Shown piece by piece: positions 1 through 64,000 of a DNA stretch of 64,000 nt (its first letter is position 1; every line of letters starts with the position of its first letter). The notes beneath the pieces were generated by a model. That model saw nothing but the letters and a program-made list of their open reading frames with translations, was not told the origin of the DNA and did not search any database. A program made the position numbers and the translations under genes. This DNA is from Cytobacillus oceanisediminis 2691 (GTDB lineage: Bacteria; Bacillota; Bacilli; Bacillales; Cytobacillaceae), in contig NZ_VEEP01000003.1 of assembly GCF_007678455.1 (NCBI RefSeq), positions 449,569-513,568 on the forward strand, read 5' to 3'.

Positions 1-8
1 GCTTTCAT
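1..8 (-). CDS. start of a downstream gene, possibly yneB (partial)
   Basis: On the minus strand an AGGTGAC ribosome-site-like sequence precedes an ATG at position 8, after which only ATG AAA GC remains before the window ends. In B. subtilis the gene after yneA is yneB, a serine-recombinase-like protein, so this is probably its start. Only two codons are visible, so the identity is inferred from gene order. Confidence 0.25.
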
Positions 9-33
9 GCTGTCACCTGATTCTATGTACAAA

Positions 34-348
34 TTATCTTTCAGCCCCGGCAATCTGTGTTGGCTCCAGATATTCAGCCGTCACCGGGATGACAAGTTCA
101 TCTCCCGGAAAAACCCTTTCTCCAACAATCCCATTTTCCTTTTCTACCCAGCTCACGAAATCATTTTTCGATAAACGATGCTCACTGGCGTACGTCTCTG
201 CAATCTCCCATAGTGACTGCCCTTCTTCTATAGTAACAGTTATGTATGCATCATCGTTATGTAAATTTGCTTTTGCCACCAGCGAAAAAATCAGGCTGAC
301 AGCAAGAAGGATTAAAGCGTAAGAATAGTTTTCCCATAGTCTTTTCAT
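34..348 (-). CDS. yneA: SOS cell division inhibitor YneA (LysM)
   Basis: Encodes about 104 residues: a short cytoplasmic start, one N-terminal membrane/signal segment (about residues 7-25) and a LysM peptidoglycan-binding domain (about 35-85). YneA is the SOS-induced suppressor of septation in Bacillus, acting at the membrane/wall when DNA is damaged. The ATG at 348 is preferred over the GTG at 357 because GGGAG at 358-362 is 9 nt upstream of the ATG but touches the GTG. It is divergent from lexA and shares its LexA-box region, matching B. subtilis. Identification rests on size, LysM and locus. Confidence 0.88.
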   Translation of the reverse strand: MKRLWENYSYALILLAVSLIFSLVAKANLHNDDAYITVTIEEGQSLWEIAETYASEHRLSKNDFVSWVEKENGIVGERVFPGDELVIPVTAEYLEPTQIAGAER

Positions 349-364
349 AATCGACACTCCCTAA

Positions 365-445
365 CGAATATATGTTCGCCTATTTGATTTTTATTATAAT
401 ACGAACATTTGTTTTGTGTCAACTCAAAATTCGAACTTATGTTTG
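365..445. promoter_or_regulatory. three LexA (SOS) boxes between yneA and lexA
   Basis: Three matches to the B. subtilis box CGAACnnnnGTTCG are visible: CGAATATATGTTCG (365-378), CGAACATTTGTTTT (402-415) and CGAACTTATGTTTG (432-445). They overlap both divergent promoters, so LexA should repress its own gene and yneA together. Confidence 0.9.
393..422 (-). promoter_or_regulatory. sigma-A promoter of yneA
   Basis: On the minus strand TTGACA (417-422) and TATAAT (393-398) are separated by 18 nt. The LexA box 402-415 sits between them, so LexA binding would block the promoter. Confidence 0.8.
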
Positions 446-471
446 TATCTATCAAATAGACATGGTATAAT
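443..471 (+). promoter_or_regulatory. sigma-A promoter of lexA
   Basis: TTGTAT (443-448) and TATAAT (466-471) with a 17-nt spacer; the LexA box 432-445 overlaps the -35. Confidence 0.7.
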
Positions 472-502
472 TAGGACAAGAAAAAATACGAGGTGCGTGA
501 AT

Positions 503-1126
503 ATGACAAAGTTATCAAAGCGGCAACAAGATATTTTTGAATTCATAAAAGGTGAAGTCAAGAAAAAAGGATATCCGCCATCCGTACGTGAAATCGGCGA
601 AGCAGTTGGACTGGCATCAAGTTCCACGGTACACGGCCACCTTGCAAGGCTCGAAAGCAAAGGGCTGATCAGACGTGATCCAACAAAACCGCGTGCAATT
701 GAAATACTGGAAATCGAAGAGGAAAACCGTATCCCTAAATATAATGTTGTCAACGTGCCTGTTGTCGGTAAAGTAACAGCCGGTATGCCAATTACGGCTA
801 TTGAGAATGTTGAAGAATACTTCCCGCTTCCAGACCGCCTTGTTCCTCATGATGAGCAGGTTTTCATGCTCGAAATCATGGGTGACAGTATGATAGAGGC
901 TGGTATCCTGGATGGAGATTATGTAATCGTCAAGCAGCAAAAGACAGCCAATAACGGAGACATTGTAGTAGCAATGACTGAGGATGACGAAGCAACTGTT
1001 AAACGTTTCTTCAAGGAGAAGGACTATTTCAGGCTCCAGCCGGAAAATTCATCAATGGAACCGATTATCCTTAGGAATGTATCGATTCTTGGTAAAGTCA
1101 TTGGTGTATACCGTCATATGCACTAA
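503..1126 (+). CDS. lexA: SOS repressor LexA
   Basis: A 207-residue repressor, about the usual Bacillus length. An N-terminal winged helix (about 1-70) binds the boxes upstream. The C-terminal S24 latent protease has the Ala93-Gly94 self-cleavage site (VTAGMP), catalytic Ser129 (MGDSM) and Lys167 (ATVKRF). RecA-stimulated self-cleavage induces the SOS regulon. The start at 503 is chosen because CGAGGTG lies just upstream and the protein then begins MTKLSKRQ as in B. subtilis; the longer open frame from 416 runs through the promoter. Monocistronic, followed by a strong terminator. Confidence 0.97.
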
Positions 1127-1156
1127 AAAGCAAGCGGACTCCGCTTGCTTTTTTTC
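1126..1156 (+). terminator. lexA terminator
   Basis: Ten-bp stem AAGCAAGCGG / CCGCTTGCTT with a 3-nt loop, followed by a run of T. Confidence 0.88.
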
Positions 1157-1260
1157 GTTCTATCAAACTTTTATTTTTTTAAAGGTTCTATGAAAAAAGC
1201 ATATTCCTTTCCAAAGTAGGTACAAGCCCTGACAACTTGTCCCTTTCCGAATAAGATATC

Positions 1261-1491
1261 GTGTATTTTAGCTATGGAAGAAGTTTTAGCTCGAATGGGA
1301 TCCAATCTAATAATAACGATTCAGCAGGAGTTTTTTACTCTAACCGCAACAACAAACAGGTAAGGGCGACAATTGATTTTGAAGATCTTTGCCGTGCTGA
1401 CCGTCGTTGCATTATCAATGACTTGGTTGCTGGTGCTCAGGATGAGAATGATCGTGACCGCGATGATAGAAAGTGCGGATGCAGAGACTAA
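1261..1491 (+). CDS. possible small hypothetical protein
   Basis: A 76-codon frame from a GTG, Asn/Ser-rich at the start and ending in an Asp/Arg-rich tail with CGCRD. Four cysteines and the charged tail recall small spore-coat-like proteins, but no family is recognised. There is no convincing ribosome site, and another frame of the same DNA is hydrophobic (about 1365-1540), so coding is doubtful. Apart from this frame, the stretch from 1156 to 1497 shows nothing I can name. Confidence 0.3.
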   Translation: MYFSYGRSFSSNGIQSNNNDSAGVFYSNRNNKQVRATIDFEDLCRADRRCIINDLVAGAQDENDRDRDDRKCGCRD

Positions 1492-1497
1492 TTTCCG

Positions 1498-1533
1498 CAA
1501 AAAAATCCCGAAAGGCTTGGACCTTTCGGGATT
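1498..1533 (-). terminator. ypvA terminator
   Basis: Stem AATCCCGAAAGG / CCTTTCGGGATT with a 6-nt loop; on the minus strand it is followed by seven T. Confidence 0.85.
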
Positions 1534-1542
1534 GCCCCTATA

Positions 1543-3465
1543 CTAATGAATGTCACTAACAGGAAGCACTGCTGTTATTTCTTCCATAAATTCTGCTTTT
1601 TGCTTACCAGTAAGCCATAAATGGACGGCACCTTCGTCCTGGCTGCTCCTGATCAACCTGCCTATTCCCTGTCTTAACCGAAGCAGCATGTATGGAACGT
1701 CTACTTCTGCAGAAGGGTTGGCCGCATGCTTCCTTTTTGCCTGGAAGACCGGGTCATGAGGCGGGAATGGCAATGAAGCAATGATGACCTGGGTCAATGA
1801 TTCACCGGGGACATCAAGACCTTCCCATAAACTGTATGAGCAAAGTACAGTGCTTTTGACATTCTGGAAGTCTTTTACGGTTTCACTAATCTCACGGTCG
1901 CCTTCAAACAGGATGTCAAAATCCCACTCCTGTTGATCGGACCATACTCTGAACCTTTCCATTTCCTGCATGGAAGAAAACAAAACCAGTGAGCTCCCGC
2001 TTGCAGTACGCAGATCCGTACCTATTTTCTCCCATTTTTGATTTTCAGCATCCTGAACATGCACTTTAATTTCCATTTGCTCTTGATAATCAAACGGTGA
2101 TGCAACCGTGAAGGAAGTATATTTTTCAATTCCGAGACTCTTCGCTATATAGTTGAAGTCCCCTACCTGGGATAAAGTTGCTGAAGAAAAAACAAACGGG
2201 ATATTTTGTGCAAAAACTTCTTTTTTCAGAATGTCCTCTACCAGACGAGGCATGATGACGAGTGAAGACTGAACTTCATTCTCTTCAAGCCAGAAAATCC
2301 CTTCATCGTTCTTCAGGAAGATCGATAGACCATATGCAAAAAACTCGAGATATTCTTCCATGATTTTTAAGTGGTATTCATCAATCAGGAACATTTCTGC
2401 GTCAAATACCAGCTGGTCCATTAATTCGCTGACCTTCTTTTCCAAAGTTTCAGCTGTCTTCCTGATTGCAGGATGCTTCGCAACTTCTTTTCGATTCGAA
2501 CCCTCAACAGCAGTAGAGTTCTCAACCAGCAGGTCGAACCATGAGTCATGCAGCTCTATGATGTCCTCGATTAAATAGAGAGATTCCTCCCTGACATCCT
2601 GATGCATATAGCCTGTTAACACAGTCGTCAGAGTTTGCGAATTAAATCTGTATGTCAGCCCTTTTTGCGCTGCGAATTCAAGCAGATGACCTTCATCAAA
2701 TATGACGGTGCTCGCTTCAGGCAGCAAAGGCATCTGGCCCTCTCTTTTCCGTGATTCTTTTGTCCACACATGCTCCATGTAAAAATCATGAGAACAAATA
2801 ATCAAGTCTCCGGCATGCCGGTAGTAATCACGATTCAATGTTTGCCCGCAGCGATGGCGCCAGCTGCATGTCGAGCATTGCTGAAGTGGATCCCACGCCA
2901 TCTGAGACCATTTTTCATTGGTGACCCAAGGATATTCCTTTCGGTCACCGTACCGGCTGAATGAATTCATGGAAATGCCTTCATCAAAAATAAAATCTGG
3001 CAGTTGGTCATGGACATCAAGAATTTCCATGTCGTCAGAGGTGTTCGAAAGCTCATCAAGCTTCTTGATACATACATATTGCTCTCTCGCTTTTGCCAGC
3101 CGGACGTCCACTTTAAGTCCCAATGCCTGCTCGAGTTTTTCGATGTCTCCGCCCTCTTTTACAAGCTGTTCGATCAGTGTTTCATCTGAGCAGGATACAA
3201 TTGCAGGCTTCCCCATATAACGAGCGTAGAGGATCGCGTAAATCAAGTAAACGAATGTCTTGCCTGTTCCTACACCAGCTTCCGCAAACACAATCCCTTT
3301 GTTCTTAAAGGCCTGTTCCACCTGGAAAGCCATATAAATCTGTTCGTCGCGCAACTCATAGCCCTTTTCAGGCAAAATATCATAAAAAACATCACCAATG
3401 TAATCCCCTAATAAATCAAAGAATGTATCATTTTTAGTGATGGTAAATGGAAGATTTTTTGTCAT
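1543..3465 (-). CDS. ypvA: DinG/XPD-like ATP-dependent helicase YpvA
   Basis: A 640-residue superfamily 2 helicase, the same length as B. subtilis YpvA as I recall it. Walker A is AEAGVGTGKT (61-70) and the Walker B is DEGH (257-260). Four cysteines at 132, 197, 200 and 206 lie between them, as in the XPD/DinG Fe-S cluster domain. C-terminal helicase motifs include SYSLWEGLDVPG and RLRQGIGRLIR. Such enzymes unwind DNA 5' to 3', with roles in repair or at R-loops; the specific role of YpvA is unclear. The start has AAGGAG upstream. It is monocistronic and convergent with the plus-strand genes on its left. Confidence 0.9.
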   Translation of the reverse strand: MTKNLPFTITKNDTFFDLLGDYIGDVFYDILPEKGYELRDEQIYMAFQVEQAFKNKGIVFAEAGVGTGKTFVYLIYAILYARYMGKPAIVSCSDETLIEQLVKEGGDIEKLEQALGLKVDVRLAKAREQYVCIKKLDELSNTSDDMEILDVHDQLPDFIFDEGISMNSFSRYGDRKEYPWVTNEKWSQMAWDPLQQCSTCSWRHRCGQTLNRDYYRHAGDLIICSHDFYMEHVWTKESRKREGQMPLLPEASTVIFDEGHLLEFAAQKGLTYRFNSQTLTTVLTGYMHQDVREESLYLIEDIIELHDSWFDLLVENSTAVEGSNRKEVAKHPAIRKTAETLEKKVSELMDQLVFDAEMFLIDEYHLKIMEEYLEFFAYGLSIFLKNDEGIFWLEENEVQSSLVIMPRLVEDILKKEVFAQNIPFVFSSATLSQVGDFNYIAKSLGIEKYTSFTVASPFDYQEQMEIKVHVQDAENQKWEKIGTDLRTASGSSLVLFSSMQEMERFRVWSDQQEWDFDILFEGDREISETVKDFQNVKSTVLCSYSLWEGLDVPGESLTQVIIASLPFPPHDPVFQAKRKHAANPSAEVDVPYMLLRLRQGIGRLIRSSQDEGAVHLWLTGKQKAEFMEEITAVLPVSDIH

Positions 3466-3623
3466 TCAGGTTCTCCTTGAAAATTGATTCTGGCAAAAAG
3501 CCAGTTTTAATCATAACAGAAAAAAGTGCTGGAAGTGAAAGAATTCATTCTGGTAAAAATTCTGATTGCCCTTTTGGAATTTTCTGTTATTATTATCTCA
3601 GCTTTATACAAAGGAGTGGTCAT

Positions 3624-4157
3624 ATGAAAACTAAATATTTTATAAACCTGACCAAATTCATTCTTGCTGCATTGATTTTACTCAATCTTTATCAGTATAA
3701 AAAAATCACTGACCTAGAAATTCAGGCAGGATCTGAATTCCAGCGGACAGTAAGAGACTCTATATTTCTACTGGAGAACGATGCTGATCCGACCCTATGG
3801 ATAAAGATCTTGAAAGAAGAGGATGGCGAATTCACGTTTGCCAGTCATCTAGGGGAACTCTCTATTCTAAGCCGACAATATTATATGATGAATGGAAAGA
3901 TTTCAAATTTAGGAGAAGTCTGGGATCAACTTGCAGACCATTATAAGCACTTAGCGTTCAATATTAGAAATGGCAGAGATTACACACAAATTGAAGAGCA
4001 AATCAACAAAGATAGGGAGTTTCTAGTTATGTTGTTAAATGATATCGACTCAATTTCGGGTGAAAATGAAAAGCGTTATTACCGGGAATTTTCTGATTCT
4101 GACTCCAAAACTTCTAATTTGGTATGGAGGGAGTTTAAGAAATATGAAGAGCGATGA
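3624..4157 (+). CDS. hypothetical membrane-anchored protein
   Basis: About 177 residues with one N-terminal hydrophobic segment (about 8-24) and a mostly helical, charged remainder, so probably a single-pass protein with its bulk outside the membrane. I recognise no domain. The ATG at 3624 is chosen for the AAGGAGTGG at 3611-3619; the longer open frame from 3447 lacks support. Its end overlaps the next gene by 14 bp, which points to co-transcription. Confidence 0.7.
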   Translation: MKTKYFINLTKFILAALILLNLYQYKKITDLEIQAGSEFQRTVRDSIFLLENDADPTLWIKILKEEDGEFTFASHLGELSILSRQYYMMNGKISNLGEVWDQLADHYKHLAFNIRNGRDYTQIEEQINKDREFLVMLLNDIDSISGENEKRYYREFSDSDSKTSNLVWREFKKYEER

Positions 4158-4680
4158 TTATTTTATTCGTTCTGAAGTTATTAAAGATATTCATGGTATC
4201 AGGGTTTTAAATCAAGCGGCTTTTGTAAATGGTGAAAATGAAGCACGTTTGGTTGAACTAATCAGGGATTCCGAAAATTTCATTCCTGACTTAAGCATGG
4301 TAGCTGTTGACGAGAACGGAGAAATCATCGGACATATTCTTTTCAGCATCATCAGTCTTCTTGCAAAAAAAGGAGTGATCCCAACAATCGCTCTCGCTCC
4401 AATGGCTGTGAAGCCCGGATATCAAAATAGCGGAATCGGTTCAGCACTCGTCAAGGAAGGTTTAAATAAATGCAAGTCTTTAGGATATCAACATGTATTT
4501 GTACTTGGCCATCCGAATTTTTACCCTAAATTCGGGTTTCAGCCCTCGAAGAATTTCGGTGTCAACGCTCCCTTTCCAGTACCAAATGAAGTGTTCATGG
4601 CAATCGAGCTTGAGCAGGGCTCATTGAATGGTTTAGAAGGAAAAATAGAATATCCCCCAGCTTTTAGTGCAGTAAGCTGA
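4144..4680 (+). CDS. GNAT N-acetyltransferase (YhbS-like)
   Basis: A 178-residue acetyltransferase. The acetyl-CoA-binding motif is seen as VKPGYQNSGIGSALVKEGL, followed by HVFVLGHPNFYPKFGFQPS, which is typical of the YhbS/COG3153 group. The ATG at 4144 follows GGAGGGAG and lies inside the end of the preceding gene. The acceptor substrate cannot be told from sequence. Confidence 0.85.
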   Translation: MKSDDYFIRSEVIKDIHGIRVLNQAAFVNGENEARLVELIRDSENFIPDLSMVAVDENGEIIGHILFSIISLLAKKGVIPTIALAPMAVKPGYQNSGIGSALVKEGLNKCKSLGYQHVFVLGHPNFYPKFGFQPSKNFGVNAPFPVPNEVFMAIELEQGSLNGLEGKIEYPPAFSAVS

Positions 4681-4712
4681 AAAAAGTGCTCGTATTGGCA
4701 CTTTTTCTTTTT
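4681..4712 (+). terminator. terminator after the acetyltransferase
   Basis: Stem AAAAAGTGC / GCACTTTTT with an 8-nt loop, starting right after the stop codon and followed by T-rich sequence. Confidence 0.8.
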
Positions 4713-4732
4713 GTGACCCTAAAAGCAATGAC

Positions 4733-5149
4733 CTATTCACCTGGCAGCAATGCTGATTCCAGGTCATGAACTTCAGTTTTATCTGTTAACCTTCCATACC
4801 CTTCGTTTTCCATTCTGCTGATAATGGTGGCAGTTTCTCCCTCAAACCATACTCGGTATTCATACAAGCTTTCCGGCATATTTTTCTCTTCCTGGATGAA
4901 GAAAACCGCCAGTACATCTTCTTTCCTTGTCATTTCCGGCTTCGTCTTTGGGGACCATTTGATTTTTTGGAACGCTTGCTCTAGAGTTTGGAGCTCATCT
5001 TTAGAAGCAATTATTCTCTCCTCACCGTCTTTATTGCCATCCTTTGTTAGTTTTTGCACATCAACCCTGGTCAATTGCGGTTGGAAATCTGAACTGCAGC
5101 CAGTCATGAATATTATTAGGATCATTGTTAAAATAGCAAGCTTTTTCAT
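4733..5149 (-). CDS. putative lipoprotein, unknown function
   Basis: A 138-residue protein with a lipoprotein signal peptide: positive start (MKK), hydrophobic core and lipobox FMTGC near residue 18, so it should be lipid-anchored on the outer face of the membrane. The mature part is hydrophilic with no recognised domain. A GAGGGG ribosome site lies before the ATG. It stands alone on the minus strand. Confidence 0.8.
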   Translation of the reverse strand: MKKLAILTMILIIFMTGCSSDFQPQLTRVDVQKLTKDGNKDGEERIIASKDELQTLEQAFQKIKWSPKTKPEMTRKEDVLAVFFIQEEKNMPESLYEYRVWFEGETATIISRMENEGYGRLTDKTEVHDLESALLPGE

Positions 5150-5256
5150 TTAATCCCCTCGATTGCACTATTCTAATAGATACTACAATGTTGGATTAGC
5201 ATCCATGATTCTTAGCACTTATAATTGGAATATCATTCAAAATAGTGAAGCCAGTA

Positions 5257-6063
5257 TCATAACACCATTTCAATGATTCTCCTGAACTCTTCTTCATCCG
5301 TTTCCAGTCCTGCCTTTTTATGTAGAACTCTATATAATCTCATTACTTCTGGAAACATTAATGTTAATGCCCCCAAAATTTGTTCCTTTTCTCTTTTACA
5401 ATGCCATTTGGCCAGCAAGGATAATTGCCGCTCATTCAATAAACTTCTTTCTCCTTCAACCTTAGACCAAACACCATATGAAGAATCCAGATGATTGCCG
5501 GCTTCCATATACCAGCCGCCAGCAATCAACCATCTTACCCGGTCCAGGTTTGCCAATGCATAGTACCAATCTTTTCGCATTACAGCGCGGTATGTTTCAT
5601 GGTAAAAAGCCAATATCTTACCTTTCCAAAACTCAACAGCTTCTGAATCTAACACAATTTCAATCCTTGAAGATTCTTCGAAAATATCTGTTAATATATC
5701 ACCAGGATCATACAAAACCTCCAAGCCTTTCAGCCAAATTGAAGGCTTCACTTGTCCTTTAGTTTTATACCAAGTGTCCGCTTTAACAAAGGAATCAAAA
5801 TGTGCGACCACAACTGGTGAATCCGGGTGACTGTCTTCAAAAAATAAAACATTTCCCCAATTCAAAGAGCGCTGCCTTTTATTGCGAATAAAATCTTCCA
5901 GACTGATATCCTCAACAATAATATGTAAATCTATATCTGAATAGTTATCATAATTTCCTTTTGCCAATGACCCGCCAAGATAAATTGCCCTTACTTTTTC
6001 ATCGCCAGTAAAGTCTGCAACTGCTTTTAGTAAAACTTCATGACGGTCTCTCGATAAATTCAT
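5257..6063 (-). CDS. nucleotidyltransferase-fold protein
   Basis: 268 residues with an N-terminal polymerase-beta-type nucleotidyltransferase signature (GGSLAKGNYDNYSDIDL, about 30-46): the GGS loop plus the Asp-x-Asp metal ligands. The C-terminal half is helical, as in aminoglycoside adenylyltransferase-like and streptomycin 3''-adenylyltransferase-like proteins. The substrate is unknown; drug modification is possible but not shown. It sits alone between a lipoprotein gene and small hypotheticals. Confidence 0.72.
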   Translation of the reverse strand: MNLSRDRHEVLLKAVADFTGDEKVRAIYLGGSLAKGNYDNYSDIDLHIIVEDISLEDFIRNKRQRSLNWGNVLFFEDSHPDSPVVVAHFDSFVKADTWYKTKGQVKPSIWLKGLEVLYDPGDILTDIFEESSRIEIVLDSEAVEFWKGKILAFYHETYRAVMRKDWYYALANLDRVRWLIAGGWYMEAGNHLDSSYGVWSKVEGERSLLNERQLSLLAKWHCKREKEQILGALTLMFPEVMRLYRVLHKKAGLETDEEEFRRIIEMVL

Positions 6064-6151
6064 ATCCCTTTCAAAATGCTTAGTTTCTAATCCCGCACAT
6101 TATATATCACTCCTTTATTATGATAATACATCATTACTTAATGCTGTTTAA

Positions 6152-6490
6152 TTAACCCCCTAAATCAAAACTTGATGATTTAACATTGAGATTTATGATG
6201 TTATAATCATCTTCTTTTAACTCTTCCACTGAGGTAATGACTTCAAGGAACCGTTTGTAAAAATCATTGATTCCAGGCTGTTGATCAACGGCATGAATAC
6301 TGTCAGTATAGCTTTTTTCGTCCTGATAGATATGCATCTCAATCCAATTTGAACTGTCTGCCTTGCTTTGTAAGTAAAGAGTTTGTTTATTTGTGAAACG
6401 CGAATAAATTTGCTCTGCTTTAACTTGAATCTCAAGGTAGTCCTTTTCCCTTTCTGGCTTAATGCTGTAACTATATGTTTTTACGAACAT
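6152..6490 (-). CDS. small hypothetical protein, possible dimeric alpha-beta barrel
   Basis: 112 residues. The pattern (MFVKTYSYSIKPEREKDYLEIQ, a Trp-Ile-Glu-His-like strand, and a C-terminal helix) resembles antibiotic-biosynthesis-monooxygenase or NIPSNAP-like barrels, but I cannot assign a family with confidence. The ribosome site is weak. It is followed in the same direction by the DUF402 gene's terminus on the other side, with no clear operon. Confidence 0.55.
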   Translation of the reverse strand: MFVKTYSYSIKPEREKDYLEIQVKAEQIYSRFTNKQTLYLQSKADSSNWIEMHIYQDEKSYTDSIHAVDQQPGINDFYKRFLEVITSVEELKEDDYNIINLNVKSSSFDLGG

Positions 6491-6530
6491 AATGGAGATT
6501 ATCGTCCTTTATATTTTTCTTGAGTAAATC

Positions 6531-7082
6531 TCAATCCTTCCGGTCGAAATACTCTTTATGGTTCTTGGTCAGTTGAAACAATTCAAATTCATTTGATTCA
6601 ATCAGTTTCTTAATTTGCTTGGCCTCGGTTATTGCGATGTTATATAATTCCTCATTAATCACTCCTGTTAAAAGTGCTTCCTCTAGTTCATCATGATCTT
6701 TATAGTAGATTTCTCCGGTTGGCATTATGATAATATCCAGAAACAAGTCATCCCAATAGGGACGGTTGTTTTCAACCCCATTTCTAAGGCAAATGTCGAT
6801 ATACCACTGAACAACCTCCCCTTGGGAATTGAACATGGTTGTGACGGAATGGCGTTTTCCTTCTGGAAAATGCTGCAGCCAGGTAAATCCATCGTTTACT
6901 ATACAAACCTTTTTATCTTCGTATTGAAAAAATAATGGTTCAGTGACTTTATTTACTTTCAATGAAGTTACATACCCTCGGAAGCCATCCTCTTCAAAAA
7001 ATCCCTGTTTGAACTCCTTCTGGCTAACCCTTATCCAATCGGCGCGGTCACCGTACCTTCTTTTTAGCAAAGTCTCATTCAT
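6531..7082 (-). CDS. DUF402 family protein
   Basis: A 183-residue protein with the DUF402 hallmarks: a strand-rich N-terminus, WYIDICL and the acidic segment YWDDLFLDIIIMP..EIYYKDHDELEEAL (about 107-140), whose carboxylates bind metal in this family. Some members hydrolyse nucleoside di- or triphosphates or act in fosfomycin synthesis; this one's substrate is unknown. GGGAG precedes the ATG. It overlaps the upstream membrane protein gene by 8 bp, so the two are probably translated from one mRNA. Confidence 0.8.
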   Translation of the reverse strand: MNETLLKRRYGDRADWIRVSQKEFKQGFFEEDGFRGYVTSLKVNKVTEPLFFQYEDKKVCIVNDGFTWLQHFPEGKRHSVTTMFNSQGEVVQWYIDICLRNGVENNRPYWDDLFLDIIIMPTGEIYYKDHDELEEALLTGVINEELYNIAITEAKQIKKLIESNEFELFQLTKNHKEYFDRKD

Positions 7083-7674
7083 ATAAATCTCCCATATTAT
7101 TAGTCAACGGAATATTAAATTCTTGCAGCTTTTCCATAATTCTATGCTTGTTATAAGATACCTTGCTGTTATTTGGCAATTCAATCACTTTCCCATCGTT
7201 GGTGGTAAACATATAATGATCGGATACAGTTACTCCTTTGGTTTTGACGAATATCTCCTCAGCTTGCTTAATATCCTTCCAGCCATACGAATGTATATCA
7301 TTGAAACTTTTTGCCTCATTAAAATGCAATCCCTCGTCATTAAGATAGTAATAATTCGAAATACCAAACATAAAGAATGGTACGCTTCCGAACATGAGAA
7401 CAATAATGAGCCACTTGATCCCTTTCCGTTCAAATTTCCATTGAACAAACAAATATATGAGCAGGGTAACAGCAAGCCAAAGCATGCCGATCATGAACAG
7501 AATGTAAGCTGAGGGCGGTGTCGCATAAAACCATTTATCTTTAGTCAGGTACAGATAATCCTGTATAAAATAAACGAAAACGAGAGGCATGAATAAACTG
7601 CTGATGATCAGAATGATGGCCGAAACAAGAATTATATTCGAGGTATTCTCGGATTTGAGGGATAATTTAGCCAT
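7075..7674 (-). CDS. hypothetical membrane protein
   Basis: 199 residues with three hydrophobic segments in the first half (about 13-36, 55-75 and 85-105) and a soluble C-terminal domain of about 90 residues with GWKDIKQAEEIF, reminiscent of a PH-like (bPH) fold. A GGAGG site lies before the ATG. It overlaps the DUF402 gene downstream. Function unknown. Confidence 0.7.
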   Translation of the reverse strand: MAKLSLKSENTSNIILVSAIILIISSLFMPLVFVYFIQDYLYLTKDKWFYATPPSAYILFMIGMLWLAVTLLIYLFVQWKFERKGIKWLIIVLMFGSVPFFMFGISNYYYLNDEGLHFNEAKSFNDIHSYGWKDIKQAEEIFVKTKGVTVSDHYMFTTNDGKVIELPNNSKVSYNKHRIMEKLQEFNIPLTNNMGDLYE

Positions 7675-7912
7675 AACTATTTCCTCCTTTTACCAATATA
7701 AATAATATACGGGTAAAAGGGAAGGAAGGTTTCAAAAAAATCTGATTATTCGAGCTCTTCCTCATCCTTTAGATAATTTCTTCTTCCAGTCCTTTCACTG
7801 TTCTAATGAAAATAAGTAGGTATAATGAAAAAAACATAATTCCACCCATAAAAAATACTCAATAAAAAAGGACCCTTCTCCATTAATGACACCCTATCTG
7901 GTAAATTTGAAG

Positions 7913-8932
7913 CTAAAGATTCAAGCTGAACCAGCGGCCATGACCCTCGGTTTCCCCGATTGTGTTCAGGCTTTCTTTTCCATCCAGATAGTAATCCAGG
8001 TGGAGCCTTGAGTCGTAGATATTATTGTAAATATGAAAGATGTCCCTTCTTTCACCAATCTCTTTTACTTGGTCCAAAAGCTTTTTCTTGGTTGTGCCGG
8101 GCATTTGGTTGGCAACATGGGTATGAAAAACGCAGATTACCTGCTCATCAGGGATTTCACCAGCAAGGGAGCTGAGCATTTCTGCTCCATCCCCTTCTAT
8201 TAATCTCAAAGACTGGTTAGCCACAAAGTTCGCTGCTTTTTCAAACAGTTCCCGCCTTTCATGATGTTCCGGCCAAATGAGAGCATTAAGCCAAAGATAA
8301 TCCTCCATATTCTTCACATCATTAATATGCAGGTCGATTCCAATCCTCGTCTTCACCTTAGGGATGTCCATTTCACTAAATAGATTATTTTGTCCTTCGA
8401 TCTTTGATGTTAAGTGAACAGGCGAATCAGTTTCCCCATATATTTGGCCTGTACCATATGAATAGCTATATTGATCCAGGAAAAGCTGCAAGCCCGCACT
8501 AGTCCCGATTTCAATCAAGGCCAATGGTTTTTGGACCATTCGGTAAATATGGCTGAAAACCGGGTATAGATAAGAACAGCGCCTTACCTCATTTGTCTGA
8601 ACGATTTTGCTTTCAATTATCTCAGTGATCTCTTCTCTATATTCCCGGCAAAAATCCACGAAAGCAGCAAAAGCTTCATCACTCTCCCGTGGATTGTCAG
8701 TCAGGCTTGGGTAAAATTCAGCAAGTGGATGCTCATACCCTTGCATCAGCAAATAATGTACTGCCCCCAAAAGCAAATTTGGCACCGGCTGGCCAATCCT
8801 CACTTTACTTGCAAGTTCAAGCATTTCCCGATCCTCAGCTATTTTTAAAGAAAGACATTCATATAATGGACTTGATCCCCAGCATTCATGAACAGCAAAA
8901 TGTTTAAACTTCTCGAAAATCTTTGAATCCAT
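7913..8932 (-). CDS. DUF2332 family protein
   Basis: 339 residues matching the DUF2332 family: LIEIGTSAGLQLFLDQY (about 138-154), GIDLHINDVKN and VFHTHVANQMP. The glycine-rich motif recalls a nucleotide- or SAM-binding loop, but no activity is established as far as I know. A GGGGGG ribosome site precedes the ATG. It is followed on the minus strand by about 230 bp without a gene. Confidence 0.8.
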   Translation of the reverse strand: MDSKIFEKFKHFAVHECWGSSPLYECLSLKIAEDREMLELASKVRIGQPVPNLLLGAVHYLLMQGYEHPLAEFYPSLTDNPRESDEAFAAFVDFCREYREEITEIIESKIVQTNEVRRCSYLYPVFSHIYRMVQKPLALIEIGTSAGLQLFLDQYSYSYGTGQIYGETDSPVHLTSKIEGQNNLFSEMDIPKVKTRIGIDLHINDVKNMEDYLWLNALIWPEHHERRELFEKAANFVANQSLRLIEGDGAEMLSSLAGEIPDEQVICVFHTHVANQMPGTTKKKLLDQVKEIGERRDIFHIYNNIYDSRLHLDYYLDGKESLNTIGETEGHGRWFSLNL

Positions 8933-8953
8933 ATCGATCCCCCCGAATGATGA

Positions 8954-9559
8954 TCAGTCCCACCATAAGAATAATTTCTTCGACTCTTTCAATTCTTCCA
9001 TTAATCCATTGATTGAACCTGACCCTTGCTCAACGATGTCTGGACAGAATTTATACATTTCGGTGGCGAAAGACCTCAAATTTTTACCATCAGGAATTAC
9101 CTGGAACGTGGCTTCCACCCAGTCAAAATCCGCCCCTATGATGGTGAATGGATACCTGAGATGCCACTCCTTCAGTTTGGAAACAACCATTTCGTTGCTA
9201 ATATCATAGTTATCTCCATTGGTTTGCTGAATTTTAATGATGTCAAACTGGTCTGAAACTTGGCTGATACACACCTTATTATGTTCGGTATCACATATAA
9301 AAGGGAGGAATCCTAATACCTCCATTTCCTTTCTCATTTTTAAAACAAGATTTTCCGCTTGATCCTGTTTTACCTCCATACAGACTCCTATGATTTCTCC
9401 CCTCTTATCTGTATACAGATCTGTTTTATAGAACGGCTTCAACTTGCCAGTGGTGAATTTACTTATGATGGAAAGCACCTCATCAGGAATCCCCAGGTCA
9501 GCTATATTACTGTCTTGGTTTGAACCTCCGCCAATGCTAAATATTTTTTTCCAATTCAT
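8954..9559 (-). CDS. DUF4253 family protein
   Basis: 201 residues; the C-terminal part has the DUF4253 signature LKEWHLRYPFTIIGADFDW followed by VEATF. Families of this kind are often found among immunity-like or toxin-neighbour proteins, but no partner toxin is visible here. Its ATG overlaps the stop of the upstream kinase gene (ATGA), so the two are translationally coupled. Confidence 0.78.
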   Translation of the reverse strand: MNWKKIFSIGGGSNQDSNIADLGIPDEVLSIISKFTTGKLKPFYKTDLYTDKRGEIIGVCMEVKQDQAENLVLKMRKEMEVLGFLPFICDTEHNKVCISQVSDQFDIIKIQQTNGDNYDISNEMVVSKLKEWHLRYPFTIIGADFDWVEATFQVIPDGKNLRSFATEMYKFCPDIVEQGSGSINGLMEELKESKKLFLWWD

Positions 9560-10194
9560 TCACTATCACCTTCTATACAAAATGGAGCGTCCACCAATTG
9601 ATGACATGTTAGGACTTTATCGGCTTTCACCCTCGGATTGAGCTTTTCCAGATAATAATCCTCCGCTTTCCAATATCTATTCTCGAACTTTTCGATATTC
9701 TTCCGAGTTCGGGCATTTTCCCTCCGAAATCTTATTTCACGTGGGCAATCGATAAAAATGGCATAGTCCAGATACGCTTTCCATTCTTCCCGCTGCAGGA
9801 ATATCCCTTCGACCAAAACAACCTTCTTGCCTGTTAAGTCCAGCTTTTTATATACTTGCTGATCCAGTTGCTCATCATAGAATGGAAGCACCAGTTCATT
9901 TTCTTGTTGGAGTTTTTCAAATAATATTTCCTCCAGTTTCTCAACTTCCCACTGCAAGTAATAATACTCCTTCCACTCCGCTTCACCGGTTCCATATCTT
10001 TTCGTCCGATCGACAATATGGTCATCCAAATGGATGATCTGGCTTTTCATTTCGTATTCTTCGAGCAATGCAGCCAACTTCTTTACAATGGTCGTTTTCC
10101 CTGACCGGCTGAGCCCGTCAATGCCAATGATCAATCTATGCTTATGATTACTCATCGACATGAATTCACTGACTAACTTTTCTAAGATATTCAA
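9556..10194 (-). CDS. uridine kinase-like P-loop kinase
   Basis: 212 residues with Walker A GIDGLSRSGKTT (about 24-35), a following IIHLDDH metal/substrate motif (about 54-60), and VEGIFLQREEW plus an Arg-rich lid, as in uridine kinase/phosphoribulokinase-like proteins. It probably phosphorylates a small metabolite; the substrate is unknown. TTG start with GAGAGGTAGG upstream. Coupled to the DUF4253 gene by a 4-bp overlap. Confidence 0.8.
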   Translation of the reverse strand: MNILEKLVSEFMSMSNHKHRLIIGIDGLSRSGKTTIVKKLAALLEEYEMKSQIIHLDDHIVDRTKRYGTGEAEWKEYYYLQWEVEKLEEILFEKLQQENELVLPFYDEQLDQQVYKKLDLTGKKVVLVEGIFLQREEWKAYLDYAIFIDCPREIRFRRENARTRKNIEKFENRYWKAEDYYLEKLNPRVKADKVLTCHQLVDAPFCIEGDSE

Positions 10195-10271
10195 ATTTGC
10201 CTACCTCTCAATTCACTGAAGAAATTCCTTAACATATTCGATATCCGACCTTACATTTCCTTTTTTAGGCA

Positions 10272-10297
10272 AAAAAACAACCACCTTAATTGGTGGC
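10272..10297 (-). terminator. Nudix gene terminator
   Basis: On the minus strand CCACC-AATTAA-GGTGG is followed by TTGTTTTTTT. The hairpin spans the Nudix gene's stop codon. Confidence 0.75.
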
Positions 10298-10732
10298 CTT
10301 CATTGTCGAAGATTGATCATAACGCTCGGCTTCTTCTATGCTTTCCTTTAACCAGATTGGTGCGTTTGGATGATCATAAATTTCTTCTGCAGACATCCAA
10401 TATACCGCCTCCACCTCATCTGGACTTTTTGCAAACGGTTCTCCTGTTTCAATGACACAATGGAACACCAGGTCGAGTACTTCTCTCCCGTCAGGCAGTA
10501 CAAACGAGCTGCTTCGCAGATATTTCAAATTGCAATTAATTTCGATTCCGACTTCCTCAAATAGCTCCCTTTTCAAGGTCCGCTCAAGCAAGTCTTTAGA
10601 AAATCCTTCATTTTCTACTTTGCCGCAAACAAGTGATAATTGCCCTCCAGCGTGTTCTTCCTTTGTACTCCTCTCAATAATGAGCCATTTTCCCTCTCTC
10701 TGGATCGCACCTTCCACATTCAAAATAAACAT
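10286..10732 (-). CDS. Nudix hydrolase
   Basis: 148 residues with a Nudix fold: GKVENEG.. leading to REL-FEEVGI (the REuxEExGu core, about 80-90) that binds the catalytic metals. The first half of the box is unusual: Asp stands where the first Glu is expected, with slightly shifted spacing. Such enzymes hydrolyse nucleoside-diphosphate-linked substrates. The ATG at 10732 is chosen for the GGAGGA site at 5-6 nt; the upstream TTG at 10753 would swallow that site. Confidence 0.85.
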   Translation of the reverse strand: MFILNVEGAIQREGKWLIIERSTKEEHAGGQLSLVCGKVENEGFSKDLLERTLKRELFEEVGIEINCNLKYLRSSSFVLPDGREVLDLVFHCVIETGEPFAKSPDEVEAVYWMSAEEIYDHPNAPIWLKESIEEAERYDQSSTMKATN

Positions 10733-11001
10733 TTTTGTCCTCCTCTTTAACAAATCATTCTTAATGCTTCAGACGCCCGTATCAAATGCGTTCTTTATGA
10801 CTTTAGGCCTGTAACTTTTCCAAATTGGACAATAAAACATTATCTTCCAAAAAGTTACACATATTATTTACCATATAAATATACTGAAAATTCGATAAAT
10901 TTACGCATGCTTTTCCACCATTAATACTTGTATAATAGTAATACATCCAGAGTTACCTAAGGTCGACCAACAAAAATCTGGACTTTAGGAGAGTGATCAA
11001 T

Positions 11002-11331
11002 TTGTTAGAAAACATGATTTTCGCAATGGTCATTGGTGGATTTGTTGGACTGACGGCACATGTAAGAAAACGCGGCAAAATCATCATGCCAAGAAAAACA
11101 AAGAAATTTATCTACCTCGGTTTTCTTGAAGAAATCCTTACAGGTTCCTTAGCAGCAGCACTGTTGGTAGTCTCATCCGAGGCTGACTCAATGCTCCGGG
11201 TATTTTTAATGTCCATAATGGCTGGTTTCGGGGGGGATGCCTTACTAAGAGGACTGGAATTATTTCGAATAAGCAGCGGTAATAATGGCGGGGAGGATAT
11301 TGGCAATGAAAAAACCAATACCTCAGCCTGA
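11002..11331 (+). CDS. DUF4257 membrane protein
   Basis: About 109 residues with two hydrophobic segments (about 2-20 and 40-60, plus a weaker one near 70-85), a basic loop (RKRGK) and a Gly/Asn-rich tail, fitting the small DUF4257 family of Bacillus membrane proteins. The TTG at 11002 is preferred to the GTG at 10993: AGGAG (10987-10991) is 10 nt from the TTG but 1 nt from the GTG. Function unknown. Monocistronic, with its own terminator. Confidence 0.72.
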   Translation: MLENMIFAMVIGGFVGLTAHVRKRGKIIMPRKTKKFIYLGFLEEILTGSLAAALLVVSSEADSMLRVFLMSIMAGFGGDALLRGLELFRISSGNNGGEDIGNEKTNTSA

Positions 11332-11357
11332 GAGAAAGAAGTTTGCTAACGCCACTG

Positions 11358-11390
11358 GTCAAGCAGCTTCCTGAGTGCTTGTTTTTTTTT
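11358..11390 (+). terminator. terminator after the DUF4257 gene
   Basis: Stem CAAGCA / TGCTTG with a 10-nt loop, then nine T. Confidence 0.8.
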
Positions 11391-11469
11391 GATAAAAATG
11401 AACTTGGGAAATTTTAAGCCACTCCATTTATCCCCAAATATTCCTCAAAAATCCCTTTTAAATGCCATG

Positions 11470-11931
11470 CTAAATCATAATTGGAATATGAATCTTCAGT
11501 TCAGGTGCATCTTTTAAAGGATCAAAGCTTCCTGGATACTCTTCCAGATGCTCCAAATCATTTTGTATTAAGGTATAACCTTTTTCTTTGACCCAAGTAT
11601 ACAACCTTGTATATGCTTCATGCACTGCTGATCCTTTATATTCTAAGCTGGCAAATGTATACGCCGGAACCGTAATGAACTCCATTTCTTCAGGTATAGA
11701 CTGAGTATCTTTCACTTCAAGGGCAAGATAATATGTAAAGCCATGTTCTGTGTTGTGATAAGATAGCCCCAAAATGTTTTCAGGCTCGATAGCATTTTTA
11801 ATCTGATTCTTTCTTTCAAGGAATTCGTGATGAAAAGTCTTAATTTCCCCTCTGGCTGCCTGTTCAAAAGTTCCAATCCATTTAACTCCCACTGCTTTAA
11901 ATGCTTCTTTTTTGACTACCTTTGCTTGCAT
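11470..11931 (-). CDS. GyrI-like / effector-binding domain protein
   Basis: 153 residues consistent with the GyrI-like small-molecule-binding fold (also the effector domain of AraC/MerR regulators): VKWIGTFEQAARGEI, LGLSYHN, a VPAYTFASLEYKG strand and LEEYPGSFDP near the end. There is no DNA-binding domain, so it is a stand-alone ligand-binding protein. AAGGAG lies upstream of the ATG. Ligand unknown. Confidence 0.78.
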   Translation of the reverse strand: MQAKVVKKEAFKAVGVKWIGTFEQAARGEIKTFHHEFLERKNQIKNAIEPENILGLSYHNTEHGFTYYLALEVKDTQSIPEEMEFITVPAYTFASLEYKGSAVHEAYTRLYTWVKEKGYTLIQNDLEHLEEYPGSFDPLKDAPELKIHIPIMI

Positions 11932-12005
11932 TTATATAGTCTCCTTTTTCCATACATTTTTGGCATCAGCAAGGGAAAAGTAAAATTAAAACATTGAGGA
12001 GAAAC

Positions 12006-12530
12006 ATGATGGACCTTAAACTTTTCCAGCTGATTAACAGACTATCCGGCCGTTATTCAACAGCGGATAAATTAATGATCCTTATTTCAAATCGTATACG
12101 TTATGTTTATCTTTTCATCATTGTAGTGATGCTGTTCAAGAACAGGTTCAACAAAAAAATCGCAATTGAAACGAGCCTTTCAGTGGCCGTCAGCTTGGCT
12201 GCCCAGTTCTTCATCCACTTATTTTACTTTAAACCGCGCCCATTCATGAACCGGCGCGTTGGAATTCTTATTCCTTCAAAAATGGATTCTTCCTTTCCAA
12301 GCAAGCATACAATGCTCGCTTTCGCAGCATCTACCACTATCCTGATGTTCCACCGGACCCTGGGGACAATCATGATGTGGATGTCGGCACTTACAGGTTT
12401 TTCTAGAATCTGGGTGGGACACCATTACCCATCTGATATTGTTGGAAGTGCCTTTCTTGGAACAATGATAAGCGTTGTGACGAGAATCTTTTCATTCGGT
12501 AAATCCGGAAACAAACCTGAGCCCAGCTAG
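12006..12530 (+). CDS. PAP2-family phosphatase (BcrC-like undecaprenyl-PP phosphatase)
   Basis: About 174 residues, integral membrane. The three PAP2 signature blocks are present: KPRPF (76-80), FPSKH (97-101) and SRIWVGHHYPSD (133-144), giving the catalytic His pair and Arg. Small PAP2 proteins of this size in Bacillus (BcrC, YwoA) recycle undecaprenyl pyrophosphate for wall synthesis and lower bacitracin sensitivity. The start is 12006 or 12009; both follow GAGGAG at 11996-12001. The 3' end overlaps the convergent hypothetical gene by 4 bp. Confidence 0.82.
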   Translation: MMDLKLFQLINRLSGRYSTADKLMILISNRIRYVYLFIIVVMLFKNRFNKKIAIETSLSVAVSLAAQFFIHLFYFKPRPFMNRRVGILIPSKMDSSFPSKHTMLAFAASTTILMFHRTLGTIMMWMSALTGFSRIWVGHHYPSDIVGSAFLGTMISVVTRIFSFGKSGNKPEPS

Positions 12531-13120
12531 TTACACGAATTTCGCATAAGTTCAAGTAATTCCGGTCTGCGATTTATTAAAAATACATCTTCAATTGGCA
12601 AAGTTAGGTACCAGGATTGCTGAAAAGAACCACACAAAACCAGGCGGTCATACAACAAAGCGATATTTAACCGGTTATTTTCACGAGTTGTTTTTACTGA
12701 GCCTGCCAGTTCCTTGTATAACTTGGTCATGGCATCCCCCTCAAAGACACGTTCAACCGCTATTTTGCCAGCAAAACTTATCCACCATACCAGGAAAGCC
12801 TTTGAGCTTTCCTCAAACCCAAACACTCCCGCAGCCGTACCTTGAAATAACCTTTGAAACAGAGCCTTCTCATCAGTTAGAATGCCATTATGGTCGAACC
12901 TCTTATTTAAGTTTTTTTGAAGCAAAGTTTCCCATACTTCCTTAAAGGCATCAACAAATTGAACATTCCCCAGTAATCCCCATTTGCTCGAATCAACATA
13001 AGGAAAAACCTGCCGATCCTCCTGATACCTATTCTGATTCAAATAGATATTCTGGAGAAAAACCATATAGTTTAAGGCATAAGGAGCATTTACTTCTATT
13101 TCAAATGCATTTTCTTGCAT
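12527..13120 (-). CDS. hypothetical protein
   Basis: 197 residues, soluble, rich in aromatic residues (YMVFLQNIYLN, FLVWWISFAGK); no recognised domain or signal peptide. An AAAGGAT ribosome site precedes the ATG. It converges on the PAP2 gene with a 4-bp overlap of the ends. Probably a real gene, given length and start signal, but no function can be proposed. Confidence 0.65.
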   Translation of the reverse strand: MQENAFEIEVNAPYALNYMVFLQNIYLNQNRYQEDRQVFPYVDSSKWGLLGNVQFVDAFKEVWETLLQKNLNKRFDHNGILTDEKALFQRLFQGTAAGVFGFEESSKAFLVWWISFAGKIAVERVFEGDAMTKLYKELAGSVKTTRENNRLNIALLYDRLVLCGSFQQSWYLTLPIEDVFLINRRPELLELMRNSCN

Positions 13121-13187
13121 GTAATCACTATCCTTTAAGACTTATTGCCAATTAGCAATGCTTCTCAACTTTAAAATTTCAATACTT

Positions 13188-13709
13188 TTATTCTATCCAA
13201 AACCTTCTTACCACATTGCCATCTTCCTCAGTAAAGCTGACATCCTCTACTCCGCCATTATTGATTATGGTTCTTGCGGATCCAATATTGACAGCATCAC
13301 AAACGACAAGGACTTTCTCGATTCCTAATTCCTTCGTTTTTTCCAGTGAATAGGCAAGGATTTTTGTCGCGTACCCTTGACGCCTTTCACTAGGTCGAAT
13401 CCCATAGCCTATATGGCCGCCAATGTTGAATAGTTTCTCAGTGAGGCCATGCCTGATGTTGACTACACCCAATACTTTTTTGTTATCGTTTACAAGCCAG
13501 TATGTAGAGTCTTTAACCCAGCCTTTCGGAATGTTGACTCCTTTTTCATTATCCAGCAAGAATTGGACCATGCTAGGAAAATCCGCTGGGTCCCTTGCAA
13601 TTACCCAGGGAATCATATCTTCTCCGCTGTCTTTCCACTCATGATAAAACTCAAGATACTCACTTTCCAAATCTTCTGTTGGCTTAATCAGATGAACTTT
13701 TTCTTCCAT
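13188..13709 (-). CDS. GNAT N-acetyltransferase
   Basis: 173 residues of GNAT fold. The acetyl-CoA-binding region reads GYGIRPSERRQGYATKIL (about 107-124), followed by VLVVCDAVNIGSARTIINNGG. The ATG at 13709 has GGGGGG at 8-13 nt upstream. The open frame extends further upstream to 13766 and, after a presumed frameshift, into a membrane protein remnant; this extension is not taken as part of the enzyme. Substrate unknown. Confidence 0.83.
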   Translation of the reverse strand: MEEKVHLIKPTEDLESEYLEFYHEWKDSGEDMIPWVIARDPADFPSMVQFLLDNEKGVNIPKGWVKDSTYWLVNDNKKVLGVVNIRHGLTEKLFNIGGHIGYGIRPSERRQGYATKILAYSLEKTKELGIEKVLVVCDAVNIGSARTIINNGGVEDVSFTEEDGNVVRRFWIE

Positions 13710-13712
13710 TAG

Positions 13713-13981
13713 CAAATCCCCCCTAGTTTTAACACGCACATATTTTCTACCGAATATAACCAACATCAGCCCAATAGATAACCCAGCTGCTATAAAATAG
13801 CCTGTGGCATAAGAAGGAATACTAGTTTCTGGAACGCTGTCATTGATTTCAAAAACCCCAAGAAATGAATACCCATTCCATCTCCATCAACATCAGTCCC
13901 TAGCTTCCATAAGTCCATCCCTTGTTTTAAAAACAATACAGAAACAACAATTAAAACGATTGACGCAAGCCAGTATTTCAT
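13713..13981 (-). pseudogene. frameshifted small membrane protein
   Basis: From the ATG at 13981 the frame encodes one membrane segment (about 3-19) and a soluble stretch, then ends after 63 codons. In another frame the DNA after 13857 encodes a natural-looking continuation: VFEINDSVPETS, then a second membrane helix (YFIAAGLSIGLMLVIFG) and a basic tail. One extra G in the GGGG run (CCCC at 13856-13859 on the plus strand) would join the two. Either a real frameshift or a sequencing error. The repaired frame runs straight into the acetyltransferase frame with no stop, which is odd. Confidence 0.6.
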
Positions 13982-13999
13982 CTTATTTTCTGCTCCTTT

Positions 14000-14914
14000 T
14001 TAAAGCCACCATTTTTCCTGAGGAACCAGGATAGTCTCCATTTTGAGTTTTTCGTGAAACCAGTCCCTAATCAATGTTTTCTTTACCAAGTATTCAGAAG
14101 CCGAATGAGAAACGCCGATCAACGACATGTTGGATTCGCTGACATAATCCATCATCTGCTGATATTTCCTTTTCCCATAATCATTATCAATATGGCAATG
14201 GATTTCACCTGTGATATATGCCTGAACTCCTCTCTTTTCGGCCTCCTTCATCCAGTCAACCTTGTCACCGCAGCCCGCAACAATCGCTACTTTTGTAATC
14301 CGGTCATGTTTCTTGCCTTCTAGATCAACATATGGGATTTCGAAAATTTTCTCTAGTTTAGTAACAAGATCATCGGTACCGATTTCGTTTATTTCACAAA
14401 TAAACACCAGGTCCTCCCCATTATTCCCTGGTAAAAACCCATCGATTTTCCTCCCGCCAAGGGATTGCTGAATCGCTACACTAGTCCCCAATTCTCGGTG
14501 AAAATCCAATGGTTCATGAACTGTATAAACGGATAGCTTTTTATCTATTATTCTGTTTAAGAATTCTTCTTTTATTGGTACAAACCCGCGTCCCCATTCC
14601 CCATTAGGATCACCACACTCCATCAGGAGAGAGTGGTGCATGAAAAGCAGGTCTCCTTCTGTGCTGGTACGGATAAAATATTCAAGTACCTCATCGGTTG
14701 GAAACACAGCCAGGAATACCTTGCTCACTTCAGGCGTCCCTTTAATCATTAGCCCGTTAAAAAGCTCAGTATATCTCTTTTCAAAAACTTCCTGCCACTT
14801 AAATCCCGTAGATTCATATGCAGCCGGGATGAACCTGCTAAAGCCTGGGTCCTTGCCAAATGACTCCACATCGAACTCCCTATTTAAAGCAATCACTAAC
14901 TCTTCCAGATTCAA
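14000..14914 (-). CDS. Nif3-like dinuclear metal-binding protein
   Basis: About 304 residues resembling NIF3/YqfO proteins: FMHHSLLM, YTVHEPLDFH, an AGCGDK glycine loop, YITGEIHCH and a C-terminal GVSHSASEYLVKK supply the histidines and acids of the dinuclear metal site. It is divergent from typical YqfO and lacks the inserted PII-like domain. The TTG at 14914 is favoured because GGGGAGTGG lies 5-10 nt upstream; the longer frame to 14938 has no ribosome site. Biochemical role not established for the family. Confidence 0.8.
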   Translation of the reverse strand: MNLEELVIALNREFDVESFGKDPGFSRFIPAAYESTGFKWQEVFEKRYTELFNGLMIKGTPEVSKVFLAVFPTDEVLEYFIRTSTEGDLLFMHHSLLMECGDPNGEWGRGFVPIKEEFLNRIIDKKLSVYTVHEPLDFHRELGTSVAIQQSLGGRKIDGFLPGNNGEDLVFICEINEIGTDDLVTKLEKIFEIPYVDLEGKKHDRITKVAIVAGCGDKVDWMKEAEKRGVQAYITGEIHCHIDNDYGKRKYQQMMDYVSESNMSLIGVSHSASEYLVKKTLIRDWFHEKLKMETILVPQEKWWL

Positions 14915-14961
14915 AAAACCACTCCCCATTTGTTTCAATTTAAGGTCTTATTGATTATTAC

Positions 14962-15160
14962 GGACACTTTTAACTTCATTTCTCTCACTTTTGTCCGTCA
15001 TAGCCCTGTTGATGGACACTTTTGACTTCGTTTCTCTCATTTTTGTCCGTCATAGCCCTGTTGATGGACACTTTTGACTTCGTTTCTCTCATTTATATCC
15101 GTCACCTCGGTGATGTAACTTTTGCATTAGTCTCTCTCACTTTTGACTTTCATTGAACAT
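14962..15160. repeat. 52-bp tandem repeat array (array A)
   Basis: Units begin at 14962, 15014 and 15066, an exact 52-bp period, plus a degenerate fourth unit from about 15112. Each unit starts GGACACTTTTGACTTCGTTT or close to it and carries TGTCCG in its second half, so GGACA and TGTCC can pair between and within units. No unique spacers are present. It fills the gap between the Nif3-like gene and the broken acetyltransferase gene. Confidence 0.88.
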
Positions 15161-15605
15161 CTTTCTTCGGTCTATATGCTGCCAGCTGCTCTCCCCAAGG
15201 AGCGACTTTTGTCTCAACAAAGCCCGCTTTCATGTAGGTTGCTTTTGCACCTGCGTTTTCCTGGTTGTAGCCGATCATTATGAGCGGAATTCCAGCAGTG
15301 TTTTTCTTTTTGATCTCGTCAACGATCAATTTTACAGCTTCCGTTCCAAGCCCTTTTCCCTGATGTGCCTCATCGATCATCAGCCGATAAATCCAATAGT
15401 TATTGTCATCCGGGTCAATGCCATACATCGCAAAGCCCACCATCTGATCACCATCATAAATCCCGTAAGCTTAGAACTGGTCAAGGAACTGGACTTCAGC
15501 AATTGAATACAGGTTTGAAGCCATAAAAGGCTTTTGCTCTTCTTTAACTTTTAACTGGATTGCCTCCTCCCAGTTGCCCTTTATTATTGGCTTTAAAATT
15601 AACAT
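15150..15605 (-). pseudogene. GNAT acetyltransferase with premature stop
   Basis: From the ATG at 15605 the frame reads MLILKPIIKGNWEEA and goes on to FLDQF, meets a TAA (15471-15473) at codon 44, then continues in the same frame as AYGIYDGDQMVGFAMYG and a full GNAT core (MIDEAHQGKGLGTEAVKL, then ENAGAKATYMKAGF). It resembles spermidine acetyltransferase-like proteins (BltD/PaiA type). One base change (probably GAA to TAA) disrupts an otherwise intact gene of about 151 codons. A shorter product from an internal start is possible but would lack the N-terminal strand. Confidence 0.85.
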
Positions 15606-15732
15606 CCTAAAATACTCCTTTGTATCTATAAAAATATAAAACTTATCCGATGATAATCATGTTGATATTTTAGATAATTTTACCATTAGTTGAAAAATTC
15701 TCAACCTTCTAGGTGGTTTTTTTATAATTAGG

Positions 15733-15760
15733 TGTAACTTTTACCATTTTCTGATGTCTA
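15733..15760 (+). promoter_or_regulatory. putative ECF sigma promoter
   Basis: TGTAAC (15733-15738) followed after 16 nt by TGTCTA (15755-15760), resembling the TGAAAC/CGTC class of Bacillus ECF promoters. It lies just upstream of an ECF sigma gene, consistent with autoregulation. Confidence 0.5.
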
Positions 15761-15784
15761 TGCTTTCAGAGAGAGGGGGATGGA

Positions 15785-16282
15785 ATGTCAGACCCGAGGA
15801 TTGAATTATATGAAACCTACAAGAAGGCGATATTCTTGTACCTATACCGGTCAACTATGAATCAGCATATTGCCGAAGATCTTACCCAGGATACATTTTT
15901 GAAGGCATTCCATTCACTGTCCAGTTACCGTGGTGAATCCTCGTTGAAAACCTGGCTTTTTAAAATAGCACGAAACACATATATCAATTTCAGCAAGAAG
16001 AAACAAAACAAAATCGAGTTTCAGTCAGATTTGATCGACGAACAATGGGCTGAACAGCCAGATCAATACAAACGTTCAGATGATCAAAACCAGATTGAGC
16101 TGACGTTGCTGCAACTGCCGGAGAATTACCGGACTTATATTATTTTACGTGATGCCAACGGCCTTTCGTATGAGGAAGTTGCCTTTGTAACCAACGAAAC
16201 AATCGGCCAGGTAAAAGTGGGCTTGTACCGGGCCAGAAAGAAATTCAAGGAAATTTACAGAAATTTGGAGGAAGGAGAATGA
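15785..16282 (+). CDS. ECF-family sigma factor
   Basis: 165 residues with sigma region 2 (EDLTQDTFLKAF, about 31-42, and LKTWLFKIARN, about 54-64) and region 4 (LPENYRTYIILRDANGLS.. RARKKFKE, about 112-158), with no sigma-3: the group 4 (ECF) layout, like SigM/SigW/SigV. It directs RNA polymerase to stress promoters once released from its anti-sigma factor. A GAGAGGGGG site precedes the ATG. The stop overlaps the next gene by 4 bp (ATGA), the usual sigma/anti-sigma coupling. Stimulus unknown. Confidence 0.92.
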   Translation: MSDPRIELYETYKKAIFLYLYRSTMNQHIAEDLTQDTFLKAFHSLSSYRGESSLKTWLFKIARNTYINFSKKKQNKIEFQSDLIDEQWAEQPDQYKRSDDQNQIELTLLQLPENYRTYIILRDANGLSYEEVAFVTNETIGQVKVGLYRARKKFKEIYRNLEEGE

Positions 16283-17727
16283 GATTGGAACATGAAGTAG
16301 TTCAGGATCTTTATCCGTTATATATAGAAAACGACTTAAGACCTTCGGTGAAAACAGCTGTTGAGGATCATCTTAAGGTATGTGAGGCATGCAAGCATTT
16401 TTACGAAACGGGAGAAACTACGATTCATGTAAATGACATAGAAGAGCCGACTGTGTCCCAATCACTTGATGAGAAAATCATTTTGAAGATGAAGCTGAAT
16501 CGCTTAAGACTTATATCCGTTGTCCTTGCCGCCATCATATTTTCAATGATTTTAACAAATTATATAAATGAAAGGGAAAAAATGTTCATGGCTGTTAGCG
16601 ACTATTATGTCGCGATCGAAAACTCTCCAGTAATGTTCGATTCCATTAAAAATAAAGAACAGAAAGATCTTATGTACATTGAGCAAGCATTTCACCGATT
16701 ATTCGAAGGAGTAATGGAGCTTGAAGAATATATGAACTTTATTGAAAGCAAATTCACTGACTCGACTACCTTCCATCTCAGCCTAAATACCCAGAGATTG
16801 AATTCGATGGTCCAAGTCATGAAAACCCGTTACGACCAGGGAAGATGGTCTGAAACAGATGAAGCAGCATTCCAGGCACTTAAGAAGTACTTTAAGGAAC
16901 AGGAAGAAATAACAAGCGTGGAATATTGGAAAACACACCATGGATATAGTTCATATCTCCACATGTTGGATGTAAAAAAGATGGATAAATTTTATGAGAA
17001 TGTCAATTTATTGAGCTACAGCTATACCCGTTTTCATAAAATGCCGGACCAAATCAAGCCTATGAAGGAGTCCGAGTTGAAGAAACGAATTGCCGACGCA
17101 CTGAATATGGATCGAGATGAAATTGAATTGGAAAAAGAAAGTCCGGTCAATGCATTGTATCTCTACCGTTTTGAAAATAAAAATGGCTTCGGTGGGGATA
17201 TTGACGCAGTCACCGGCCAAATCACTAATTACGTTGGGGATACTGGACCATTAACTGATGGGCCAGTCATGGACCAGGAAGAAGCTGAGAAAAAAGCCAG
17301 GTATTATTTAGAAAAGATGTATGGAAAAGATATAAATCTTGAAGTCGTTTCATTAGGCTTTAATTTTAACTCTTCTGCAAATGATTCAAGATACAAGATT
17401 TATAGCTTCAAAGCGGTGCCAAAAGTTCAAGGTTATTCTTTATATACACCGTTTGAAACTGAAACTTATCTTAATCTAAATGCCAGGAACGGTGAGCTTG
17501 AAAGCTTCGACCACAGTCGCCATGTTCCTTCATTCGAATCACTGAATCAAGTTCATTTTTCATCTACCTTTGACCTTACTGTTAAAAAACAATCAGTAAT
17601 CATTTATTCCGCTTTAACAGGCAATTTTGAACTAGTCTACATGGAACCCGTTTTGGAAAACTTCGAGGATGGGAAATTTATTTCAGCCAAAACTGGCCTC
17701 GAGGAGAAAATATACTTTGAGGAGTAA
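16279..17727 (+). CDS. zinc-finger anti-sigma factor with large extracellular domain
   Basis: 482 residues. The N-terminus has an anti-sigma zinc-finger signature (His31-x3-Cys35-x2-Cys38), then one membrane helix (about 78-96) and about 385 residues outside. The outer part has YpeB/PepSY-like stretches (EAEKKARYYLEKMYG; NARNGELESF) also found in two-component and anti-sigma sensors. It should hold the preceding sigma factor at the membrane until a wall or envelope signal is sensed. It is much longer than typical anti-sigma factors (about 200 residues). Confidence 0.85.
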   Translation: MRLEHEVVQDLYPLYIENDLRPSVKTAVEDHLKVCEACKHFYETGETTIHVNDIEEPTVSQSLDEKIILKMKLNRLRLISVVLAAIIFSMILTNYINEREKMFMAVSDYYVAIENSPVMFDSIKNKEQKDLMYIEQAFHRLFEGVMELEEYMNFIESKFTDSTTFHLSLNTQRLNSMVQVMKTRYDQGRWSETDEAAFQALKKYFKEQEEITSVEYWKTHHGYSSYLHMLDVKKMDKFYENVNLLSYSYTRFHKMPDQIKPMKESELKKRIADALNMDRDEIELEKESPVNALYLYRFENKNGFGGDIDAVTGQITNYVGDTGPLTDGPVMDQEEAEKKARYYLEKMYGKDINLEVVSLGFNFNSSANDSRYKIYSFKAVPKVQGYSLYTPFETETYLNLNARNGELESFDHSRHVPSFESLNQVHFSSTFDLTVKKQSVIIYSALTGNFELVYMEPVLENFEDGKFISAKTGLEEKIYFEE

Positions 17728-17736
17728 TAGAATGGT

Positions 17737-17766
17737 AAAAGACTGCCCGGTAACAGGCAGTCTTTT
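17737..17766. terminator. bidirectional terminator
   Basis: Stem AAAAGACTGCC / GGCAGTCTTTT (17737-17747 and 17756-17766) between convergent genes; the stem ends in A and T runs, so it can serve both strands. Confidence 0.82.
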
Positions 17767-17769
17767 ATA

Positions 17770-18642
17770 CTAAATAAAGAGTTTCGCATCTTTAGGCAGA
17801 TTCCTGACTTTCAACAAGTACTCCCTCATTTTACGCTCATATTCAATGGGATACTGATACCCCAAACTCTCCCCGACTTCCTGGGCCAGACGGCTGAACA
17901 GGTCTGCAGTCCTGAAAAGGGCTACCCAGTTTTCTTCAATCCCGGCTCCTGCATAAGTCCCCTCCAATTCTGACCATGTTTCGGGGTCCAGGTAACGTTT
18001 GAACCAGCGCCCGAACTTGTTGGGATTTATTGACCAATCATGTTTGACCCCAAGATACCATTCAATTGCTGGCTGAAGGTAATCGAATCGGATCACATTG
18101 TCGAGCATGAATTTCGCAAAATACAGTTCATCACGCCAGAGGCTGTTGGCTACGTATGCCGTATCTCCCCAAAAACTGTTGATGATCTCAGCGTAGATTT
18201 CTTCCGAGGGCCTCTTTGTGATAAAAGCCTTATAGGAAGGAGCGGGCATTCTTTTAGTGTAATCATCCTTGTCCAATAGGACTTTATAGCCATTATCATA
18301 TTTTGCCGGCAGCTCTTTAAGCTTTGTGAGGCTCTTTATGAAATCATTGGTTGATATCTGAAAATCGATTTTTGTGCCATCCTCGTAAAGGACTAGACGC
18401 GTACGCCAGTTCCCGTCCTGCAAAACCACTTTCTTGATGAGCGTACCAAATTGATCGAGCCAGCCATCGTCACTCATAAAACCATCTAAATCATCCACAA
18501 AGATTTCGAAATCATAGTCGGTAAATAAGTCTGTGAAAGCGTGCGGGTTGGCTCGGGAACTTGTCATAAGAACTGTGCGTATATGATCATTTCGCTGTGC
18601 CCAATCAACCAGCAGGCTCAATATTTCTTTTTCCTGTTTCAT
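17770..18642 (-). CDS. aadK: aminoglycoside 6-adenylyltransferase (AadK-like)
   Basis: 290 residues, close to B. subtilis AadK. The ANT(6) signature is TSSRANPHAFTDLFTDYDFE (27-46), with Asp42 and Asp44 as likely metal ligands, followed by conserved WRTRLVLYEDGTKIDFQIS and a helical C-terminal half. ANT(6) enzymes adenylylate streptomycin; chromosomal copies in Bacillus give low-level resistance. GGGAG lies 11 nt before the ATG. It is not linked to any mobile element here, so it looks resident. Confidence 0.88.
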   Translation of the reverse strand: MKQEKEILSLLVDWAQRNDHIRTVLMTSSRANPHAFTDLFTDYDFEIFVDDLDGFMSDDGWLDQFGTLIKKVVLQDGNWRTRLVLYEDGTKIDFQISTNDFIKSLTKLKELPAKYDNGYKVLLDKDDYTKRMPAPSYKAFITKRPSEEIYAEIINSFWGDTAYVANSLWRDELYFAKFMLDNVIRFDYLQPAIEWYLGVKHDWSINPNKFGRWFKRYLDPETWSELEGTYAGAGIEENWVALFRTADLFSRLAQEVGESLGYQYPIEYERKMREYLLKVRNLPKDAKLFI

Positions 18643-18719
18643 CTGCTAATTTCTCCCTTTCGAAACCACTTTACATAATAACTTTATGATTAACAAAGTT
18701 ATCTGGATGCAACCAATCG

Positions 18720-18848
18720 CTATTCACTTCTCCGGCTCTCGTTGTCTTTACTCAACCGTTCAACTTCTTTTTCCAAAAAATCTAGCCGTCGATGGATTCG
18801 GTAAATTATCGGCTAATATCCAATAATGACAATAACCAACCAGCCCAT
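18720..18848 (-). pseudogene. tiny membrane protein gene with in-frame TAG
   Basis: After a GAGGGGG ribosome site an ATG at 18848 opens a 42-residue frame: MGWLVIVIIGY, a TAG (18813-18815), then PIIYRIHRRLDFLEKEVERL and a charged tail. An N-terminal membrane helix followed by a short coiled coil is a common small Bacillus protein layout. The TAG at codon 12 seems to inactivate it. This is the only gene-like item in 18643-19040; the rest of that stretch is AT-rich upstream DNA. Confidence 0.5.
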
Positions 18849-19040
18849 TGATTTCCCCCTCTAAAAAATACTATTTATTATACTTCTTTTATAATTTGAT
18901 TTATCCTTTAATTATAGAGAACAAGCTTTTAATTATTTGAATTCGCCACCCCATTTTGATACAGTTTTAAAAAGGAGTAGTTTTCCCTATATCTGTGTTG
19001 TTAATTACAGTAAAGTATATATTGAGGAGTGTACAAAGAA

Positions 19041-19874
19041 ATGGAATCAACTTTTAACGAAAAAGATATAACCGATTTCATTAAAACAAATAGAGACCAG
19101 TTTGAAAAACAATTATTATCAGAAGCAGTGAATGTTGCTACTAAAATTCACGAAATCCTTCAAAAGGGAAATATTGACCTGTTAAAGAACGCTGAAAAGT
19201 TGATTGTCTACATAGTTGAGGAGCAAGAAGATGAACTGATCGCTTTTGCTGAACAAGAAGGGATCGCCTGGGCAGAACATTCTTTGACTGTTGCCTTCAA
19301 ACTAGAATGGATTCAGGCCATCCGCCGGACGTTATGGCAATTTCTGAACCAGTATGACCAATTGCATAATAATGATACCGATCGCGAGGATTTTTTCCAG
19401 CTGGAGAAAAAGATCAATGACCAGGTAGACCAATTCTTGAATACCTTCTTCTTAACTTATACAAAGTACAAGGATGAACTGCTCAATTCACAGCGAAAAT
19501 TGGTTGAACATCTCTCCGTTCCTATTATCCCTGTCAGCGCTACTGTTGCCGTACTTCCGCTAATCGGGATGATTGATGATTACAGAATGCAGATTATTGA
19601 AGAAAAGGTCCTGATGGATATATCCAGGCTAAAAGTCCAGACCTTGATCATGGACCTATCCGGAATTGCGGATATGGAAATGAACGTCATCGACCATTTC
19701 CAAAAAGTCTTGAATGGTGTTGCCATGATGGGCTCTAAGGCTGTCATAACCGGGATGCGCCCTGAGCTTGTAAGGAAAATGATCCATACTGGAATCAACC
19801 TGGATCAAAAAGCAGATACCAGGGGAACATTACAGCAGACTCTTAGGTCTTATCTAGATAGCGAACCAAAATAA
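19041..19874 (+). CDS. RsbR-type STAS domain stress protein
   Basis: About 277 residues. The N-terminal half (about 1-150) is helical and globin-like in outline, as in the RsbRB/RsbRC/RsbRD group; the C-terminal STAS domain (about 155-270) starts LSVPIIPVSATVAVLPLIG and contains LIMDLSGIADMEMNVIDHF. These proteins form stressosomes with RsbS and RsbT that lead to sigma-B activation. The ATG at 19041 is used, with GAGGAG at 19024-19029. Neighbour of a redox chemoreceptor; partners RsbS/RsbT are not in the window. Confidence 0.85.
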   Translation: MESTFNEKDITDFIKTNRDQFEKQLLSEAVNVATKIHEILQKGNIDLLKNAEKLIVYIVEEQEDELIAFAEQEGIAWAEHSLTVAFKLEWIQAIRRTLWQFLNQYDQLHNNDTDREDFFQLEKKINDQVDQFLNTFFLTYTKYKDELLNSQRKLVEHLSVPIIPVSATVAVLPLIGMIDDYRMQIIEEKVLMDISRLKVQTLIMDLSGIADMEMNVIDHFQKVLNGVAMMGSKAVITGMRPELVRKMIHTGINLDQKADTRGTLQQTLRSYLDSEPK

Positions 19875-19884
19875 AGACACTAAA

Positions 19885-19919
19885 AGCCCCTTTGTTTTTG
19901 ACAAAGGGGCTAGCTTTTT
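19885..19919. terminator. bidirectional terminator
   Basis: Stem AGCCCCTTTG / CAAAGGGGCT (19885-19894, 19902-19911) followed by AGCTTTTTA, between convergent genes. Confidence 0.85.
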
Positions 19920-19923
19920 ATGA

Positions 19924-21258
19924 TTAATGCACTCTCTGATCTAACTCAAGCAGAAGCTTATTATTTTCCTCAATATCGCTGTTGATGCCATCGATCTCTG
20001 AGGAGATATTCAATTCCTGTTGTTTAACTGAGCCAATTTTCCGCTGTTGGGCTTCTTCACGGTCAGTGATGTTTCGCAGACGGTCCGCCAGGGAGGTACT
20101 CTCGTCCTTAATGGACAGTATGCCAGACGAGATCGTTTCCAACTCTTTGTTTTGTGATTTTACCTTTGCGTCAATTTGCTGCATCAGCCCGTCAAAATCA
20201 TTAAATGAAGAGAAACTTGAACTGATTTTATTTTCGATTTCTTCCAGTTGTGTGGAAATGTTTTGTGACGCATCTGAAGAAGCAGCTGCCAGTTTGCCAA
20301 CTTCTTTTGCCACCACTGAAAAACCTTTCCCATGCTCCCCCGCTCTTGCCGCTTCAATGGAAGCATTCAAGGCAAGGATTTTTGTTTGGGCAGAAATTGA
20401 AGAAATAGTCGAGCTGATGCTTCCAATCGTTTGTGTCAAACCCACTAATTCCTTCAGCAATTCAGATGTTTGTTTCATATGGTCAGAGGCCTGTCTATTA
20501 TCCTCTATGACAGCAACAGAGCCATCAACTACCTTATCAATTGCCTCACTGTATCGATTGATCTGTGATTCCATTTGCTCAAATACAGAAAAGAATTGTG
20601 ATAACGCCTCTTTATTCTGAGTTAGCTGATTTTCCAGTTCATGAATGGACGATAGATTGTGTTTGACACTGGTTTGAATTGTATGGGTAGATAATACAAT
20701 ATCCTGGAAGGTCTCCCTCATTGCTCCAACAAAAACAGCAGCGTTCCCGGTACCCTCCGGTTCCTCCCCGGCTTCGCCAGGAAGACGGAATTCATCCACT
20801 TTGCTGAAAATCTCTTCGAGCGCCGGGCGATCGAATTGCGAATCCCCGATATAGCTGTAACGGATGACATGATCTTCATCCAAAATATAGGTGCTTGGAA
20901 TTGCAATCCTGAAACTATCCCATTTAATAGGGACAAATACTTCATATCTCTTAATGACTTGCCTGGATTCATCAGACAAAATCGGAATTTTTATTCCTTC
21001 TTTGTCTACATACGATTGGATTCCTTTTAAATTCTGGCCTGCAATACCCAATACTTGAAGCCCTTTTTCTTTTAGGAAATCATAATGTTCATTCAGCTGG
21101 ACCAGCTGATTCCGGCAGTTCGGTCACCATGTGCCTCTTAAAAAGACAAGAATGACCGGCTGGCCGGAAAAATCAGATAAACTATATTTTGTATTATTTG
21201 TCCCCTGCAGCGTAAAATCCGGTGCTTGCTTGCCTACGTTCAATCCTTTATTGGCCAA
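19924..21258 (-). CDS. redoxin-chemoreceptor fusion, probable selenoprotein (UGA at active site)
   Basis: Read through one TGA (21124-21126), the frame from the TTG at 21258 (GAGGAG upstream) gives 444 residues. Residues 1-150 are an AhpC/TSA-type redoxin: [12 protein letters not shown], then FLRGTW-UGA-PNC, where related proteins have Cys-Pro-x-Cys, so residue 45 would be selenocysteine with Cys48 next to it. From about 165 on is a methyl-accepting chemotaxis signalling coiled coil with its conserved tip ([31 protein letters not shown]). There is no membrane helix, so it would be a cytoplasmic redox-sensing receptor. A tight hairpin follows the UGA. A gene caller treating UGA as stop would start near 21051 and lose the active site. 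The alternative is a nonsense mutation in a Cys codon. Confidence 0.78.
21093..21109 (-). promoter_or_regulatory. candidate bacterial SECIS hairpin
   Basis: Fourteen nt after the TGA, the minus strand holds a 7-bp perfect stem TCAGCTG / CAGCTGA closing a GTC loop. The apical loop begins with G and starts 22 nt after the UGA. Both fit the bacterial SECIS rules as I recall them (stem of at least 4 bp, G within the first two loop bases, loop 16-37 nt from UGA). Confidence 0.6.
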
Positions 21259-21354
21259 TATAATCTCTCCTCTATCTATATCATGCAAAAGCTTGGCTCA
21301 CAGATTATTATCGGCCTAACTAGAACTTTGTTAAAGCTATAACTCTCTAAGAAG

Positions 21355-24300
21355 TCATATCATAAGGATTTCGCGGATATCATCCTCTGTCAGCGTCACT
21401 GAGGATTTTTCTTCAATGATTTCTTCGATCATATTTCGCTTTTTCTCCTGCAGCTCATTCATTTTCTCTTCAATCGTTCCTTTTGAGATTAATTTAATGA
21501 CCTGAACTTTATTTTTCTGGCCCATACGGTGTGCCCGGTCAGCAGCCTGCTCTTCAACCGCTGGATTCCACCATAAATCATAAAGGATGACTGTATCGGC
21601 TCCAGTCAGATTCAAGCCCGTCCCTCCTGCTTTCAATGAAATCAGGAAAAAATCCCGCTCTCCGGCATTGAACTTTTCGCAAGTTTGTACCCGGTCTTCG
21701 GATGGCGTCTGTCCATCCAGGTAAAAGTAGGGAATGCCCTGATATGCTAACTCCCTCGCAATCATGCCAAGCATTTTAGTGAACTGTGAGAAGATCAATA
21801 CCCTCCTGCCAGCATATCTGGATTCCTCGATTATTTTCTTCAATTGTTCAAACTTTGCAGAACTTCCCTTGTATCCATCGACAAACAGGCCCGGGTGGCA
21901 GCAAATTTGCCTGAGTCTGGTAAGTCCGGCGAGGATTTTAATCCGATTTTTTCTGATTGTGTTCTTATCAAGCTGCTTTAAGGTTTGATGACGAAGCTTG
22001 GCCAAATATGCTGCATAAAGCTTCTTTTGTTCAGGAAGCAATTCCACTCTATCAATGGATTCTATTTTTTCAGGCAGCTCTCCAAGTACCTCCTCTTTTA
22101 CTCTCCGCAGCAAGAATGGCCGGATTCTTCGTGCGATTGTTTTGCTTGTCAGATGGCTGTATTCCTTTAATCCCTGGAACAGCTCCGGGAATACTACCCT
22201 GAAAATGGACCACAGTTCTTCTGTTGAGTTTTCAATCGGCGTTCCAGTCAAGGCAAATCGGTGCTCTGCCTGGATATTCATAACCGCCTTTGCCGTTTGC
22301 GTCAACGGATTCTTGAAGGCTTGTGCTTCATCGAAAAAGACAGTATGGAATTTTATTTTTTCATATAAGTGGATGTCTTGCCTTAACAGCATGTAAGAAG
22401 TGATGACGACATCCATTTCCGAAACAGCTGTTAATAGTCTGGCCCGTTCGTTTTTATTTCCGTCAATGATTACAGCATCTATTTCTGGTGTGAATTTCAA
22501 AAATTCACTCAGCCAGTTATAGACCAGTGATGAAGGACAAACAATCAGAATTGGCTGGTTCCTATCCCTTGCATCTGGGAGTTCTGAAGCTATATAAGTG
22601 ATGCTTTGAAGCGTTTTCCCCAGCCCCATGTCATCAGCTAGGATGCCTCCAAAGCCATAACTTGCGATTGTCTTAAGCCACTGGTAGCCCTGCTTTTGGT
22701 ATTCGCGCAAAACTGGCTCTAGTTTTTCAGGAATCACGTATTTAGCTTCTGACGGAAGGGTGATTTCCTCCAAAAATTTCCTGAAGGATTCTTCTGCAAG
22801 AATGACAGATTGATCATCGAATGAATCCAGCATCTGCATTCCCCGTATGATCGGCATGTTCAACCCTTTTTCCAGGTCCTCTGCCTGGATCGGCCCTGCT
22901 TTTAAGAAACGCTGGATTTCTTCCCATTCTCGTGTTTCAAGCGACATTAGCATCCCATTGCGCAAACGGAAGTATTTCTGCTTCTCTTCCAGTGCTTCAA
23001 GGATTTCCCGAATTTGCTTTTCGGCTATTCCATCCATTTCAAACTTGAACTCAAGCCAGTTTGTCCGTTCTTTTTTTACCTTCACACGGATTTGCGGTCT
23101 GGCCGGCTCCCTGAATATCCTGTTCCTGACCGCAGTCGTTGCATAGACCTGAACAAATTTCTGGAGTTTCGGCAGCACATGATACAGGAATTCATATTCG
23201 AGTTCTTCATTATGCAAAAAATAACCGCCATCCGTTTTGGCGAAAGAACTTTCGTCCAGTATATCAATGATCACATCTTCTTTTTCAACATCACGGATCA
23301 ACAGCGAATTCACCCGGGGTTCCCTGTCCTCGAGCGGGTTGAATACAATATTGCCATATTGGAACTCCAGTCCTGCCAGCAATCGGTTATTGACCCTGTC
23401 AAGGTAAAGCTTCGCCGCCAAGGGGTCTGTCAGGAATTGCTTCGCCATATCGCCATCGATTTGCACCTCGCCAATACGGCGCAGGCCGGGAACGACTTTT
23501 TCCACGAAGAATCCCATTTGATCCTGTAAAATTGGAATGCTGTCTGTCTTTGATTTCGCCAGCATATTTTTCAGTTCAAACAATCGGCTGAAATCCTCCG
23601 GGCTTAGTTCCACTAATTGGCTGTTGGACAAAACCACGTTATATTTATCGAAAACAGTCAAAGCATGGATGCCGACAATTTTCAAGGAATAGTCATTCGC
23701 TGTATTTTTTTCAAAATTGAATTCCAGCGGAAGCTTTTCGTTGCTAACAGTGAATTCTGTAATCTCGCCGCCACTTTCCAGTTTTGCATCTGGCACCTTC
23801 CTAAGCAGCTGCAGTATTTGCTGCCAAAATGATGGCGGTATGATCACTATCGAAGCATCGTCTCCTTTATTAATAGCCAAATCCGCATCCTGGACAATTT
23901 GAGTCAGCAGCATAATGACAGAATCCGTTTCATTTTGAAAGCAATGGAGCTGTGGATCGTATTGGAACAGAGGAGAAATCGCTGCTGGCTCGCGTTTCGC
24001 TATACTCAATAAAAAGCTTGCCAGATCATCGACTTTGACTGGCCCCAGGCTGATGGAGACACCTAACAAATTCTCCTGGTTGCTGCCTGCCAGTGGCTTG
24101 ATTACAAACTGAGTATTCAAGATTTTCCTCGTTTCAAAATGCAGCTGATGGCCGCTTTTCCTCCTGGGCTCTTCAGTGAAAATGGCCAGCATTCCATCAG
24201 CAAGTTCGTTTTTCGTTGGAATTATCCTGGTAGTACTTCCCCGCTTCTGTTGATCGAGAATCGCAATCAGGACAGATGCCACATGCTGGCACTCTTGTGT

Positions 24301-24525
24301 GACAGATGCAAGCTTCGGGCATGTGCACTCAGTCTGGAAACGTCCATCCCCGGTATTCATGACAGTGACCTGGAAGTCATCTGCACCTGATACAATTGCT
24401 TCTGCACGATTGGCACTATAATCAGTAAACTTCACTTTATCCGCACGGTAAAACGCATCCCCGCGTTTAAAGGAAACAGTTCCACATAAATCTTTGATGA
24501 GTTTTTGATTCAGTTTGATTTCCAT
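21355..24525 (-). CDS. SWIM zinc-finger SNF2-family helicase
   Basis: 1056 residues. An N-terminal SWIM zinc finger (CTCP .. CQH, about 65-85), then an SNF2-associated region, then the SNF2 ATPase: DDMGLGKT near 628, DEAQAFKNP near 728, and C-terminal motifs SLKAGGTGLNLTGADTV and QAADRAHRMGQ. Such proteins are double-stranded DNA translocases; the bacterial SWIM/SNF2 type has no settled role. Start at 24525 with GGAGGG upstream rather than at 24558. It is in the same direction as the redoxin-chemoreceptor gene but separated by 96 bp. Confidence 0.9.
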   Translation of the reverse strand: MEIKLNQKLIKDLCGTVSFKRGDAFYRADKVKFTDYSANRAEAIVSGADDFQVTVMNTGDGRFQTECTCPKLASVTQECQHVASVLIAILDQQKRGSTTRIIPTKNELADGMLAIFTEEPRRKSGHQLHFETRKILNTQFVIKPLAGSNQENLLGVSISLGPVKVDDLASFLLSIAKREPAAISPLFQYDPQLHCFQNETDSVIMLLTQIVQDADLAINKGDDASIVIIPPSFWQQILQLLRKVPDAKLESGGEITEFTVSNEKLPLEFNFEKNTANDYSLKIVGIHALTVFDKYNVVLSNSQLVELSPEDFSRLFELKNMLAKSKTDSIPILQDQMGFFVEKVVPGLRRIGEVQIDGDMAKQFLTDPLAAKLYLDRVNNRLLAGLEFQYGNIVFNPLEDREPRVNSLLIRDVEKEDVIIDILDESSFAKTDGGYFLHNEELEYEFLYHVLPKLQKFVQVYATTAVRNRIFREPARPQIRVKVKKERTNWLEFKFEMDGIAEKQIREILEALEEKQKYFRLRNGMLMSLETREWEEIQRFLKAGPIQAEDLEKGLNMPIIRGMQMLDSFDDQSVILAEESFRKFLEEITLPSEAKYVIPEKLEPVLREYQKQGYQWLKTIASYGFGGILADDMGLGKTLQSITYIASELPDARDRNQPILIVCPSSLVYNWLSEFLKFTPEIDAVIIDGNKNERARLLTAVSEMDVVITSYMLLRQDIHLYEKIKFHTVFFDEAQAFKNPLTQTAKAVMNIQAEHRFALTGTPIENSTEELWSIFRVVFPELFQGLKEYSHLTSKTIARRIRPFLLRRVKEEVLGELPEKIESIDRVELLPEQKKLYAAYLAKLRHQTLKQLDKNTIRKNRIKILAGLTRLRQICCHPGLFVDGYKGSSAKFEQLKKIIEESRYAGRRVLIFSQFTKMLGMIARELAYQGIPYFYLDGQTPSEDRVQTCEKFNAGERDFFLISLKAGGTGLNLTGADTVILYDLWWNPAVEEQAADRAHRMGQKNKVQVIKLISKGTIEEKMNELQEKKRNMIEEIIEEKSSVTLTEDDIREILMI

Positions 24526-24605
24526 GCCTGCTTCCCTCCTGGCAGATGCGTTTATCAATAATTATTAGTGTAGACTTTATCACAGCATTTGTTAAGCAGG
24601 AATGT

Positions 24606-24632
24606 AAAAAGCATGGAGGATTCTCCATGCTC
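24606..24632 (-). terminator. terminator after the VOC gene
   Basis: On the minus strand GCATGGAG-AATC-CTCCATGC is followed by TTTTTA. Confidence 0.82.
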
Positions 24633-24639
24633 ACAAGGA

Positions 24640-25035
24640 TTAATTAGGCAGATTCAATTGCCAGGAGACGCCAAACCTGTCAACTGTCCAGGCGAATTTT
24701 TTACTGAAGGAATAATCCCCTAAGGGCATTAATACTGAACCTGCTTTAGACAGTTTTTCATACAAATGGTCAATTTCATCTTCAGAACTGCAGGTAAGGT
24801 AGATTGAAAAAGATGGAGTAAACGTGAATTCATGATGTATATTGCTGTCGATGCACATGAATTCCTGCCCTTTTAAGGTAAAGGTCGCCAGAATGACGCT
24901 CCCTTCCTGTCCTGGCCCATCTGATCCATACCTTGATATGGAGGTGATTTTGGAATCTTCGATAAGCGAAGTATAATACTTCATTGCTTCCTCTGCATTA
25001 CCTTCGAACATCAAAAACGGGGTTGCTTTTTCCAT
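24640..25035 (-). CDS. VOC superfamily protein (PhnB/YjdN-like)
   Basis: 131 residues of the glyoxalase/vicinal-oxygen-chelate fold of the 3-demethylubiquinone-methyltransferase-like (PF06983) type: TPFLMFEGNAEEAMKYYTSL at the start and DRFGVSWQLNLP at the end. Enzymatic role unknown. AGGAGG precedes the ATG. It is last in a set with an ArsR regulator and an SRPBCC protein, an arrangement often seen in Bacillus. Confidence 0.85.
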   Translation of the reverse strand: MEKATPFLMFEGNAEEAMKYYTSLIEDSKITSISRYGSDGPGQEGSVILATFTLKGQEFMCIDSNIHHEFTFTPSFSIYLTCSSEDEIDHLYEKLSKAGSVLMPLGDYSFSKKFAWTVDRFGVSWQLNLPN

Positions 25036-25049
25036 GTGATTGCCTCCTA

Positions 25050-25373
25050 TTATTCATCAGATTCCACAAAGTTTTTCAGTGCCGATAATTTGTTATCCCA
25101 ATAGATTTCGAAAAAGGATAGCCATTCCTGTAATTCACGGAGCGGTTCCGGCTGCAATAGGTAACGTGTTTCCCGTCCAATTTTCCTGCTGGTGACGAGC
25201 CCCGCTTCTGATAACACAAATAAATGCTTATTGACGGCAGTCCTGGTTATCGGGAATCTTTCAGTTATGGAGGCGATCGGCATCTCCTTATCGGCAAGAA
25301 GCTTTAAAATTTTTCGGCGAGTCGGATCCGCGACAGCCTGGAACACATCATGTCTCGCTTGAGAAGCTGGCAT
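25050..25373 (-). CDS. ArsR-family transcriptional regulator
   Basis: 107 residues with a winged helix: DVFQAVADPTRRKILKLLAD (about 8-27), the recognition region ITRTAVNKHLFVLSEAGLV and a beta-hairpin wing. No obvious metal-binding cysteine motif, so it is probably not a metal sensor; this subgroup usually accompanies AHSA1/SRPBCC genes. The ATG at 25373 lies right after the SRPBCC stop codon, so translation is coupled. Likely autorepressor at the inverted repeats upstream of the operon. Confidence 0.88.
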   Translation of the reverse strand: MPASQARHDVFQAVADPTRRKILKLLADKEMPIASITERFPITRTAVNKHLFVLSEAGLVTSRKIGRETRYLLQPEPLRELQEWLSFFEIYWDNKLSALKNFVESDE

Positions 25374-25374
25374 G

Positions 25375-25788
25375 TTAACCCTCGATATAGGAAGGAAGTG
25401 CTTCTTTGACGATCTTATCCCAGCCATTATCCATGATACCCTGGACAATTGTGTGTGGCTGGCCGAATTCAGTAACCTTTTCAGGATCCCAGCCGGAGTG
25501 TATTAATGTAAATTCAGTCTTGCCATCAAGATCGCTTAACTCAAATACAAGATGCCAATCCTTTCCCCAGTCAAAACCAAGTCGATTTGGCGGATCCAAT
25601 TCTGTCACCTTGCATGGCGAATCACCAAAAGGCCCAGCGTGCAGAATGAACTCCCTGCCAAGTTCTGCTTCGAACGTATTCGGCATCCACCATGCGGCTA
25701 TTCCTTCCGAAGTGGCAACTGCTTTCCACACTTTTTCAATTGGTGCATTCAATAAGATTGTTTTGCGTATTTCAGGTTGTATAGTCAT
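25375..25788 (-). CDS. SRPBCC (AHSA1-like) domain protein
   Basis: 137 residues with the START-like AHSA1 fold: KTILLNAPIEKVWKAVATSE, WWMPNTFEAELG, and HTIVQGIMDNGWDKI at the C-terminus. It forms a hydrophobic ligand cavity; the ligand is unknown. AGGAGG-like GGAGGT precedes the ATG. First gene of the SRPBCC-ArsR-VOC operon, directly downstream of two TAACAC/GTGTTA operators. Confidence 0.87.
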   Translation of the reverse strand: MTIQPEIRKTILLNAPIEKVWKAVATSEGIAAWWMPNTFEAELGREFILHAGPFGDSPCKVTELDPPNRLGFDWGKDWHLVFELSDLDGKTEFTLIHSGWDPEKVTEFGQPHTIVQGIMDNGWDKIVKEALPSYIEG

Positions 25789-25809
25789 GGTTTGACCTCC
25801 AATGTTTTT

Positions 25810-25859
25810 ATAACACCTTTTTGTGTCACTTTCTAATTTATAACACCATATAGTGTTAT
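25810..25859 (-). promoter_or_regulatory. probable ArsR-type operators
   Basis: A perfect inverted repeat ATAACAC-CATATA-GTGTTAT (25840-25859) and a second, less perfect copy ATAACAC-CTTTTT-GTGTCAC (25810-25829). They lie just before the SRPBCC-ArsR operon and are the natural target of its regulator. Confidence 0.75.
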
Positions 25860-25861
25860 GT

Positions 25862-25897
25862 CAACCAAAAAACCAGATACTTGATCAGTACCTGGTT
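25862..25897 (-). terminator. RNase J gene terminator
   Basis: Imperfect stem AACCAG.. / ..CTGGTT (25871-25897) followed on the minus strand by TTTTTGG; it overlaps the stop codon. Confidence 0.7.
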
Positions 25898-27554
25898 AGA
25901 TTTCAATGATAATCGGCAGGATCATCGGCTTCCTTCTTGTCTGCTGGAAAATATGCTGGCCAACCGCCTTTTTGATTCCCTGCTTGATGACATTCCAGCG
26001 GTGAACATTATCCTCCTGCAGTTCAGTTACAGTCTTCGTAACGAGATTATTCACATCACGCATCAGGTCCTCCGAGTTTTTCACAAACACAAAGCCTCGC
26101 GAAATGGTATCAGGCCCCGAGATTATTTTCCGTTCGGCCTTGCTCAAAGTCAGGACAATCACCAGCATGCCATCCTCGGAAAGCTGCTTGCGGTCCCTGA
26201 GCACGATTTCGCCAACATCCCCGACACTGACACCATCCACATAGGTATCACCAGCCGGAATATTCCGCGTCTGGCGTGCTTCACCATTTTCAATGTCAAC
26301 GATATCCCCATTTTTGATAATGAACGTATGCCCTTGTTCCACTCCCACCGATTCTGCCAATAAACGGTGATGGTGAAGCATCCGGTATTCTCCATGAATC
26401 GGGATAAAATATTTCGGTTTCATCAATGTAAGCATCAGCTTGAGGTCTTCCTGATAGCCATGCCCTGAAACATGCATGCCCGTTGTACTGCCTGAGCCGT
26501 AAATGACTTTCGCACCGAGCCTGAATAAATTGTCGATGATCTTCGATACATCTTTTTCATTCCCTGGAATCGGGGATGCCGCCATGATGACCGTATCTCC
26601 TGGGTATATGTTGACATCACGGTAATTTCCTGTGGAGAGCCGGGATAGTGCCGCCATCGGTTCCCCCTGGCTGCCTGTACAAAGAATGGCCACCTTGCCC
26701 GGGTCCAACTGGTCGACAGCTTGCGGCTGTATCAGCATTCCTTCCGGGACATTCAAGTATCCTCGTTCTATCGCAACATCCACAACATTCACCATGCTCC
26801 TGCCAAGCAAGACAAGCTTCCTGTCTGTTTTGATTGCTGCTTCGACAACCTGCTGTACCCTGTTCACATTCGAGGCGAAAGTAGAAACAAAAATTTTGCC
26901 TTCCGCCTTCATGAACGCCTCTTCCAAATGGCCGGCAACCATCCGTTCAGATGGTGTCAATCCTGTCCGTTCTGCATTTGTGCTCTCAGAAAGCAAGGCC
27001 AAAACACCATCTGTCCCGATCCTCGCCATTTTATGGATTTCCGATTGTTCATCATTCGCAGGGGTAAGGTCGAATTTGAAGTCTCCTGTATGGACGACAT
27101 TCCCTTCAGGAGTTTGGAAAACAATCCCGAGGCAATCCGGTATGCTGTGGCTCACTTTGAAAAAGGAAACCTTGACCTTGCCGAAATCCAGTTCTGAATC
27201 TGAATTGATTTTCTTCAGTTCCGTACCTCTTAATAGCTTGTGCTCACTCAGTTTCAACTCGATTAATCCAAGCGTGAAATCTGTCGCATATACAGGCGTC
27301 TTAAGCTTTTTGAAAAAATAAGGAACACCGCCAATATGATCCTCATGTCCATGAGTCACAATCAACCCGCGGATTTTTTCCCGATTTTCCTCCAGAAAGG
27401 TCATTTCAGGGATGATCAAATCTATTCCGAGCAAACTCTCATCAGGAAACTTGCCTCCGCAATCAATCACAAAAATATCGTCCTCATACTGGACAACATA
27501 CATATTTTTGCCGATTTCATTGATGCCGCCCAGGGCAAAGATAGATAAAGTCAC
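25896..27554 (-). CDS. RNase J family ribonuclease
   Basis: About 552 residues of the metallo-beta-lactamase/beta-CASP RNase J family: HGHEDHIGG (metal ligands, about 75-83), SHSIPD, HTGDFKFD, SGHG and the C-terminal TRRKPMILPIIIEI. RNase J has 5'-3' exo- and endonuclease activity in mRNA decay. It keeps the full HxHxDH set, unlike B. subtilis J2 (HGHDEN), and differs from J1 in many positions, so it may be a third paralogue. The GTG at 27554 follows TAGGAGG; the open frame upstream to 27659 lacks support. Confidence 0.88.
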   Translation of the reverse strand: MTLSIFALGGINEIGKNMYVVQYEDDIFVIDCGGKFPDESLLGIDLIIPEMTFLEENREKIRGLIVTHGHEDHIGGVPYFFKKLKTPVYATDFTLGLIELKLSEHKLLRGTELKKINSDSELDFGKVKVSFFKVSHSIPDCLGIVFQTPEGNVVHTGDFKFDLTPANDEQSEIHKMARIGTDGVLALLSESTNAERTGLTPSERMVAGHLEEAFMKAEGKIFVSTFASNVNRVQQVVEAAIKTDRKLVLLGRSMVNVVDVAIERGYLNVPEGMLIQPQAVDQLDPGKVAILCTGSQGEPMAALSRLSTGNYRDVNIYPGDTVIMAASPIPGNEKDVSKIIDNLFRLGAKVIYGSGSTTGMHVSGHGYQEDLKLMLTLMKPKYFIPIHGEYRMLHHHRLLAESVGVEQGHTFIIKNGDIVDIENGEARQTRNIPAGDTYVDGVSVGDVGEIVLRDRKQLSEDGMLVIVLTLSKAERKIISGPDTISRGFVFVKNSEDLMRDVNNLVTKTVTELQEDNVHRWNVIKQGIKKAVGQHIFQQTRRKPMILPIIIEI

Positions 27555-27674
27555 ATTATATCCTCCTAAACGTAATCGATTTTGATAGTATTGCCCATTG
27601 TTTTTCCGATTATTTCGTCTTGAAGAGGAAAAGCCTATCTTTTCTATACCCTTTTCCATGGGGTGAATATGCTT

Positions 27675-27770
27675 ATAAGCGAAAAACTCATTTTATTGGC
27701 GGAGTTCACAATTTTTTTTGGCGATAAATTAAATTTATTGGCGACTTGGAAAAAAGCGCGCATTTTTTCC
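27675..27770. repeat. degenerate ~21-bp repeats
   Basis: Roughly four units of 20-22 bp share (A/T)TTGGCG or AAGCGA: the GGCG cores fall at about 27698, 27720 and 27740, in AT-rich DNA upstream of the RNase J gene. Period and core are clear by eye but sequence identity is low. Confidence 0.45.
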
Positions 27771-27785
27771 AAATTTATAATCATA

Positions 27786-27826
27786 TAAAAAGGCCAATCC
27801 ACCTGCCAGCGAATTAGCCTTTTTTC
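27786..27826 (-). terminator. hmgA operon terminator
   Basis: On the minus strand AAAAAGGCTAAT pairs with ATTGGCCTTTTT across a 13-nt loop just after the hmgA stop, ending in a T run. Confidence 0.75.
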
Positions 27827-28984
27827 CTATTTCTCAATCCATGTATACATATACTGATCATCTTCAATATCTTTAGCTTTTTTAACGGTCTTCAGCGGGC
27901 GGAAGGTATCAATCATGACGGCAAGCTCAAGTGTCTCTTTCTTGCCGATGCTTGCTTCAGTCTTACCCGGATGCGGACCATGCGGGATTCCGCTTGGGTG
28001 CAAAGTGATCGAACCTTCCTTGATGCCTTTCCGGCTCATGAAATTTCCTTCTACATAGTACAACAGTTCATCACTGTTGACGTTGCTATGGTAGTAAGGC
28101 GCCGGAATCGCTTCAGGATGGTAATCGTAAAGCCTCGGCACAAACGAACAAACTACATAGTTATGTCCTTCGAATGTCTGATGGACCGGAGGCGGCTGGT
28201 GGATACGGCCAGTGATCGGCTCGAAGTCCTCGATATTGAAGGCCCACGGATACAGATATCCATCCCAGCCGACGACATCAAGCGGATGATGGTTCAGCAC
28301 ATGGCGGTGAAGATGCCCGCGCGTCTTTGTAATAACCTCGTGTTCCCCTTTTTCAGAGACCGTTTCCAATGTCTCTGGTCCGCGGATATCACGCTCGCAG
28401 AATGGGCTGTGTTCAAGCAGCTGGCCATATTCGTTGCGATATCGGCGCGGTGTCGTAATCTGGCTGAACGATTCCACAATAAGCGCTTTCGTCATTTCTA
28501 AACCGTCAGGCACCACCCTGTAAATCGTGCCAATCGGAATCACTACATAATCTCCCGGCTGATAATTCAAAGTCCCAAACATCGTTTCAATCTTACCTGA
28601 TCCATGGTGGAAAAAGAACATTTCATCTCCATCGCCATTTCGGTAAAATTGTTTCATTGGTTCATCAATACTGGCAAAACCAATGAGCAGATCGTCATTG
28701 CCAAGTATATATTCTCTTCCGCTGAGGGCGTCACCTTTTGCCGTAATCTGATCAGTCAGAAAATGCCTGTGATTCAGCGATCCCTGCTCCTCATATTCAG
28801 GCAAATAACTGCCGATCAATTCGCTTTTTACTACTTCAGTCGGCATATGGTGGTGATAAAGGATCGACTGAGTACCGGAAAAGCCCTTTGTTCCCATTAC
28901 CTGCTCACGGAATAGCGAACCATCCTCTTTTTTAAAAATGGTATGGCGTTTCTTCGGGATTTCTCCCATCTGACGGTAGTACAT
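27827..28984 (-). CDS. hmgA: homogentisate 1,2-dioxygenase
   Basis: 385 residues, cupin fold, the short bacterial form. Homogentisate plus O2 gives maleylacetoacetate, the ring-opening step of tyrosine degradation. Iron ligands are likely in HPSGIPHGPHPG and YHSNVNSDELLYYVEG, with MFFFHHGSGK in the N-terminal barrel. Last gene of the hpd operon, 15 bp after the fumarylacetoacetate hydrolase gene, with AAGGTGG as ribosome site. Confidence 0.92.
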   Translation of the reverse strand: MYYRQMGEIPKKRHTIFKKEDGSLFREQVMGTKGFSGTQSILYHHHMPTEVVKSELIGSYLPEYEEQGSLNHRHFLTDQITAKGDALSGREYILGNDDLLIGFASIDEPMKQFYRNGDGDEMFFFHHGSGKIETMFGTLNYQPGDYVVIPIGTIYRVVPDGLEMTKALIVESFSQITTPRRYRNEYGQLLEHSPFCERDIRGPETLETVSEKGEHEVITKTRGHLHRHVLNHHPLDVVGWDGYLYPWAFNIEDFEPITGRIHQPPPVHQTFEGHNYVVCSFVPRLYDYHPEAIPAPYYHSNVNSDELLYYVEGNFMSRKGIKEGSITLHPSGIPHGPHPGKTEASIGKKETLELAVMIDTFRPLKTVKKAKDIEDDQYMYTWIEK

Positions 28985-28999
28985 GAATCCACCTTCTTT

Positions 29000-29923
29000 C
29001 TAGTCTTCAATAATTTTATTTTTAAGGGCACCCAGTCCCTCAATCTCAAGTTCGACTTCATCGCCAGGCTCCAGCCAGCGGTGCACGTCACTGCCAAGCT
29101 CGAGTATGCAGCCTGTTCCGACAGTGCCTGAGCCAATCACTTCACCCGGGTACAGCGTCGTCCCCGCCGAAGCACGTTCAATCATCTCTCCAAAGGAATA
29201 ATAAAGATCCTTCATATTGCCAGAAGAGAGCTCTCTGCCATTCACTCTTGCTTTCATTTGCAGGTCATATCCTTTGCCGGCTTTACGTGATTCCAGCTCA
29301 TCCTTTGTAACTAGATATGGACCGAAGGATGTGGCAAAATCCTTTCCTTTTGCCGGACCAAGTCCGACCTTCATTTCCTTCCTCTGAAGGTCTCGCGCAC
29401 TCCAGTCATTCATGACCATAAAACCAAAAATATGCTGTTCGGCATCTTCGGCTTTTATGTTGCGGCCTTCTTTTCCGATGACACAGGCGATTTCAAGCTC
29501 GTAATCCAGCCACTCGCATGTGCGCGGCCGCCTGATTTCTTCTTCAGGATCCTTGATTGCGAGATGGTTGGTAAAATAAAAAACGGGGATCTCATACCAT
29601 TCCGGAATCATCTCAAGTCCTCGGTTCTCCCGGGCAGTTTTTACATGCTGTTCAAAGGCGTAGAAATCACGGACGCTCTTCGGGTTATGCAGCGGCGCTT
29701 TCAACCTGACTTCTTTCAGCAGATATGTTCCCGTTTCGCTGTCCAATAGTGCTTGATCCTGTTTGATATATTCCAAATGTTCTTCATGATTATCAAGGAA
29801 TGACAGCATATTTTCCGGCAAATGCCCATTGGTTGCTTCATGCATATCCACGGCTTCATTGCGTGAATTAATCCAGCCGGCACGGATGGAACCATCTTTT
29901 TTCAAAAACGTTATGAATTTCAT
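29000..29923 (-). CDS. fumarylacetoacetate hydrolase family protein
   Basis: 307 residues with the FAH fold: WLDYELEIACVIGKEGRNI (metal-binding Glu pair), GFMVMNDWSARDLQ, KGKDFATSFGPYLVT and a GEVIGSGTVGTG tail. In this operon it should cleave fumarylacetoacetate to fumarate and acetoacetate, the last tyrosine step. No maleylacetoacetate isomerase is encoded nearby, so either another gene supplies it or the hydrolase accepts the maleyl form. AATAGGTGATG precedes the ATG. Confidence 0.9.
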   Translation of the reverse strand: MKFITFLKKDGSIRAGWINSRNEAVDMHEATNGHLPENMLSFLDNHEEHLEYIKQDQALLDSETGTYLLKEVRLKAPLHNPKSVRDFYAFEQHVKTARENRGLEMIPEWYEIPVFYFTNHLAIKDPEEEIRRPRTCEWLDYELEIACVIGKEGRNIKAEDAEQHIFGFMVMNDWSARDLQRKEMKVGLGPAKGKDFATSFGPYLVTKDELESRKAGKGYDLQMKARVNGRELSSGNMKDLYYSFGEMIERASAGTTLYPGEVIGSGTVGTGCILELGSDVHRWLEPGDEVELEIEGLGALKNKIIED

Positions 29924-29931
29924 GTCATCAC

Positions 29932-30543
29932 CTATTTCCTTTGCAGCTCAAAGGTCCTGGCAAGCGGCAGCGTGTACGTTGCGCCAGCCAGCCTGCCGAC
30001 CGGGTTCAGCTTTTCTGAATTGATCCTGCCATTTTCATATAAATCATCGTCGACATGTACATGAACGACTTTTCCAATTACAAGGCTGCCGGCACCAGCT
30101 TCGTCCTGCCCGAAATGGAGGACCTGATCAAGTTCACACTCAAGGTGTACCCTGGACTCCCGGACCCTCGGGGGTTTAACAACGGCACTTTCTGTCTTTG
30201 TCAGACCAGAGGCCTCAAACTCATCAACATCAGATGGGAATTCAGTTGCGCAATCATTCATTTGTTGGATGAAATCCTTACTGACAATATTGATGACAAA
30301 CTGTTTCGTTGCTTCAATATTGTTCAATGTATCCTTCTTCGCTCCATCCGTCCCTCGCCTCATCGGAGAAAAGCAGACCATCATCGGATTGGCGCTGATG
30401 ACGGTGAAAAAACTGAAAGGCGCCAGATTGGTAGTTCCGTTTTCATCCTGGCTTGAGACGAATGCGATTGGGCGAGGCAGCACCGAACCCTGCAAAAGTT
30501 TATATGCGTCTTTCCATTCGAGACTGTCTGTTTTGATTTCCAA
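29932..30543 (-). CDS. flavin reductase family protein
   Basis: 203 residues of the DIM6/NTAB FMN-binding split-barrel type: GSVLPRPIAFVSSQDENG at the N-terminus, APFSFFTVISANPMMVCFSP, and NPVGRLAGATYTL at the end. Such proteins bind FMN and often reduce flavin for a monooxygenase; here no partner monooxygenase is adjacent, so its part in tyrosine breakdown is unclear. It starts at a TTG with AGGAG immediately next to it, an unusually tight spacing, three bases after the aminotransferase stop. Confidence 0.82.
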   Translation of the reverse strand: MEIKTDSLEWKDAYKLLQGSVLPRPIAFVSSQDENGTTNLAPFSFFTVISANPMMVCFSPMRRGTDGAKKDTLNNIEATKQFVINIVSKDFIQQMNDCATEFPSDVDEFEASGLTKTESAVVKPPRVRESRVHLECELDQVLHFGQDEAGAGSLVIGKVVHVHVDDDLYENGRINSEKLNPVGRLAGATYTLPLARTFELQRK

Positions 30544-30546
30544 CTC

Positions 30547-31638
30547 CTACACCGCCCTTTCGTGAAAATGCTGGCTGACGACGTGCAGGATGAATTCATG
30601 ATCCTCACGGGTGCCAAGTGTGATCCTGAACGCTTCCTTATAGCCAGGAAGCTTCATCTGGCGGACAAGGACACCGTTCTCTGTCAGTGTCTGGATGACG
30701 GGAGTGTTCGTGTAAGCAAAAAGGAAATTGGATTGTGAAGGGAAACTCTGAATCTCCAACTCCCTGAACTTTTTACGGAGGAATTCCCGTTCTGCACTAT
30801 TTTTTGCTGCGCAATCCTTTACGAAGTCCTGATCCCCAATTGCTGCCATGGCCGCAGCCTGCGCCAGCTGGTTCACATTGAATACATCCCTGACTTTATG
30901 AAGCTCTTTTGCGATTTCCGGATGCATGATTCCATAGCCTATCCTCAGGCTAGCAAGACCATAGATTTTCGAAAAGGTCCTTAAGATGGCGAGATTTTCA
31001 TATTGATCAAGCAGAGGCATCGAATCCAGAAAGTCCTCGGAATCGGTGTATTCAAAGTATGCTTCATCCATTACGACCAGTACTTTTGATGGCACATTGC
31101 CGATAAAAGAAAGCAGCTCCTGTTTCGCAACAATCGTACCTGTCGGATTGTTTGGATTGCAGACAAATACCAGCTTCGTTTTTTCAGTGATGGCTTCAAG
31201 CATTGCATTCAGGTCATGCCGTCCTTCAATCATCGGAACAGTGACCGCTTTTCCGCCTTCTATAAGGACATTCGTTTTATAGCGTGGAAACGTTACTTCT
31301 GCCATAACCGCTTCATCATTTTTATCGATATAGGCTCGTGTCAGCAGCCGGATGATTTCCTCTGATCCATTAGAAACCAGAAAGTGCTCCGGTTCCAATC
31401 CATAATGTGCTGACAGCTTTTCGGTGATGCCTGAAGTCATTCCGTCTGGATAAAATGCCAGATTCCCAGATGCCTGCAGGATCGCTTCTCGCACCTTTGG
31501 TGAAGTCCCATAAACATTTTCGTTATCAGATAGTTTCCTTACTGTTGTAAGCTTGTATTGTTCTTTGATTTCCTCAATTGTCTGGCCGAGGGCATATGGT
31601 GTGATCCCTTCAAGTTCTGCTCTAGCATTTACCTTCAT
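30547..31638 (-). CDS. PLP aminotransferase (HisC-like aromatic aminotransferase)
   Basis: 363 residues of fold-type I class II aminotransferase: NPNNPTGTIV, VVMDEAYFEY, TFSKIYGLASLRIGYG with the PLP lysine in SK, and a C-terminal FRITLGTRED. It resembles histidinol-phosphate aminotransferases, which often act on aromatic amino acids. In this operon it most likely converts tyrosine to 4-hydroxyphenylpyruvate for Hpd. The ATG at 31638 has GGGGG six nt upstream; the longer frame to 31878 overlaps hpd and is rejected. Confidence 0.88.
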   Translation of the reverse strand: MKVNARAELEGITPYALGQTIEEIKEQYKLTTVRKLSDNENVYGTSPKVREAILQASGNLAFYPDGMTSGITEKLSAHYGLEPEHFLVSNGSEEIIRLLTRAYIDKNDEAVMAEVTFPRYKTNVLIEGGKAVTVPMIEGRHDLNAMLEAITEKTKLVFVCNPNNPTGTIVAKQELLSFIGNVPSKVLVVMDEAYFEYTDSEDFLDSMPLLDQYENLAILRTFSKIYGLASLRIGYGIMHPEIAKELHKVRDVFNVNQLAQAAAMAAIGDQDFVKDCAAKNSAEREFLRKKFRELEIQSFPSQSNFLFAYTNTPVIQTLTENGVLVRQMKLPGYKEAFRITLGTREDHEFILHVVSQHFHERAV

Positions 31639-31708
31639 GTTCATCCCCCATTTTTCAATTCGCCGTTTATGACAAAAGGGAGCAATCCGCCCCCTTTTAT
31701 CCCGGTCT

Positions 31709-32827
31709 TTATAGGTTGCCGCGTCGTTCCTGTTCACGTTCAATCGATTCGAATAGTGCCTTGAAGTTGCCTTCTCCAAACCCTCTCGCGCCTTTACGCT
31801 GGATGATTTCGATGAAAAGAGTTGGGCGGTCGACGATTGGCTTTGTGAAGATTTGCAGCAGATAGCCCTCATCATCACGGTCTACTAAAATACTAAGCTC
31901 TTTCAGCTTCTCGATTTCTTCGTCAATTTCACCAACACGCTCTGACAGCATTTCATAGTAAGAATCAGGAGTGTTTAGGAACTCAACGCCGTTTTCACGC
32001 AATTGTGATACCGTGCTGACAATGTCTTCTGTTAAAATCGCAAGGTGCTGGACGCCAGGACCATTGTAAAATTCAAGGTATTCCTGGATCTGTGATTTGC
32101 GCTTTCCTTCAGCCGGCTCATTAATCGGGAATTTAATCCGGCCTCCATTATGCATAACCTTGGACATTAGCGCTGAATACTCAGTCACAATGTCCTTATC
32201 TGTGAAGTGCTTCATTTCCTTGAAGCCCATGACGTTCGCGTAATAATTCACCCATTCTTCCATTCTCTCAACATTGCCGACAACATGGTCGATGCCGATG
32301 AAACCTGCTTCATTGACCGGAACTGTTGTTGTATGTTCAACAAATCCTGGCATGAAAAGACCTTTATAATTCTTCCGCTCAACCAGTGTATGGATGGTAT
32401 CACCGTATGTACCGATGACCGCCTTTTTCAAGACACCATTTTCATCCGAGACCTCATGCGGCGGCTGGATTTCGATTGCTCCGCGGCTGACCGCTCCCTC
32501 GTAGGCCTTCTCGACATCATCCACTGCCAGTGCGATATCCTTCACGCCATCTCCGTGCGTTTTCACAAACTGTGCTACACGGGATGAGTCATTATAAGTT
32601 CCAGTTACCACAAGACGGATTTTGCGCTGTTGCAGCACATAGGACGTCGTTTCCCGGTTACCTGTTTCAAGTCCTGAATAAGCGACTACTTTAAAGCCAA
32701 AAGCTGTCTGGAAAAAATGTGAGGCCTGCTTGGCATTGCCTACATAGAGTTCCAAATAATCTACATCCTGTACCGGAAAAAAATCTTCTGTTGTCTGGCC
32801 AGATACCATTACCTTCTCTTGCATCAT
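31709..32827 (-). CDS. hpd: 4-hydroxyphenylpyruvate dioxygenase
   Basis: 372 residues with two VOC domains: an N-terminal one (DYLELYVGNAKQASHFF) and a catalytic C-terminal one with the 2-His/1-Glu iron site in GIDHVVGNVE, GVQHLAILTED and FIEIIQRKGARGF. Converts 4-hydroxyphenylpyruvate to homogentisate. First gene of the operon hpd-aminotransferase-flavin reductase-FAH-hmgA, with AGGAGG before the ATG and a promoter with an inverted repeat upstream. Confidence 0.95.
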   Translation of the reverse strand: MMQEKVMVSGQTTEDFFPVQDVDYLELYVGNAKQASHFFQTAFGFKVVAYSGLETGNRETTSYVLQQRKIRLVVTGTYNDSSRVAQFVKTHGDGVKDIALAVDDVEKAYEGAVSRGAIEIQPPHEVSDENGVLKKAVIGTYGDTIHTLVERKNYKGLFMPGFVEHTTTVPVNEAGFIGIDHVVGNVERMEEWVNYYANVMGFKEMKHFTDKDIVTEYSALMSKVMHNGGRIKFPINEPAEGKRKSQIQEYLEFYNGPGVQHLAILTEDIVSTVSQLRENGVEFLNTPDSYYEMLSERVGEIDEEIEKLKELSILVDRDDEGYLLQIFTKPIVDRPTLFIEIIQRKGARGFGEGNFKALFESIEREQERRGNL

Positions 32828-32867
32828 AAAACCTCCTGTTAAAAATATTTAAAATATTTAAAATAAT

Positions 32868-32900
32868 TTTATAGTAATTCTATCTGCTCTCTCAAGAGCA
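32868..32900 (-). promoter_or_regulatory. hpd promoter with overlapping inverted repeat
   Basis: On the minus strand TTGAGA (32890-32895), 16 nt, TATAAA (32868-32873). The -35 lies inside a perfect 16-bp inverted repeat TGCTCT-TGAG-AGAGCA (32885-32900), a likely operator, distinct from the palindrome used by the paa genes. Confidence 0.6.
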
Positions 32901-32947
32901 CGATGTAAAGCTATAATGCTTTTATGTGGTGAAGAATTCTGATTGGA

Positions 32948-34375
32948 TTACTTCAATTCAAGAAGCATCATCTTCGGATTCTCGATTAACTGGGCGAAGC
33001 GGTTTGTAAATGCTACTGCTGTTGCACCATCGGCTACCCGGTGGTCAAAAGCCATCGACAGATTCATGATCGATCGGATCGCAATTTCATCTTGTTCCGT
33101 CACGACGGGACGTTTCTTTGTTTTATGGAAAGAAACAAGCGCTGTCTGCGGGTGCTGGATGATTGGGGTTGCGCCGATGCTGCCGCCGAGAGGTCCAACA
33201 TTGCTCACCGTGAATGTACCGTCTGAGATATCTTTGACCTTGAGCTTGTCATTCAGGGCAAGCTTTGTCAGCTGCTTCATCTCTTCATGAATTTGTTTCA
33301 GGTTCTTCTTCTCGACATTCCTGATGACCGGGACAATCAGTCCTTCTGGAGTGTCCACGGCAATCCCGATATGATGTTCACGAAGCAGCTGGATGCTTTC
33401 ATTTTCTTCATCCAGCTTTGCATTGAACACCGGAAATTCTTTCAGCCCGATCGAAAGGGCTTTTATAAAGAAGGCAGTCGCTGAGATGGAATTTCCTGAT
33501 GCCTTGATCTCTTCCCTTAATGCAATCAGTTCACTGACATCCACTTCCTCGAAATGGGTGCAATGCGGAATGGTATACAGAGACTGAACCATCTTTTTGG
33601 CAATCTGCTTTCTGCGTCCCCGGAAGGGCAGGATATCTCCGGAAGTTTCCGCAGTATCATTCTGTACATCTTCGGTATATGCTCTTTCAGTCACAGCCAG
33701 GTGTTCAGAATGGCCTCTGCCGGTTTCTTCAGAACTACCTTCCGAAAACTTCACAGCCCGTCTTTCGGAACCTGCTTCTGAAACACTCGGAGCCACCTGT
33801 TCGGAACCAGATTGTGAAACCTTCGCAACCTGCAGTTCGGAACCAGCTTCCGAACCATTCACAGGCTTGCTGTCTCGTAAACTGGCAAAAGCTAATACAT
33901 CCTGGTCTGTGATCCGCCCAGCCGGTCCAGTACCTATGACCTCCATAATATTCACACCATTTTCCCGGGCGATTTTCCTTGTATATGGAGAAGCAAGAAT
34001 CCTTCCAAGACGAACACTGACACCAACGGGTACAGCAGGCTCTGCAGGTCTGCCAAGAACTTCTACTGCTTCTGCAGGCTTTGTTTCCTCATCCCCAGCT
34101 TCCCTGACTTTTTGCAGCCCAACATTTGCTCCCAATCCGGATTGGTCTTCAATAATCAACAGTGACGTCCCTACTTTTACCGTTTGTCCTTGTTTCAATA
34201 ATAATTCTTTTACAACACCGGAACAGGGTGCCGGAATCTCAGCGGTCATCTTGTCGGTCTGGACTTCCACCAACGGATCATCGGCCTTGACTAAGTCGCC
34301 AGGCTTCACCAGGTAACAATTAATGTCCGCTTCGGTCATCCCTTCTCCAATGTCGTGGAGTTTCACTTCAACCAT
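32948..34375 (-). CDS. 2-oxoacid dehydrogenase E2 (dihydrolipoyl acyltransferase)
   Basis: 475 residues: one lipoyl domain (about 1-75, lipoyl lysine in VQTDKMTAE), a Ser/Glu/Gly-rich linker, a subunit-binding domain (ASPYTRKIARENGVNI, about 125-160), a second linker built of 12-residue repeats, and the acyltransferase domain with the His motif AFDHRVADGA near the end. It transfers the acyl group to CoA. The family includes branched-chain and pyruvate complexes; next to phenylalanine dehydrogenase it may serve phenylpyruvate. ATG at 34375 chosen for AGGAGG at 7 nt; the TTG at 34381 is too close. Last gene of its operon. Confidence 0.88.
   Translation of the reverse strand: MVEVKLHDIGEGMTEADINCYLVKPGDLVKADDPLVEVQTDKMTAEIPAPCSGVVKELLLKQGQTVKVGTSLLIIEDQSGLGANVGLQKVREAGDEETKPAEAVEVLGRPAEPAVPVGVSVRLGRILASPYTRKIARENGVNIMEVIGTGPAGRITDQDVLAFASLRDSKPVNGSEAGSELQVAKVSQSGSEQVAPSVSEAGSERRAVKFSEGSSEETGRGHSEHLAVTERAYTEDVQNDTAETSGDILPFRGRRKQIAKKMVQSLYTIPHCTHFEEVDVSELIALREEIKASGNSISATAFFIKALSIGLKEFPVFNAKLDEENESIQLLREHHIGIAVDTPEGLIVPVIRNVEKKNLKQIHEEMKQLTKLALNDKLKVKDISDGTFTVSNVGPLGGSIGATPIIQHPQTALVSFHKTKKRPVVTEQDEIAIRSIMNLSMAFDHRVADGATAVAFTNRFAQLIENPKMMLLELK
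33728..33871. repeat. 36-bp in-frame tandem repeats inside the E2 gene
   Basis: Four units begin at 33728, 33764, 33800 and 33836 (TTCxGAAC starts), an exact 36-bp period. They encode diverged 12-residue repeats such as SEAGSERRAVKF and SQSGSEQVAPSV in the linker before the catalytic domain. Confidence 0.8.
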
Positions 34376-34386
34376 CGGCAAGCCTC

Positions 34387-35382
34387 CTAAAACTTCATCA
34401 CTTTCTCGATTGCTGCTGCGACTCTTTTCGGGGTCGGCAGATAGTGGTTTTCGAATCCAAAGTATGGAACTGGCGTATCAAAGCCTGTTACTCTTTCAGC
34501 CGGCGCTTTTTGATAAAGAAATGCTTCATCATTGATCAATGAGATCAAATCACTTCCCGTGCCGCCTGTTTCATGTGCTTCATGGACAATGACGGTGCGT
34601 CCCGTTTTCTGGACCGATTCGATGACAAGGTCTTTATCAATTGGATATAGTGTCCTGAGGTCGAGGAGCTCGCATTGCACTCCCTTATCCTTCATCTCTT
34701 CTACAGCCTTCATGGCTACAGGAACCATCGCGCCCCAGGAAATAACCGTCACGTCCTCGCCTTCAGTCAGCTTCTTGCCTTTGCCAATTTCGACAGTATA
34801 TTTCCCGTCAGGTACTTCATCGCGGGATGATCGATAGCTGCGCATCGGCTCCAAAAAAAGAACAGGATCCGGATCTTCAATCGCGGCAATCATCAACCCT
34901 TTTGCGTCATATGGATTGGATGGGCAAACTACCTTGATACCTGGCATGTGGGTGAAAATTGATTCCGTGCTGTCACAATGAATCTCAGGAGCACGGACAC
35001 CTGCGCCATAAGGAGCGCGAATGACCATCGGCACTGTATAATGGCCCATAGTGCGCATTCTCAGTCTAGATGCATGTGTCATGATTTGTTCGTATGCTGG
35101 ATAAATGAATCCCAGGAACTGGATTTCCACCACAGGCCTGAAACCATTCGCCGCCATTCCAATGGCAGCACCGACAAAACCTGCTTCACTTAGTGGTGTA
35201 TCAATCACACGTTCCTCGCCATATTTCTCCTGAAGGCCATCAGTCGCACGGAATACTCCTCCGTTTTTACCAATGTCTTCACCAAGGAGTATGACCTCAT
35301 TCTTTTCTGCCAGCATCGTATCCAGCCCATCGGTAATCGCCTGGACCAGCGTCAAGGTCTTGGTCTGAACTGCAGTTTCCAT
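34387..35382 (-). CDS. 2-oxoacid dehydrogenase E1 beta subunit
   Basis: 331 residues of the transketolase-like E1-beta family: LLGEDIGKNGGVFRAT, IDTPLSEAGFVGAAIGMA, and a C-terminal ligand half with VTVISWGAM. With the alpha subunit it forms the ThDP-dependent decarboxylase that passes an acyl group to E2. The ATG at 35382 overlaps the E1 alpha stop (TGATG), so the start at 35385 is not needed. Five bp before the E2 region. Confidence 0.9.
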   Translation of the reverse strand: METAVQTKTLTLVQAITDGLDTMLAEKNEVILLGEDIGKNGGVFRATDGLQEKYGEERVIDTPLSEAGFVGAAIGMAANGFRPVVEIQFLGFIYPAYEQIMTHASRLRMRTMGHYTVPMVIRAPYGAGVRAPEIHCDSTESIFTHMPGIKVVCPSNPYDAKGLMIAAIEDPDPVLFLEPMRSYRSSRDEVPDGKYTVEIGKGKKLTEGEDVTVISWGAMVPVAMKAVEEMKDKGVQCELLDLRTLYPIDKDLVIESVQKTGRTVIVHEAHETGGTGSDLISLINDEAFLYQKAPAERVTGFDTPVPYFGFENHYLPTPKRVAAAIEKVMKF

Positions 35383-36449
35383 CAAGCCTCACCCCCGATC
35401 AATTCAAGGTACTTCCGCTTTTGTTTCTCGATTGTCCATGTTGGCTTTTCAAAAACATAATCAAAGATCACTGACGGATCTGCAGCTGGGAAACTCTCCA
35501 TTTCCTTCACTGCTGCATCAATTTCTGCAGCAGCCTGCTCTTCGATTTCTTTTGCCCATGCTTCATCATAAAGTTCTTCATTCTTCAGCCAGCGTTCCAG
35601 CCTGAGCAGCGGGTCTGTTTCCATCCGCTTCATTACACTTTCATTCTGGTCACGGTATTTGGAAGCGTCATCTGCTGTTGTATGGGAACCATAGCGCCAT
35701 GTCATCGCCTCAATCAATGTTGGCCCTTCGCCATTGCGTGCTCGTTCAAGTGCCTTTTCAGTTTCGAGAAATACGGCAAAAACATCATTGCCATCCACCC
35801 TCACTCCAGGCATATCATAGGCCAGCGCTTTTTGCGCAATCGTGGCCGAATTCATCTGCTTGCTGATTGGCACTGAAATCGCATACTGGTTGTTCTGGCA
35901 GAAATAAACGACCGGAGATTTAAAAACGCTGGCAAAATTCAGCCCTTCATGAAAATCTCCTTCAGACGTGGCTCCATCACCGAAATAACAAATTGCTGCA
36001 TTCTTTGTGCCTTTTTGTTTTTCAGCGAACGCTGCTCCAGCAGCATGAGGGATTTGGGTCGCAATCGGTATAGCCGGCGGGAATATCTTTTTCCCATCCG
36101 GCGGGACACAGCCTTCGTTTCGCCCATTCCAAAACAGCAGGATATTCCGCAGTGAATGGCCGAACACCATTGCCGCACCATGGTCGCGGTAAGTCGGGAA
36201 CATCCAATCATCACTTCCAAGCGCAAGAGCGGTTCCAACCTGGGAAGCCTCCTGGCCTTCGAATGGAGCATATGTCCCGATCCTTCCCTGGCGCTGCAGG
36301 CTTACTGATTTTCTGTCCAGCGTCCGGATTCTTACCATTTCCGCATAGAACTGCTTCGCTCGATCTTCAGTCACCAAATTTTTATATTCCTCGGACACAA
36401 TGTTTCCGTTTTGGTCCATCACTTGTAAAGTTGGAAAATCCTTATCCAT
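35382..36449 (-). CDS. 2-oxoacid dehydrogenase E1 alpha subunit
   Basis: 355 residues. The ThDP/Mg motif is GDGATSEGDFHEGLNFASVF with CQNNQYAISVP after it (about 165-200), and the phosphorylation-loop-like RYGSHTTADDASKYR region (about 265-280). It decarboxylates a 2-oxoacid. Pyruvate, branched-chain and arylpyruvate enzymes cannot be told apart by eye; the neighbouring phenylalanine dehydrogenase argues for phenylpyruvate. No E3 gene is present; the cell's shared dihydrolipoamide dehydrogenase would be used. Confidence 0.9.
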   Translation of the reverse strand: MDKDFPTLQVMDQNGNIVSEEYKNLVTEDRAKQFYAEMVRIRTLDRKSVSLQRQGRIGTYAPFEGQEASQVGTALALGSDDWMFPTYRDHGAAMVFGHSLRNILLFWNGRNEGCVPPDGKKIFPPAIPIATQIPHAAGAAFAEKQKGTKNAAICYFGDGATSEGDFHEGLNFASVFKSPVVYFCQNNQYAISVPISKQMNSATIAQKALAYDMPGVRVDGNDVFAVFLETEKALERARNGEGPTLIEAMTWRYGSHTTADDASKYRDQNESVMKRMETDPLLRLERWLKNEELYDEAWAKEIEEQAAAEIDAAVKEMESFPAADPSVIFDYVFEKPTWTIEKQKRKYLELIGGEA

Positions 36450-36518
36450 GTGCTCACCCTTTTTTTTAAAATCGCACTGAATTTTTTATAGCAAACAAAC
36501 TTAATTTCTAAGATTCTA

Positions 36519-37625
36519 TTACATTCTCACAGCCCATTTAGGACGTTTCATATGAGAGAAGAAGCTGTTCCTTCTGGTCCTAGCTTCTATCCGGTTTTCA
36601 CAGAATTTATTTGCTGCTTCCATTGTGGTGATTCCTTCTCGTTCTGCATGGCTATATACATTCAAAAGAGAATTATAGATTGCTTTTGTCTTTTTAAGGA
36701 CGCGCTCTTTGTTCGGTGAATAAAGCTCATCCGCCACCTGGATCAAACCGCCGGCATTGACAATATAATCAGGTGCATACAGAATTCCTTTTTCCTGGAG
36801 GGCATGGCCATGGCGTTCTTCCTTGAGCTGATTATTGGCAGAGCCGACCACCGCTTTTACCTGCAGCTGAGGTATAGTGTCATCATTGATGATTCCCCCC
36901 ATAGCACATGGAATGAAGATATCGGCAGGCTGTGAATAAATTTCATCACTGCCCACAACCTTGATCCCTGCTCCCATTTCCTTCGCTTTCTGGACTATCT
37001 GGTCGATCGCTTTTTGATTAATATCTGTTACATACAGGCCTGCACCATTTTCCAGCAGATATTCTGCTACCTTGTAGCCAACCTTGCCCAGACCCTGGAT
37101 GGCATAGGATTTGCCAGAGAGATCATCCGTGTCCCACAGAGCTTTGCTAGTTGCCTGCAATCCAAAGATGACCCCCTGCGCAGTCGGCACAGAAGAATCA
37201 CCGCTGCCGCCATATACTTCATCAACGCCAACGATACAATTCGTTTCCTTCAATGCGTGGACAAAATCCTCCGGGTCGGTCCCCATGTCTGTTCCTGTAT
37301 AAAAACGTCCTTGGATCGACTCAACGAACTGGCCAAATGCCCTGAACAATTCTGGGCTCTTATCCTTCGTCGGATCACCGATAATGACTGCTTTTCCCCC
37401 TCCGAAATCTACATCGGCAGCTGCGCATTTATAAGTCATCCCTTTTGAAAGCCGGAGTACATCTTCAAGTGCATCATCGACTGACTTATAAGGGTACATG
37501 CGGCAGCCTCCCAATGCTGGTCCCAACCGTGTACTATGAATCGCGATAATCGCCTTTAACCCCGTTGCTTCATCATTACAAAACACGACCTGCTCGTGTT
37601 CACGAATTTGTTCAAACATATCCAT
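36519..37625 (-). CDS. phenylalanine dehydrogenase
   Basis: 368 residues of the Leu/Phe/Val dehydrogenase family. Substrate lysines are Lys66 ([10 protein letters not shown]) and Lys78 (DFGGGKAV); the NAD fold has [13 protein letters not shown]. Features shared with Bacillus phenylalanine rather than leucine dehydrogenases are [43 protein letters not shown] and the C-terminal [12 protein letters not shown]. It oxidatively deaminates phenylalanine to phenylpyruvate. Followed directly by an E1/E2 set; a cre box lies 32 bp upstream of its start. Confidence 0.9.
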
Positions 37626-37656
37626 TTTTTCTTTCCCCCTTTATTCCGTTAAACCA

Positions 37657-37670
37657 TGTTAGCGCTTACA
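37657..37670. promoter_or_regulatory. cre box (CcpA site)
   Basis: TGTTAGCGCTTACA matches the Bacillus cre consensus TGWNANCGNTNWCA at every defined position. It lies between the thioesterase gene and the phenylalanine dehydrogenase gene, where bound CcpA could block transcription into the operon. Confidence 0.8.
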
Positions 37671-37687
37671 TTTTTGCGCGAAAATTT

Positions 37688-38077
37688 TTAGCTGCCTGTC
37701 AATAATTCAGTTATCCTTGCCTTGGGAAGGACTACTTGTTTAACTTCCCCAACACCAACCAAACGCCCATTGGTTTCTGCCCGGACATTGGTAAGGATGG
37801 AATTATCCTGCAGATCTGTGACGGTCGCTGTAATGACCACTTTAGCTCCTTCAATACAAGGAGCAATATGCTTGACGGTCACTGCACCACCCATTCCCTC
37901 TTCATCATCTTCTAAAAAGGGAAGTATAATTTGTCTCGAAGCCCACTCCATGTGATACACCATCGATACCGTGGAGTATACTGGATGGACGAGCTTTCCT
38001 TCAAAGCGGGCAAACATATCTGGTGTAACAATGACTTCGATGGAGGCCGTGTGCCCTGCTTTTAAGCCATCTCGCAT
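37688..38077 (-). CDS. hot-dog thioesterase (FlK-like)
   Basis: About 129 residues of the fluoroacetyl-CoA-thioesterase-like family: a short loop, VSMVYHMEWASRQ with the Glu, and VKHIAPCIEGAKVVITATV with the His, then a C-terminal strand-helix. It probably hydrolyses a short or aromatic acyl-CoA, perhaps relieving CoA trapping in phenylalanine/phenylacetate breakdown. The start at 38077 has AGGTGG at 6 nt. First gene of the phenylalanine operon, downstream of AACGTT-type palindromes. Confidence 0.78.
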   Translation of the reverse strand: MRDGLKAGHTASIEVIVTPDMFARFEGKLVHPVYSTVSMVYHMEWASRQIILPFLEDDEEGMGGAVTVKHIAPCIEGAKVVITATVTDLQDNSILTNVRAETNGRLVGVGEVKQVVLPKARITELLTGS

Positions 38078-38108
38078 CATATCCCACCTTTCCAAGTTGC
38101 AAATATGT

Positions 38109-38148
38109 ATAACGTTTATTTAACGTTATCATAACATTCCGTTAAATA
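38109..38148. promoter_or_regulatory. AACGTTA-type operator cluster
   Basis: ATAACGTT (38109-38116), TAACGTTA (38121-38128) and the inverted pair ATAAC..CCGTTA (38131-38144) lie just upstream of the phenylalanine operon. They share the core of the perfect palindrome found before the ABC importer and paaK. Confidence 0.6.
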
Positions 38149-38230
38149 AATGGTCAATAAATTGTAAGAAATTTTGGTATTTTCTTAAAAATATTCTGAT
38201 ATAATTTTTCATTCTTCTTTTTAACCATAA

Positions 38231-38268
38231 AAAAAATCAACCAGCTATTTCCGTAGCTGGTTGATTTT
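38231..38268 (-). terminator. ABC importer operon terminator
   Basis: Long stem AATCAACCAGCTA / TAGCTGGTTGATT with a 6-nt loop, flanked by A and T runs, right after the ATPase stop. Confidence 0.88.
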
Positions 38269-39063
38269 TTAGCTGAGCAGCGCCCTGTCACTTGCCATCT
38301 TCGTTCCGCGGATTCGCTGGAATTCATTCAGCAGGTCTTCAATTGTCAGCTTGGCTTTTTGTTCTTCATTGACTTCGAGGATGATTTGTCCTTTATCCAT
38401 CATGATCAGCCTGTTGCCGAGGTCGAGTGCCTGCTGCATATTATGGGTTACCATCAGCGTTGTCAGGTGGTACTTATCAACGATTTCTTTTGTCAGATTT
38501 GTGATAAGCTCAGCACGTGAAGGATCAAGTGCTGCAGTGTGTTCATCCAATAAGAGGATGGATGGCTCGGTGAATGTAGCCATCAGCAGGGATAACGCCT
38601 GGCGCTCCCCGCCTGACAGTAATCCGACTTTGGCATTCAACCGGTTTTCAAGCCCTAAGTGCAAGGACTCCAATACTTCCTTGAAAAGCTCCCGGCGTTT
38701 TTTTGTCACCCCAGGGCCAAGAGTACGTCGCTTGTTCCTTGAGTAAGCAATCGCCAGGTTTTCCTCGATTGTCATGCTAGGAGCCGTACCGGCCATTGGA
38801 TCCTGGAAGACACGCCCGATCATTTTGGACCGGTTGTACTCAGACATATAGGTAACATCCTTCCCATCCAATTCCACTTTTCCATGGTCAGGAATCATCA
38901 CCCCCGAAATGATGTTCATCAAGGTAGACTTCCCGGCACCGTTACTGCCGATAACTGTAACGAAATCACCTTTTTTCAATGTGAGATTGATATTATCCAG
39001 GGCTATCTTCTCATCTGGAGTGCCTTCGTTGAATACTCTATGAATCTGATTTAAGTGCAGCAC
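38269..39063 (-). CDS. ABC transporter ATP-binding protein
   Basis: About 264 residues: Walker A GSNGAGKST (about 38-46), Q-loop, signature LLSGGERQALSLLMA, Walker B ILLLDEHTAALDP and the H-loop TLMVTHNM. It energises the importer formed with the next two genes. The start is uncertain: GTG 39063 gives the usual MLHLNQIH opening, GTG 39072 would add three residues. It overlaps the permease gene by 26 bp. Confidence 0.88.
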   Translation of the reverse strand: MLHLNQIHRVFNEGTPDEKIALDNINLTLKKGDFVTVIGSNGAGKSTLMNIISGVMIPDHGKVELDGKDVTYMSEYNRSKMIGRVFQDPMAGTAPSMTIEENLAIAYSRNKRRTLGPGVTKKRRELFKEVLESLHLGLENRLNAKVGLLSGGERQALSLLMATFTEPSILLLDEHTAALDPSRAELITNLTKEIVDKYHLTTLMVTHNMQQALDLGNRLIMMDKGQIILEVNEEQKAKLTIEDLLNEFQRIRGTKMASDRALLS

Positions 39064-40069
39064 CAGCCTCACCCTTTCCTTCAGAAGGAACAGCTACCAT
39101 CTTCATGTTCTCAAGCTGTCTTTTGACCTTCCTATTTTTCTCTTTGTAGCTTTCAATCATCTTCGGAGCAGTCAGAGCAAGGATGACAATCACTGCTGTA
39201 ATCAGTTTCATGTCACCTGGTTCAAGGAACTCTACCCTTAGGGCCAGTGTAACCACGATACGGTATATAATCGAACCGCCAATAACAGCGAATGTTGTCC
39301 TGGCAATTGATTTTGTTCCGAACAGCGCTTCACCAATAATGACGGAAGCAAGCCCGATGATGATCATCCCGATTCCCATGCCTACGTCCGCGAATCCACC
39401 CTGCTGGGCAATGAGTGCACCAGAAAATGCTACCATCGCATTCGAAAGTCCCAGGCCGAGGATGATCATCAGATTGGTATTGGAAGAAAAACTGCGGATC
39501 ATTCTTTTATTGTCACCTGTTGCCCTGATTGCAAGTCCGATTTCGGTTTTAAGGAATGCGTCTGTCAGGAACTTGATCGCAAAGGTCACAAAAATCATGA
39601 ACATCAGAATTCCCCATGTACGCGGGAGGCTATCTCCCAGTCCTACAGCTGTCAGCATGCTATTAAAGAAGCCATCGATTCCTGTTTTCTCAAAAAAGTC
39701 CCTCACAGAGGTCATTGCAGTATCGGTGTTCAATAGCGGCACATTCGACTTGCCCATAATCCTCAGATTGATAGAATATAAGGCAATCATCATCAGGATC
39801 CCTGATAATAAAGCATTCACTTTACCGACAGTATGAATCACACCGGTCAGGCACCCTGCAATGAATCCCGCAACAAGTGCCACCATTGTCGCGGCAAATG
39901 GATTTGCGCCATTCACGATCATAATCGCGGCAACCGCAGCTCCAGTTACGAAGCTGCCGTCGACCGTCAAATCCGGAAAATCCAAAACCCGAAAGGATAA
40001 GTATACGCCCAGAGCCATGATTGCATAAATAATGCCTGACTCAAATGCTCCAAATATTGAAGTAAACAA
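39038..40069 (-). CDS. ABC transporter permease
   Basis: 343 residues, about eight to nine membrane helices, of the branched-chain/TrpY-like permease family (BPD_transp_2): early LGVYLSFRVLDFPDLTVDGS and the cytoplasmic loop TEIGLAIRATGDNKRMIRS. The C-terminal 30 residues are charged. TTG start with AGGA upstream. Co-transcribed with the binding protein (18 bp gap) and the ATPase (overlap). Confidence 0.87.
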   Translation of the reverse strand: MFTSIFGAFESGIIYAIMALGVYLSFRVLDFPDLTVDGSFVTGAAVAAIMIVNGANPFAATMVALVAGFIAGCLTGVIHTVGKVNALLSGILMMIALYSINLRIMGKSNVPLLNTDTAMTSVRDFFEKTGIDGFFNSMLTAVGLGDSLPRTWGILMFMIFVTFAIKFLTDAFLKTEIGLAIRATGDNKRMIRSFSSNTNLMIILGLGLSNAMVAFSGALIAQQGGFADVGMGIGMIIIGLASVIIGEALFGTKSIARTTFAVIGGSIIYRIVVTLALRVEFLEPGDMKLITAVIVILALTAPKMIESYKEKNRKVKRQLENMKMVAVPSEGKGEAGAALKSDS

Positions 40070-40087
40070 GTTGAATCATCCTTCCTC

Positions 40088-41086
40088 TTATTCTTCGTAA
40101 AACTCAGCGTTGTCTCCCCATTCTTCCTTGACCTCAACACCTTGTGCTTCTGCAGCTTTTTTATTGATTGTCAGTGTCAGAGATTCTGGAAGTTCTACAG
40201 GGATTTCAGATGCTTTCTTGTCGCCTGATAAAATTTTTGCTGCCATTAGACCTGATTGGTAGCCGATGTCATAGTAGTTGAAACCGCTGGCTGCTACTGC
40301 ACCGCGTTTCATTGAATCAAGTTCCCCAACAAACAATGGGATCTTCTTTCCGTTTGCTACAGAGATTACTGATTCAAGTGCAGATACGACAGTGTTGTCC
40401 GTTGGCACGTAGATCGCATCAACACGGCCTACGAGAGACTCAGCTGCCTGCTTGACTTCGGCAGATGTTGAAATGGAAGCTTCCACTACTTTCGCTCCAT
40501 TTGCTTCTGCAAGCTTCTTCACTTCCTTCAGCTGAACTTCGGAGTTCTGTTCACCAGCATTGTAGATCACACCGATTTTCTTGGCTCCGATTTCATTTGT
40601 CATGAAGTCGATGGTTTTTTTCGTCGCATCTGGATGGTTATCAGTCGTACCAGTGATATTGTCGCCAGGCTTGTCGAATGCTTCTACAAGTCCCGCTCCC
40701 ACAGGATCTGTCACAGATGTAAAAATGATTGGTATATCCTTTGTTGCATTAAGTGCTGCTACAGCGCTCGGAGTTGCGTTAGCAAAGATCAGATCAACCT
40801 TGTCGCCGACAAAGTTGTTGGCAATCGTTGCTGTATTGTTCATGTCAGCTTGTGCGTTCTGGAAGTCATATGTTACATTTTCACCTTCCTTAAAGCCTTT
40901 TTCCTCGAGGGCCTTTTTAAAGCCTTCTGTCGCCGCATCTAGTGATGGATGCTCCGCGAATTGGGTCAAACCGATTTTGTATTGATCTTTTTCTGCTGAA
41001 CCATTTGATGATTCTTTTCCTCCACAGCCAGCCAATAGCAAAGCACTGGCTAGTACAAGAGAAATAGCTTTTACTGATTTTTTCAT
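40088..41086 (-). CDS. ABC transporter substrate-binding lipoprotein (TrpX-like)
   Basis: 332 residues with a lipoprotein signal (lipobox LLLAGC, about 16-21) and the PF04392 binding-protein fold: KIGLTQFAEHPSLDAATEGF, NATPSAVAALNAT, TSVTDPVGAGLVE and a C-terminal SGFNYYDIGYQSGLMAAKIL. This family includes tryptophan- and tyrosine-binding TrpX proteins. Within an aromatic catabolic island and behind the shared palindrome, an aromatic amino acid or phenylacetate-type ligand is likely. AGGGGG lies before the ATG. Confidence 0.87.
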   Translation of the reverse strand: MKKSVKAISLVLASALLLAGCGGKESSNGSAEKDQYKIGLTQFAEHPSLDAATEGFKKALEEKGFKEGENVTYDFQNAQADMNNTATIANNFVGDKVDLIFANATPSAVAALNATKDIPIIFTSVTDPVGAGLVEAFDKPGDNITGTTDNHPDATKKTIDFMTNEIGAKKIGVIYNAGEQNSEVQLKEVKKLAEANGAKVVEASISTSAEVKQAAESLVGRVDAIYVPTDNTVVSALESVISVANGKKIPLFVGELDSMKRGAVAASGFNYYDIGYQSGLMAAKILSGDKKASEIPVELPESLTLTINKKAAEAQGVEVKEEWGDNAEFYEE

Positions 41087-41188
41087 GTTAATCCCCCTTG
41101 ATTTTTTTATAAACCGGCTTTGATTTATGTATGTTTAATACTTTTAGACAGCCGGAACGCACCATTTTTAATTTGACTTGGAACTTTT

Positions 41189-41202
41189 TGAAAGCGATTC
41201 CA
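41189..41202. promoter_or_regulatory. cre-like site
   Basis: TGAAAGCGATTCCA matches the cre consensus at all but one defined position (C for A/T near the 3' end). It lies about 100 bp upstream of the importer's first gene. Confidence 0.5.
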
Positions 41203-41233
41203 AAAAGTATGATATTTACTATAGACACCGTAA

Positions 41234-41247
41234 ATATAACGTTATAT
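41234..41247. promoter_or_regulatory. palindromic operator ATATAACGTTATAT
   Basis: A perfect 14-bp palindrome upstream of the ABC importer, identical to the one upstream of paaK at 57336-57349. Likely bound by the island's regulator, with PaaX the candidate in the window. Confidence 0.7.
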
Positions 41248-41463
41248 TAACACCAGCCCATTATAGTGTCAATAATATTCCGAAAATTTAGTATGTTGAG
41301 ATTTCGCTTTACTTTTTTTCCACCCTCTTGATTAGGAGCTAAATATTCTCCAAGTATAATAAAGTTCTTTCGGTTACTTTACCGCTTTTATGCATAAAAG
41401 TAAAGACGTATTTATTATTTTTTCTGATTAATTTAAATTTTTCTTTAGGCTCCTTAAATTAAA

Positions 41464-41687
41464 CTGTTGATTTTCGTTCCAGGCGCTTCGCTTTCCGCTG
41501 GAAGAATATGAAAAAGACCAACTGCCGTCTTTTTCATAAGCAATTCTTCCTTGGGGCTGGCGCTGAGCCTCCTCGTCGCTTCACTCCTGGGGGGTGCAAA
41601 TGATTCCTCACGTGAATCATTTCACCTAGGTCTCACCTGACTAGCTGGGCCCGCAGGAGTCTGCGCGCCTTCCACTACAATCAACAG
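41464..41687. repeat. 224-bp structured intergenic element
   Basis: Bounded by CTGTTGATT (41464-41472) and its inverse AATCAACAG (41679-41687). Inside are GC-rich blocks such as CGTTCCAGGCGCTTCGCTTT and CGCAGGAGTCTGCGCGCC, typical of a repeat family I have seen scattered in Bacillaceae genomes, plus two AT-rich hairpins (AAAAAGAC/GTCTTTTT near 41511-41535; AAATGATTC/GAATCATTT near 41598-41622). No coding capacity. It fills most of the gap 41250-41700. Confidence 0.65.
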
Positions 41688-41727
41688 GTGTAAAAATTAC
41701 ATTGGATTTTACGGAGCCTTTATTATA

Positions 41728-41762
41728 AGAAAAAGCATGCCTCCTTTTAGAAGCATGCCTCT
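41728..41762 (-). terminator. probable terminator of the NMO-like gene
   Basis: On the minus strand two GCATGC blocks with flanking G-U pairs form a hairpin followed by TTTTTCTT. Confidence 0.5.
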
Positions 41763-41767
41763 TAGAA

Positions 41768-42715
41768 TTATAATAAAGCCTCTGCGATCTTCAATCGTTC
41801 TTTTGCTTCCATTACCATCCGCTCAAGCAATTCCTGTACGGTTGGAATGTCAGTAATCAACCCTGAAACCTGGCCGCCATTCATGAACCCGGTTTCTTCG
41901 TTTCCTTCCAGTGCGCCTTTTTTATGTATGTCCTCTGTCGTCAGTTCTGCAAACTCATCGGGTGTGATTCCCTGTTTTTCCGCTTCCAGCAATTTTCCTG
42001 CATAAGAGGTATTCAGCAGTCTTCTTATTTTTCCAACAGACCTGCCAACGATAACTGTTTCATGATCGTTTGCCTGCAATAGCTTTTGTTTATAAACTTC
42101 ATGAAATGGAGCTTCCTCAGTAGCGATAAAACGGGTCCCCATTTGGACACCGCTTGCTCCCAGTGCAAGCATGGCCGCCAGCCCTTTTCCGTCCCCAATA
42201 CCGCCAGCTGCTACAACAGGAATGTTTACCTGGGCGACAATCTGCGGAATGAGCGCCAAAGTTGTAGTTTCGAGATTCGAGTTGATCCCAGCTGCCTCAA
42301 ATCCTTCTGCCACTAAAACATCTGCTCCTGCAGCTTCTGCTTTTTTCGCCTGTTTAACGGATGCAACAACGGTTATGACTTTGATCCCAGCTTCTTTCAG
42401 CTTGGGAATGAAAGGCGCAGGATTGCCTGCTGATAAAGTGACGACCTTCACCCCTTGTTTGACTGCCAGCTTGAGGATATCCACCACATTGGGTGAAACA
42501 CTTAAAGCAATATTCACCGCAAAAGGCTTTTTGGTCCTTTTATTGGTTTCCATAATAATATGTTCCACTTCTTCAGCAGTCATTGTACCGGCTCCAATGG
42601 TTCCTAATCCTCCAGCCTCTGAAACGGCCGCTGTCAAAATTGCATTGCTGATGTTCCCCATTCCACCCTGGATGATTGGATATTTTATGCCCAGAACAGA
42701 AGTGATTCCATTCAC
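41768..42715 (-). CDS. nitronate monooxygenase / FabK-like flavoprotein
   Basis: 315 residues, FMN-binding TIM barrel: IIQGGMGNISNAILTAAVSE at the start, VAEGFEAAG (usually GxEAGGH), PVVAAGGIGDGKGLAAMLALG and ALGASGVQMGTRF. The C-terminal EETGFMNGGQVSGLI is FabK-like. Family members oxidise nitronates or reduce enoyl-ACP; which applies here is open. GTG start with GGGGGA upstream. Divergent from the gamma carbonic anhydrase gene. Confidence 0.82.
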   Translation of the reverse strand: MNGITSVLGIKYPIIQGGMGNISNAILTAAVSEAGGLGTIGAGTMTAEEVEHIIMETNKRTKKPFAVNIALSVSPNVVDILKLAVKQGVKVVTLSAGNPAPFIPKLKEAGIKVITVVASVKQAKKAEAAGADVLVAEGFEAAGINSNLETTTLALIPQIVAQVNIPVVAAGGIGDGKGLAAMLALGASGVQMGTRFIATEEAPFHEVYKQKLLQANDHETVIVGRSVGKIRRLLNTSYAGKLLEAEKQGITPDEFAELTTEDIHKKGALEGNEETGFMNGGQVSGLITDIPTVQELLERMVMEAKERLKIAEALL

Positions 42716-42789
42716 AAAAATTCCCCCTTCGTATTATTAATGTTATACTAATTTTAAAATTAAGACAATTAAGAAAAGGAGTGGCTATC

Positions 42790-43311
42790 GTGATTTTATC
42801 TTATTTAGAGAAAAAGCCGGCAGTTCATCAAACGGTATTCCAGGCACCGGGAAGCTATATTATCGGAGACGTCAAGATTGGAAAAAATTCGAGCGTCTGG
42901 TTCAATGCAGTTTTGCGGGGAGATGAAGATACGATTACAATAGGCGAAAGCTGCAGTATCCAGGACAATGTAACCTGCCATCTGTATGAAGGCTCGCCAC
43001 TTGTCATAGAAGACGAGGTGACTGTTGGCCATAATGCAATCCTTCATGGCTGTACCATCAGGAAAAGATGTATTATCGGAATGGGATCCACGATCCTTGA
43101 TGGAGCGGAAATCGGAGAGGAATGCATCATCGGGGCCAACACCTTGATCCCTGCCGGGAAGAAGATTCCGCCACGCTCTCTGGTAGTGGGTGCACCTGGT
43201 AAAGTAGTTCGGGAAATCGGCGAAAAAGATTTGGAACTGATTCAGCTTTCCATCGATACATATGTCCAAAAGGGCAAGGAGTACCGTGAAACACTTAAAG
43301 AATCAAAGTAA
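42790..43311 (+). CDS. gamma carbonic anhydrase family protein (PaaY-like)
   Basis: 173 residues of left-handed beta-helix hexapeptide repeats: GSYIIGDVKIGKNSSVWFNA, VLRGDEDTITIGE, and three zinc-ligand-type histidines in CHLYEG, VGHNAILHGC. The GTG at 42790 has AAGGAG 8 nt upstream; GTG 42781 would overlap that site. Homologues include B. subtilis YtoA and PaaY, a CoA thioesterase of phenylacetate pathways. Its place in the island supports a PaaY-like role, but this is inference. Confidence 0.82.
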   Translation: MILSYLEKKPAVHQTVFQAPGSYIIGDVKIGKNSSVWFNAVLRGDEDTITIGESCSIQDNVTCHLYEGSPLVIEDEVTVGHNAILHGCTIRKRCIIGMGSTILDGAEIGEECIIGANTLIPAGKKIPPRSLVVGAPGKVVREIGEKDLELIQLSIDTYVQKGKEYRETLKESK

Positions 43312-43315
43312 TTGG

Positions 43316-43343
43316 AAAAAGCCTGGCATTGGCCAGGCTTTCG
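43316..43343. terminator. bidirectional terminator
   Basis: Stem AAAGCCTGGC / GCCAGGCTTT with a 4-nt loop between convergent genes; A and T runs on both sides. Confidence 0.85.
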
Positions 43344-43351
43344 TTTTCATA

Positions 43352-44026
43352 TTAAACCCACTTAACGATATCATCCAGTGGTCTTCTCGTTTTCGGCTTT
43401 GGCTCATTCACACGATAACCAAACGCACACATAACGGAAATGCCAAAGTGACCATCTTCAAGCAACCCTTCTTGTTCCAGCAGCTTGTTCATTTTTTCAA
43501 AATTAAAACCTTCAATTGGACAGGAATCAATGCCAATTTGCGCCGAAGCTGTCATCATATTGGCCAGGGCAATATAAGTTTGCCTGCATGCCCAATCAAA
43601 AAGCGGACGATCACCATCAAGCAATTTAAAATCAGACTTTTGGAATTCCTCGATTCGCTTCAGGTAATTGGCCATGAATTCATCAGGCATCTTTTTCTTA
43701 TTTCTGAAATGATCCTGCAGGTATTCTGAGTCATATTTTGTATCAACTTTCGTCCTCGCAAGGATAATCACAAAATGGCTTGCCTCCGGAAGCTTGCCAA
43801 ACGCTCCCCAAGCGGTATTTTTAACTTTCTCGCGCAACTCCTCACTCTGGACAACAAGAAATCGCCATGGCTCAAATCCAAAAGAACTTGGGGATAATTG
43901 TCCAGTCTCGAGGATAAACCGGAAGTCTTCCTCTGGAATCTTTTTGGCTGGATCAAATTGCTTTGTGGCATGCCTGAAATTGAAAGCGTCGAGAATCTCC
44001 TGCTTCAAAGCCTCTTTGTCTTGCAT
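43352..44026 (-). CDS. nitroreductase family NAD(P)H oxidoreductase
   Basis: 224 residues, FMN-dependent nitroreductase fold: FNFRHATKQFDPAKKI at the N-terminus, GQLSPSSFGFEPWRFLVVQ, and QIGIDSCPIEGF toward the C-terminus, resembling YdgI/YodC/NfsB types. It probably reduces nitro compounds or quinones in vitro; natural substrate unknown. The ATG at 44026 follows AAGGAGAG; the longer frame from 44068 is not supported. Confidence 0.85.
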   Translation of the reverse strand: MQDKEALKQEILDAFNFRHATKQFDPAKKIPEEDFRFILETGQLSPSSFGFEPWRFLVVQSEELREKVKNTAWGAFGKLPEASHFVIILARTKVDTKYDSEYLQDHFRNKKKMPDEFMANYLKRIEEFQKSDFKLLDGDRPLFDWACRQTYIALANMMTASAQIGIDSCPIEGFNFEKMNKLLEQEGLLEDGHFGISVMCAFGYRVNEPKPKTRRPLDDIVKWV

Positions 44027-44085
44027 ATGTATCTCTCCTTCCAAGTTTTGTTTTTTTAAACTTATCATATTTCTTTATAAATTTC

Positions 44086-45123
44086 CTACAAAAAAGGATA
44101 CGCCTCAATTACTCTCCCTTTTCTCCCTTTGGTGGATTCAGCCTGCGAGAGTGAGTTCAGAATGGCTTCCTCGGTTGCTTCAGCTGCAGCCGTGAAAAGC
44201 TCGTTCATCAACGGATGGTCATCCCTTATCTGGCTGCTTGTGCAAAGAAATTCTTCTGAATGATGCGTTGTGTTATTGGCAGTTGAAAAAGCAATCACAA
44301 TATCCCCGCTTCCATGGCTAAAATGACTCCCGGTCCGGCCAAGACCAATTCCGCATCTTTTTGCCAGCCGCAGCAGCTGGCGGTCACTTAACGGGGCATT
44401 GGTTGCCAGGATGATGATGATGGAGCCATCTGCCGTTTCGGATAATCCTGTTTTTATTTCCTCAATACCATACTTTACTGCCATGAACTCTTCTTTTTTA
44501 CCAAAATTACTGAGCACCAGGCAGCCAACCGTATAAGCACCGGTATGATCAGTCACCCTTGAAGCCGTTCCTATTCCGCCTTTATGACCGAAGCAAACCA
44601 TCCCTTTCCCTGCTCCAACGGCACCCTCTGCGGCAGGAGTCGTTGAAGCCTTCTTTATTGCTTGTATTGCATGGTGAGATTGTACCGGGAAAAGGCGGAT
44701 CGAGTTTAAATAGCTGTCATTACATTCACCCACCACAATATTAATCGTACCGGTCGTCTCGCCAATCTCTTCATTTTCAGCAAGCATGTATTCCAGAGTA
44801 CCCTGAGTGACTGCCGGTACCGCAAACGTATTCGTCAGCATTATGGGCGACTCGATTGTTCCAAGTTCATTTAGCTGGACAAGCCCCGTCGTTTTGCCAA
44901 AACCGTTAAGGACATAGCTGGCAGCCGTAACTTTCTCTCTGAACAAATTTCCGCCGTGCGGCAGAATCGCCGTCACACCGGTACAGGCATACTCCTCACC
45001 TTTATCATCCAGTGGTTCATCCAGTGTCACATGGCCCACCATTACTCCAGGAACATCGGTTATACAATTGTTGGCTGCAGGGGACATCCTGCCAATAACA
45101 ATGCCTCTGTCTCTTATTTTCAT
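44086..45123 (-). CDS. P1-family peptidase (DmpA-like aminopeptidase/D-esterase)
   Basis: 345 residues of the DmpA/BapA N-terminal nucleophile family: NNCITDVPGVMVGHVTL near the start, AGKGMVCFGHKGGIGTASR, and the Gly-Ser autocleavage point in DGSIIIILATNAPL (Gly233-Ser234). Self-cleavage yields alpha and beta chains with Ser as nucleophile. It may trim D- or beta-amino-acid peptides. The ATG at 45123 is preferred (AGGAG at 7 nt). Upstream lies the large 52-bp repeat array. Confidence 0.85.
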   Translation of the reverse strand: MKIRDRGIVIGRMSPAANNCITDVPGVMVGHVTLDEPLDDKGEEYACTGVTAILPHGGNLFREKVTAASYVLNGFGKTTGLVQLNELGTIESPIMLTNTFAVPAVTQGTLEYMLAENEEIGETTGTINIVVGECNDSYLNSIRLFPVQSHHAIQAIKKASTTPAAEGAVGAGKGMVCFGHKGGIGTASRVTDHTGAYTVGCLVLSNFGKKEEFMAVKYGIEEIKTGLSETADGSIIIILATNAPLSDRQLLRLAKRCGIGLGRTGSHFSHGSGDIVIAFSTANNTTHHSEEFLCTSSQIRDDHPLMNELFTAAAEATEEAILNSLSQAESTKGRKGRVIEAYPFL

Positions 45124-45172
45124 GTTCATTCTCCTAGATTCTATTTGTTGAAAACCAGTTGCGTCTTCTTCT

Positions 45173-45600
45173 GGTGGAAAGCGAGAATTGCTTCGGACAT
45201 TCTCCTGCTGGGTTTCTTGAAACCTGTCCGAACCCGGGGCTACTTCGGACTGCTTTTCGCTTTTCCTCCTGAAACCTGTCCGAACCCGAGGCTATTTCGG
45301 ACAGCTTTTCTCCTTCTTCCCCTAAACCTGTCCGAACCCGGGGCTGCTTCGGACAGCTTTTCTCCTTCTTCCTCTAAACCTGTCCGAACCCGGGGCTGCT
45401 TCGGACTGCTTTTCGCTTTTTCTCCTGAAACCTGTCCGAACCTGTAGCTACTTCGGACTGCTTTTCTTCTTCATCCACTAAACCTGTCCGAATCTGAAAC
45501 TACTTCGGACAGCTTTTCTCCTTCTTCCATTAAACCTGTCCGAACTCGCGGCCACTTCGGACAACTTTTCGCTTTTCCTCCCGAAACCTGTCCGAACTTA
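45173..45600. repeat. 52-bp tandem repeat array (array B)
   Basis: TGTCCGAA unit starts fall at 45225, 45277, 45329, 45381, 45433, 45485, 45537 and 45589, an exact 52-bp period, with a degenerate unit before the first (TTCGGACA at 45192-45199). Each unit has TGTCCGAA at bases 1-8 and TTCGGACA (or TTCGGACTG) at bases 20-27, forming an 8-bp stem, then about 25 nt of C/T-rich DNA such as GCTTTTCTCCTTCTTCC. No unique spacers. It fills the gap 45124-45610. Confidence 0.93.
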
Positions 45601-45612
45601 GCGACTTAAAGA

Positions 45613-45645
45613 AAGCCATCCAGGAATGGTCAAGGATGGCTTGAA
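45613..45645 (-). terminator. paaX terminator
   Basis: Stem AAGCCATCC / GGATGGCTT (45613-45621, 45634-45642), followed on the minus strand by TTCTTTAAG. Confidence 0.7.
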
Positions 45646-45648
45646 AAA

Positions 45649-46542
45649 CTACTCTAAGATATACGGGTGGTCCATGACATTGTAGTCAACGTCTTTATGC
45701 TTGATTTCATTGCCATCTTTAAAAACAGATTCAAAGAAGCGGGATGCTGGTTCTGCGAGTTCTTTATAGTATTCACTGAACAAAGCTGCTGCATGGCTGC
45801 CGAGCCATTTTTCCGGCAGAAGTTCTTCAGGTAGTCCTGGATCAAAGAAGAGGAATTTCCGGTATTCATGGACCAGCTTGGTCCGTTCAACGAAGCATTC
45901 AGCGTCGGTCATGCTGCCTTTTTGAATCTTGTTTTTATCGATGATGTATTTTTGGCTGTATTCACTGATGAATTCCTGGTACTTTGCGTTTATTTCAACA
46001 AGGTCCCAGCTCTTTTCCACCAGTCGCTGGTTTTCATGGGGTCCTTTATACTCGGCAACGAAGAAATCAACATATTGTTCTATTTCGTATTTCTCAATTA
46101 AGTCCTTGACCTGTCTTTCAAGATTGTTTGCCGAGATCCAGAAGCTGTTCGACATCGAACCAAAGCCGCTCCAGATCAGTTCCTTGCGCAGCTCGTCCCG
46201 GACGTTGCGGATTTCCTCGGGAATCGTATACATAAGGATTCTCCATTTGCCGTCCCATTCTTCTGGCTTCAATTTGAAAATACGCTTACCTGCTTCATCG
46301 ATTCTTTTCTGGCCGCGCGGTGTCAGCGAGTAATAACTTTTGTTCCCGATTTTCTCAGCCTGCACCCACCCCTGCTTATTCATGCGGGAAATTGCAGCCC
46401 TCACCGACTGGTCATTGTGTCCAAATTCATTTAGCAACCTTATCAAACTGCCGATCCAAATCTTGCTGCCATAGTGGGAAATATAGTCTCCATACAGGGT
46501 GAAAATCATTGATCGTGTATTCAAATTTTCTGTCATCCTCAT
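45649..46542 (-). CDS. paaX: phenylacetate regulator PaaX
   Basis: 297 residues of the PaaX family: an N-terminal winged helix (SMIFTLYGDYISHYGSKIWI and DQSVRAAISRMNKQGWV, about 11-60), a central domain (WDGKWRILMYTIPEE) and a C-terminal PaaX domain (HEYRKFLFFDPGLPEELLP). PaaX represses paa genes and is released by phenylacetyl-CoA. It is the last gene of the paa cluster on this strand and has CGTTATA repeats just upstream, suggesting autoregulation. Confidence 0.92.
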   Translation of the reverse strand: MRMTENLNTRSMIFTLYGDYISHYGSKIWIGSLIRLLNEFGHNDQSVRAAISRMNKQGWVQAEKIGNKSYYSLTPRGQKRIDEAGKRIFKLKPEEWDGKWRILMYTIPEEIRNVRDELRKELIWSGFGSMSNSFWISANNLERQVKDLIEKYEIEQYVDFFVAEYKGPHENQRLVEKSWDLVEINAKYQEFISEYSQKYIIDKNKIQKGSMTDAECFVERTKLVHEYRKFLFFDPGLPEELLPEKWLGSHAAALFSEYYKELAEPASRFFESVFKDGNEIKHKDVDYNVMDHPYILE

Positions 46543-46556
46543 TCATTTTTAATAGT

Positions 46557-46577
46557 CGTTATAAAACCGTTATAAAA
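46557..46577 (-). promoter_or_regulatory. direct repeats upstream of paaX
   Basis: CGTTATAAAA occurs twice (46557-46566 and 46568-46577), an 11-bp step. The half-site CGTTATA is half of the ATATAACGTTATAT palindrome found before paaK and the importer. Confidence 0.55.
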
Positions 46578-46624
46578 CATTTTACAGTATAATCACTATT
46601 TTGCAAAAATAATGCGCTTAAATG

Positions 46625-46656
46625 TGAAAAAACCACAGGGATTTCTCCCTATGGGT
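46625..46656 (-). terminator. terminator of the enoyl-CoA hydratase gene
   Basis: On the minus strand CCATAGGGA-GAAA-TCCCTGTGG is followed by TTTTTTCAC. Confidence 0.82.
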
Positions 46657-47432
46657 TATTGCGCAGTGAAAACTGGCTTTCGTTTTTCACTGAATGCGTT
46701 CAATGCTTCTACACGGTCTTTTGTCGGTATTGTTACCTCATACGCCTTCGATTCGATGGCGAGACCCGTCTGCAGGTCAGTACTGCTTCCATGCTGGATC
46801 GCATACTTCGCTTGCCTTACCGCAATTGGTGCGTTCTGCAGAATTTCCTCGGCTAATTCCTTGCAGGCAATCATGACTTCCTCTTTAGAGGTAACGGCAG
46901 TAAGAATTCCCAGCTCATAAGCGGTCTCAGCTGAGATTTTCCTTGCTGTTAAAATCAATTCCTTCGCCTTCATCTCTCCAATCAGCCTTGACAGACGCTG
47001 TGTACCGCCTGCACCTGGAATGATCCCCCAGCTCACCTCTGTCATTCCCATTAAGGCGCTATCTGCGGCAATTTTAAAATCACAGGCGAGCATCAATTCG
47101 AATCCTCCGCCAAATGCAAATCCGTTAACAGCGGCAATCGTTGGCTGGGGCAGCTCTGCAACAGCGCTGAAGACATCACGGATTTTTTTCACATTGCGGC
47201 GCACTTCTTCCTCGGTCAGATGCTTTCTTTCCTTTAAATCCGCCCCGGCACTGAATGCTTTCTCTCCAGCGCCTGTAAAAATGACCACTCTTACATCCGA
47301 ATCCGTATGGAGTCTGTCAATCAGGTCCCCAAGCTCCACCAACGTTTCATAATTGAAGCAATTCAATGAATCCGGGCGGTCGATCGTGACATATGCGATG
47401 TGCTTTTCTTTCTGGAATTTGATGTTGTTCAT
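46656..47432 (-). CDS. enoyl-CoA hydratase/isomerase family protein
   Basis: 258 residues of the crotonase fold: [16 protein letters not shown], the oxyanion-hole segments [12 protein letters not shown] and [19 protein letters not shown], and [12 protein letters not shown] with the catalytic Glu region (EVSWG). Probably hydrates an unsaturated CoA ester in the lower phenylacetate pathway. Its start codon abuts the thiolase stop with no gap, so the two are translated together. Confidence 0.9.
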
Positions 47433-48641
47433 TTATTTCTCTCCTATATTCTCGATAATTGTCGCGATTCCCTGGCCAACGCCAACACACATCGTCGCAA
47501 GTCCGTACTTGGAATCCCGTTTTTTCATTTCATATAAAAGGGTCGTTAAAATTCGGGCACCGCTTGCCCCAAGCGGATGGCCAAACGCAATTGCTCCGCC
47601 GTTGACATTGACCTTAGACTGGTCCAACCCCAGCTCTTGGATGCAGCCGAGGGATTGGGCAGCGAATGCTTCGTTCAGTTCGATCAGATCCATTTCGTCA
47701 ACAGACAATTTCGCACGCTTTAATGCTTTCTGGACAGCATAGACCGGCCCCATTCCCATGATCGAAGGCTCAAGGCCTGCAGTTGCGGACACAACATATT
47801 TGGCCAGCGGCTTCAGCCCCAGCTCTTCCGCCTTCTCACGGCTCATTAGCAGCAGTGCAGACGCGCCATCATTCACTCCAGATGCATTCCCCGCTGTAAC
47901 AGTACCATCCTTGAACAATGGCTTCAGCTTGGACAGTTTCTCGATTGTCGTGCCTGGTCTCGGATGTTCGTCTGTGTCAATTACCGTTTTATTGCCTTTT
48001 TTATCTTCATACACAACAGGAACAATTTCATTTTCAAACTTCCCTGCCTCCATCGCTTTTTGGGCGCGAAGCTGGCTTTCTGCTGCAAATTCGTCCTGGG
48101 CTTCACGTGAGATGCTATATTTTTTAGCAACATTTTCTGCAGTCTCCGGCATGCTGTCAGTTCCGTACATCTCCTTTAGCTTGCTGTTGATGAAACGCCA
48201 GCCAATCGTTGTATCAAACATCTCCATATTGCCGCGCGGAAACTCTTTTTCAGGCTTTGCCATCACAAGCGGGGCCCTGGTCATGCTTTCCGTTCCCCCG
48301 GCAATGAAGATATCGCCTTCTCCGGCCAGGATCGCCCTTGCTGCATAGTTGACCGCATCCAGTCCTGAACCGCATAAACGGTTGATCGTTGTCCCGGCAA
48401 CCTCCACCGGCAGACCGGCCAACAGACCTGACATCCTCGCGATATTCCGGTTATCCTCACCAGCCTGGTTGGCATTGCCCAATACAACTTCTTCGATTCC
48501 AGCGGCAGGCACGGCTGGATTACGCTCAACCAATGCCTTGATGACAATCGCACCTAAATCATCAGGGCGGATATGACGGAGACTGCCGTTGTATCTTCCA
48601 ATCGGAGTCCTGACTGCATCTACAATCACAACTTCTCTCAT
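47433..48641 (-). CDS. acetyl-CoA acyltransferase (thiolase, PaaJ-like)
   Basis: 402 residues with the thiolase catalytic set: Cys in [13 protein letters not shown] (about 90), His in [17 protein letters not shown] and Cys in [10 protein letters not shown] near the end. In the paa context it should cleave 3-oxo-5,6-dehydrosuberyl-CoA and 3-oxoadipyl-CoA to release acetyl-CoA (PaaJ role). GAGGAGG precedes the ATG. Between paaH and the enoyl-CoA hydratase gene. Confidence 0.92.
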
Positions 48642-48653
48642 CCTGATCCTCCT

Positions 48654-49517
48654 CTATTTTGTCGTCACTGATTCTCGGTAGTCATATACACCTCGCCCAG
48701 TCTTCCTGCCTAGACGGCCTGCTTTGACATATTGCTCAAGCAGTGGTGCTGGACGGTATTTTTCACCGAGTTTCTCATGAAGGTATTTTAAATTATTCAG
48801 GCGTGTATCCAGACCTACAAGATCGCCCAATTCAAATGGTCCCATTGGATAATTCAGTCCTAGCTTGATCGCCTTATCGATATCCTCTGGCGTGCCCAAT
48901 CCTTCCTGCAGCATATAAAATGCTTCGTTCCCGACGAGCGCGCTGATTCGGCTAGTCACGAAACCGGGGAATTCATTGACAATAACCGTTTCCTTGCCCA
49001 TTTGGATGGCGGCCTGCTGGATTGCCTCTGCTGTCTCATCGCTCGTTTCCAGACCGCGGATGATTTCAACTAGTGGCATTTTATGGACCGGGTTAAAGAA
49101 ATGCATCGCAATGACCTTCTCAGGACGCTTCGTAAAAGAGGCGATTTCCGTAGGGCTCATTGTCGATGTGTTGGATGCAAACAGACACTCTGACGGTGCA
49201 TGCTGGTCAATTACTTCAAAAATCGTCTTTTTAATATCGATTTTTTCCGGGACAGCTTCGATTATTAGATCTGCATCCTTCACGTTCTCAGCGAGAAAGT
49301 TGGAATAAGATAATCTGGATTTTGCAGATTCTGCATCGTCTGAGCTGATTTTACCGCGGGAAATCCCCTTTTCAAAGATGCTGTTGATTTCCTGTTCAGC
49401 CTTGTACAGTTGTTTTTCATCAACATCGATCAATACTGTTTCAAATCCGCCCAGGCAGCTGACGTAGGCTATGCCTCGGCCCATTACACCTGAACCGATT
49501 ATGACGAGTTTTCTCAT
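48654..49517 (-). CDS. paaH: 3-hydroxyacyl-CoA dehydrogenase (PaaH-like)
   Basis: 287 residues: NAD-binding GSGVMGRGIAYVSCLGG at the start, EAVPEKIDIKK, the catalytic His in MHFFNPVHKMPLVEII, and a C-terminal NYPMGPFELGDLVGLD. It oxidises 3-hydroxyadipyl-CoA in phenylacetate degradation. AAGGAGG before the ATG. A terminator about 220 bp upstream separates it from the paaK-ALDH unit, so it may have its own promoter or depend on read-through. Confidence 0.9.
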   Translation of the reverse strand: MRKLVIIGSGVMGRGIAYVSCLGGFETVLIDVDEKQLYKAEQEINSIFEKGISRGKISSDDAESAKSRLSYSNFLAENVKDADLIIEAVPEKIDIKKTIFEVIDQHAPSECLFASNTSTMSPTEIASFTKRPEKVIAMHFFNPVHKMPLVEIIRGLETSDETAEAIQQAAIQMGKETVIVNEFPGFVTSRISALVGNEAFYMLQEGLGTPEDIDKAIKLGLNYPMGPFELGDLVGLDTRLNNLKYLHEKLGEKYRPAPLLEQYVKAGRLGRKTGRGVYDYRESVTTK

Positions 49518-49729
49518 TATATATCCTCCTTAATAAAGGCTGTTTTCGTTAGAAAGTTGTTAAAATCCTAAAGCCTATTTTAACGCGACCATTGCCAATT
49601 TATATGTCGGTACCAAGTCTGCAAGCTCTTTTCTCATAATCAGCTTTAATTTCTGAAGAAAGTTTGGTCATTTCAACCTTATTTTGCAAGCAATAGCAAC
49701 AAAGTTTGAAAAAAGAGCCTTTATAAAAA

Positions 49730-49768
49730 ACTGAAAGGCGAGCACCCGAATCGAGGAGTGCTCGCCTC
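49730..49768 (-). terminator. terminator after the ALDH gene
   Basis: Stem AGGCGAGCAC / GTGCTCGCCT (49736-49745, 49758-49767) followed on the minus strand by TTCAGTTTTTTAT. It divides the paa cluster into two parts. Confidence 0.85.
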
Positions 49769-49773
49769 ATTTT

Positions 49774-51291
49774 TTATACGTTGAACGGGTTTAGCGGTCG
49801 GCTGCCGTAATAAGAGACGATACTCTTTGTTTCTGTATATAAATCCAGTGTTTCGATGCTGAGTTCGCGGCCGAAACCAGATTGCTTGTATCCTCCGAAT
49901 GGCGTGCCAGGGAATGCGGAGAATGGGCAGTTAATCATCACGATACCTGCCTGGATTTGCTTGGAAACCCTTGTCGCTCTGCCGTAATCCTTCGTCCAGA
50001 TTGCAGAACCAAGGCCATATTCACTGTCGTTAGCCAATTTGACAGCTTCTTTTTCATCCTTGAACTTCATCACGACTACAACTGGTCCGAAGATTTCCTC
50101 TTTAACAGCTTTCATGCTGTGGTTTGTTTCTACAATGATCGTAGGTTCATACCAGTAGCCATTTTCATAGCCTTCCAGATTGGCAGCCTTTCCTCCAGCC
50201 AAAACTTCAGCACCATCTTCAACTGCTGATTTCACATATCCATCGATTACATTCAACTGGTCTTCACTGATTACAGCTCCGACATGTGTTTCTTTATCGA
50301 AAGGATTGCCAAGCTTAAGCTGTTTGGTTTTCGCTACGAATTTCTCGATGAATTCATCGTATACGTCTTCATGGACATATAAACGTGAACGGGCTTCACA
50401 TGATTGGCCAGTATTATAGAAGATTCCGAACAATGAACCGTCTACTGCAGCATCAATGTCAGCATCGTTGAAAACAATGCTTGGTGATTTTCCGCCAAGT
50501 TCAAGTGTTACGCGCTTAAGAGTCTGTGAGGCTCTAGCCATGATATCCTTGCCGATTGGCGTTGAGCCTGTGAATGCAACTTTGTCGACTTTATCGTGTT
50601 CGACAAGATAGTTTCCGACGACAGAGCCGGAACCTGGAATAACGTTCACTACTCCTTCCGGAACACCGGCTTCGATGCAGATTTCACCAAGAACGATTGC
50701 TGTCAACGGTGTCAGGGAAGCTGGCTTAATAATAACCGAGCAACCGACAGCAATAGCCGGAGCAACTTTCCATGCCGCCATCATCAATGGATAATTCCAA
50801 GGAATGATTTGGGCACAAACGCCAACCGGCTCTTTTTCGGTGATATTCTGGAATGCACCAGGCATGCTATTGACGGCACCGCGGTGGCTGACGATCGCAC
50901 CTGCGTAAAACTCGAAATCTTCAATAGCCTGCATCACCTGTCCCTGTGCTGCAGCAAGAGATTTACCAGTATCTAGAATCTCTAATTCTACTAATTCATT
51001 AAAACGAGAGCGCATGATGGATGCGATTTTATTTAGTGTCCTGGAACGCTTATTGACAGGGAAATGGCGCCATTTTCCGAAATCGAACGCATTTCTTGCT
51101 GCCTGGACGGCAAGCTCTGCATCTTCTTTAGAAGCTTTGGCAACGGTGGCGATTTCTTCGCCAGTAGCAGGATTATACACTTTATATGTTTCTCCATTCG
51201 CACTGTCCTGACGGCCTCCATTGATAATCAGCTGATATGTCTCGCGTTTTACCGCCATTGGTTCGAATTTTTGTTCTTTTACTGTTGTCAC
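49774..51291 (-). CDS. aldehyde dehydrogenase
   Basis: About 505 residues of the ALDH superfamily: IIPWNYPLMMAAWKVAPA, the Glu in LELGGKSP, the catalytic Cys in FYNTGQSCEARSR (about 300), and EIFGPVVVVMKF. In the paa operon it is either a phenylacetaldehyde dehydrogenase or the separate dehydrogenase for the ring-cleavage semialdehyde that PaaZ handles elsewhere; no PaaZ fusion is present here. The GTG at 51291 has AGGAG at 9 nt; the ATG at 51300 touches that site. Confidence 0.9.
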   Translation of the reverse strand: MTTVKEQKFEPMAVKRETYQLIINGGRQDSANGETYKVYNPATGEEIATVAKASKEDAELAVQAARNAFDFGKWRHFPVNKRSRTLNKIASIMRSRFNELVELEILDTGKSLAAAQGQVMQAIEDFEFYAGAIVSHRGAVNSMPGAFQNITEKEPVGVCAQIIPWNYPLMMAAWKVAPAIAVGCSVIIKPASLTPLTAIVLGEICIEAGVPEGVVNVIPGSGSVVGNYLVEHDKVDKVAFTGSTPIGKDIMARASQTLKRVTLELGGKSPSIVFNDADIDAAVDGSLFGIFYNTGQSCEARSRLYVHEDVYDEFIEKFVAKTKQLKLGNPFDKETHVGAVISEDQLNVIDGYVKSAVEDGAEVLAGGKAANLEGYENGYWYEPTIIVETNHSMKAVKEEIFGPVVVVMKFKDEKEAVKLANDSEYGLGSAIWTKDYGRATRVSKQIQAGIVMINCPFSAFPGTPFGGYKQSGFGRELSIETLDLYTETKSIVSYYGSRPLNPFNV

Positions 51292-51322
51292 GCGTAACAT
51301 CTCCTTTTAGTAGATTGATGGT

Positions 51323-52096
51323 TTATTCACCTTTGAAAACGGGTTTTCTTTTTTCCATGAACGCCTGGACGCCTTCCTTATGGTCAGCTGTCTGTCCGGC
51401 AATCCGCTGGCTCTGGGCATCCCTTTCAAGATAGTCTTCAAAGTTCGAATGCCAGCTGGCTTTCAGATTTCTTTTGATCAGACCGATTGCCTTGGTTGGC
51501 ATTTGGGCAAGCCTTTCTGCAAATGCAGCAACATTTTCGTCCCAGTTATCCATAGGATATACTTCTGTCACCAGACCAAATTCCTTGGCCTTTTCAGCAG
51601 GAACCTTTTCACCAAAGACAGTAAGCTCCATTGCTTTTGCATGGCCGATCAGACGCGGCAGGTAATATAGGTTTCCTGCATCCGGGACAAGTCCCACATG
51701 GATAAAGGCTTCTACAAAACTGGCTTTTTCTGATGCCACCCTGAAATCACAGGCGAGCGCAAGGCTCATGCCAGCACCTGCTGCGACACCATTAACAGCT
51801 GCAATCACCGGCTTTTCACAGCGATCTAGTTCAAGGAGCATCGGATTGTATCTATTCCGAAGGACCTCTCCATGGTCCATTTCTTCGGAAACTCCTCCCA
51901 GGTCCTCACCTGAACAAAATGCCCGGCCGGCACCTGTGATTACCAGTGCTCTTACCTCTTTATCGCGGGAAGCAGATTTGATTGCTGTCTGGATTTCCTT
52001 ATTCAGCTGCTCGGTGAAGGCATTCAATTTATCAGGACGGTTCAGGGTGATGTAGGCAACCTTGTTCCGCACTTCATACAAAACAGTTTCAAACAC
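51323..52096 (-). CDS. paaG: ring-epoxide isomerase PaaG
   Basis: 257 residues, crotonase fold: TLNRPDKLNAFTEQLNKEI, GRAFCSGEDLGGVSEEMDHG, AVNGVAAGAGMSLALACD and the PaaG-like VEAFIHVGLVPDAGNLYYLP, where Asp stands at the position used by isomerases. It rearranges ring-1,2-epoxyphenylacetyl-CoA to the oxepin. GTG start with GGGGG 9 nt upstream. In the operon between paaF and the ALDH gene. Confidence 0.88.
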   Translation of the reverse strand: MFETVLYEVRNKVAYITLNRPDKLNAFTEQLNKEIQTAIKSASRDKEVRALVITGAGRAFCSGEDLGGVSEEMDHGEVLRNRYNPMLLELDRCEKPVIAAVNGVAAGAGMSLALACDFRVASEKASFVEAFIHVGLVPDAGNLYYLPRLIGHAKAMELTVFGEKVPAEKAKEFGLVTEVYPMDNWDENVAAFAERLAQMPTKAIGLIKRNLKASWHSNFEDYLERDAQSQRIAGQTADHKEGVQAFMEKRKPVFKGE

Positions 52097-52110
52097 AGCT
52101 ATGTACCCCC

Positions 52111-52890
52111 TTATCTTCCCTTGAATTCCGGCTTCCGCTTTTCCTTAAAAGCCCTCATGCCTTCCTTCTGGTCTTTAGTGGCAAAAAGCATATAGAAATT
52201 CTTGCGCTCATATTGCATGCCTTCGTAAAGAGAATAATCCACTGCCTTTAAGACTGATTCCTTGATCAGCCTGACGGCGATTGGTGCCTGCTTTGCGATT
52301 GTTTGTGCAAATTTTAGCGCTTCCTCCATCAGTACTTCCTCTGCAAAGGTTGAATTGATGATCCCGTATTGCAGAGCTTCTTTTGCAGTAATCCGCTTGC
52401 CGCTAAGGATCCATTCCATCGCTTTCGTTTTGCCGACAAGCTTGGTCAGGCGTTGTGTTCCTCCTGCCCCCGGCATGACACCCAGGTTGACTTCAGGAAA
52501 TCCGAACTCTGCATTCTCTGCAGCAAACAGCATATCGCAGCAGAGTGCCAGTTCAAATGCACCGCCCAATGCGAATCCGTGGACAGCCCCGATGACTGGC
52601 TTCTTGATCCAGGCTAATCGATCCCAGTCCGTGAACTGATTCAATGTTTCCATGCTGATGGCATCAGCATCCATCATTTCGTCAATATCGGCACCCGCGG
52701 CGAATGCCCTCCCTTTTCCTGCGAGGAAAATGACCTTGATTTCCGGATCATTATCGTAAGCTTCCATCGCGGAAAGAACCTCTGAAACCATTTGCCTGTT
52801 CAGGGCATTTAGAACTTTTGGGCGGTTAAGCTCAATCAAGCCAACTTCCCCTTTGACAGACGTTTCAATCAGTTCATAGTTTTTATTCAT
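52111..52890 (-). CDS. paaF: enoyl-CoA hydratase PaaF
   Basis: 259 residues of the crotonase family: ELNRPKVLNALNRQMVSEVL, GRAFAAGADIDEMMDAD, AVHGFALGGAFELALCCDML, and [20 protein letters not shown] with both catalytic glutamates. It hydrates 2,3-dehydroadipyl-CoA in the lower pathway. Its ATG lies inside the end of the EthD gene (8-bp overlap). Confidence 0.88.
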   Translation of the reverse strand: MNKNYELIETSVKGEVGLIELNRPKVLNALNRQMVSEVLSAMEAYDNDPEIKVIFLAGKGRAFAAGADIDEMMDADAISMETLNQFTDWDRLAWIKKPVIGAVHGFALGGAFELALCCDMLFAAENAEFGFPEVNLGVMPGAGGTQRLTKLVGKTKAMEWILSGKRITAKEALQYGIINSTFAEEVLMEEALKFAQTIAKQAPIAVRLIKESVLKAVDYSLYEGMQYERKNFYMLFATKDQKEGMRAFKEKRKPEFKGR

Positions 52891-53191
52891 TCACTTCTTC
52901 ACCGATCATCATCGTGACCAGATCACCTGCAAAGCTCATGACATCCTTGCCGGACGCCTTTCCTTCTGCTGATTTCATGCCAGCCTTCAATGCTTCATGA
53001 TCGTCATAATACATTTCGCACATCAAATAATATTTGCCTTCCCCACCCATTGGGCTGCCGACGATGCGGGTTACGTCCATTTTGCGGAGGCCAGGAATTT
53101 TGGCAGTCATTGGTGCATGCGTTTCAAAATAATGCTTGTCAAATGCCTCTTTGTCCTGTGGATGCTTATAAATCGCAATTAGTTTTACCAT
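52883..53191 (-). CDS. EthD-family protein
   Basis: 102 residues of the EthD dimeric ferredoxin-like fold: MVKLIAIYKHPQDKEAFDKH, YFETHAPMTAKIPGLRK, YYLMCEMYYDD. EthD proteins accompany oxygenases and ring-degrading pathways, with no fixed catalytic role. It is embedded in the paa operon between paaD and paaF, so it probably serves the epoxidase or a ring intermediate. AAGGAG site before the ATG. Confidence 0.85.
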   Translation of the reverse strand: MVKLIAIYKHPQDKEAFDKHYFETHAPMTAKIPGLRKMDVTRIVGSPMGGEGKYYLMCEMYYDDHEALKAGMKSAEGKASGKDVMSFAGDLVTMMIGEEVNE

Positions 53192-53288
53192 TAATAATCT
53201 CTCCTTTTGTAAAATAAATGTTTTAATACCAAAGTGAATATATGCGCTGATACTTGAAGCTATTAATCAATTGATCTGACATTTTAAG

Positions 53289-53771
53289 TCACATCAATGT
53301 TGATACCGGTTTCATTGCCTCAAATGGGTTTTTACAAGACTTGCAGTAGAGTATACTGCGGCATGCTGTCGGACCAAAAAGGTTATCCATTGTTGTATAA
53401 GTCGACCCGCAATATGGGCAGTCCGCCTGCCACTCGCCTGTCTCAGCAATATGCCTCGGCGGCGGAGCGATGCCGAATTCCTTGAGCTTTTCCCTGCCAG
53501 CTTCACTAACCCGATCAGAGGTCCAGGGCGGATGGAAAATGAATTCCACCTCTACCTTTTCGACTCCCTCAATCGCGGAAACTGCTTTGACAACATTGTT
53601 TTTAATGATATCAAGCGCCGGACACCCCATGAATGTCGGCAAAAGCTTGATCAAGACACCGTACGGCAGGACTTGAAGCTCTTCTACCATACCAAGCTCG
53701 AGAATCGAAACACTATCGATTTCAGGATCCCTAACAGTTTGCAGTGCATCGTAAACTTTATCTCTCAGCAT
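53289..53771 (-). CDS. paaD: phenylacetyl-CoA epoxidase maturation protein PaaD
   Basis: 160 residues: an N-terminal MIP18/SufT-type domain (VRDPEIDSVSILELGMVEEL and LLPTFMGCPALDIIK with its Cys) and a C-terminal zinc ribbon with two Cys pairs (DCPYCGST and CKSCKNPF). PaaD is thought to help mature the Fe-S of the epoxidase reductase or the diiron centre. Six bp after paaC. Confidence 0.9.
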   Translation of the reverse strand: MLRDKVYDALQTVRDPEIDSVSILELGMVEELQVLPYGVLIKLLPTFMGCPALDIIKNNVVKAVSAIEGVEKVEVEFIFHPPWTSDRVSEAGREKLKEFGIAPPPRHIAETGEWQADCPYCGSTYTTMDNLFGPTACRSILYCKSCKNPFEAMKPVSTLM

Positions 53772-53777
53772 CTTTCA

Positions 53778-54596
53778 TCACCAGCTTGCTGCCGGATCAA
53801 AGTTATAAACCTCACCCAATGTATCAAGAGCTGTCTCTAAATCTGCTGTATGTTCGCCATTTCGCCCATTTCCGCTCTTCATCCCGAATTTCTCCGGAAT
53901 GCCAAGGTTCAGTGAATCGAACATTGGCGTCATCATTTGGACCCACTTAGTCTTAAGTGCTGCCTCAGAATCTATTAAGCTATGTTCCTCAAACTCTTCA
54001 CCTTTGGCTCCGAACGAAAACAAGCCATCAAGCTCTTCAAACACCGCTTCAATTGCAGCTTCCATTCTTAATCTTGCTTCCCCACCTGCACTGATAAGCT
54101 GCGAAAACCAGGTCTTCCAGTGCAATAAATGATAGTACAGCTCCATATTGATTTTGACAGCTGCCTCGGCCAGTGGCTGGTACGAAGAATTCTTCAATGA
54201 TTCAATCTTCACTTTCTTGGCCTGTGCGTAAAAAAAGTTCCTGACGACCGCAAATGCCCAGTCATAGTGAGGTTCCGTCAGATAGGTTCCAGGACCATTC
54301 ACCTTTTCCAACAGGACAGCATTCTTTCGTTCAGCTGCCGGCCTTGCATGCGCAAGCCTGTCAGGGTCACCCGCTCCCAAATCACTTAGAAGCTGATAGA
54401 ACATCGCGGCGTGCCCCATCGTATCCTGGCTGATGGATGAAAACGCGACATCCTCCTCAATATGTGGTGCGAGGCCCAGCCACTCCGAGCCACGATAGGC
54501 AATGATGAAATCGTCATCGGCCAGCTGGAACAGGAGTTTATGAACAGCATCGCAGTAAGCTTTATTTTCCAGTGCATCTTCAAGTGCATATTTCAT
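53778..54596 (-). CDS. paaC: phenylacetyl-CoA epoxidase subunit PaaC
   Basis: 272 residues of the ferritin-like structural subunit: LLFQLADDDFIIAYRGSEWL, EEDVAFSSISQDTMGHAAMF and FFYAQAKKVKIESL. It pairs with PaaA in the core epoxidase complex and lacks the catalytic diiron site. The ATG at 54596 overlaps the paaB stop (ATGA), so the longer frame to 54617 is not used. Confidence 0.93.
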   Translation of the reverse strand: MKYALEDALENKAYCDAVHKLLFQLADDDFIIAYRGSEWLGLAPHIEEDVAFSSISQDTMGHAAMFYQLLSDLGAGDPDRLAHARPAAERKNAVLLEKVNGPGTYLTEPHYDWAFAVVRNFFYAQAKKVKIESLKNSSYQPLAEAAVKINMELYYHLLHWKTWFSQLISAGGEARLRMEAAIEAVFEELDGLFSFGAKGEEFEEHSLIDSEAALKTKWVQMMTPMFDSLNLGIPEKFGMKSGNGRNGEHTADLETALDTLGEVYNFDPAASW

Positions 54597-54940
54597 GTCC
54601 CCTGTTTCCCTCCCCACGACAGAATTTCTTTTTCATCAAGCATCTCCTGCTCATAATGGCGCCATTTCTTTTTCAAATAGCCATAGCCTTTCGTATTGCG
54701 GTAGTCCTTATTATCAAGCCTTTGCAATGTTTGCCGTTCTTCGAGCGACATCTTCCTTACATCATCCCGTTTAACCACCCAAATATCGGCAACTGGTTCG
54801 CGGCGCATAAAGTTTTCCTGTGCCATCACGAGCGCCAGCTCATGGTTCGGAGCGAGCAATGAGAATTGATATTGCATCGGCGATGTATCCGTCCGCTTGC
54901 TGAATACCTCAAACTCCTGGTAAAATCCTTTCCCAGACAT
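54593..54940 (-). CDS. paaB: phenylacetyl-CoA epoxidase subunit PaaB
   Basis: 115 residues: FEVFSKRTDTSPMQYQFSLL, ALVMAQENFMRREPVADIWV, then a basic C-terminal tail. PaaB bridges the PaaAC heterodimers. The family is usually about 95 residues, so the tail is an extension. AAGGGGATG site before the ATG; coupled to paaC. Confidence 0.92.
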   Translation of the reverse strand: MSGKGFYQEFEVFSKRTDTSPMQYQFSLLAPNHELALVMAQENFMRREPVADIWVVKRDDVRKMSLEERQTLQRLDNKDYRNTKGYGYLKKKWRHYEQEMLDEKEILSWGGKQGT

Positions 54941-54995
54941 GAATTCATCCCCTTTCCCTTGAAGTCAGAGGGCAGTTGGATCTGCCCCATCTGTT

Positions 54996-55955
54996 TTATG
55001 CTTGAGCGCTTAACGCATCGATTACCCATTTATTGTTGCTGTAGGAAATCTCCCTTAATCTAAGACGCTCCTTAGATTTTGGCCCATTGTTCTTGATGAT
55101 TTGCTTGAACTTGCTCCAATCCGGCTGCTTGTATTGCCACATGCCCGACTCCTGGTCAAAATGCATGGTTTCATCTGGAAGCTTCAGGCCAAGCGAAAGG
55201 ACCCTCGGGATATACTTTGTGAAAAAATCCTGGCGCAGGTCTTCATTTGTTTTGGTTCTGATCCTGTATTTAATCGTCGTATCCTGTTTTGAAGCTCCTG
55301 TTGTCGATGCATCCCCGGGTCCAAAGAACATTAACAGCGCTTCCCACCATCGGTCAATCGAATCCTGGATCATCGCTTTTTGCTCATCTGTTCCTTCAGC
55401 GAGCGCCATGATGATCGCCTCTCCATGCTGGGCGTGGAAAACTTCCTCTGCACATATGCGTTTCAATGCTCTTGCATATGGACCATAAGAAGCATCAAGC
55501 ATATTCGTCTGGGTGATGATTGCCGCTCCGTCCACAAGCCATCCGATCAATCCGGCGTCCCCCCAGGTCTTCGCTTCCATATGAAACACGTTGTGGAACT
55601 TGAGGTCACCGGACAGCAAATCTTCGATGATGTTTTCCCTTGATTTTCCTAGAGGCTTCATCAAATCCTCTGCCACTCTTAATAGCAGCTGCCCGTGGCC
55701 CATTTCATCCTGGACCTTTGCCATGATTCCAAGCTTTCTTTTTAATGAAGGAGCTTTAGGTACCCATTCCTTTTCAGGAAGTGCCCCCATAATTTCACTG
55801 ATGCCATGCATTGAAATCAGCTTAATCAGCGTCATCCGGTAGTCTTCCGGCATCCAGTCATCCGCCTCGATTTTTTCTCCAGCTTCGATCCGCTTCATAA
55901 AATGCTGATATTTTTCCTCATCCGTCAACTGGTCGAAGGAAATTGTATTTTCCAT
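54996..55955 (-). CDS. paaA: phenylacetyl-CoA epoxidase catalytic subunit PaaA
   Basis: 319 residues of ferritin-like diiron oxygenase: KVQDEMGHGQLLLRVAEDL and CAEEVFHAQHGEAIIMA carry the Glu and His iron ligands. It epoxidises phenylacetyl-CoA at ring positions 1,2 with O2. GGAGG site before the ATG; 14 bp after the paaK stop. No paaE reductase gene is found in this window. Confidence 0.95.
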   Translation of the reverse strand: MENTISFDQLTDEEKYQHFMKRIEAGEKIEADDWMPEDYRMTLIKLISMHGISEIMGALPEKEWVPKAPSLKRKLGIMAKVQDEMGHGQLLLRVAEDLMKPLGKSRENIIEDLLSGDLKFHNVFHMEAKTWGDAGLIGWLVDGAAIITQTNMLDASYGPYARALKRICAEEVFHAQHGEAIIMALAEGTDEQKAMIQDSIDRWWEALLMFFGPGDASTTGASKQDTTIKYRIRTKTNEDLRQDFFTKYIPRVLSLGLKLPDETMHFDQESGMWQYKQPDWSKFKQIIKNNGPKSKERLRLREISYSNNKWVIDALSAQA

Positions 55956-55969
55956 GCTGTTTTGCCTCC

Positions 55970-57301
55970 TTATGATTCCGTTCCAATTGCTTCCTTTGTT
56001 TTATCGATGATCCGTACTGCTTTCCCTTCAGAACGAGGGATAGTTTTTGGACGGAGGACACGCACCTCCATCGAAATCAGGCACTGGCTTTTAAGCAGCG
56101 ATTGAATCCTTTGCTCGAGCTGATAAACCATATCGGAAATCGGATCCTCACTAATCAGGGTAAAGTATTCCTCATTCATCTCAACATGCAGTTCCAGAAC
56201 CTTTAATGTCCGCTTCTGTAAAATTTGAATCTGGTAATGAGGAGCCAGTTCCGGGACTGTCAACATGCAATGTTCGATTTGTGAAGGGAAGACATTGACA
56301 CCATTGATGATCAGCATGTCGTCGATCCTGCCCTTTACTCGCGACATTCTCACCGTTGTCCTGCCACAGCTGCATTTCTCCCTCGTCAGCGACGCGATAT
56401 CTCCTGTCCGGTAACGGATCACCGGAAATGCTTCCTTCGTCAGGCTTGTGAAGACCAGTTCTCCTTCTTCCCCATCAGGTACTGGTTTTAATGTTTGGGG
56501 GTCGATGACTTCTACGTAAAAATGATCTTCTGCGACATGGAGCCCTGCCTGTGCTTCATGACACTCATTCGCGACACCAGGCCCAATCACTTCACTAAGC
56601 CCGTAAATATCACATGCTTTGATTCCCAGCTTTTCTTCTAGCGTTTTTCTCATTTCTTCTGACCAGGGTTCCGCACCGAATATTCCATATTTCAGTGATG
56701 TGTTACGAGGGTCCTTGCCCATTTCCTCCATCGTCTCAGCGATGTTCAGAATGTATGAAGGAGTTCCGCATATGACTTCCGGTTTAAAGTCTTCAATCAG
56801 CATGATTTGTCTCTGGGTATTCCCACCAGATACCGGAACTGTCACCATTCCCAGCTTTTCACTTCCGTAATGAAGCCCGAGCCCGCCGGTAAATAGGCCG
56901 TATCCATAGGCATTATGGAGGAACTTCCCTGGTTCACCGCCAGCCAGAGCGATTGCCCTCGCGACAATTTCTCCCCACATATCAAGATCATTCTGGGTAT
57001 AGCCTACAACTGTCGGCTTTCCGCTTGTACCAGATGAAGCATGCACCCTCACAAGTTCACTCTGGGAAACAGCAAACAATCCAAATGGATAGTGGTCACG
57101 CAAATCCTGTTTCTCGGTAAAAGGAAGCGCTTCCAAATCTTTCAGACTGTTCAGCATTTCAGGAGAAAAATTAGCTTTTTCGAATTTCCTCTGGTAGAAC
57201 GGTACTCTCTGAGCTACTTTTTCCACTACTGACTTAAGCCTTTGCAACTGAATTTCCTCAATAAACTCTCGGCTCTTCGTTTCGATTTCATGTAAAATCA
57301 A
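55970..57301 (-). CDS. paaK: phenylacetate-CoA ligase PaaK
   Basis: 443 residues of the adenylate-forming ligase family: P-loop HASSGTSGKPTVVGYT (about 87-102), YGLSEVIGPGVANEC, FPVIRYRTGDIASL and a C-terminal domain with VLRPKTIPRSEGKAVRI holding the catalytic Lys. It converts phenylacetate, CoA and ATP to phenylacetyl-CoA. TTG start with AGGGGG 6-10 nt upstream. First gene of the paaK-ALDH operon; the shared palindrome lies 35 bp upstream. Confidence 0.95.
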   Translation of the reverse strand: MILHEIETKSREFIEEIQLQRLKSVVEKVAQRVPFYQRKFEKANFSPEMLNSLKDLEALPFTEKQDLRDHYPFGLFAVSQSELVRVHASSGTSGKPTVVGYTQNDLDMWGEIVARAIALAGGEPGKFLHNAYGYGLFTGGLGLHYGSEKLGMVTVPVSGGNTQRQIMLIEDFKPEVICGTPSYILNIAETMEEMGKDPRNTSLKYGIFGAEPWSEEMRKTLEEKLGIKACDIYGLSEVIGPGVANECHEAQAGLHVAEDHFYVEVIDPQTLKPVPDGEEGELVFTSLTKEAFPVIRYRTGDIASLTREKCSCGRTTVRMSRVKGRIDDMLIINGVNVFPSQIEHCMLTVPELAPHYQIQILQKRTLKVLELHVEMNEEYFTLISEDPISDMVYQLEQRIQSLLKSQCLISMEVRVLRPKTIPRSEGKAVRIIDKTKEAIGTES

Positions 57302-57335
57302 GATTCCGCCCCCTGCATTACATAAAATTTTATTT

Positions 57336-57349
57336 ATATAACGTTATAT
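57336..57349. promoter_or_regulatory. palindromic operator ATATAACGTTATAT
   Basis: A perfect 14-bp palindrome in the paaK leader, identical to 41234-41247 before the ABC importer. Probable PaaX-type or other regulator binding site. Confidence 0.75.
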
Positions 57350-57476
57350 TACCGTAACACAATAAATGTGTTATATATTTTAAAACAAAGATAACGTGTA
57401 AATAGGAAAAAGTCAATTATTTTTCTGAAAATTTTAATTTTTGATTGTGAGTTTTATCCAACCGATGGAAAAAGTA

Positions 57477-57660
57477 GTGATTTGCGGGGATTTCGTTGTG
57501 ATTAAAGAGCTTTTCGTAGTGATTGAGCGGAAAAACGTAGTGTTTATAGATAAAAAAATTAATGTTCGTCGATAAAAACACAGTATTCATTGATACCAAC
57601 GTAATGTTCATGGATAAAAACTTAGTATTTTTTGATAACAACGTAGTGTTCAATAATTAA
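57477..57660. repeat. 21-bp tandem repeat array
   Basis: Units start at 57477, 57498, 57519, 57540, 57562, 57583, 57604, 57625 and 57646: seven are exactly 21 bp, one is 22 bp and the last is partial. Typical units are ATGTTCATGGATAAAAACTTA and GTATTTTTTGATAACAACGTA cut to the pattern GTrTT..GATAa.AAC.TA. On the minus strand this also reads as a 78-codon open frame with heptad repeats, which is probably just a consequence of the period. Confidence 0.88.
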
Positions 57661-57779
57661 ATGACTAGAATTCACAGATCAAAGGGGAGTGTTTACAAAA
57701 TAACTTAGGAGATGCCACATTATTTTGTTACCTTACACTTTTAAATGAATCTGATTTCTGCTTTTCAAACAACCATAAA

Positions 57780-57815
57780 ATAAAAAAGGTCTCTTGATAT
57801 CAATATCAAGAGACC
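57780..57815 (-). terminator. glnRA operon terminator
   Basis: Twelve-bp perfect stem GGTCTCTTGATA / TATCAAGAGACC with a 4-nt loop, then TTTTTT on the minus strand. Confidence 0.93.
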
Positions 57816-57827
57816 ATATAGATCCTA

Positions 57828-59168
57828 TTAATACATGCTCATATACTGTTCGCGTTCCCAAGGGTGAACCTGTGTGCGGAACATATCCCATTCAATCTCT
57901 TTTGCTTCAATGAAGTGTTCAAGGATATGGTCGCCCAGTGCTGCGCTGATTACTTCATCTTTCTTCAGCTGGTCAAGGGCAGCTGCAAGTGTTGCCGGCA
58001 GATCGTCGATTCCTTCTTCTACACGCTCTTCTTTGTTCATCACGTAGATGTTGCGGTCGACTGATGCTGGAGGAGCCATCTTCTTCTTGATGCCGTCAAG
58101 TCCTGCAGCCAGCAATACTGCCATAGCAAGGTATGGGTTAGCAGCCGGGTCAACACTGCGAACCTCGACACGTGTGCTCAATCCGCGTGATGCAGGGATA
58201 CGGATCAGTGGTGAGCGGTTCTTTGCGGACCATGCTACATAGCAAGGTGCTTCATAGCCAGGAACCAGGCGCTTATATGAGTTGACTGTCGGGTTTGTTA
58301 CGGCTGTAAAACCAGCAGCGTGCTTCAATGTACCTGCGATGAACTGGTAAGCTGTTTCACTTAGTTCAAGTCTTTCATCGGATGGATCATAGAATGAATT
58401 TTCGCCGTTGCTGAACAATGACATATTGCAGTGCATTCCTGATCCGTTCACACCGAACAATGGTTTTGGCATGAATGTCGCATGCAATCCATGTTTACGT
58501 GCGATTGTTTTTACAACAAGCTTGAATGTTTGGATCTGGTCACAAGCAGTTAGTGCATCTGCATATTTGAAGTCGATTTCATGCTGTCCAGGAGCTACCT
58601 CATGGTGTGATGCTTCGATTTCAAAGCCCATTTCCTCTAGCTCTAGCACGATATCACGGCGGCAGTTTTCACCAAGGTCAGTCGGTGCCAGGTCAAAGTA
58701 TCCTCCATTATCGTTCAATTCAAGTGTTGGCTCGCCATTTGCATCAAGCTTGAACAGGAAGAATTCCGGTTCTGGTCCAAGGTTGAAGTTCGTGAAGCCA
58801 AGCTCTTCCATTTCCTTCAGGATACGCTTCAGGTTTCCGCGAGGGTCGCCAGCGAATGGTGTGCCATCAGCATTTTTGATATCACAGATCAAACGGGCAA
58901 CTTTCCCCTTTTCTGCTGTCCAAGGGAAAATAACCCATGTGTCCAGATCAGGGATCAGGTACATATCAGACTCTTCGATTCGAACGAAGCCTTCAATTGA
59001 AGATCCGTCGAACATCATTTTATTATCAAGTGCTTTTTCAAGCTGGCTGATCGGAATTTCAACGTTCTTGATTGTTCCCAAAATGTCAGTGAACTGCAAA
59101 CGAATGAATTTTACATTTTCTTCTTTTGATAAACGAATAATATCTTCTCTCGTATACTTCTTAGCCAT
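57828..59168 (-). CDS. glnA: glutamine synthetase type I
   Basis: 446 residues, a GSI-alpha enzyme: [20 protein letters not shown] with the feedback-regulatory Arg, [30 protein letters not shown], the ATP-binding [19 protein letters not shown], and the C-terminal EREQYMSMY that binds GlnR/TnrA. It makes glutamine from glutamate, ammonia and ATP, and when feedback-inhibited controls GlnR. GGAGG site; 41 bp after glnR. Confidence 0.97.
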
Positions 59169-59209
59169 CCTAAATTTCCTCCTAAAATTTAAACTTTATC
59201 AATAGTACA

Positions 59210-59614
59210 TTAGTGAAAGAATCTCGACATGTCGCCTCGATCTGTTGATCGGTTGAAGCGGCCTGCCTGGAGCAGTTCTTTGCGAAGCAATTTTCTTAAG
59301 TCTGCATCGGAAAGATCCCGTCTCGTTTTTTCGGCTTGTTTCTTCTCAGCAGCACTCAAGTGCGCTTCTTGTTTTACATTAAATATTTTCTTGATGCCTG
59401 CCATGTTGACACCCTGGTCAATCAAATCTTTGATTTCTAAGAGTTTGTCTATATCATTCAAGGAAAAGAGGCGTTTGTTTCCTTCGGTTCTAGCCGGAGA
59501 AATCAATTCATGCTCTTCATAGTAACGGATTTGCCTGGCAGTCAAATCTGTCAGCTGCATGACAATCCCGATGCTGAAAAGCGGCATATTCCGGCGAATT
59601 TCACTTCCGCCCAT
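59210..59614 (-). CDS. glnR: nitrogen regulator GlnR
   Basis: 134 residues, MerR-type helix-turn-helix ([18 protein letters not shown], about 21-38) and a C-terminal tail ([13 protein letters not shown] .. GDMSRFFH) that responds to feedback-inhibited GlnA. It represses glnRA under nitrogen excess. GGAGA before the ATG. A canonical GlnR box lies in the promoter. Confidence 0.96.
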
Positions 59615-59648
59615 TATGATTTCTCCTCCTTCCTCTTAAGATAATCTC

Positions 59649-59699
59649 ATTATATTCAATGTAAGGTATCTTGTCAAACATATGTTAGATTATCTAACA
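59649..59699 (-). promoter_or_regulatory. glnRA promoter and GlnR/TnrA box
   Basis: On the minus strand TTGACA (59672-59677), 17 nt, TATAAT (59649-59654). A perfect TGTNAN7TNACA box, TGTTAGATTATCTAACA, lies at 59683-59699; a weaker TGTAA-N7-TGTCA site (59660-59676) overlaps the spacer and -35, as in the two-operator B. subtilis arrangement. Confidence 0.92.
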
Positions 59700-59710
59700 T
59701 GAAAAATCAT

Positions 59711-59749
59711 AAAAAAACAACAGGACCAATTTAGCAAGCGCCCTGTTGT
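59711..59749 (-). terminator. ynbB terminator
   Basis: Stem ACAACAGG / CCTGTTGT (59717-59724, 59742-59749) followed by TTTTTTT on the minus strand. Confidence 0.8.
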
Positions 59750-59757
59750 ATATTTAC

Positions 59758-61029
59758 CTATTTTAATAAGATTAAACCTTTTTCAATCAAAGAATCAATC
59801 GCGATCAGAACTGCCATCTTCACATGTGAATAGGTCAATCCCCCCTGTACATATGCTACATATGGCGGCCTGATTGGTCCATCCGCAGTCAATTCAATGC
59901 TTGCACCCTGGATGAATGTACCAGCAGCCATGATGACATCGTCTTCATAACCCGGCATGTAGGCTGGATGTGCAGTTACATGAGAATTGATTGGGGATGC
60001 ATACTGAATGGCCTGGCAAAAGGCAACCATTTTGTCTCGGTCATCAAATTGGACAGCTTGAATTAAATCAGTACGCTCCGCATCCCATTTGGGAGATGAA
60101 TTCATTCCTAAGCGATCAAGCATCGCAGCCGTGAAAACAGCTCCCTTCAATGCCTGGGCGACAATATGCGGTGCCATGAAAAAGCCCTGGTACATTTCCT
60201 GTAAAGAATACAGGGAAGCCCCCGCTTCAGCACCAATTCCTGGGGAAGTCATCCGGTAGGAACAGGACTCTACATATTGTGTTTTGCCCACAATGTAACC
60301 GCCAGTCTTTGCAATTCCACCACCAGGATTCTTGATCAACGAACCTGCCATCAAATCAGCACCGACATGGCATGGCTCCAGTTCTTCCACAAACTCACCA
60401 TAACAATTGTCAACAAATACGATGACGTCTGATTTTATTTCTTTCACAAACCTGATCATTTCGCCGATTTGTTCAACTGTGAACGATGGACGAGTCGCAT
60501 AGCCTTTCGAGCGCTGGATACCAATCATTTTCGTTTCGGGCTTGATTGCTTTTTTTACCGCGTTCCAATCGATCTCGCCTTTTTCTGTAAGGTTGACAGT
60601 ATTATAGGAGATGCCGAATTCTTTCAAGGAACCATTTCCTGTTCCACGAATGCCGACAATTTCTTCAAGTGTGTCATAAGGCTTTCCAGTGATGTATAAA
60701 AGCTCGTCTCCAGGACGAAGGATCCCAAACAGCGCAATTGAGATCGCGTGTGTTCCTGAAATGATTTGGGGGCGAACAAGTCCCGCTTCAGCACCGAACA
60801 CCTCTGCATAAATCTTTTCGAGTGTTTCTCGTCCAGCATCGTCATAGCCGTATCCAGTTGTCGGAATAAAATGCGAATCACTTACACGATGTTTCTGGAA
60901 GCTTTGCAGCACCCTGAATTGATTGGTGTCGATTCGTTCTTCAATTCCCTTGTGCACTCCGGCAATTTGCTGTTCCACTTCACTGATTAGCGGCTGCAGC
61001 ATATGCCCGTTCTTCAATTGTGTATACAT
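59758..61029 (-). CDS. ynbB: PLP-dependent methionine gamma-lyase-like protein YnbB
   Basis: 423 residues of the family annotated as aluminium-resistance or methionine gamma-lyase-like. It has a PLP fold: GYGYDDAGRETLEKIYAEVF, SGTHAISIALFG, FVDNCYGEFVE and the lysine in AGSLIKNPGGGIAKTGGYI. The true substrate is not settled for the family. GGAGAG before the ATG. Same order as in B. subtilis (hflX, ynbB, glnR, glnA); 26 bp after hflX. Confidence 0.9.
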   Translation of the reverse strand: MYTQLKNGHMLQPLISEVEQQIAGVHKGIEERIDTNQFRVLQSFQKHRVSDSHFIPTTGYGYDDAGRETLEKIYAEVFGAEAGLVRPQIISGTHAISIALFGILRPGDELLYITGKPYDTLEEIVGIRGTGNGSLKEFGISYNTVNLTEKGEIDWNAVKKAIKPETKMIGIQRSKGYATRPSFTVEQIGEMIRFVKEIKSDVIVFVDNCYGEFVEELEPCHVGADLMAGSLIKNPGGGIAKTGGYIVGKTQYVESCSYRMTSPGIGAEAGASLYSLQEMYQGFFMAPHIVAQALKGAVFTAAMLDRLGMNSSPKWDAERTDLIQAVQFDDRDKMVAFCQAIQYASPINSHVTAHPAYMPGYEDDVIMAAGTFIQGASIELTADGPIRPPYVAYVQGGLTYSHVKMAVLIAIDSLIEKGLILLK

Positions 61030-61055
61030 GTTGCTCTCCTATCTAATAACTCATT

Positions 61056-62315
61056 TTAAATTGTATATCGCTTTAGCTGACCGGTTATTTGATGATCAGT
61101 TAAAGAGAACCCTCTGCATACATAGCCTTGTTTTTCTTCGTCAAAGGCGAGTTCACGGAGAATGGTCTCATTTTTCAGCTGAGCCAGCAGTTTCCCCTCA
61201 TCAGATGGCACCAGGACATGGAATGGCTCCATCATGCTTATGATCGTCTGTTCAATCTTCAGGAGCAGGTTCCTCCGGTCTTCCTCACTGAACGCACTTA
61301 TGAATGCCGTCTCGTTCTTGGCGTTTGGCACGAAATCCTGATGGGCGATATCCCGTTTATTGTACACGGTAATCTGGGGTATCTGATGGACTTCGAGATC
61401 CTCCAACAGTTTATTGACTGTCTGCTCATGGGAAAAATAATCCTCATTTGACATGTCAACAACATGAAGGAGTAAATCCGCTTCACGGACCTCTTCCAGA
61501 GTGGAACGAAATGCGGCTATCAGAGTTGTAGGCAGGTCCTGGATGAATCCAACAGTGTCCGTCAGCAGCGCTGTAAAGCCACTTGGCAAAATTGCTTTCC
61601 TTGTCATCGGATCCAAAGTTGCGAACAACTGGTTTTCCTCGAATGAGTCTGCTTCAGTCAATCGATTGAACAATGTAGATTTTCCTGCATTTGTGTAGCC
61701 GACAAGTGCAATCTGGAAGGCCTTGTTCTTTTTCCTTCTTTCCCTGTAACGATCCCGATGCTGGACGATGACTGACAGCTGATTTTTGATGTCATCAATC
61801 CGTCTGCGGATATGGCGGCGGTCAGATTCCAGTTTTGTTTCCCCGGGTCCTCTGGTACCGATACCTGCACCGAGCCGTGACATTTCAGTCCCCTGTCCGC
61901 CAAGCCGCGGGAGCAAGTATTGGAGCTGGGCGAGCTCAACCTGGAGCTTCCCTTCCTTCGATCTCGCCCTTTGCGCAAATATATCTAGAATCAGCTGTGT
62001 CCGGTCAATGATCCTGGCCTTCAAGCCAGCTGACAGATTCCGATTCTGGCTGGGCGAAAGCTCATCATTGAATATGATCAGGTCCGGCTCGAGTTCGTCA
62101 ACGAGCGCCTGCAGTTCTTCTACCTTGCCTTTCCCTATGTATGTAGCAGGATGGATTTTGGGCCGCTTTTGAATAACCTGCATCAGGACATTTCCCTTCG
62201 CGGTTTCCGTTAGCGATTCAAGCTCCTCCATGGAATACTGAAAACGAAGATCATCTTCCTCCGTCGTCTGGCAGCCTACAAGAATGACTTTTTCGAATAC
62301 ATTATCCTGTTCCAC
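61056..62315 (-). CDS. hflX: ribosome-associated GTPase HflX
   Basis: 419 residues: an N-terminal HflX domain with [12 protein letters not shown]-like [16 protein letters not shown], the coiled linker with [17 protein letters not shown], and the G domain with G1 GYTNAGKST (about 205-213), G3 DTVGF and G4 NKRD. HflX splits stalled or heat-damaged ribosomes. GTG start with AAGGG upstream. First gene of hflX-ynbB, next to glnRA as in B. subtilis. Confidence 0.95.
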
Positions 62316-62493
62316 GCAGCACCCTTCTCTCCTTATATAGCTAAAGACATCATACCAAAATACATCGTCAAATAAAAATTTTGAAAACAGCGGAGAAATA
62401 CGTTGTAAATTGGAACAGACATGATAAAATCAATATGTTTGCATTTTCATATTTTAGTATTATGACACCATTTGAACAAGAGGAGAAATAAGG

Positions 62494-63099
62494 ATGACAT
62501 GGGAAGTTCTCAGCATGATCGGAACAATAGCATTCGCAATCAGCGGAGCGATCATTGCGATGGAAGAGGAATACGACATCTTCGGAGTTTATATATTAGG
62601 GATCGTGACAGCATTTGGAGGCGGGGCAATACGAAACCTCCTCATCGGGGTTCCGGTTTCGGCGTTATGGGATCAGGGAATATTTTTTAATTTGGCGTTG
62701 CTTTCAATCACCATAGTCTTTCTGTTTCCCCGCAATCTTTTAAAACACTGGCAGCGATGGGGCAATTTCTTCGATGCGATTGGACTTGCAGCCTTCGCGA
62801 TCCAGGGAGCGATTTATGCTTCCAATATGGGACACCCATTAAGTGCAGTTATTGTAGCAGCTGTTTTGACCGGAAGCGGCGGTGGAATGATCCGCGATCT
62901 CCTGGCAGGCAGAAAACCACTGGTGCTGAAAGCTGAAATTTATGCAGTATGGGCAGTGCTTGCCGGCCTGGTCATTGGACTGGGAATGGCAGATAAAGCA
63001 GTCGAACTTTATAGACTATTTATTGTCATCACTGCCCTTCGTGTCCTTTCCTACACATATAAGTGGCATTTGCCCGTACGGAAATTGGGAGTTAACTAA
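62494..63099 (+). CDS. TRIC/UPF0126 family membrane protein
   Basis: 201 residues with seven membrane helices in two repeated halves, each with a glycine-rich turn: FGVYILGIVTAFGGGAIRNL and VIVAAVLTGSGGGMIRDLL. This is the bacterial TRIC cation channel-like (UPF0126, YvgT) family, probably a monovalent cation channel. GAGGAG lies upstream. Divergent from hflX, convergent with the STAS gene, with a shared terminator. Confidence 0.9.
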   Translation: MTWEVLSMIGTIAFAISGAIIAMEEEYDIFGVYILGIVTAFGGGAIRNLLIGVPVSALWDQGIFFNLALLSITIVFLFPRNLLKHWQRWGNFFDAIGLAAFAIQGAIYASNMGHPLSAVIVAAVLTGSGGGMIRDLLAGRKPLVLKAEIYAVWAVLAGLVIGLGMADKAVELYRLFIVITALRVLSYTYKWHLPVRKLGVN

Positions 63100-63113
63100 A
63101 GACGAACCAAAAG

Positions 63114-63146
63114 AAGCAGAGCCGAAAAAATGGCTCTGCTTTTTGA
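63114..63146. terminator. bidirectional terminator
   Basis: Stem AAGCAGAGCC / GGCTCTGCTT with an 8-nt A-rich loop (63114-63123, 63132-63141) followed by TTTTGATTT, between convergent genes. Confidence 0.82.
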
Positions 63147-63162
63147 TTTGCTGTTCAAAGAT

Positions 63163-64000
63163 CTATATGATTTTCCGCCCCATCTGGCCAATTGCATAAT
63201 GAATACCATGCTGCAGGGTCTGGAAGCAATCGAATTTCGCGAGGTTGATGTTGGACTGTGTAATTTCAATTCCCAGCGTGGATGAAATGCCTACGAGAAT
63301 TGTCTTCGTACCGATGAGCCGTGCAGCTGATCCGATTTTCTCGATTAGACTTACGGCATGTGGTCCGATTTCCTGGTCCAATCCTGTTAAATCCAGGACA
63401 AGATAACTTGCTTTATAGGATGGAAGTCGATTCAGTGTCTTGACAATCAGCTGGTCTGCCCTTTCTTCATCATATTTTCCAATAAGCGGGACAACCACGA
63501 TTCCTTCGAGGACAGGGATGATTGGAGAAGAAAGCTGATGGACCAACTCTTTTAATTCAGCTGTAGTTTCCTCGACCAGGGATTCCAGCTTCTTGATTTG
63601 TTCAGACTCTTTCTTGCGGGCCAGCTGATGGATATTATCAGCAATGGTCACGCTGGACGGAAAATACTCAATTACGCTGTATTCATGTCCTTCAAGTTGA
63701 TGCTGCTTGATTTCATACCAGATATTCGTTCCAAATAAGCCGGAAAACACACCTGCATAATGTGCAGGCAGGAAGCTGCCTCCCTTTTCCTTTCCCTGGG
63801 CGACATTCACTTTATGCTCCCAGCTGTCCTTCATAATAGCGGTAAATGTTTTTGTCTCAAAATCCAGGTCCTTGATGATTGTCAGGCCCCATCCTGCTGA
63901 AGCATATGTATTGGTAATCATCTCAGCTGCTTCTGCGACACTGACTTCTTTCATCTTTTCAAAATATTGTCCAACTACAAGACCCTGGCGGAATCCTGTG
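63163..64000 (-). CDS. STAS-domain stress protein, 5' end beyond the window
   Basis: At least 279 codons are open. The C-terminal STAS domain (LSSPIIPVLEGIVVVPLIG, LDLTGLDQEIGPHAVSLI) is of the RsbR type. The N-terminal part (SWEHKVNVAQG, GSFLPAHYAGVFSGLFGTN) looks like a V4R/heme-NO-like sensor fold. An ATG at 63954 is possible, but the frame is open to the window edge (..GFRQGLVVGQYFEKMKEVSV) and that extra piece fits the domain, so the true start is probably outside. Role: input protein for a stressosome or similar switch. Confidence 0.82.
   Translation of the reverse strand, partial: TGFRQGLVVGQYFEKMKEVSVAEAAEMITNTYASAGWGLTIIKDLDFETKTFTAIMKDSWEHKVNVAQGKEKGGSFLPAHYAGVFSGLFGTNIWYEIKQHQLEGHEYSVIEYFPSSVTIADNIHQLARKKESEQIKKLESLVEETTAELKELVHQLSSPIIPVLEGIVVVPLIGKYDEERADQLIVKTLNRLPSYKASYLVLDLTGLDQEIGPHAVSLIEKIGSAARLIGTKTILVGISSTLGIEITQSNINLAKFDCFQTLQHGIHYAIGQMGRKII

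Follow-up and report, generated by a model that had tools for sequence, protein, structure and literature searches.

The window (the whole 64,000-nucleotide stretch of DNA that was analysed) carries on its minus strand, from 21258 to 19924, a frame of 444 residues that joins a redoxin to a chemoreceptor. Its sole in-frame stop is a TGA at codon 45 (21124-21126), in the active-site context RGTW-U-PNC. An initial annotation, made from the DNA letters, had described a single TGA breaking this frame at the place of the first redoxin cysteine, with the redoxin continuing in frame on both sides. Translation bore out the single TGA, the codon aligns with the first cysteine of ResA, and the Pfam redoxin matches span it; the observation of a Sec-type UGA in a redoxin-chemoreceptor fusion is thus confirmed. 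The features of the locus are as follows.

19924..21258, minus strand: predicted selenoprotein gene, a redoxin-chemoreceptor fusion; 444 codons plus stop, TTG start
21124..21126, minus strand: UGA codon 45, read here as selenocysteine (U45); TGA in 11 of 11 full-length fusions
21115..21117, minus strand: codon of C48, the sole cysteine and the partner of U45 in U-P-N-C
21093..21109, minus strand: bSECIS-type hairpin, 7 bp, loop GTC
20836..21237, minus strand: redoxin domain of AhpC/TSA type; the Redoxin model covers residues 8-141 and AhpC-TSA residues 8-134
19930..20748, minus strand: helical region, residues 171-443, putative coiled-coil arms of the chemoreceptor (Pfam; low-confidence structure model, mean pLDDT 65)
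20071..20490, minus strand: MCPsignal domain, residues 257-396, including the hairpin tip (Pfam and tip comparison)
21265..21273, minus strand: ribosome binding site AGAGGAGAG, conserved in the fusions of the genus
21308..21334, minus strand: TTAAC-N14-GCCGATAA, a sigma-D-like promoter motif whose TTAA and GCCGATAATA are the same at all 9 aligned loci of the genus
19885..19911, minus strand: intrinsic-terminator-like hairpin 3' of the gene, also positioned for the convergent STAS gene

The TTG start at 21258 and the ribosome site AGAGGAGAG upstream of it are both kept in 8 distinct fusions of the genus. Mechanical ORF calling returned a 375-aa ORF starting at 21051, downstream of the active site, as had been foreseen for stop-aware callers; standard ORF calling conceals such receptors because the start is set after the active site. 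A receptor-only isoform starting at M180 was also considered and was rejected, as no conserved ribosome site precedes M180 in the 8 genus sequences. Terminator-like hairpins in the region numbered 2, against 1.6 expected from shuffling, and an Rfam search around the gene gave 8 sub-threshold matches, none of them a SECIS. The neighbouring genes are a STAS-domain regulator (19029-19874, plus strand), RsbR-like by eye and convergent with the fusion, and a streptomycin adenylyltransferase-like gene (17770-18642, minus strand; Adenyl_transf, 260.7 bits). An ORF similar by eye to the STAS gene adjoins the receptor-less copy of genome G011.

The redoxin domain was matched by the Pfam models AhpC-TSA (residues 8-134; 113.1 bits, cut-off 26) and Redoxin (residues 8-141; 95.7 bits, cut-off 26.6). 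Its nearest solved relatives are ResA, an extracytoplasmic and membrane-anchored protein, and peroxiredoxins of the BCP type. ResA (PDB 3c71 and others) gave the best match (E 6.7e-18); the first cysteine of its C-x-x-C aligns with U45 and the second with C48, so that ResA has cysteine where the fusion has Sec. The same position is cysteine in the homologue of genome G494 (CHSC) and in a broken copy in Virgibacillus oceani. The BCP/PrxQ-type peroxiredoxins (PDB 2ywn, 2cx3) match over the full domain, with their catalytic cysteine aligned to C48; U45 occupies the position of the threonine in their T-x-x-C, a signature that the fusion therefore lacks. The separate resolving cysteine of 2-Cys peroxiredoxins is likewise absent, there being no cysteine besides C48 in any of 10 distinct fusions. 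U45 and C48 are in fact the sole Sec/Cys residues in 10 of 10 distinct fusion proteins; the pair is therefore the only Sec/thiol switch available, and any redox sensing by Sec/thiol chemistry would use it. In NCBIfam no family exceeded its cut-off among the best 25 of 35 matches for the whole protein or among all 18 for the redoxin part. Weak whole-protein similarity was seen to SelL_rel_redox (61.6 bits, below the curated cut-off of 120) and peroxi_PrxU (36 bits, below 270). In a structure model of modest quality (mean pLDDT 65, pTM 0.34), used for the order of elements only, U45 immediately precedes a helix at 46-57, and the chain is helical nearly throughout from residue 171.

The chemoreceptor part was identified by the Pfam MCPsignal model (residues 257-396; 95.7 bits, cut-off 34.6). 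Together, the MCPsignal domain and the hairpin tip are the marks of a methyl-accepting receptor; control of CheA and methylation are predicted. The highest mean hydropathy over 19 residues was 0.98, hence no membrane helix; the chemotaxis coiled coil without membrane helix proposed in the initial annotation is in agreement with both values. The tip resembles those of five other receptors in the source genome, and its residues N298, E302 and R305, which we take to hold hub roles in the receptor tip, are invariant in 9 aligned fusions. After the tip the fusion has 137 residues, compared with 155 in four of the five other receptors; with such a short arm it may stay apart from the main array. Open frames with a CheW domain numbered four in the source genome (697, 305, 169 and 165 aa), and to judge from length and domain they probably encode CheA-like (697), CheV-like (305) and CheW-like (169 and 165) proteins. 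TlpD-type CZB receptors and HemAT are cytosolic receptors that sense by zinc-Cys or haem. They likewise couple a cytosolic sensor to an MCP signalling hairpin, but unlike the fusion have no selenoredoxin sensor; conversely, no Pfam match to a CZB or globin domain was obtained in the fusion.

The sigma-D promoter consensus is TAAA-N15-GCCGATAT. Upstream of the gene, all 9 aligned loci of the genus share an unchanged TTAA-N15-GCCGATAATA amid variable intergenic DNA, and the site in the window has 2 mismatches to that consensus; the strict form of the motif occurs once in the window. The fusion of G163, at a different locus, is preceded by TTAAC-N15-GCCGATAT. In a comparison that left out locus L058, the sigma-D-like motif was absent from the G224 fusion and from 8 of 8 stand-alone redoxins. 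Sites at least as good by mismatch count were found at 4 of 13 other receptors (one of them perfect; 14 loci were taken, of which all except L066 yielded a gene) and at 6 of 71 control ORFs. We regard the motif as good, though not conclusive, evidence for placing the fusion in the motility (sigma-D) regulon.

The gene was found in 11 of the 21 genomes of the source genus, Mesobacillus: as nine full-length fusions, which include the source genome and one conspecific, and in two reduced copies (G009 and G011). M. selenatarsenatis SF-1 (G007, locus L043) has the fusion. In every full-length fusion of the genus a single TGA stands in frame, always at the same position. Further full-length TGA fusions were recovered from G163, which belongs to a different genus of the family (65% identity; 13 of 193 family genomes matched), and from G224, which belongs to a different family (60% identity; 17 of 397 order genomes matched). 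The alignment of homologues that had been proposed as a check thus returned TGA at codon 45 in 11 of 11 full-length fusions, nine from the genus and two from other genera, comprising ten distinct sequences; a sequencing error at the TGA is excluded by these ten. Stand-alone redoxins in the order have TGA in seven further genomes and Cys in one (G494), and G161 has a piece of the receptor at the end of a contig. Of 398 genomes sampled across the phylum, only two, both of the source genus, gave a match at 1e-25. The candidates scored after the first look were the best 8 per genome in the family and the best 4 in the order and phylum, and a Cys-type fusion could for that reason have been missed. 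In the plasmid collection the query was nowhere covered to 80%, and the best 10 of its 1624 matches hit the receptor part.

Ratios of dN/dS against the window gene, taken separately for the segment upstream of the TGA, the remaining redoxin and the receptor, were 0.019-0.141 in 17 of 21 within-genus comparisons, dS being saturated in the other 4; by these values the fusion gene is judged to be under purifying selection on both sides of the TGA. Decay among relatives, which the initial annotation had named as a sign against its reading, was encountered in part: G294 (Bacillus sp. CECT 9360) has a decayed copy and G009 has lost most of the receptor, whereas nine genus genomes have the gene intact. 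In G009 (L039/L046) an internal deletion takes the receptor hairpin and spares the piece with the last residues (ENNKLL...), and we regard this copy, from its structure, as a decay intermediate. G011 has a selenoredoxin without receptor at the same locus; the redoxin can therefore work alone. No convincing receptor remnant follows it, and this genome may have lost the receptor part or may never have had it, either history being compatible with the forks of the tree inside the fusion clade. Two stand-alone UPNC selenoredoxins from another family of the order (L054 and L058) have a cytochrome bd-like sequence, assigned by eye, downstream.

Following the UGA by 21 nt is the hairpin TCAGCTG-GTC-CAGCTGA, with 7 bp, a triloop with G first and an energy of -8.3 kcal/mol. 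The bSECIS rules set out in the excerpted part of PMC13188914 are a loop of 3-9 nt, a stem of 4-16 bp, a G in the first two loop bases, a spacing of 16-37 nt and an MFE of -7.5 or lower, and the window hairpin agrees with the four bSECIS rules of that excerpt. Among the 2893 TGAs on both strands of the window, a hairpin of the same class followed 60 when a stem of at least 6 was asked for and 55 with at least 7. When the count was confined to TGAs lying in frame and flanked on each side by 44 or more open codons, 1 of 42 had such a hairpin, namely the TGA of codon 45.

Over 20 gap-free sequences the stem is paired in 90.7% of 140 cells. Four of the seven pairs show changes on both sides, a number equalled by 7 of 500 shuffles, and three are invariant; the covariation score was matched by none of the 500 shuffles, and further pair types in the stem were not unusually many (175 of 500 shuffles had as many). 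Slid pairings were at most 38% paired, though a slide of -1 gave a covariation score of 0.189 compared with 0.205. A G occupies alignment column 25, which is the first or second base of the loop, in all 20 sequences. The hairpin at SECIS distance described in the initial annotation is upheld by its spacing, its agreement with the rules and its covariation. Part of the covariation signal, as we read the alignment, is relatedness, and pair 18-34 varies along with the amino acids; the cleaner signal is given by the inner synonymous exchanges from CAGCTG/CAGCTG to CAGTTA/CAACTG. Pairing failed in 5 of 20 sequences at the outermost pair and in 8 of 20 at the innermost, and the isolated hairpin attains -7.5 kcal/mol in half of them, 10 of 20. 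When stretches of 54-60 nt were folded to minimum energy, the hairpin formed at 10 of 12 loci, but among 9 further distinct loci at only 3.

The source genome (4.9 Mb, rated 100% complete) was found to hold the entire set of genes whose presence had been suggested as a check: selA (568 bits, cut-off 268), selB (362 bits, cut-off 242), selD (397 bits, cut-off 125), itself with an in-frame TGA, and tRNA-Sec in two gene copies, both having the anticodon TCA. selA exceeded its cut-off in all 21 genomes of the genus; in G020 it falls into two matches, and in G001 and G009 it has in-frame stops, defects that would be due to assembly errors or to decay of the Sec pathway. In 37 further genomes, selA was above cut-off in 11 of 11 with the gene or a U-redoxin (intact, decayed or as a fragment) and also in 22 of the 25 that gave no match, and this co-occurrence discriminates little because so many of the latter carry selA too. 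The single open Cys homologue belongs to G494, whose selA match was sub-threshold at 72.6 bits. A second redoxin with an in-frame TGA lies elsewhere in the source genome (L023:1090-1611; G000:C332, about 26.6 kb); it is a putative lipoprotein with the site GVG-U-DFC, has the hairpin GCAGCT-GGTCG-AGCTGC 20 nt past the UGA, and is likely another selenoprotein. Both selD and this redoxin bear hairpins similar to that of the fusion.

On this evidence, which supports the interpretation given in the initial annotation, UGA45 almost certainly codes for selenocysteine, and the fusion is probably a cytosolic selenoprotein chemoreceptor, in which a selenium redox switch is read by CheA; we infer that it signals to CheA through the receptor hairpin. 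SelB, tRNA-Sec and the downstream hairpin would direct decoding of UGA45 as Sec. The selenolate of U45 would then react with an oxidant, either a hydroperoxide or a protein or low-molecular disulfide, after which C48 would form a selenenyl-sulfide with U45, within or between the subunits of a dimer, to be reset by thioredoxin or another thiol. Peroxide, disulfide stress or something else may be the stimulus. The state of the switch would pass through the short linker into the coiled-coil hairpin, whose tip would control CheA via CheW, resulting in redox taxis. When selenium is absent, translation would terminate at the UGA after 44 residues, and the receptor would therefore be made only in selenium-replete cells. 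The host, a relative of Bacillus, appears to make a chemotaxis receptor with selenium in place of sulfur at the reactive site of its sensing end, and the cell may steer by redox, and only when selenium is available.

A different scenario is that the coiled coil only targets a selenoenzyme, a peroxidase or disulfide reductase, which shields the receptor array and does not signal. Stand-alone U-redoxins of the same kind in eight of the genomes found (G011 and seven others) suggest that the domain can function by itself, and the tip is somewhat diverged, with QTKILALN for QTNLLALN and EVGKLA for EVRKLA; however, the invariance of the three tip residues in the aligned fusions and the motility-type promoter motif speak against mere targeting, which we consider unlikely. 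Quite improbable is a redox relay outside chemotaxis with some other partner, for example the adjoining STAS-domain regulator. The convergent position of that gene and the persistence of a similar ORF where the receptor part is absent would fit such a relay, but the G163 fusion lies in a different neighbourhood, and the source genome encodes CheA-, CheW- and CheV-like proteins.

Two further alternatives concern the codon. If the UGA were a true stop, a receptor-only product would be made from an internal start and the redoxin would be a relic; an ATG does occupy codon 180 in all 8 distinct sequences of the genus that were compared. Strong purifying selection on the upstream codons and the redoxin, the fact that none of the 11 fusions has TAA or TAG in place of the TGA, and the SECIS covariation all contradict this reading, and we regard it as very improbable. 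An error of sequencing or assembly at codon 45 has the rarity of the arrangement alone in its favour, and the recurrence of the TGA in 11 genomes makes its probability negligible.

If the selenoprotein chemoreceptor is accepted, it might be a selenium-gated behavioural sensor, in which Sec serves sensing and not metabolism. Since UGA decoding would tie synthesis to selenium and the Se-S switch would read cytosolic redox, a lineage that counts M. selenatarsenatis among its members could conceivably take its bearings from selenium status as well as from redox potential, a proposal that we put forward tentatively and hold to be more doubtful than the receptor itself. M. selenatarsenatis is a species that respires selenate. 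We know of no earlier signalling-receptor selenoprotein. Selenocysteine in the sensor of a signalling receptor makes it testable why cells pay for it, be it for speed, reversibility or resistance to over-oxidation, and the fusion would add a sensor-domain class to the chemoreceptors.

The chemistry itself has precedents. Selenoproteins of the Prx-like thiol:disulfide oxidoreductase type (PF00578, UxxC/UxxU) are already known (PMC9312934, Table 1), and UxxC members also appear in the excerpted part of PMC13188914. The fusion shares with them the AhpC/TSA domain and the U-x-x-C site; its PF00578 domain with UPNC places it in this class, and the corresponding activity is predicted. These proteins are classed as oxidoreductases, and neither the table of PMC9312934 nor the excerpted part of PMC13188914 shows a chemoreceptor fusion. 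The same table of PMC9312934 has 87 prokaryotic selenoprotein families (16 verified, 71 predicted), mostly redox or metabolic, and no chemoreceptor. PMC9312934, PMC13188914 and PMC12013277 nowhere use the words 'chemotaxis' or 'methyl-accepting' in their main text, nor does PMC13188914 contain 'PF00015', 'MCP' or 'sensor'. Among the matches listed, the open-access literature contained no selenoprotein chemoreceptor, in keeping with the earlier impression that a Sec redoxin-chemoreceptor design had not been described. TonB-dependent receptors are transporters. One of them is the nearest selenoprotein in name within the excerpted part of PMC12013277. We rate the fusion as known selenoredoxin chemistry placed in a new role and architecture.

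The two tRNA-Sec genes of the source genome are near-identical and flank about 10.5 kb outside the window (G000:C332:395489-406162; L063, L015 and L016), the copy at 395489 having one extra mismatch in the acceptor stem. Genes in this interval encode an OLD-family nuclease, matched by PADLOC Old at 208 bits, and a DitA-like protein at 62 bits, along with two ORFs that resemble transposases, by eye of the IS110 kind; the interval looks like an island inserted at tRNA-Sec.
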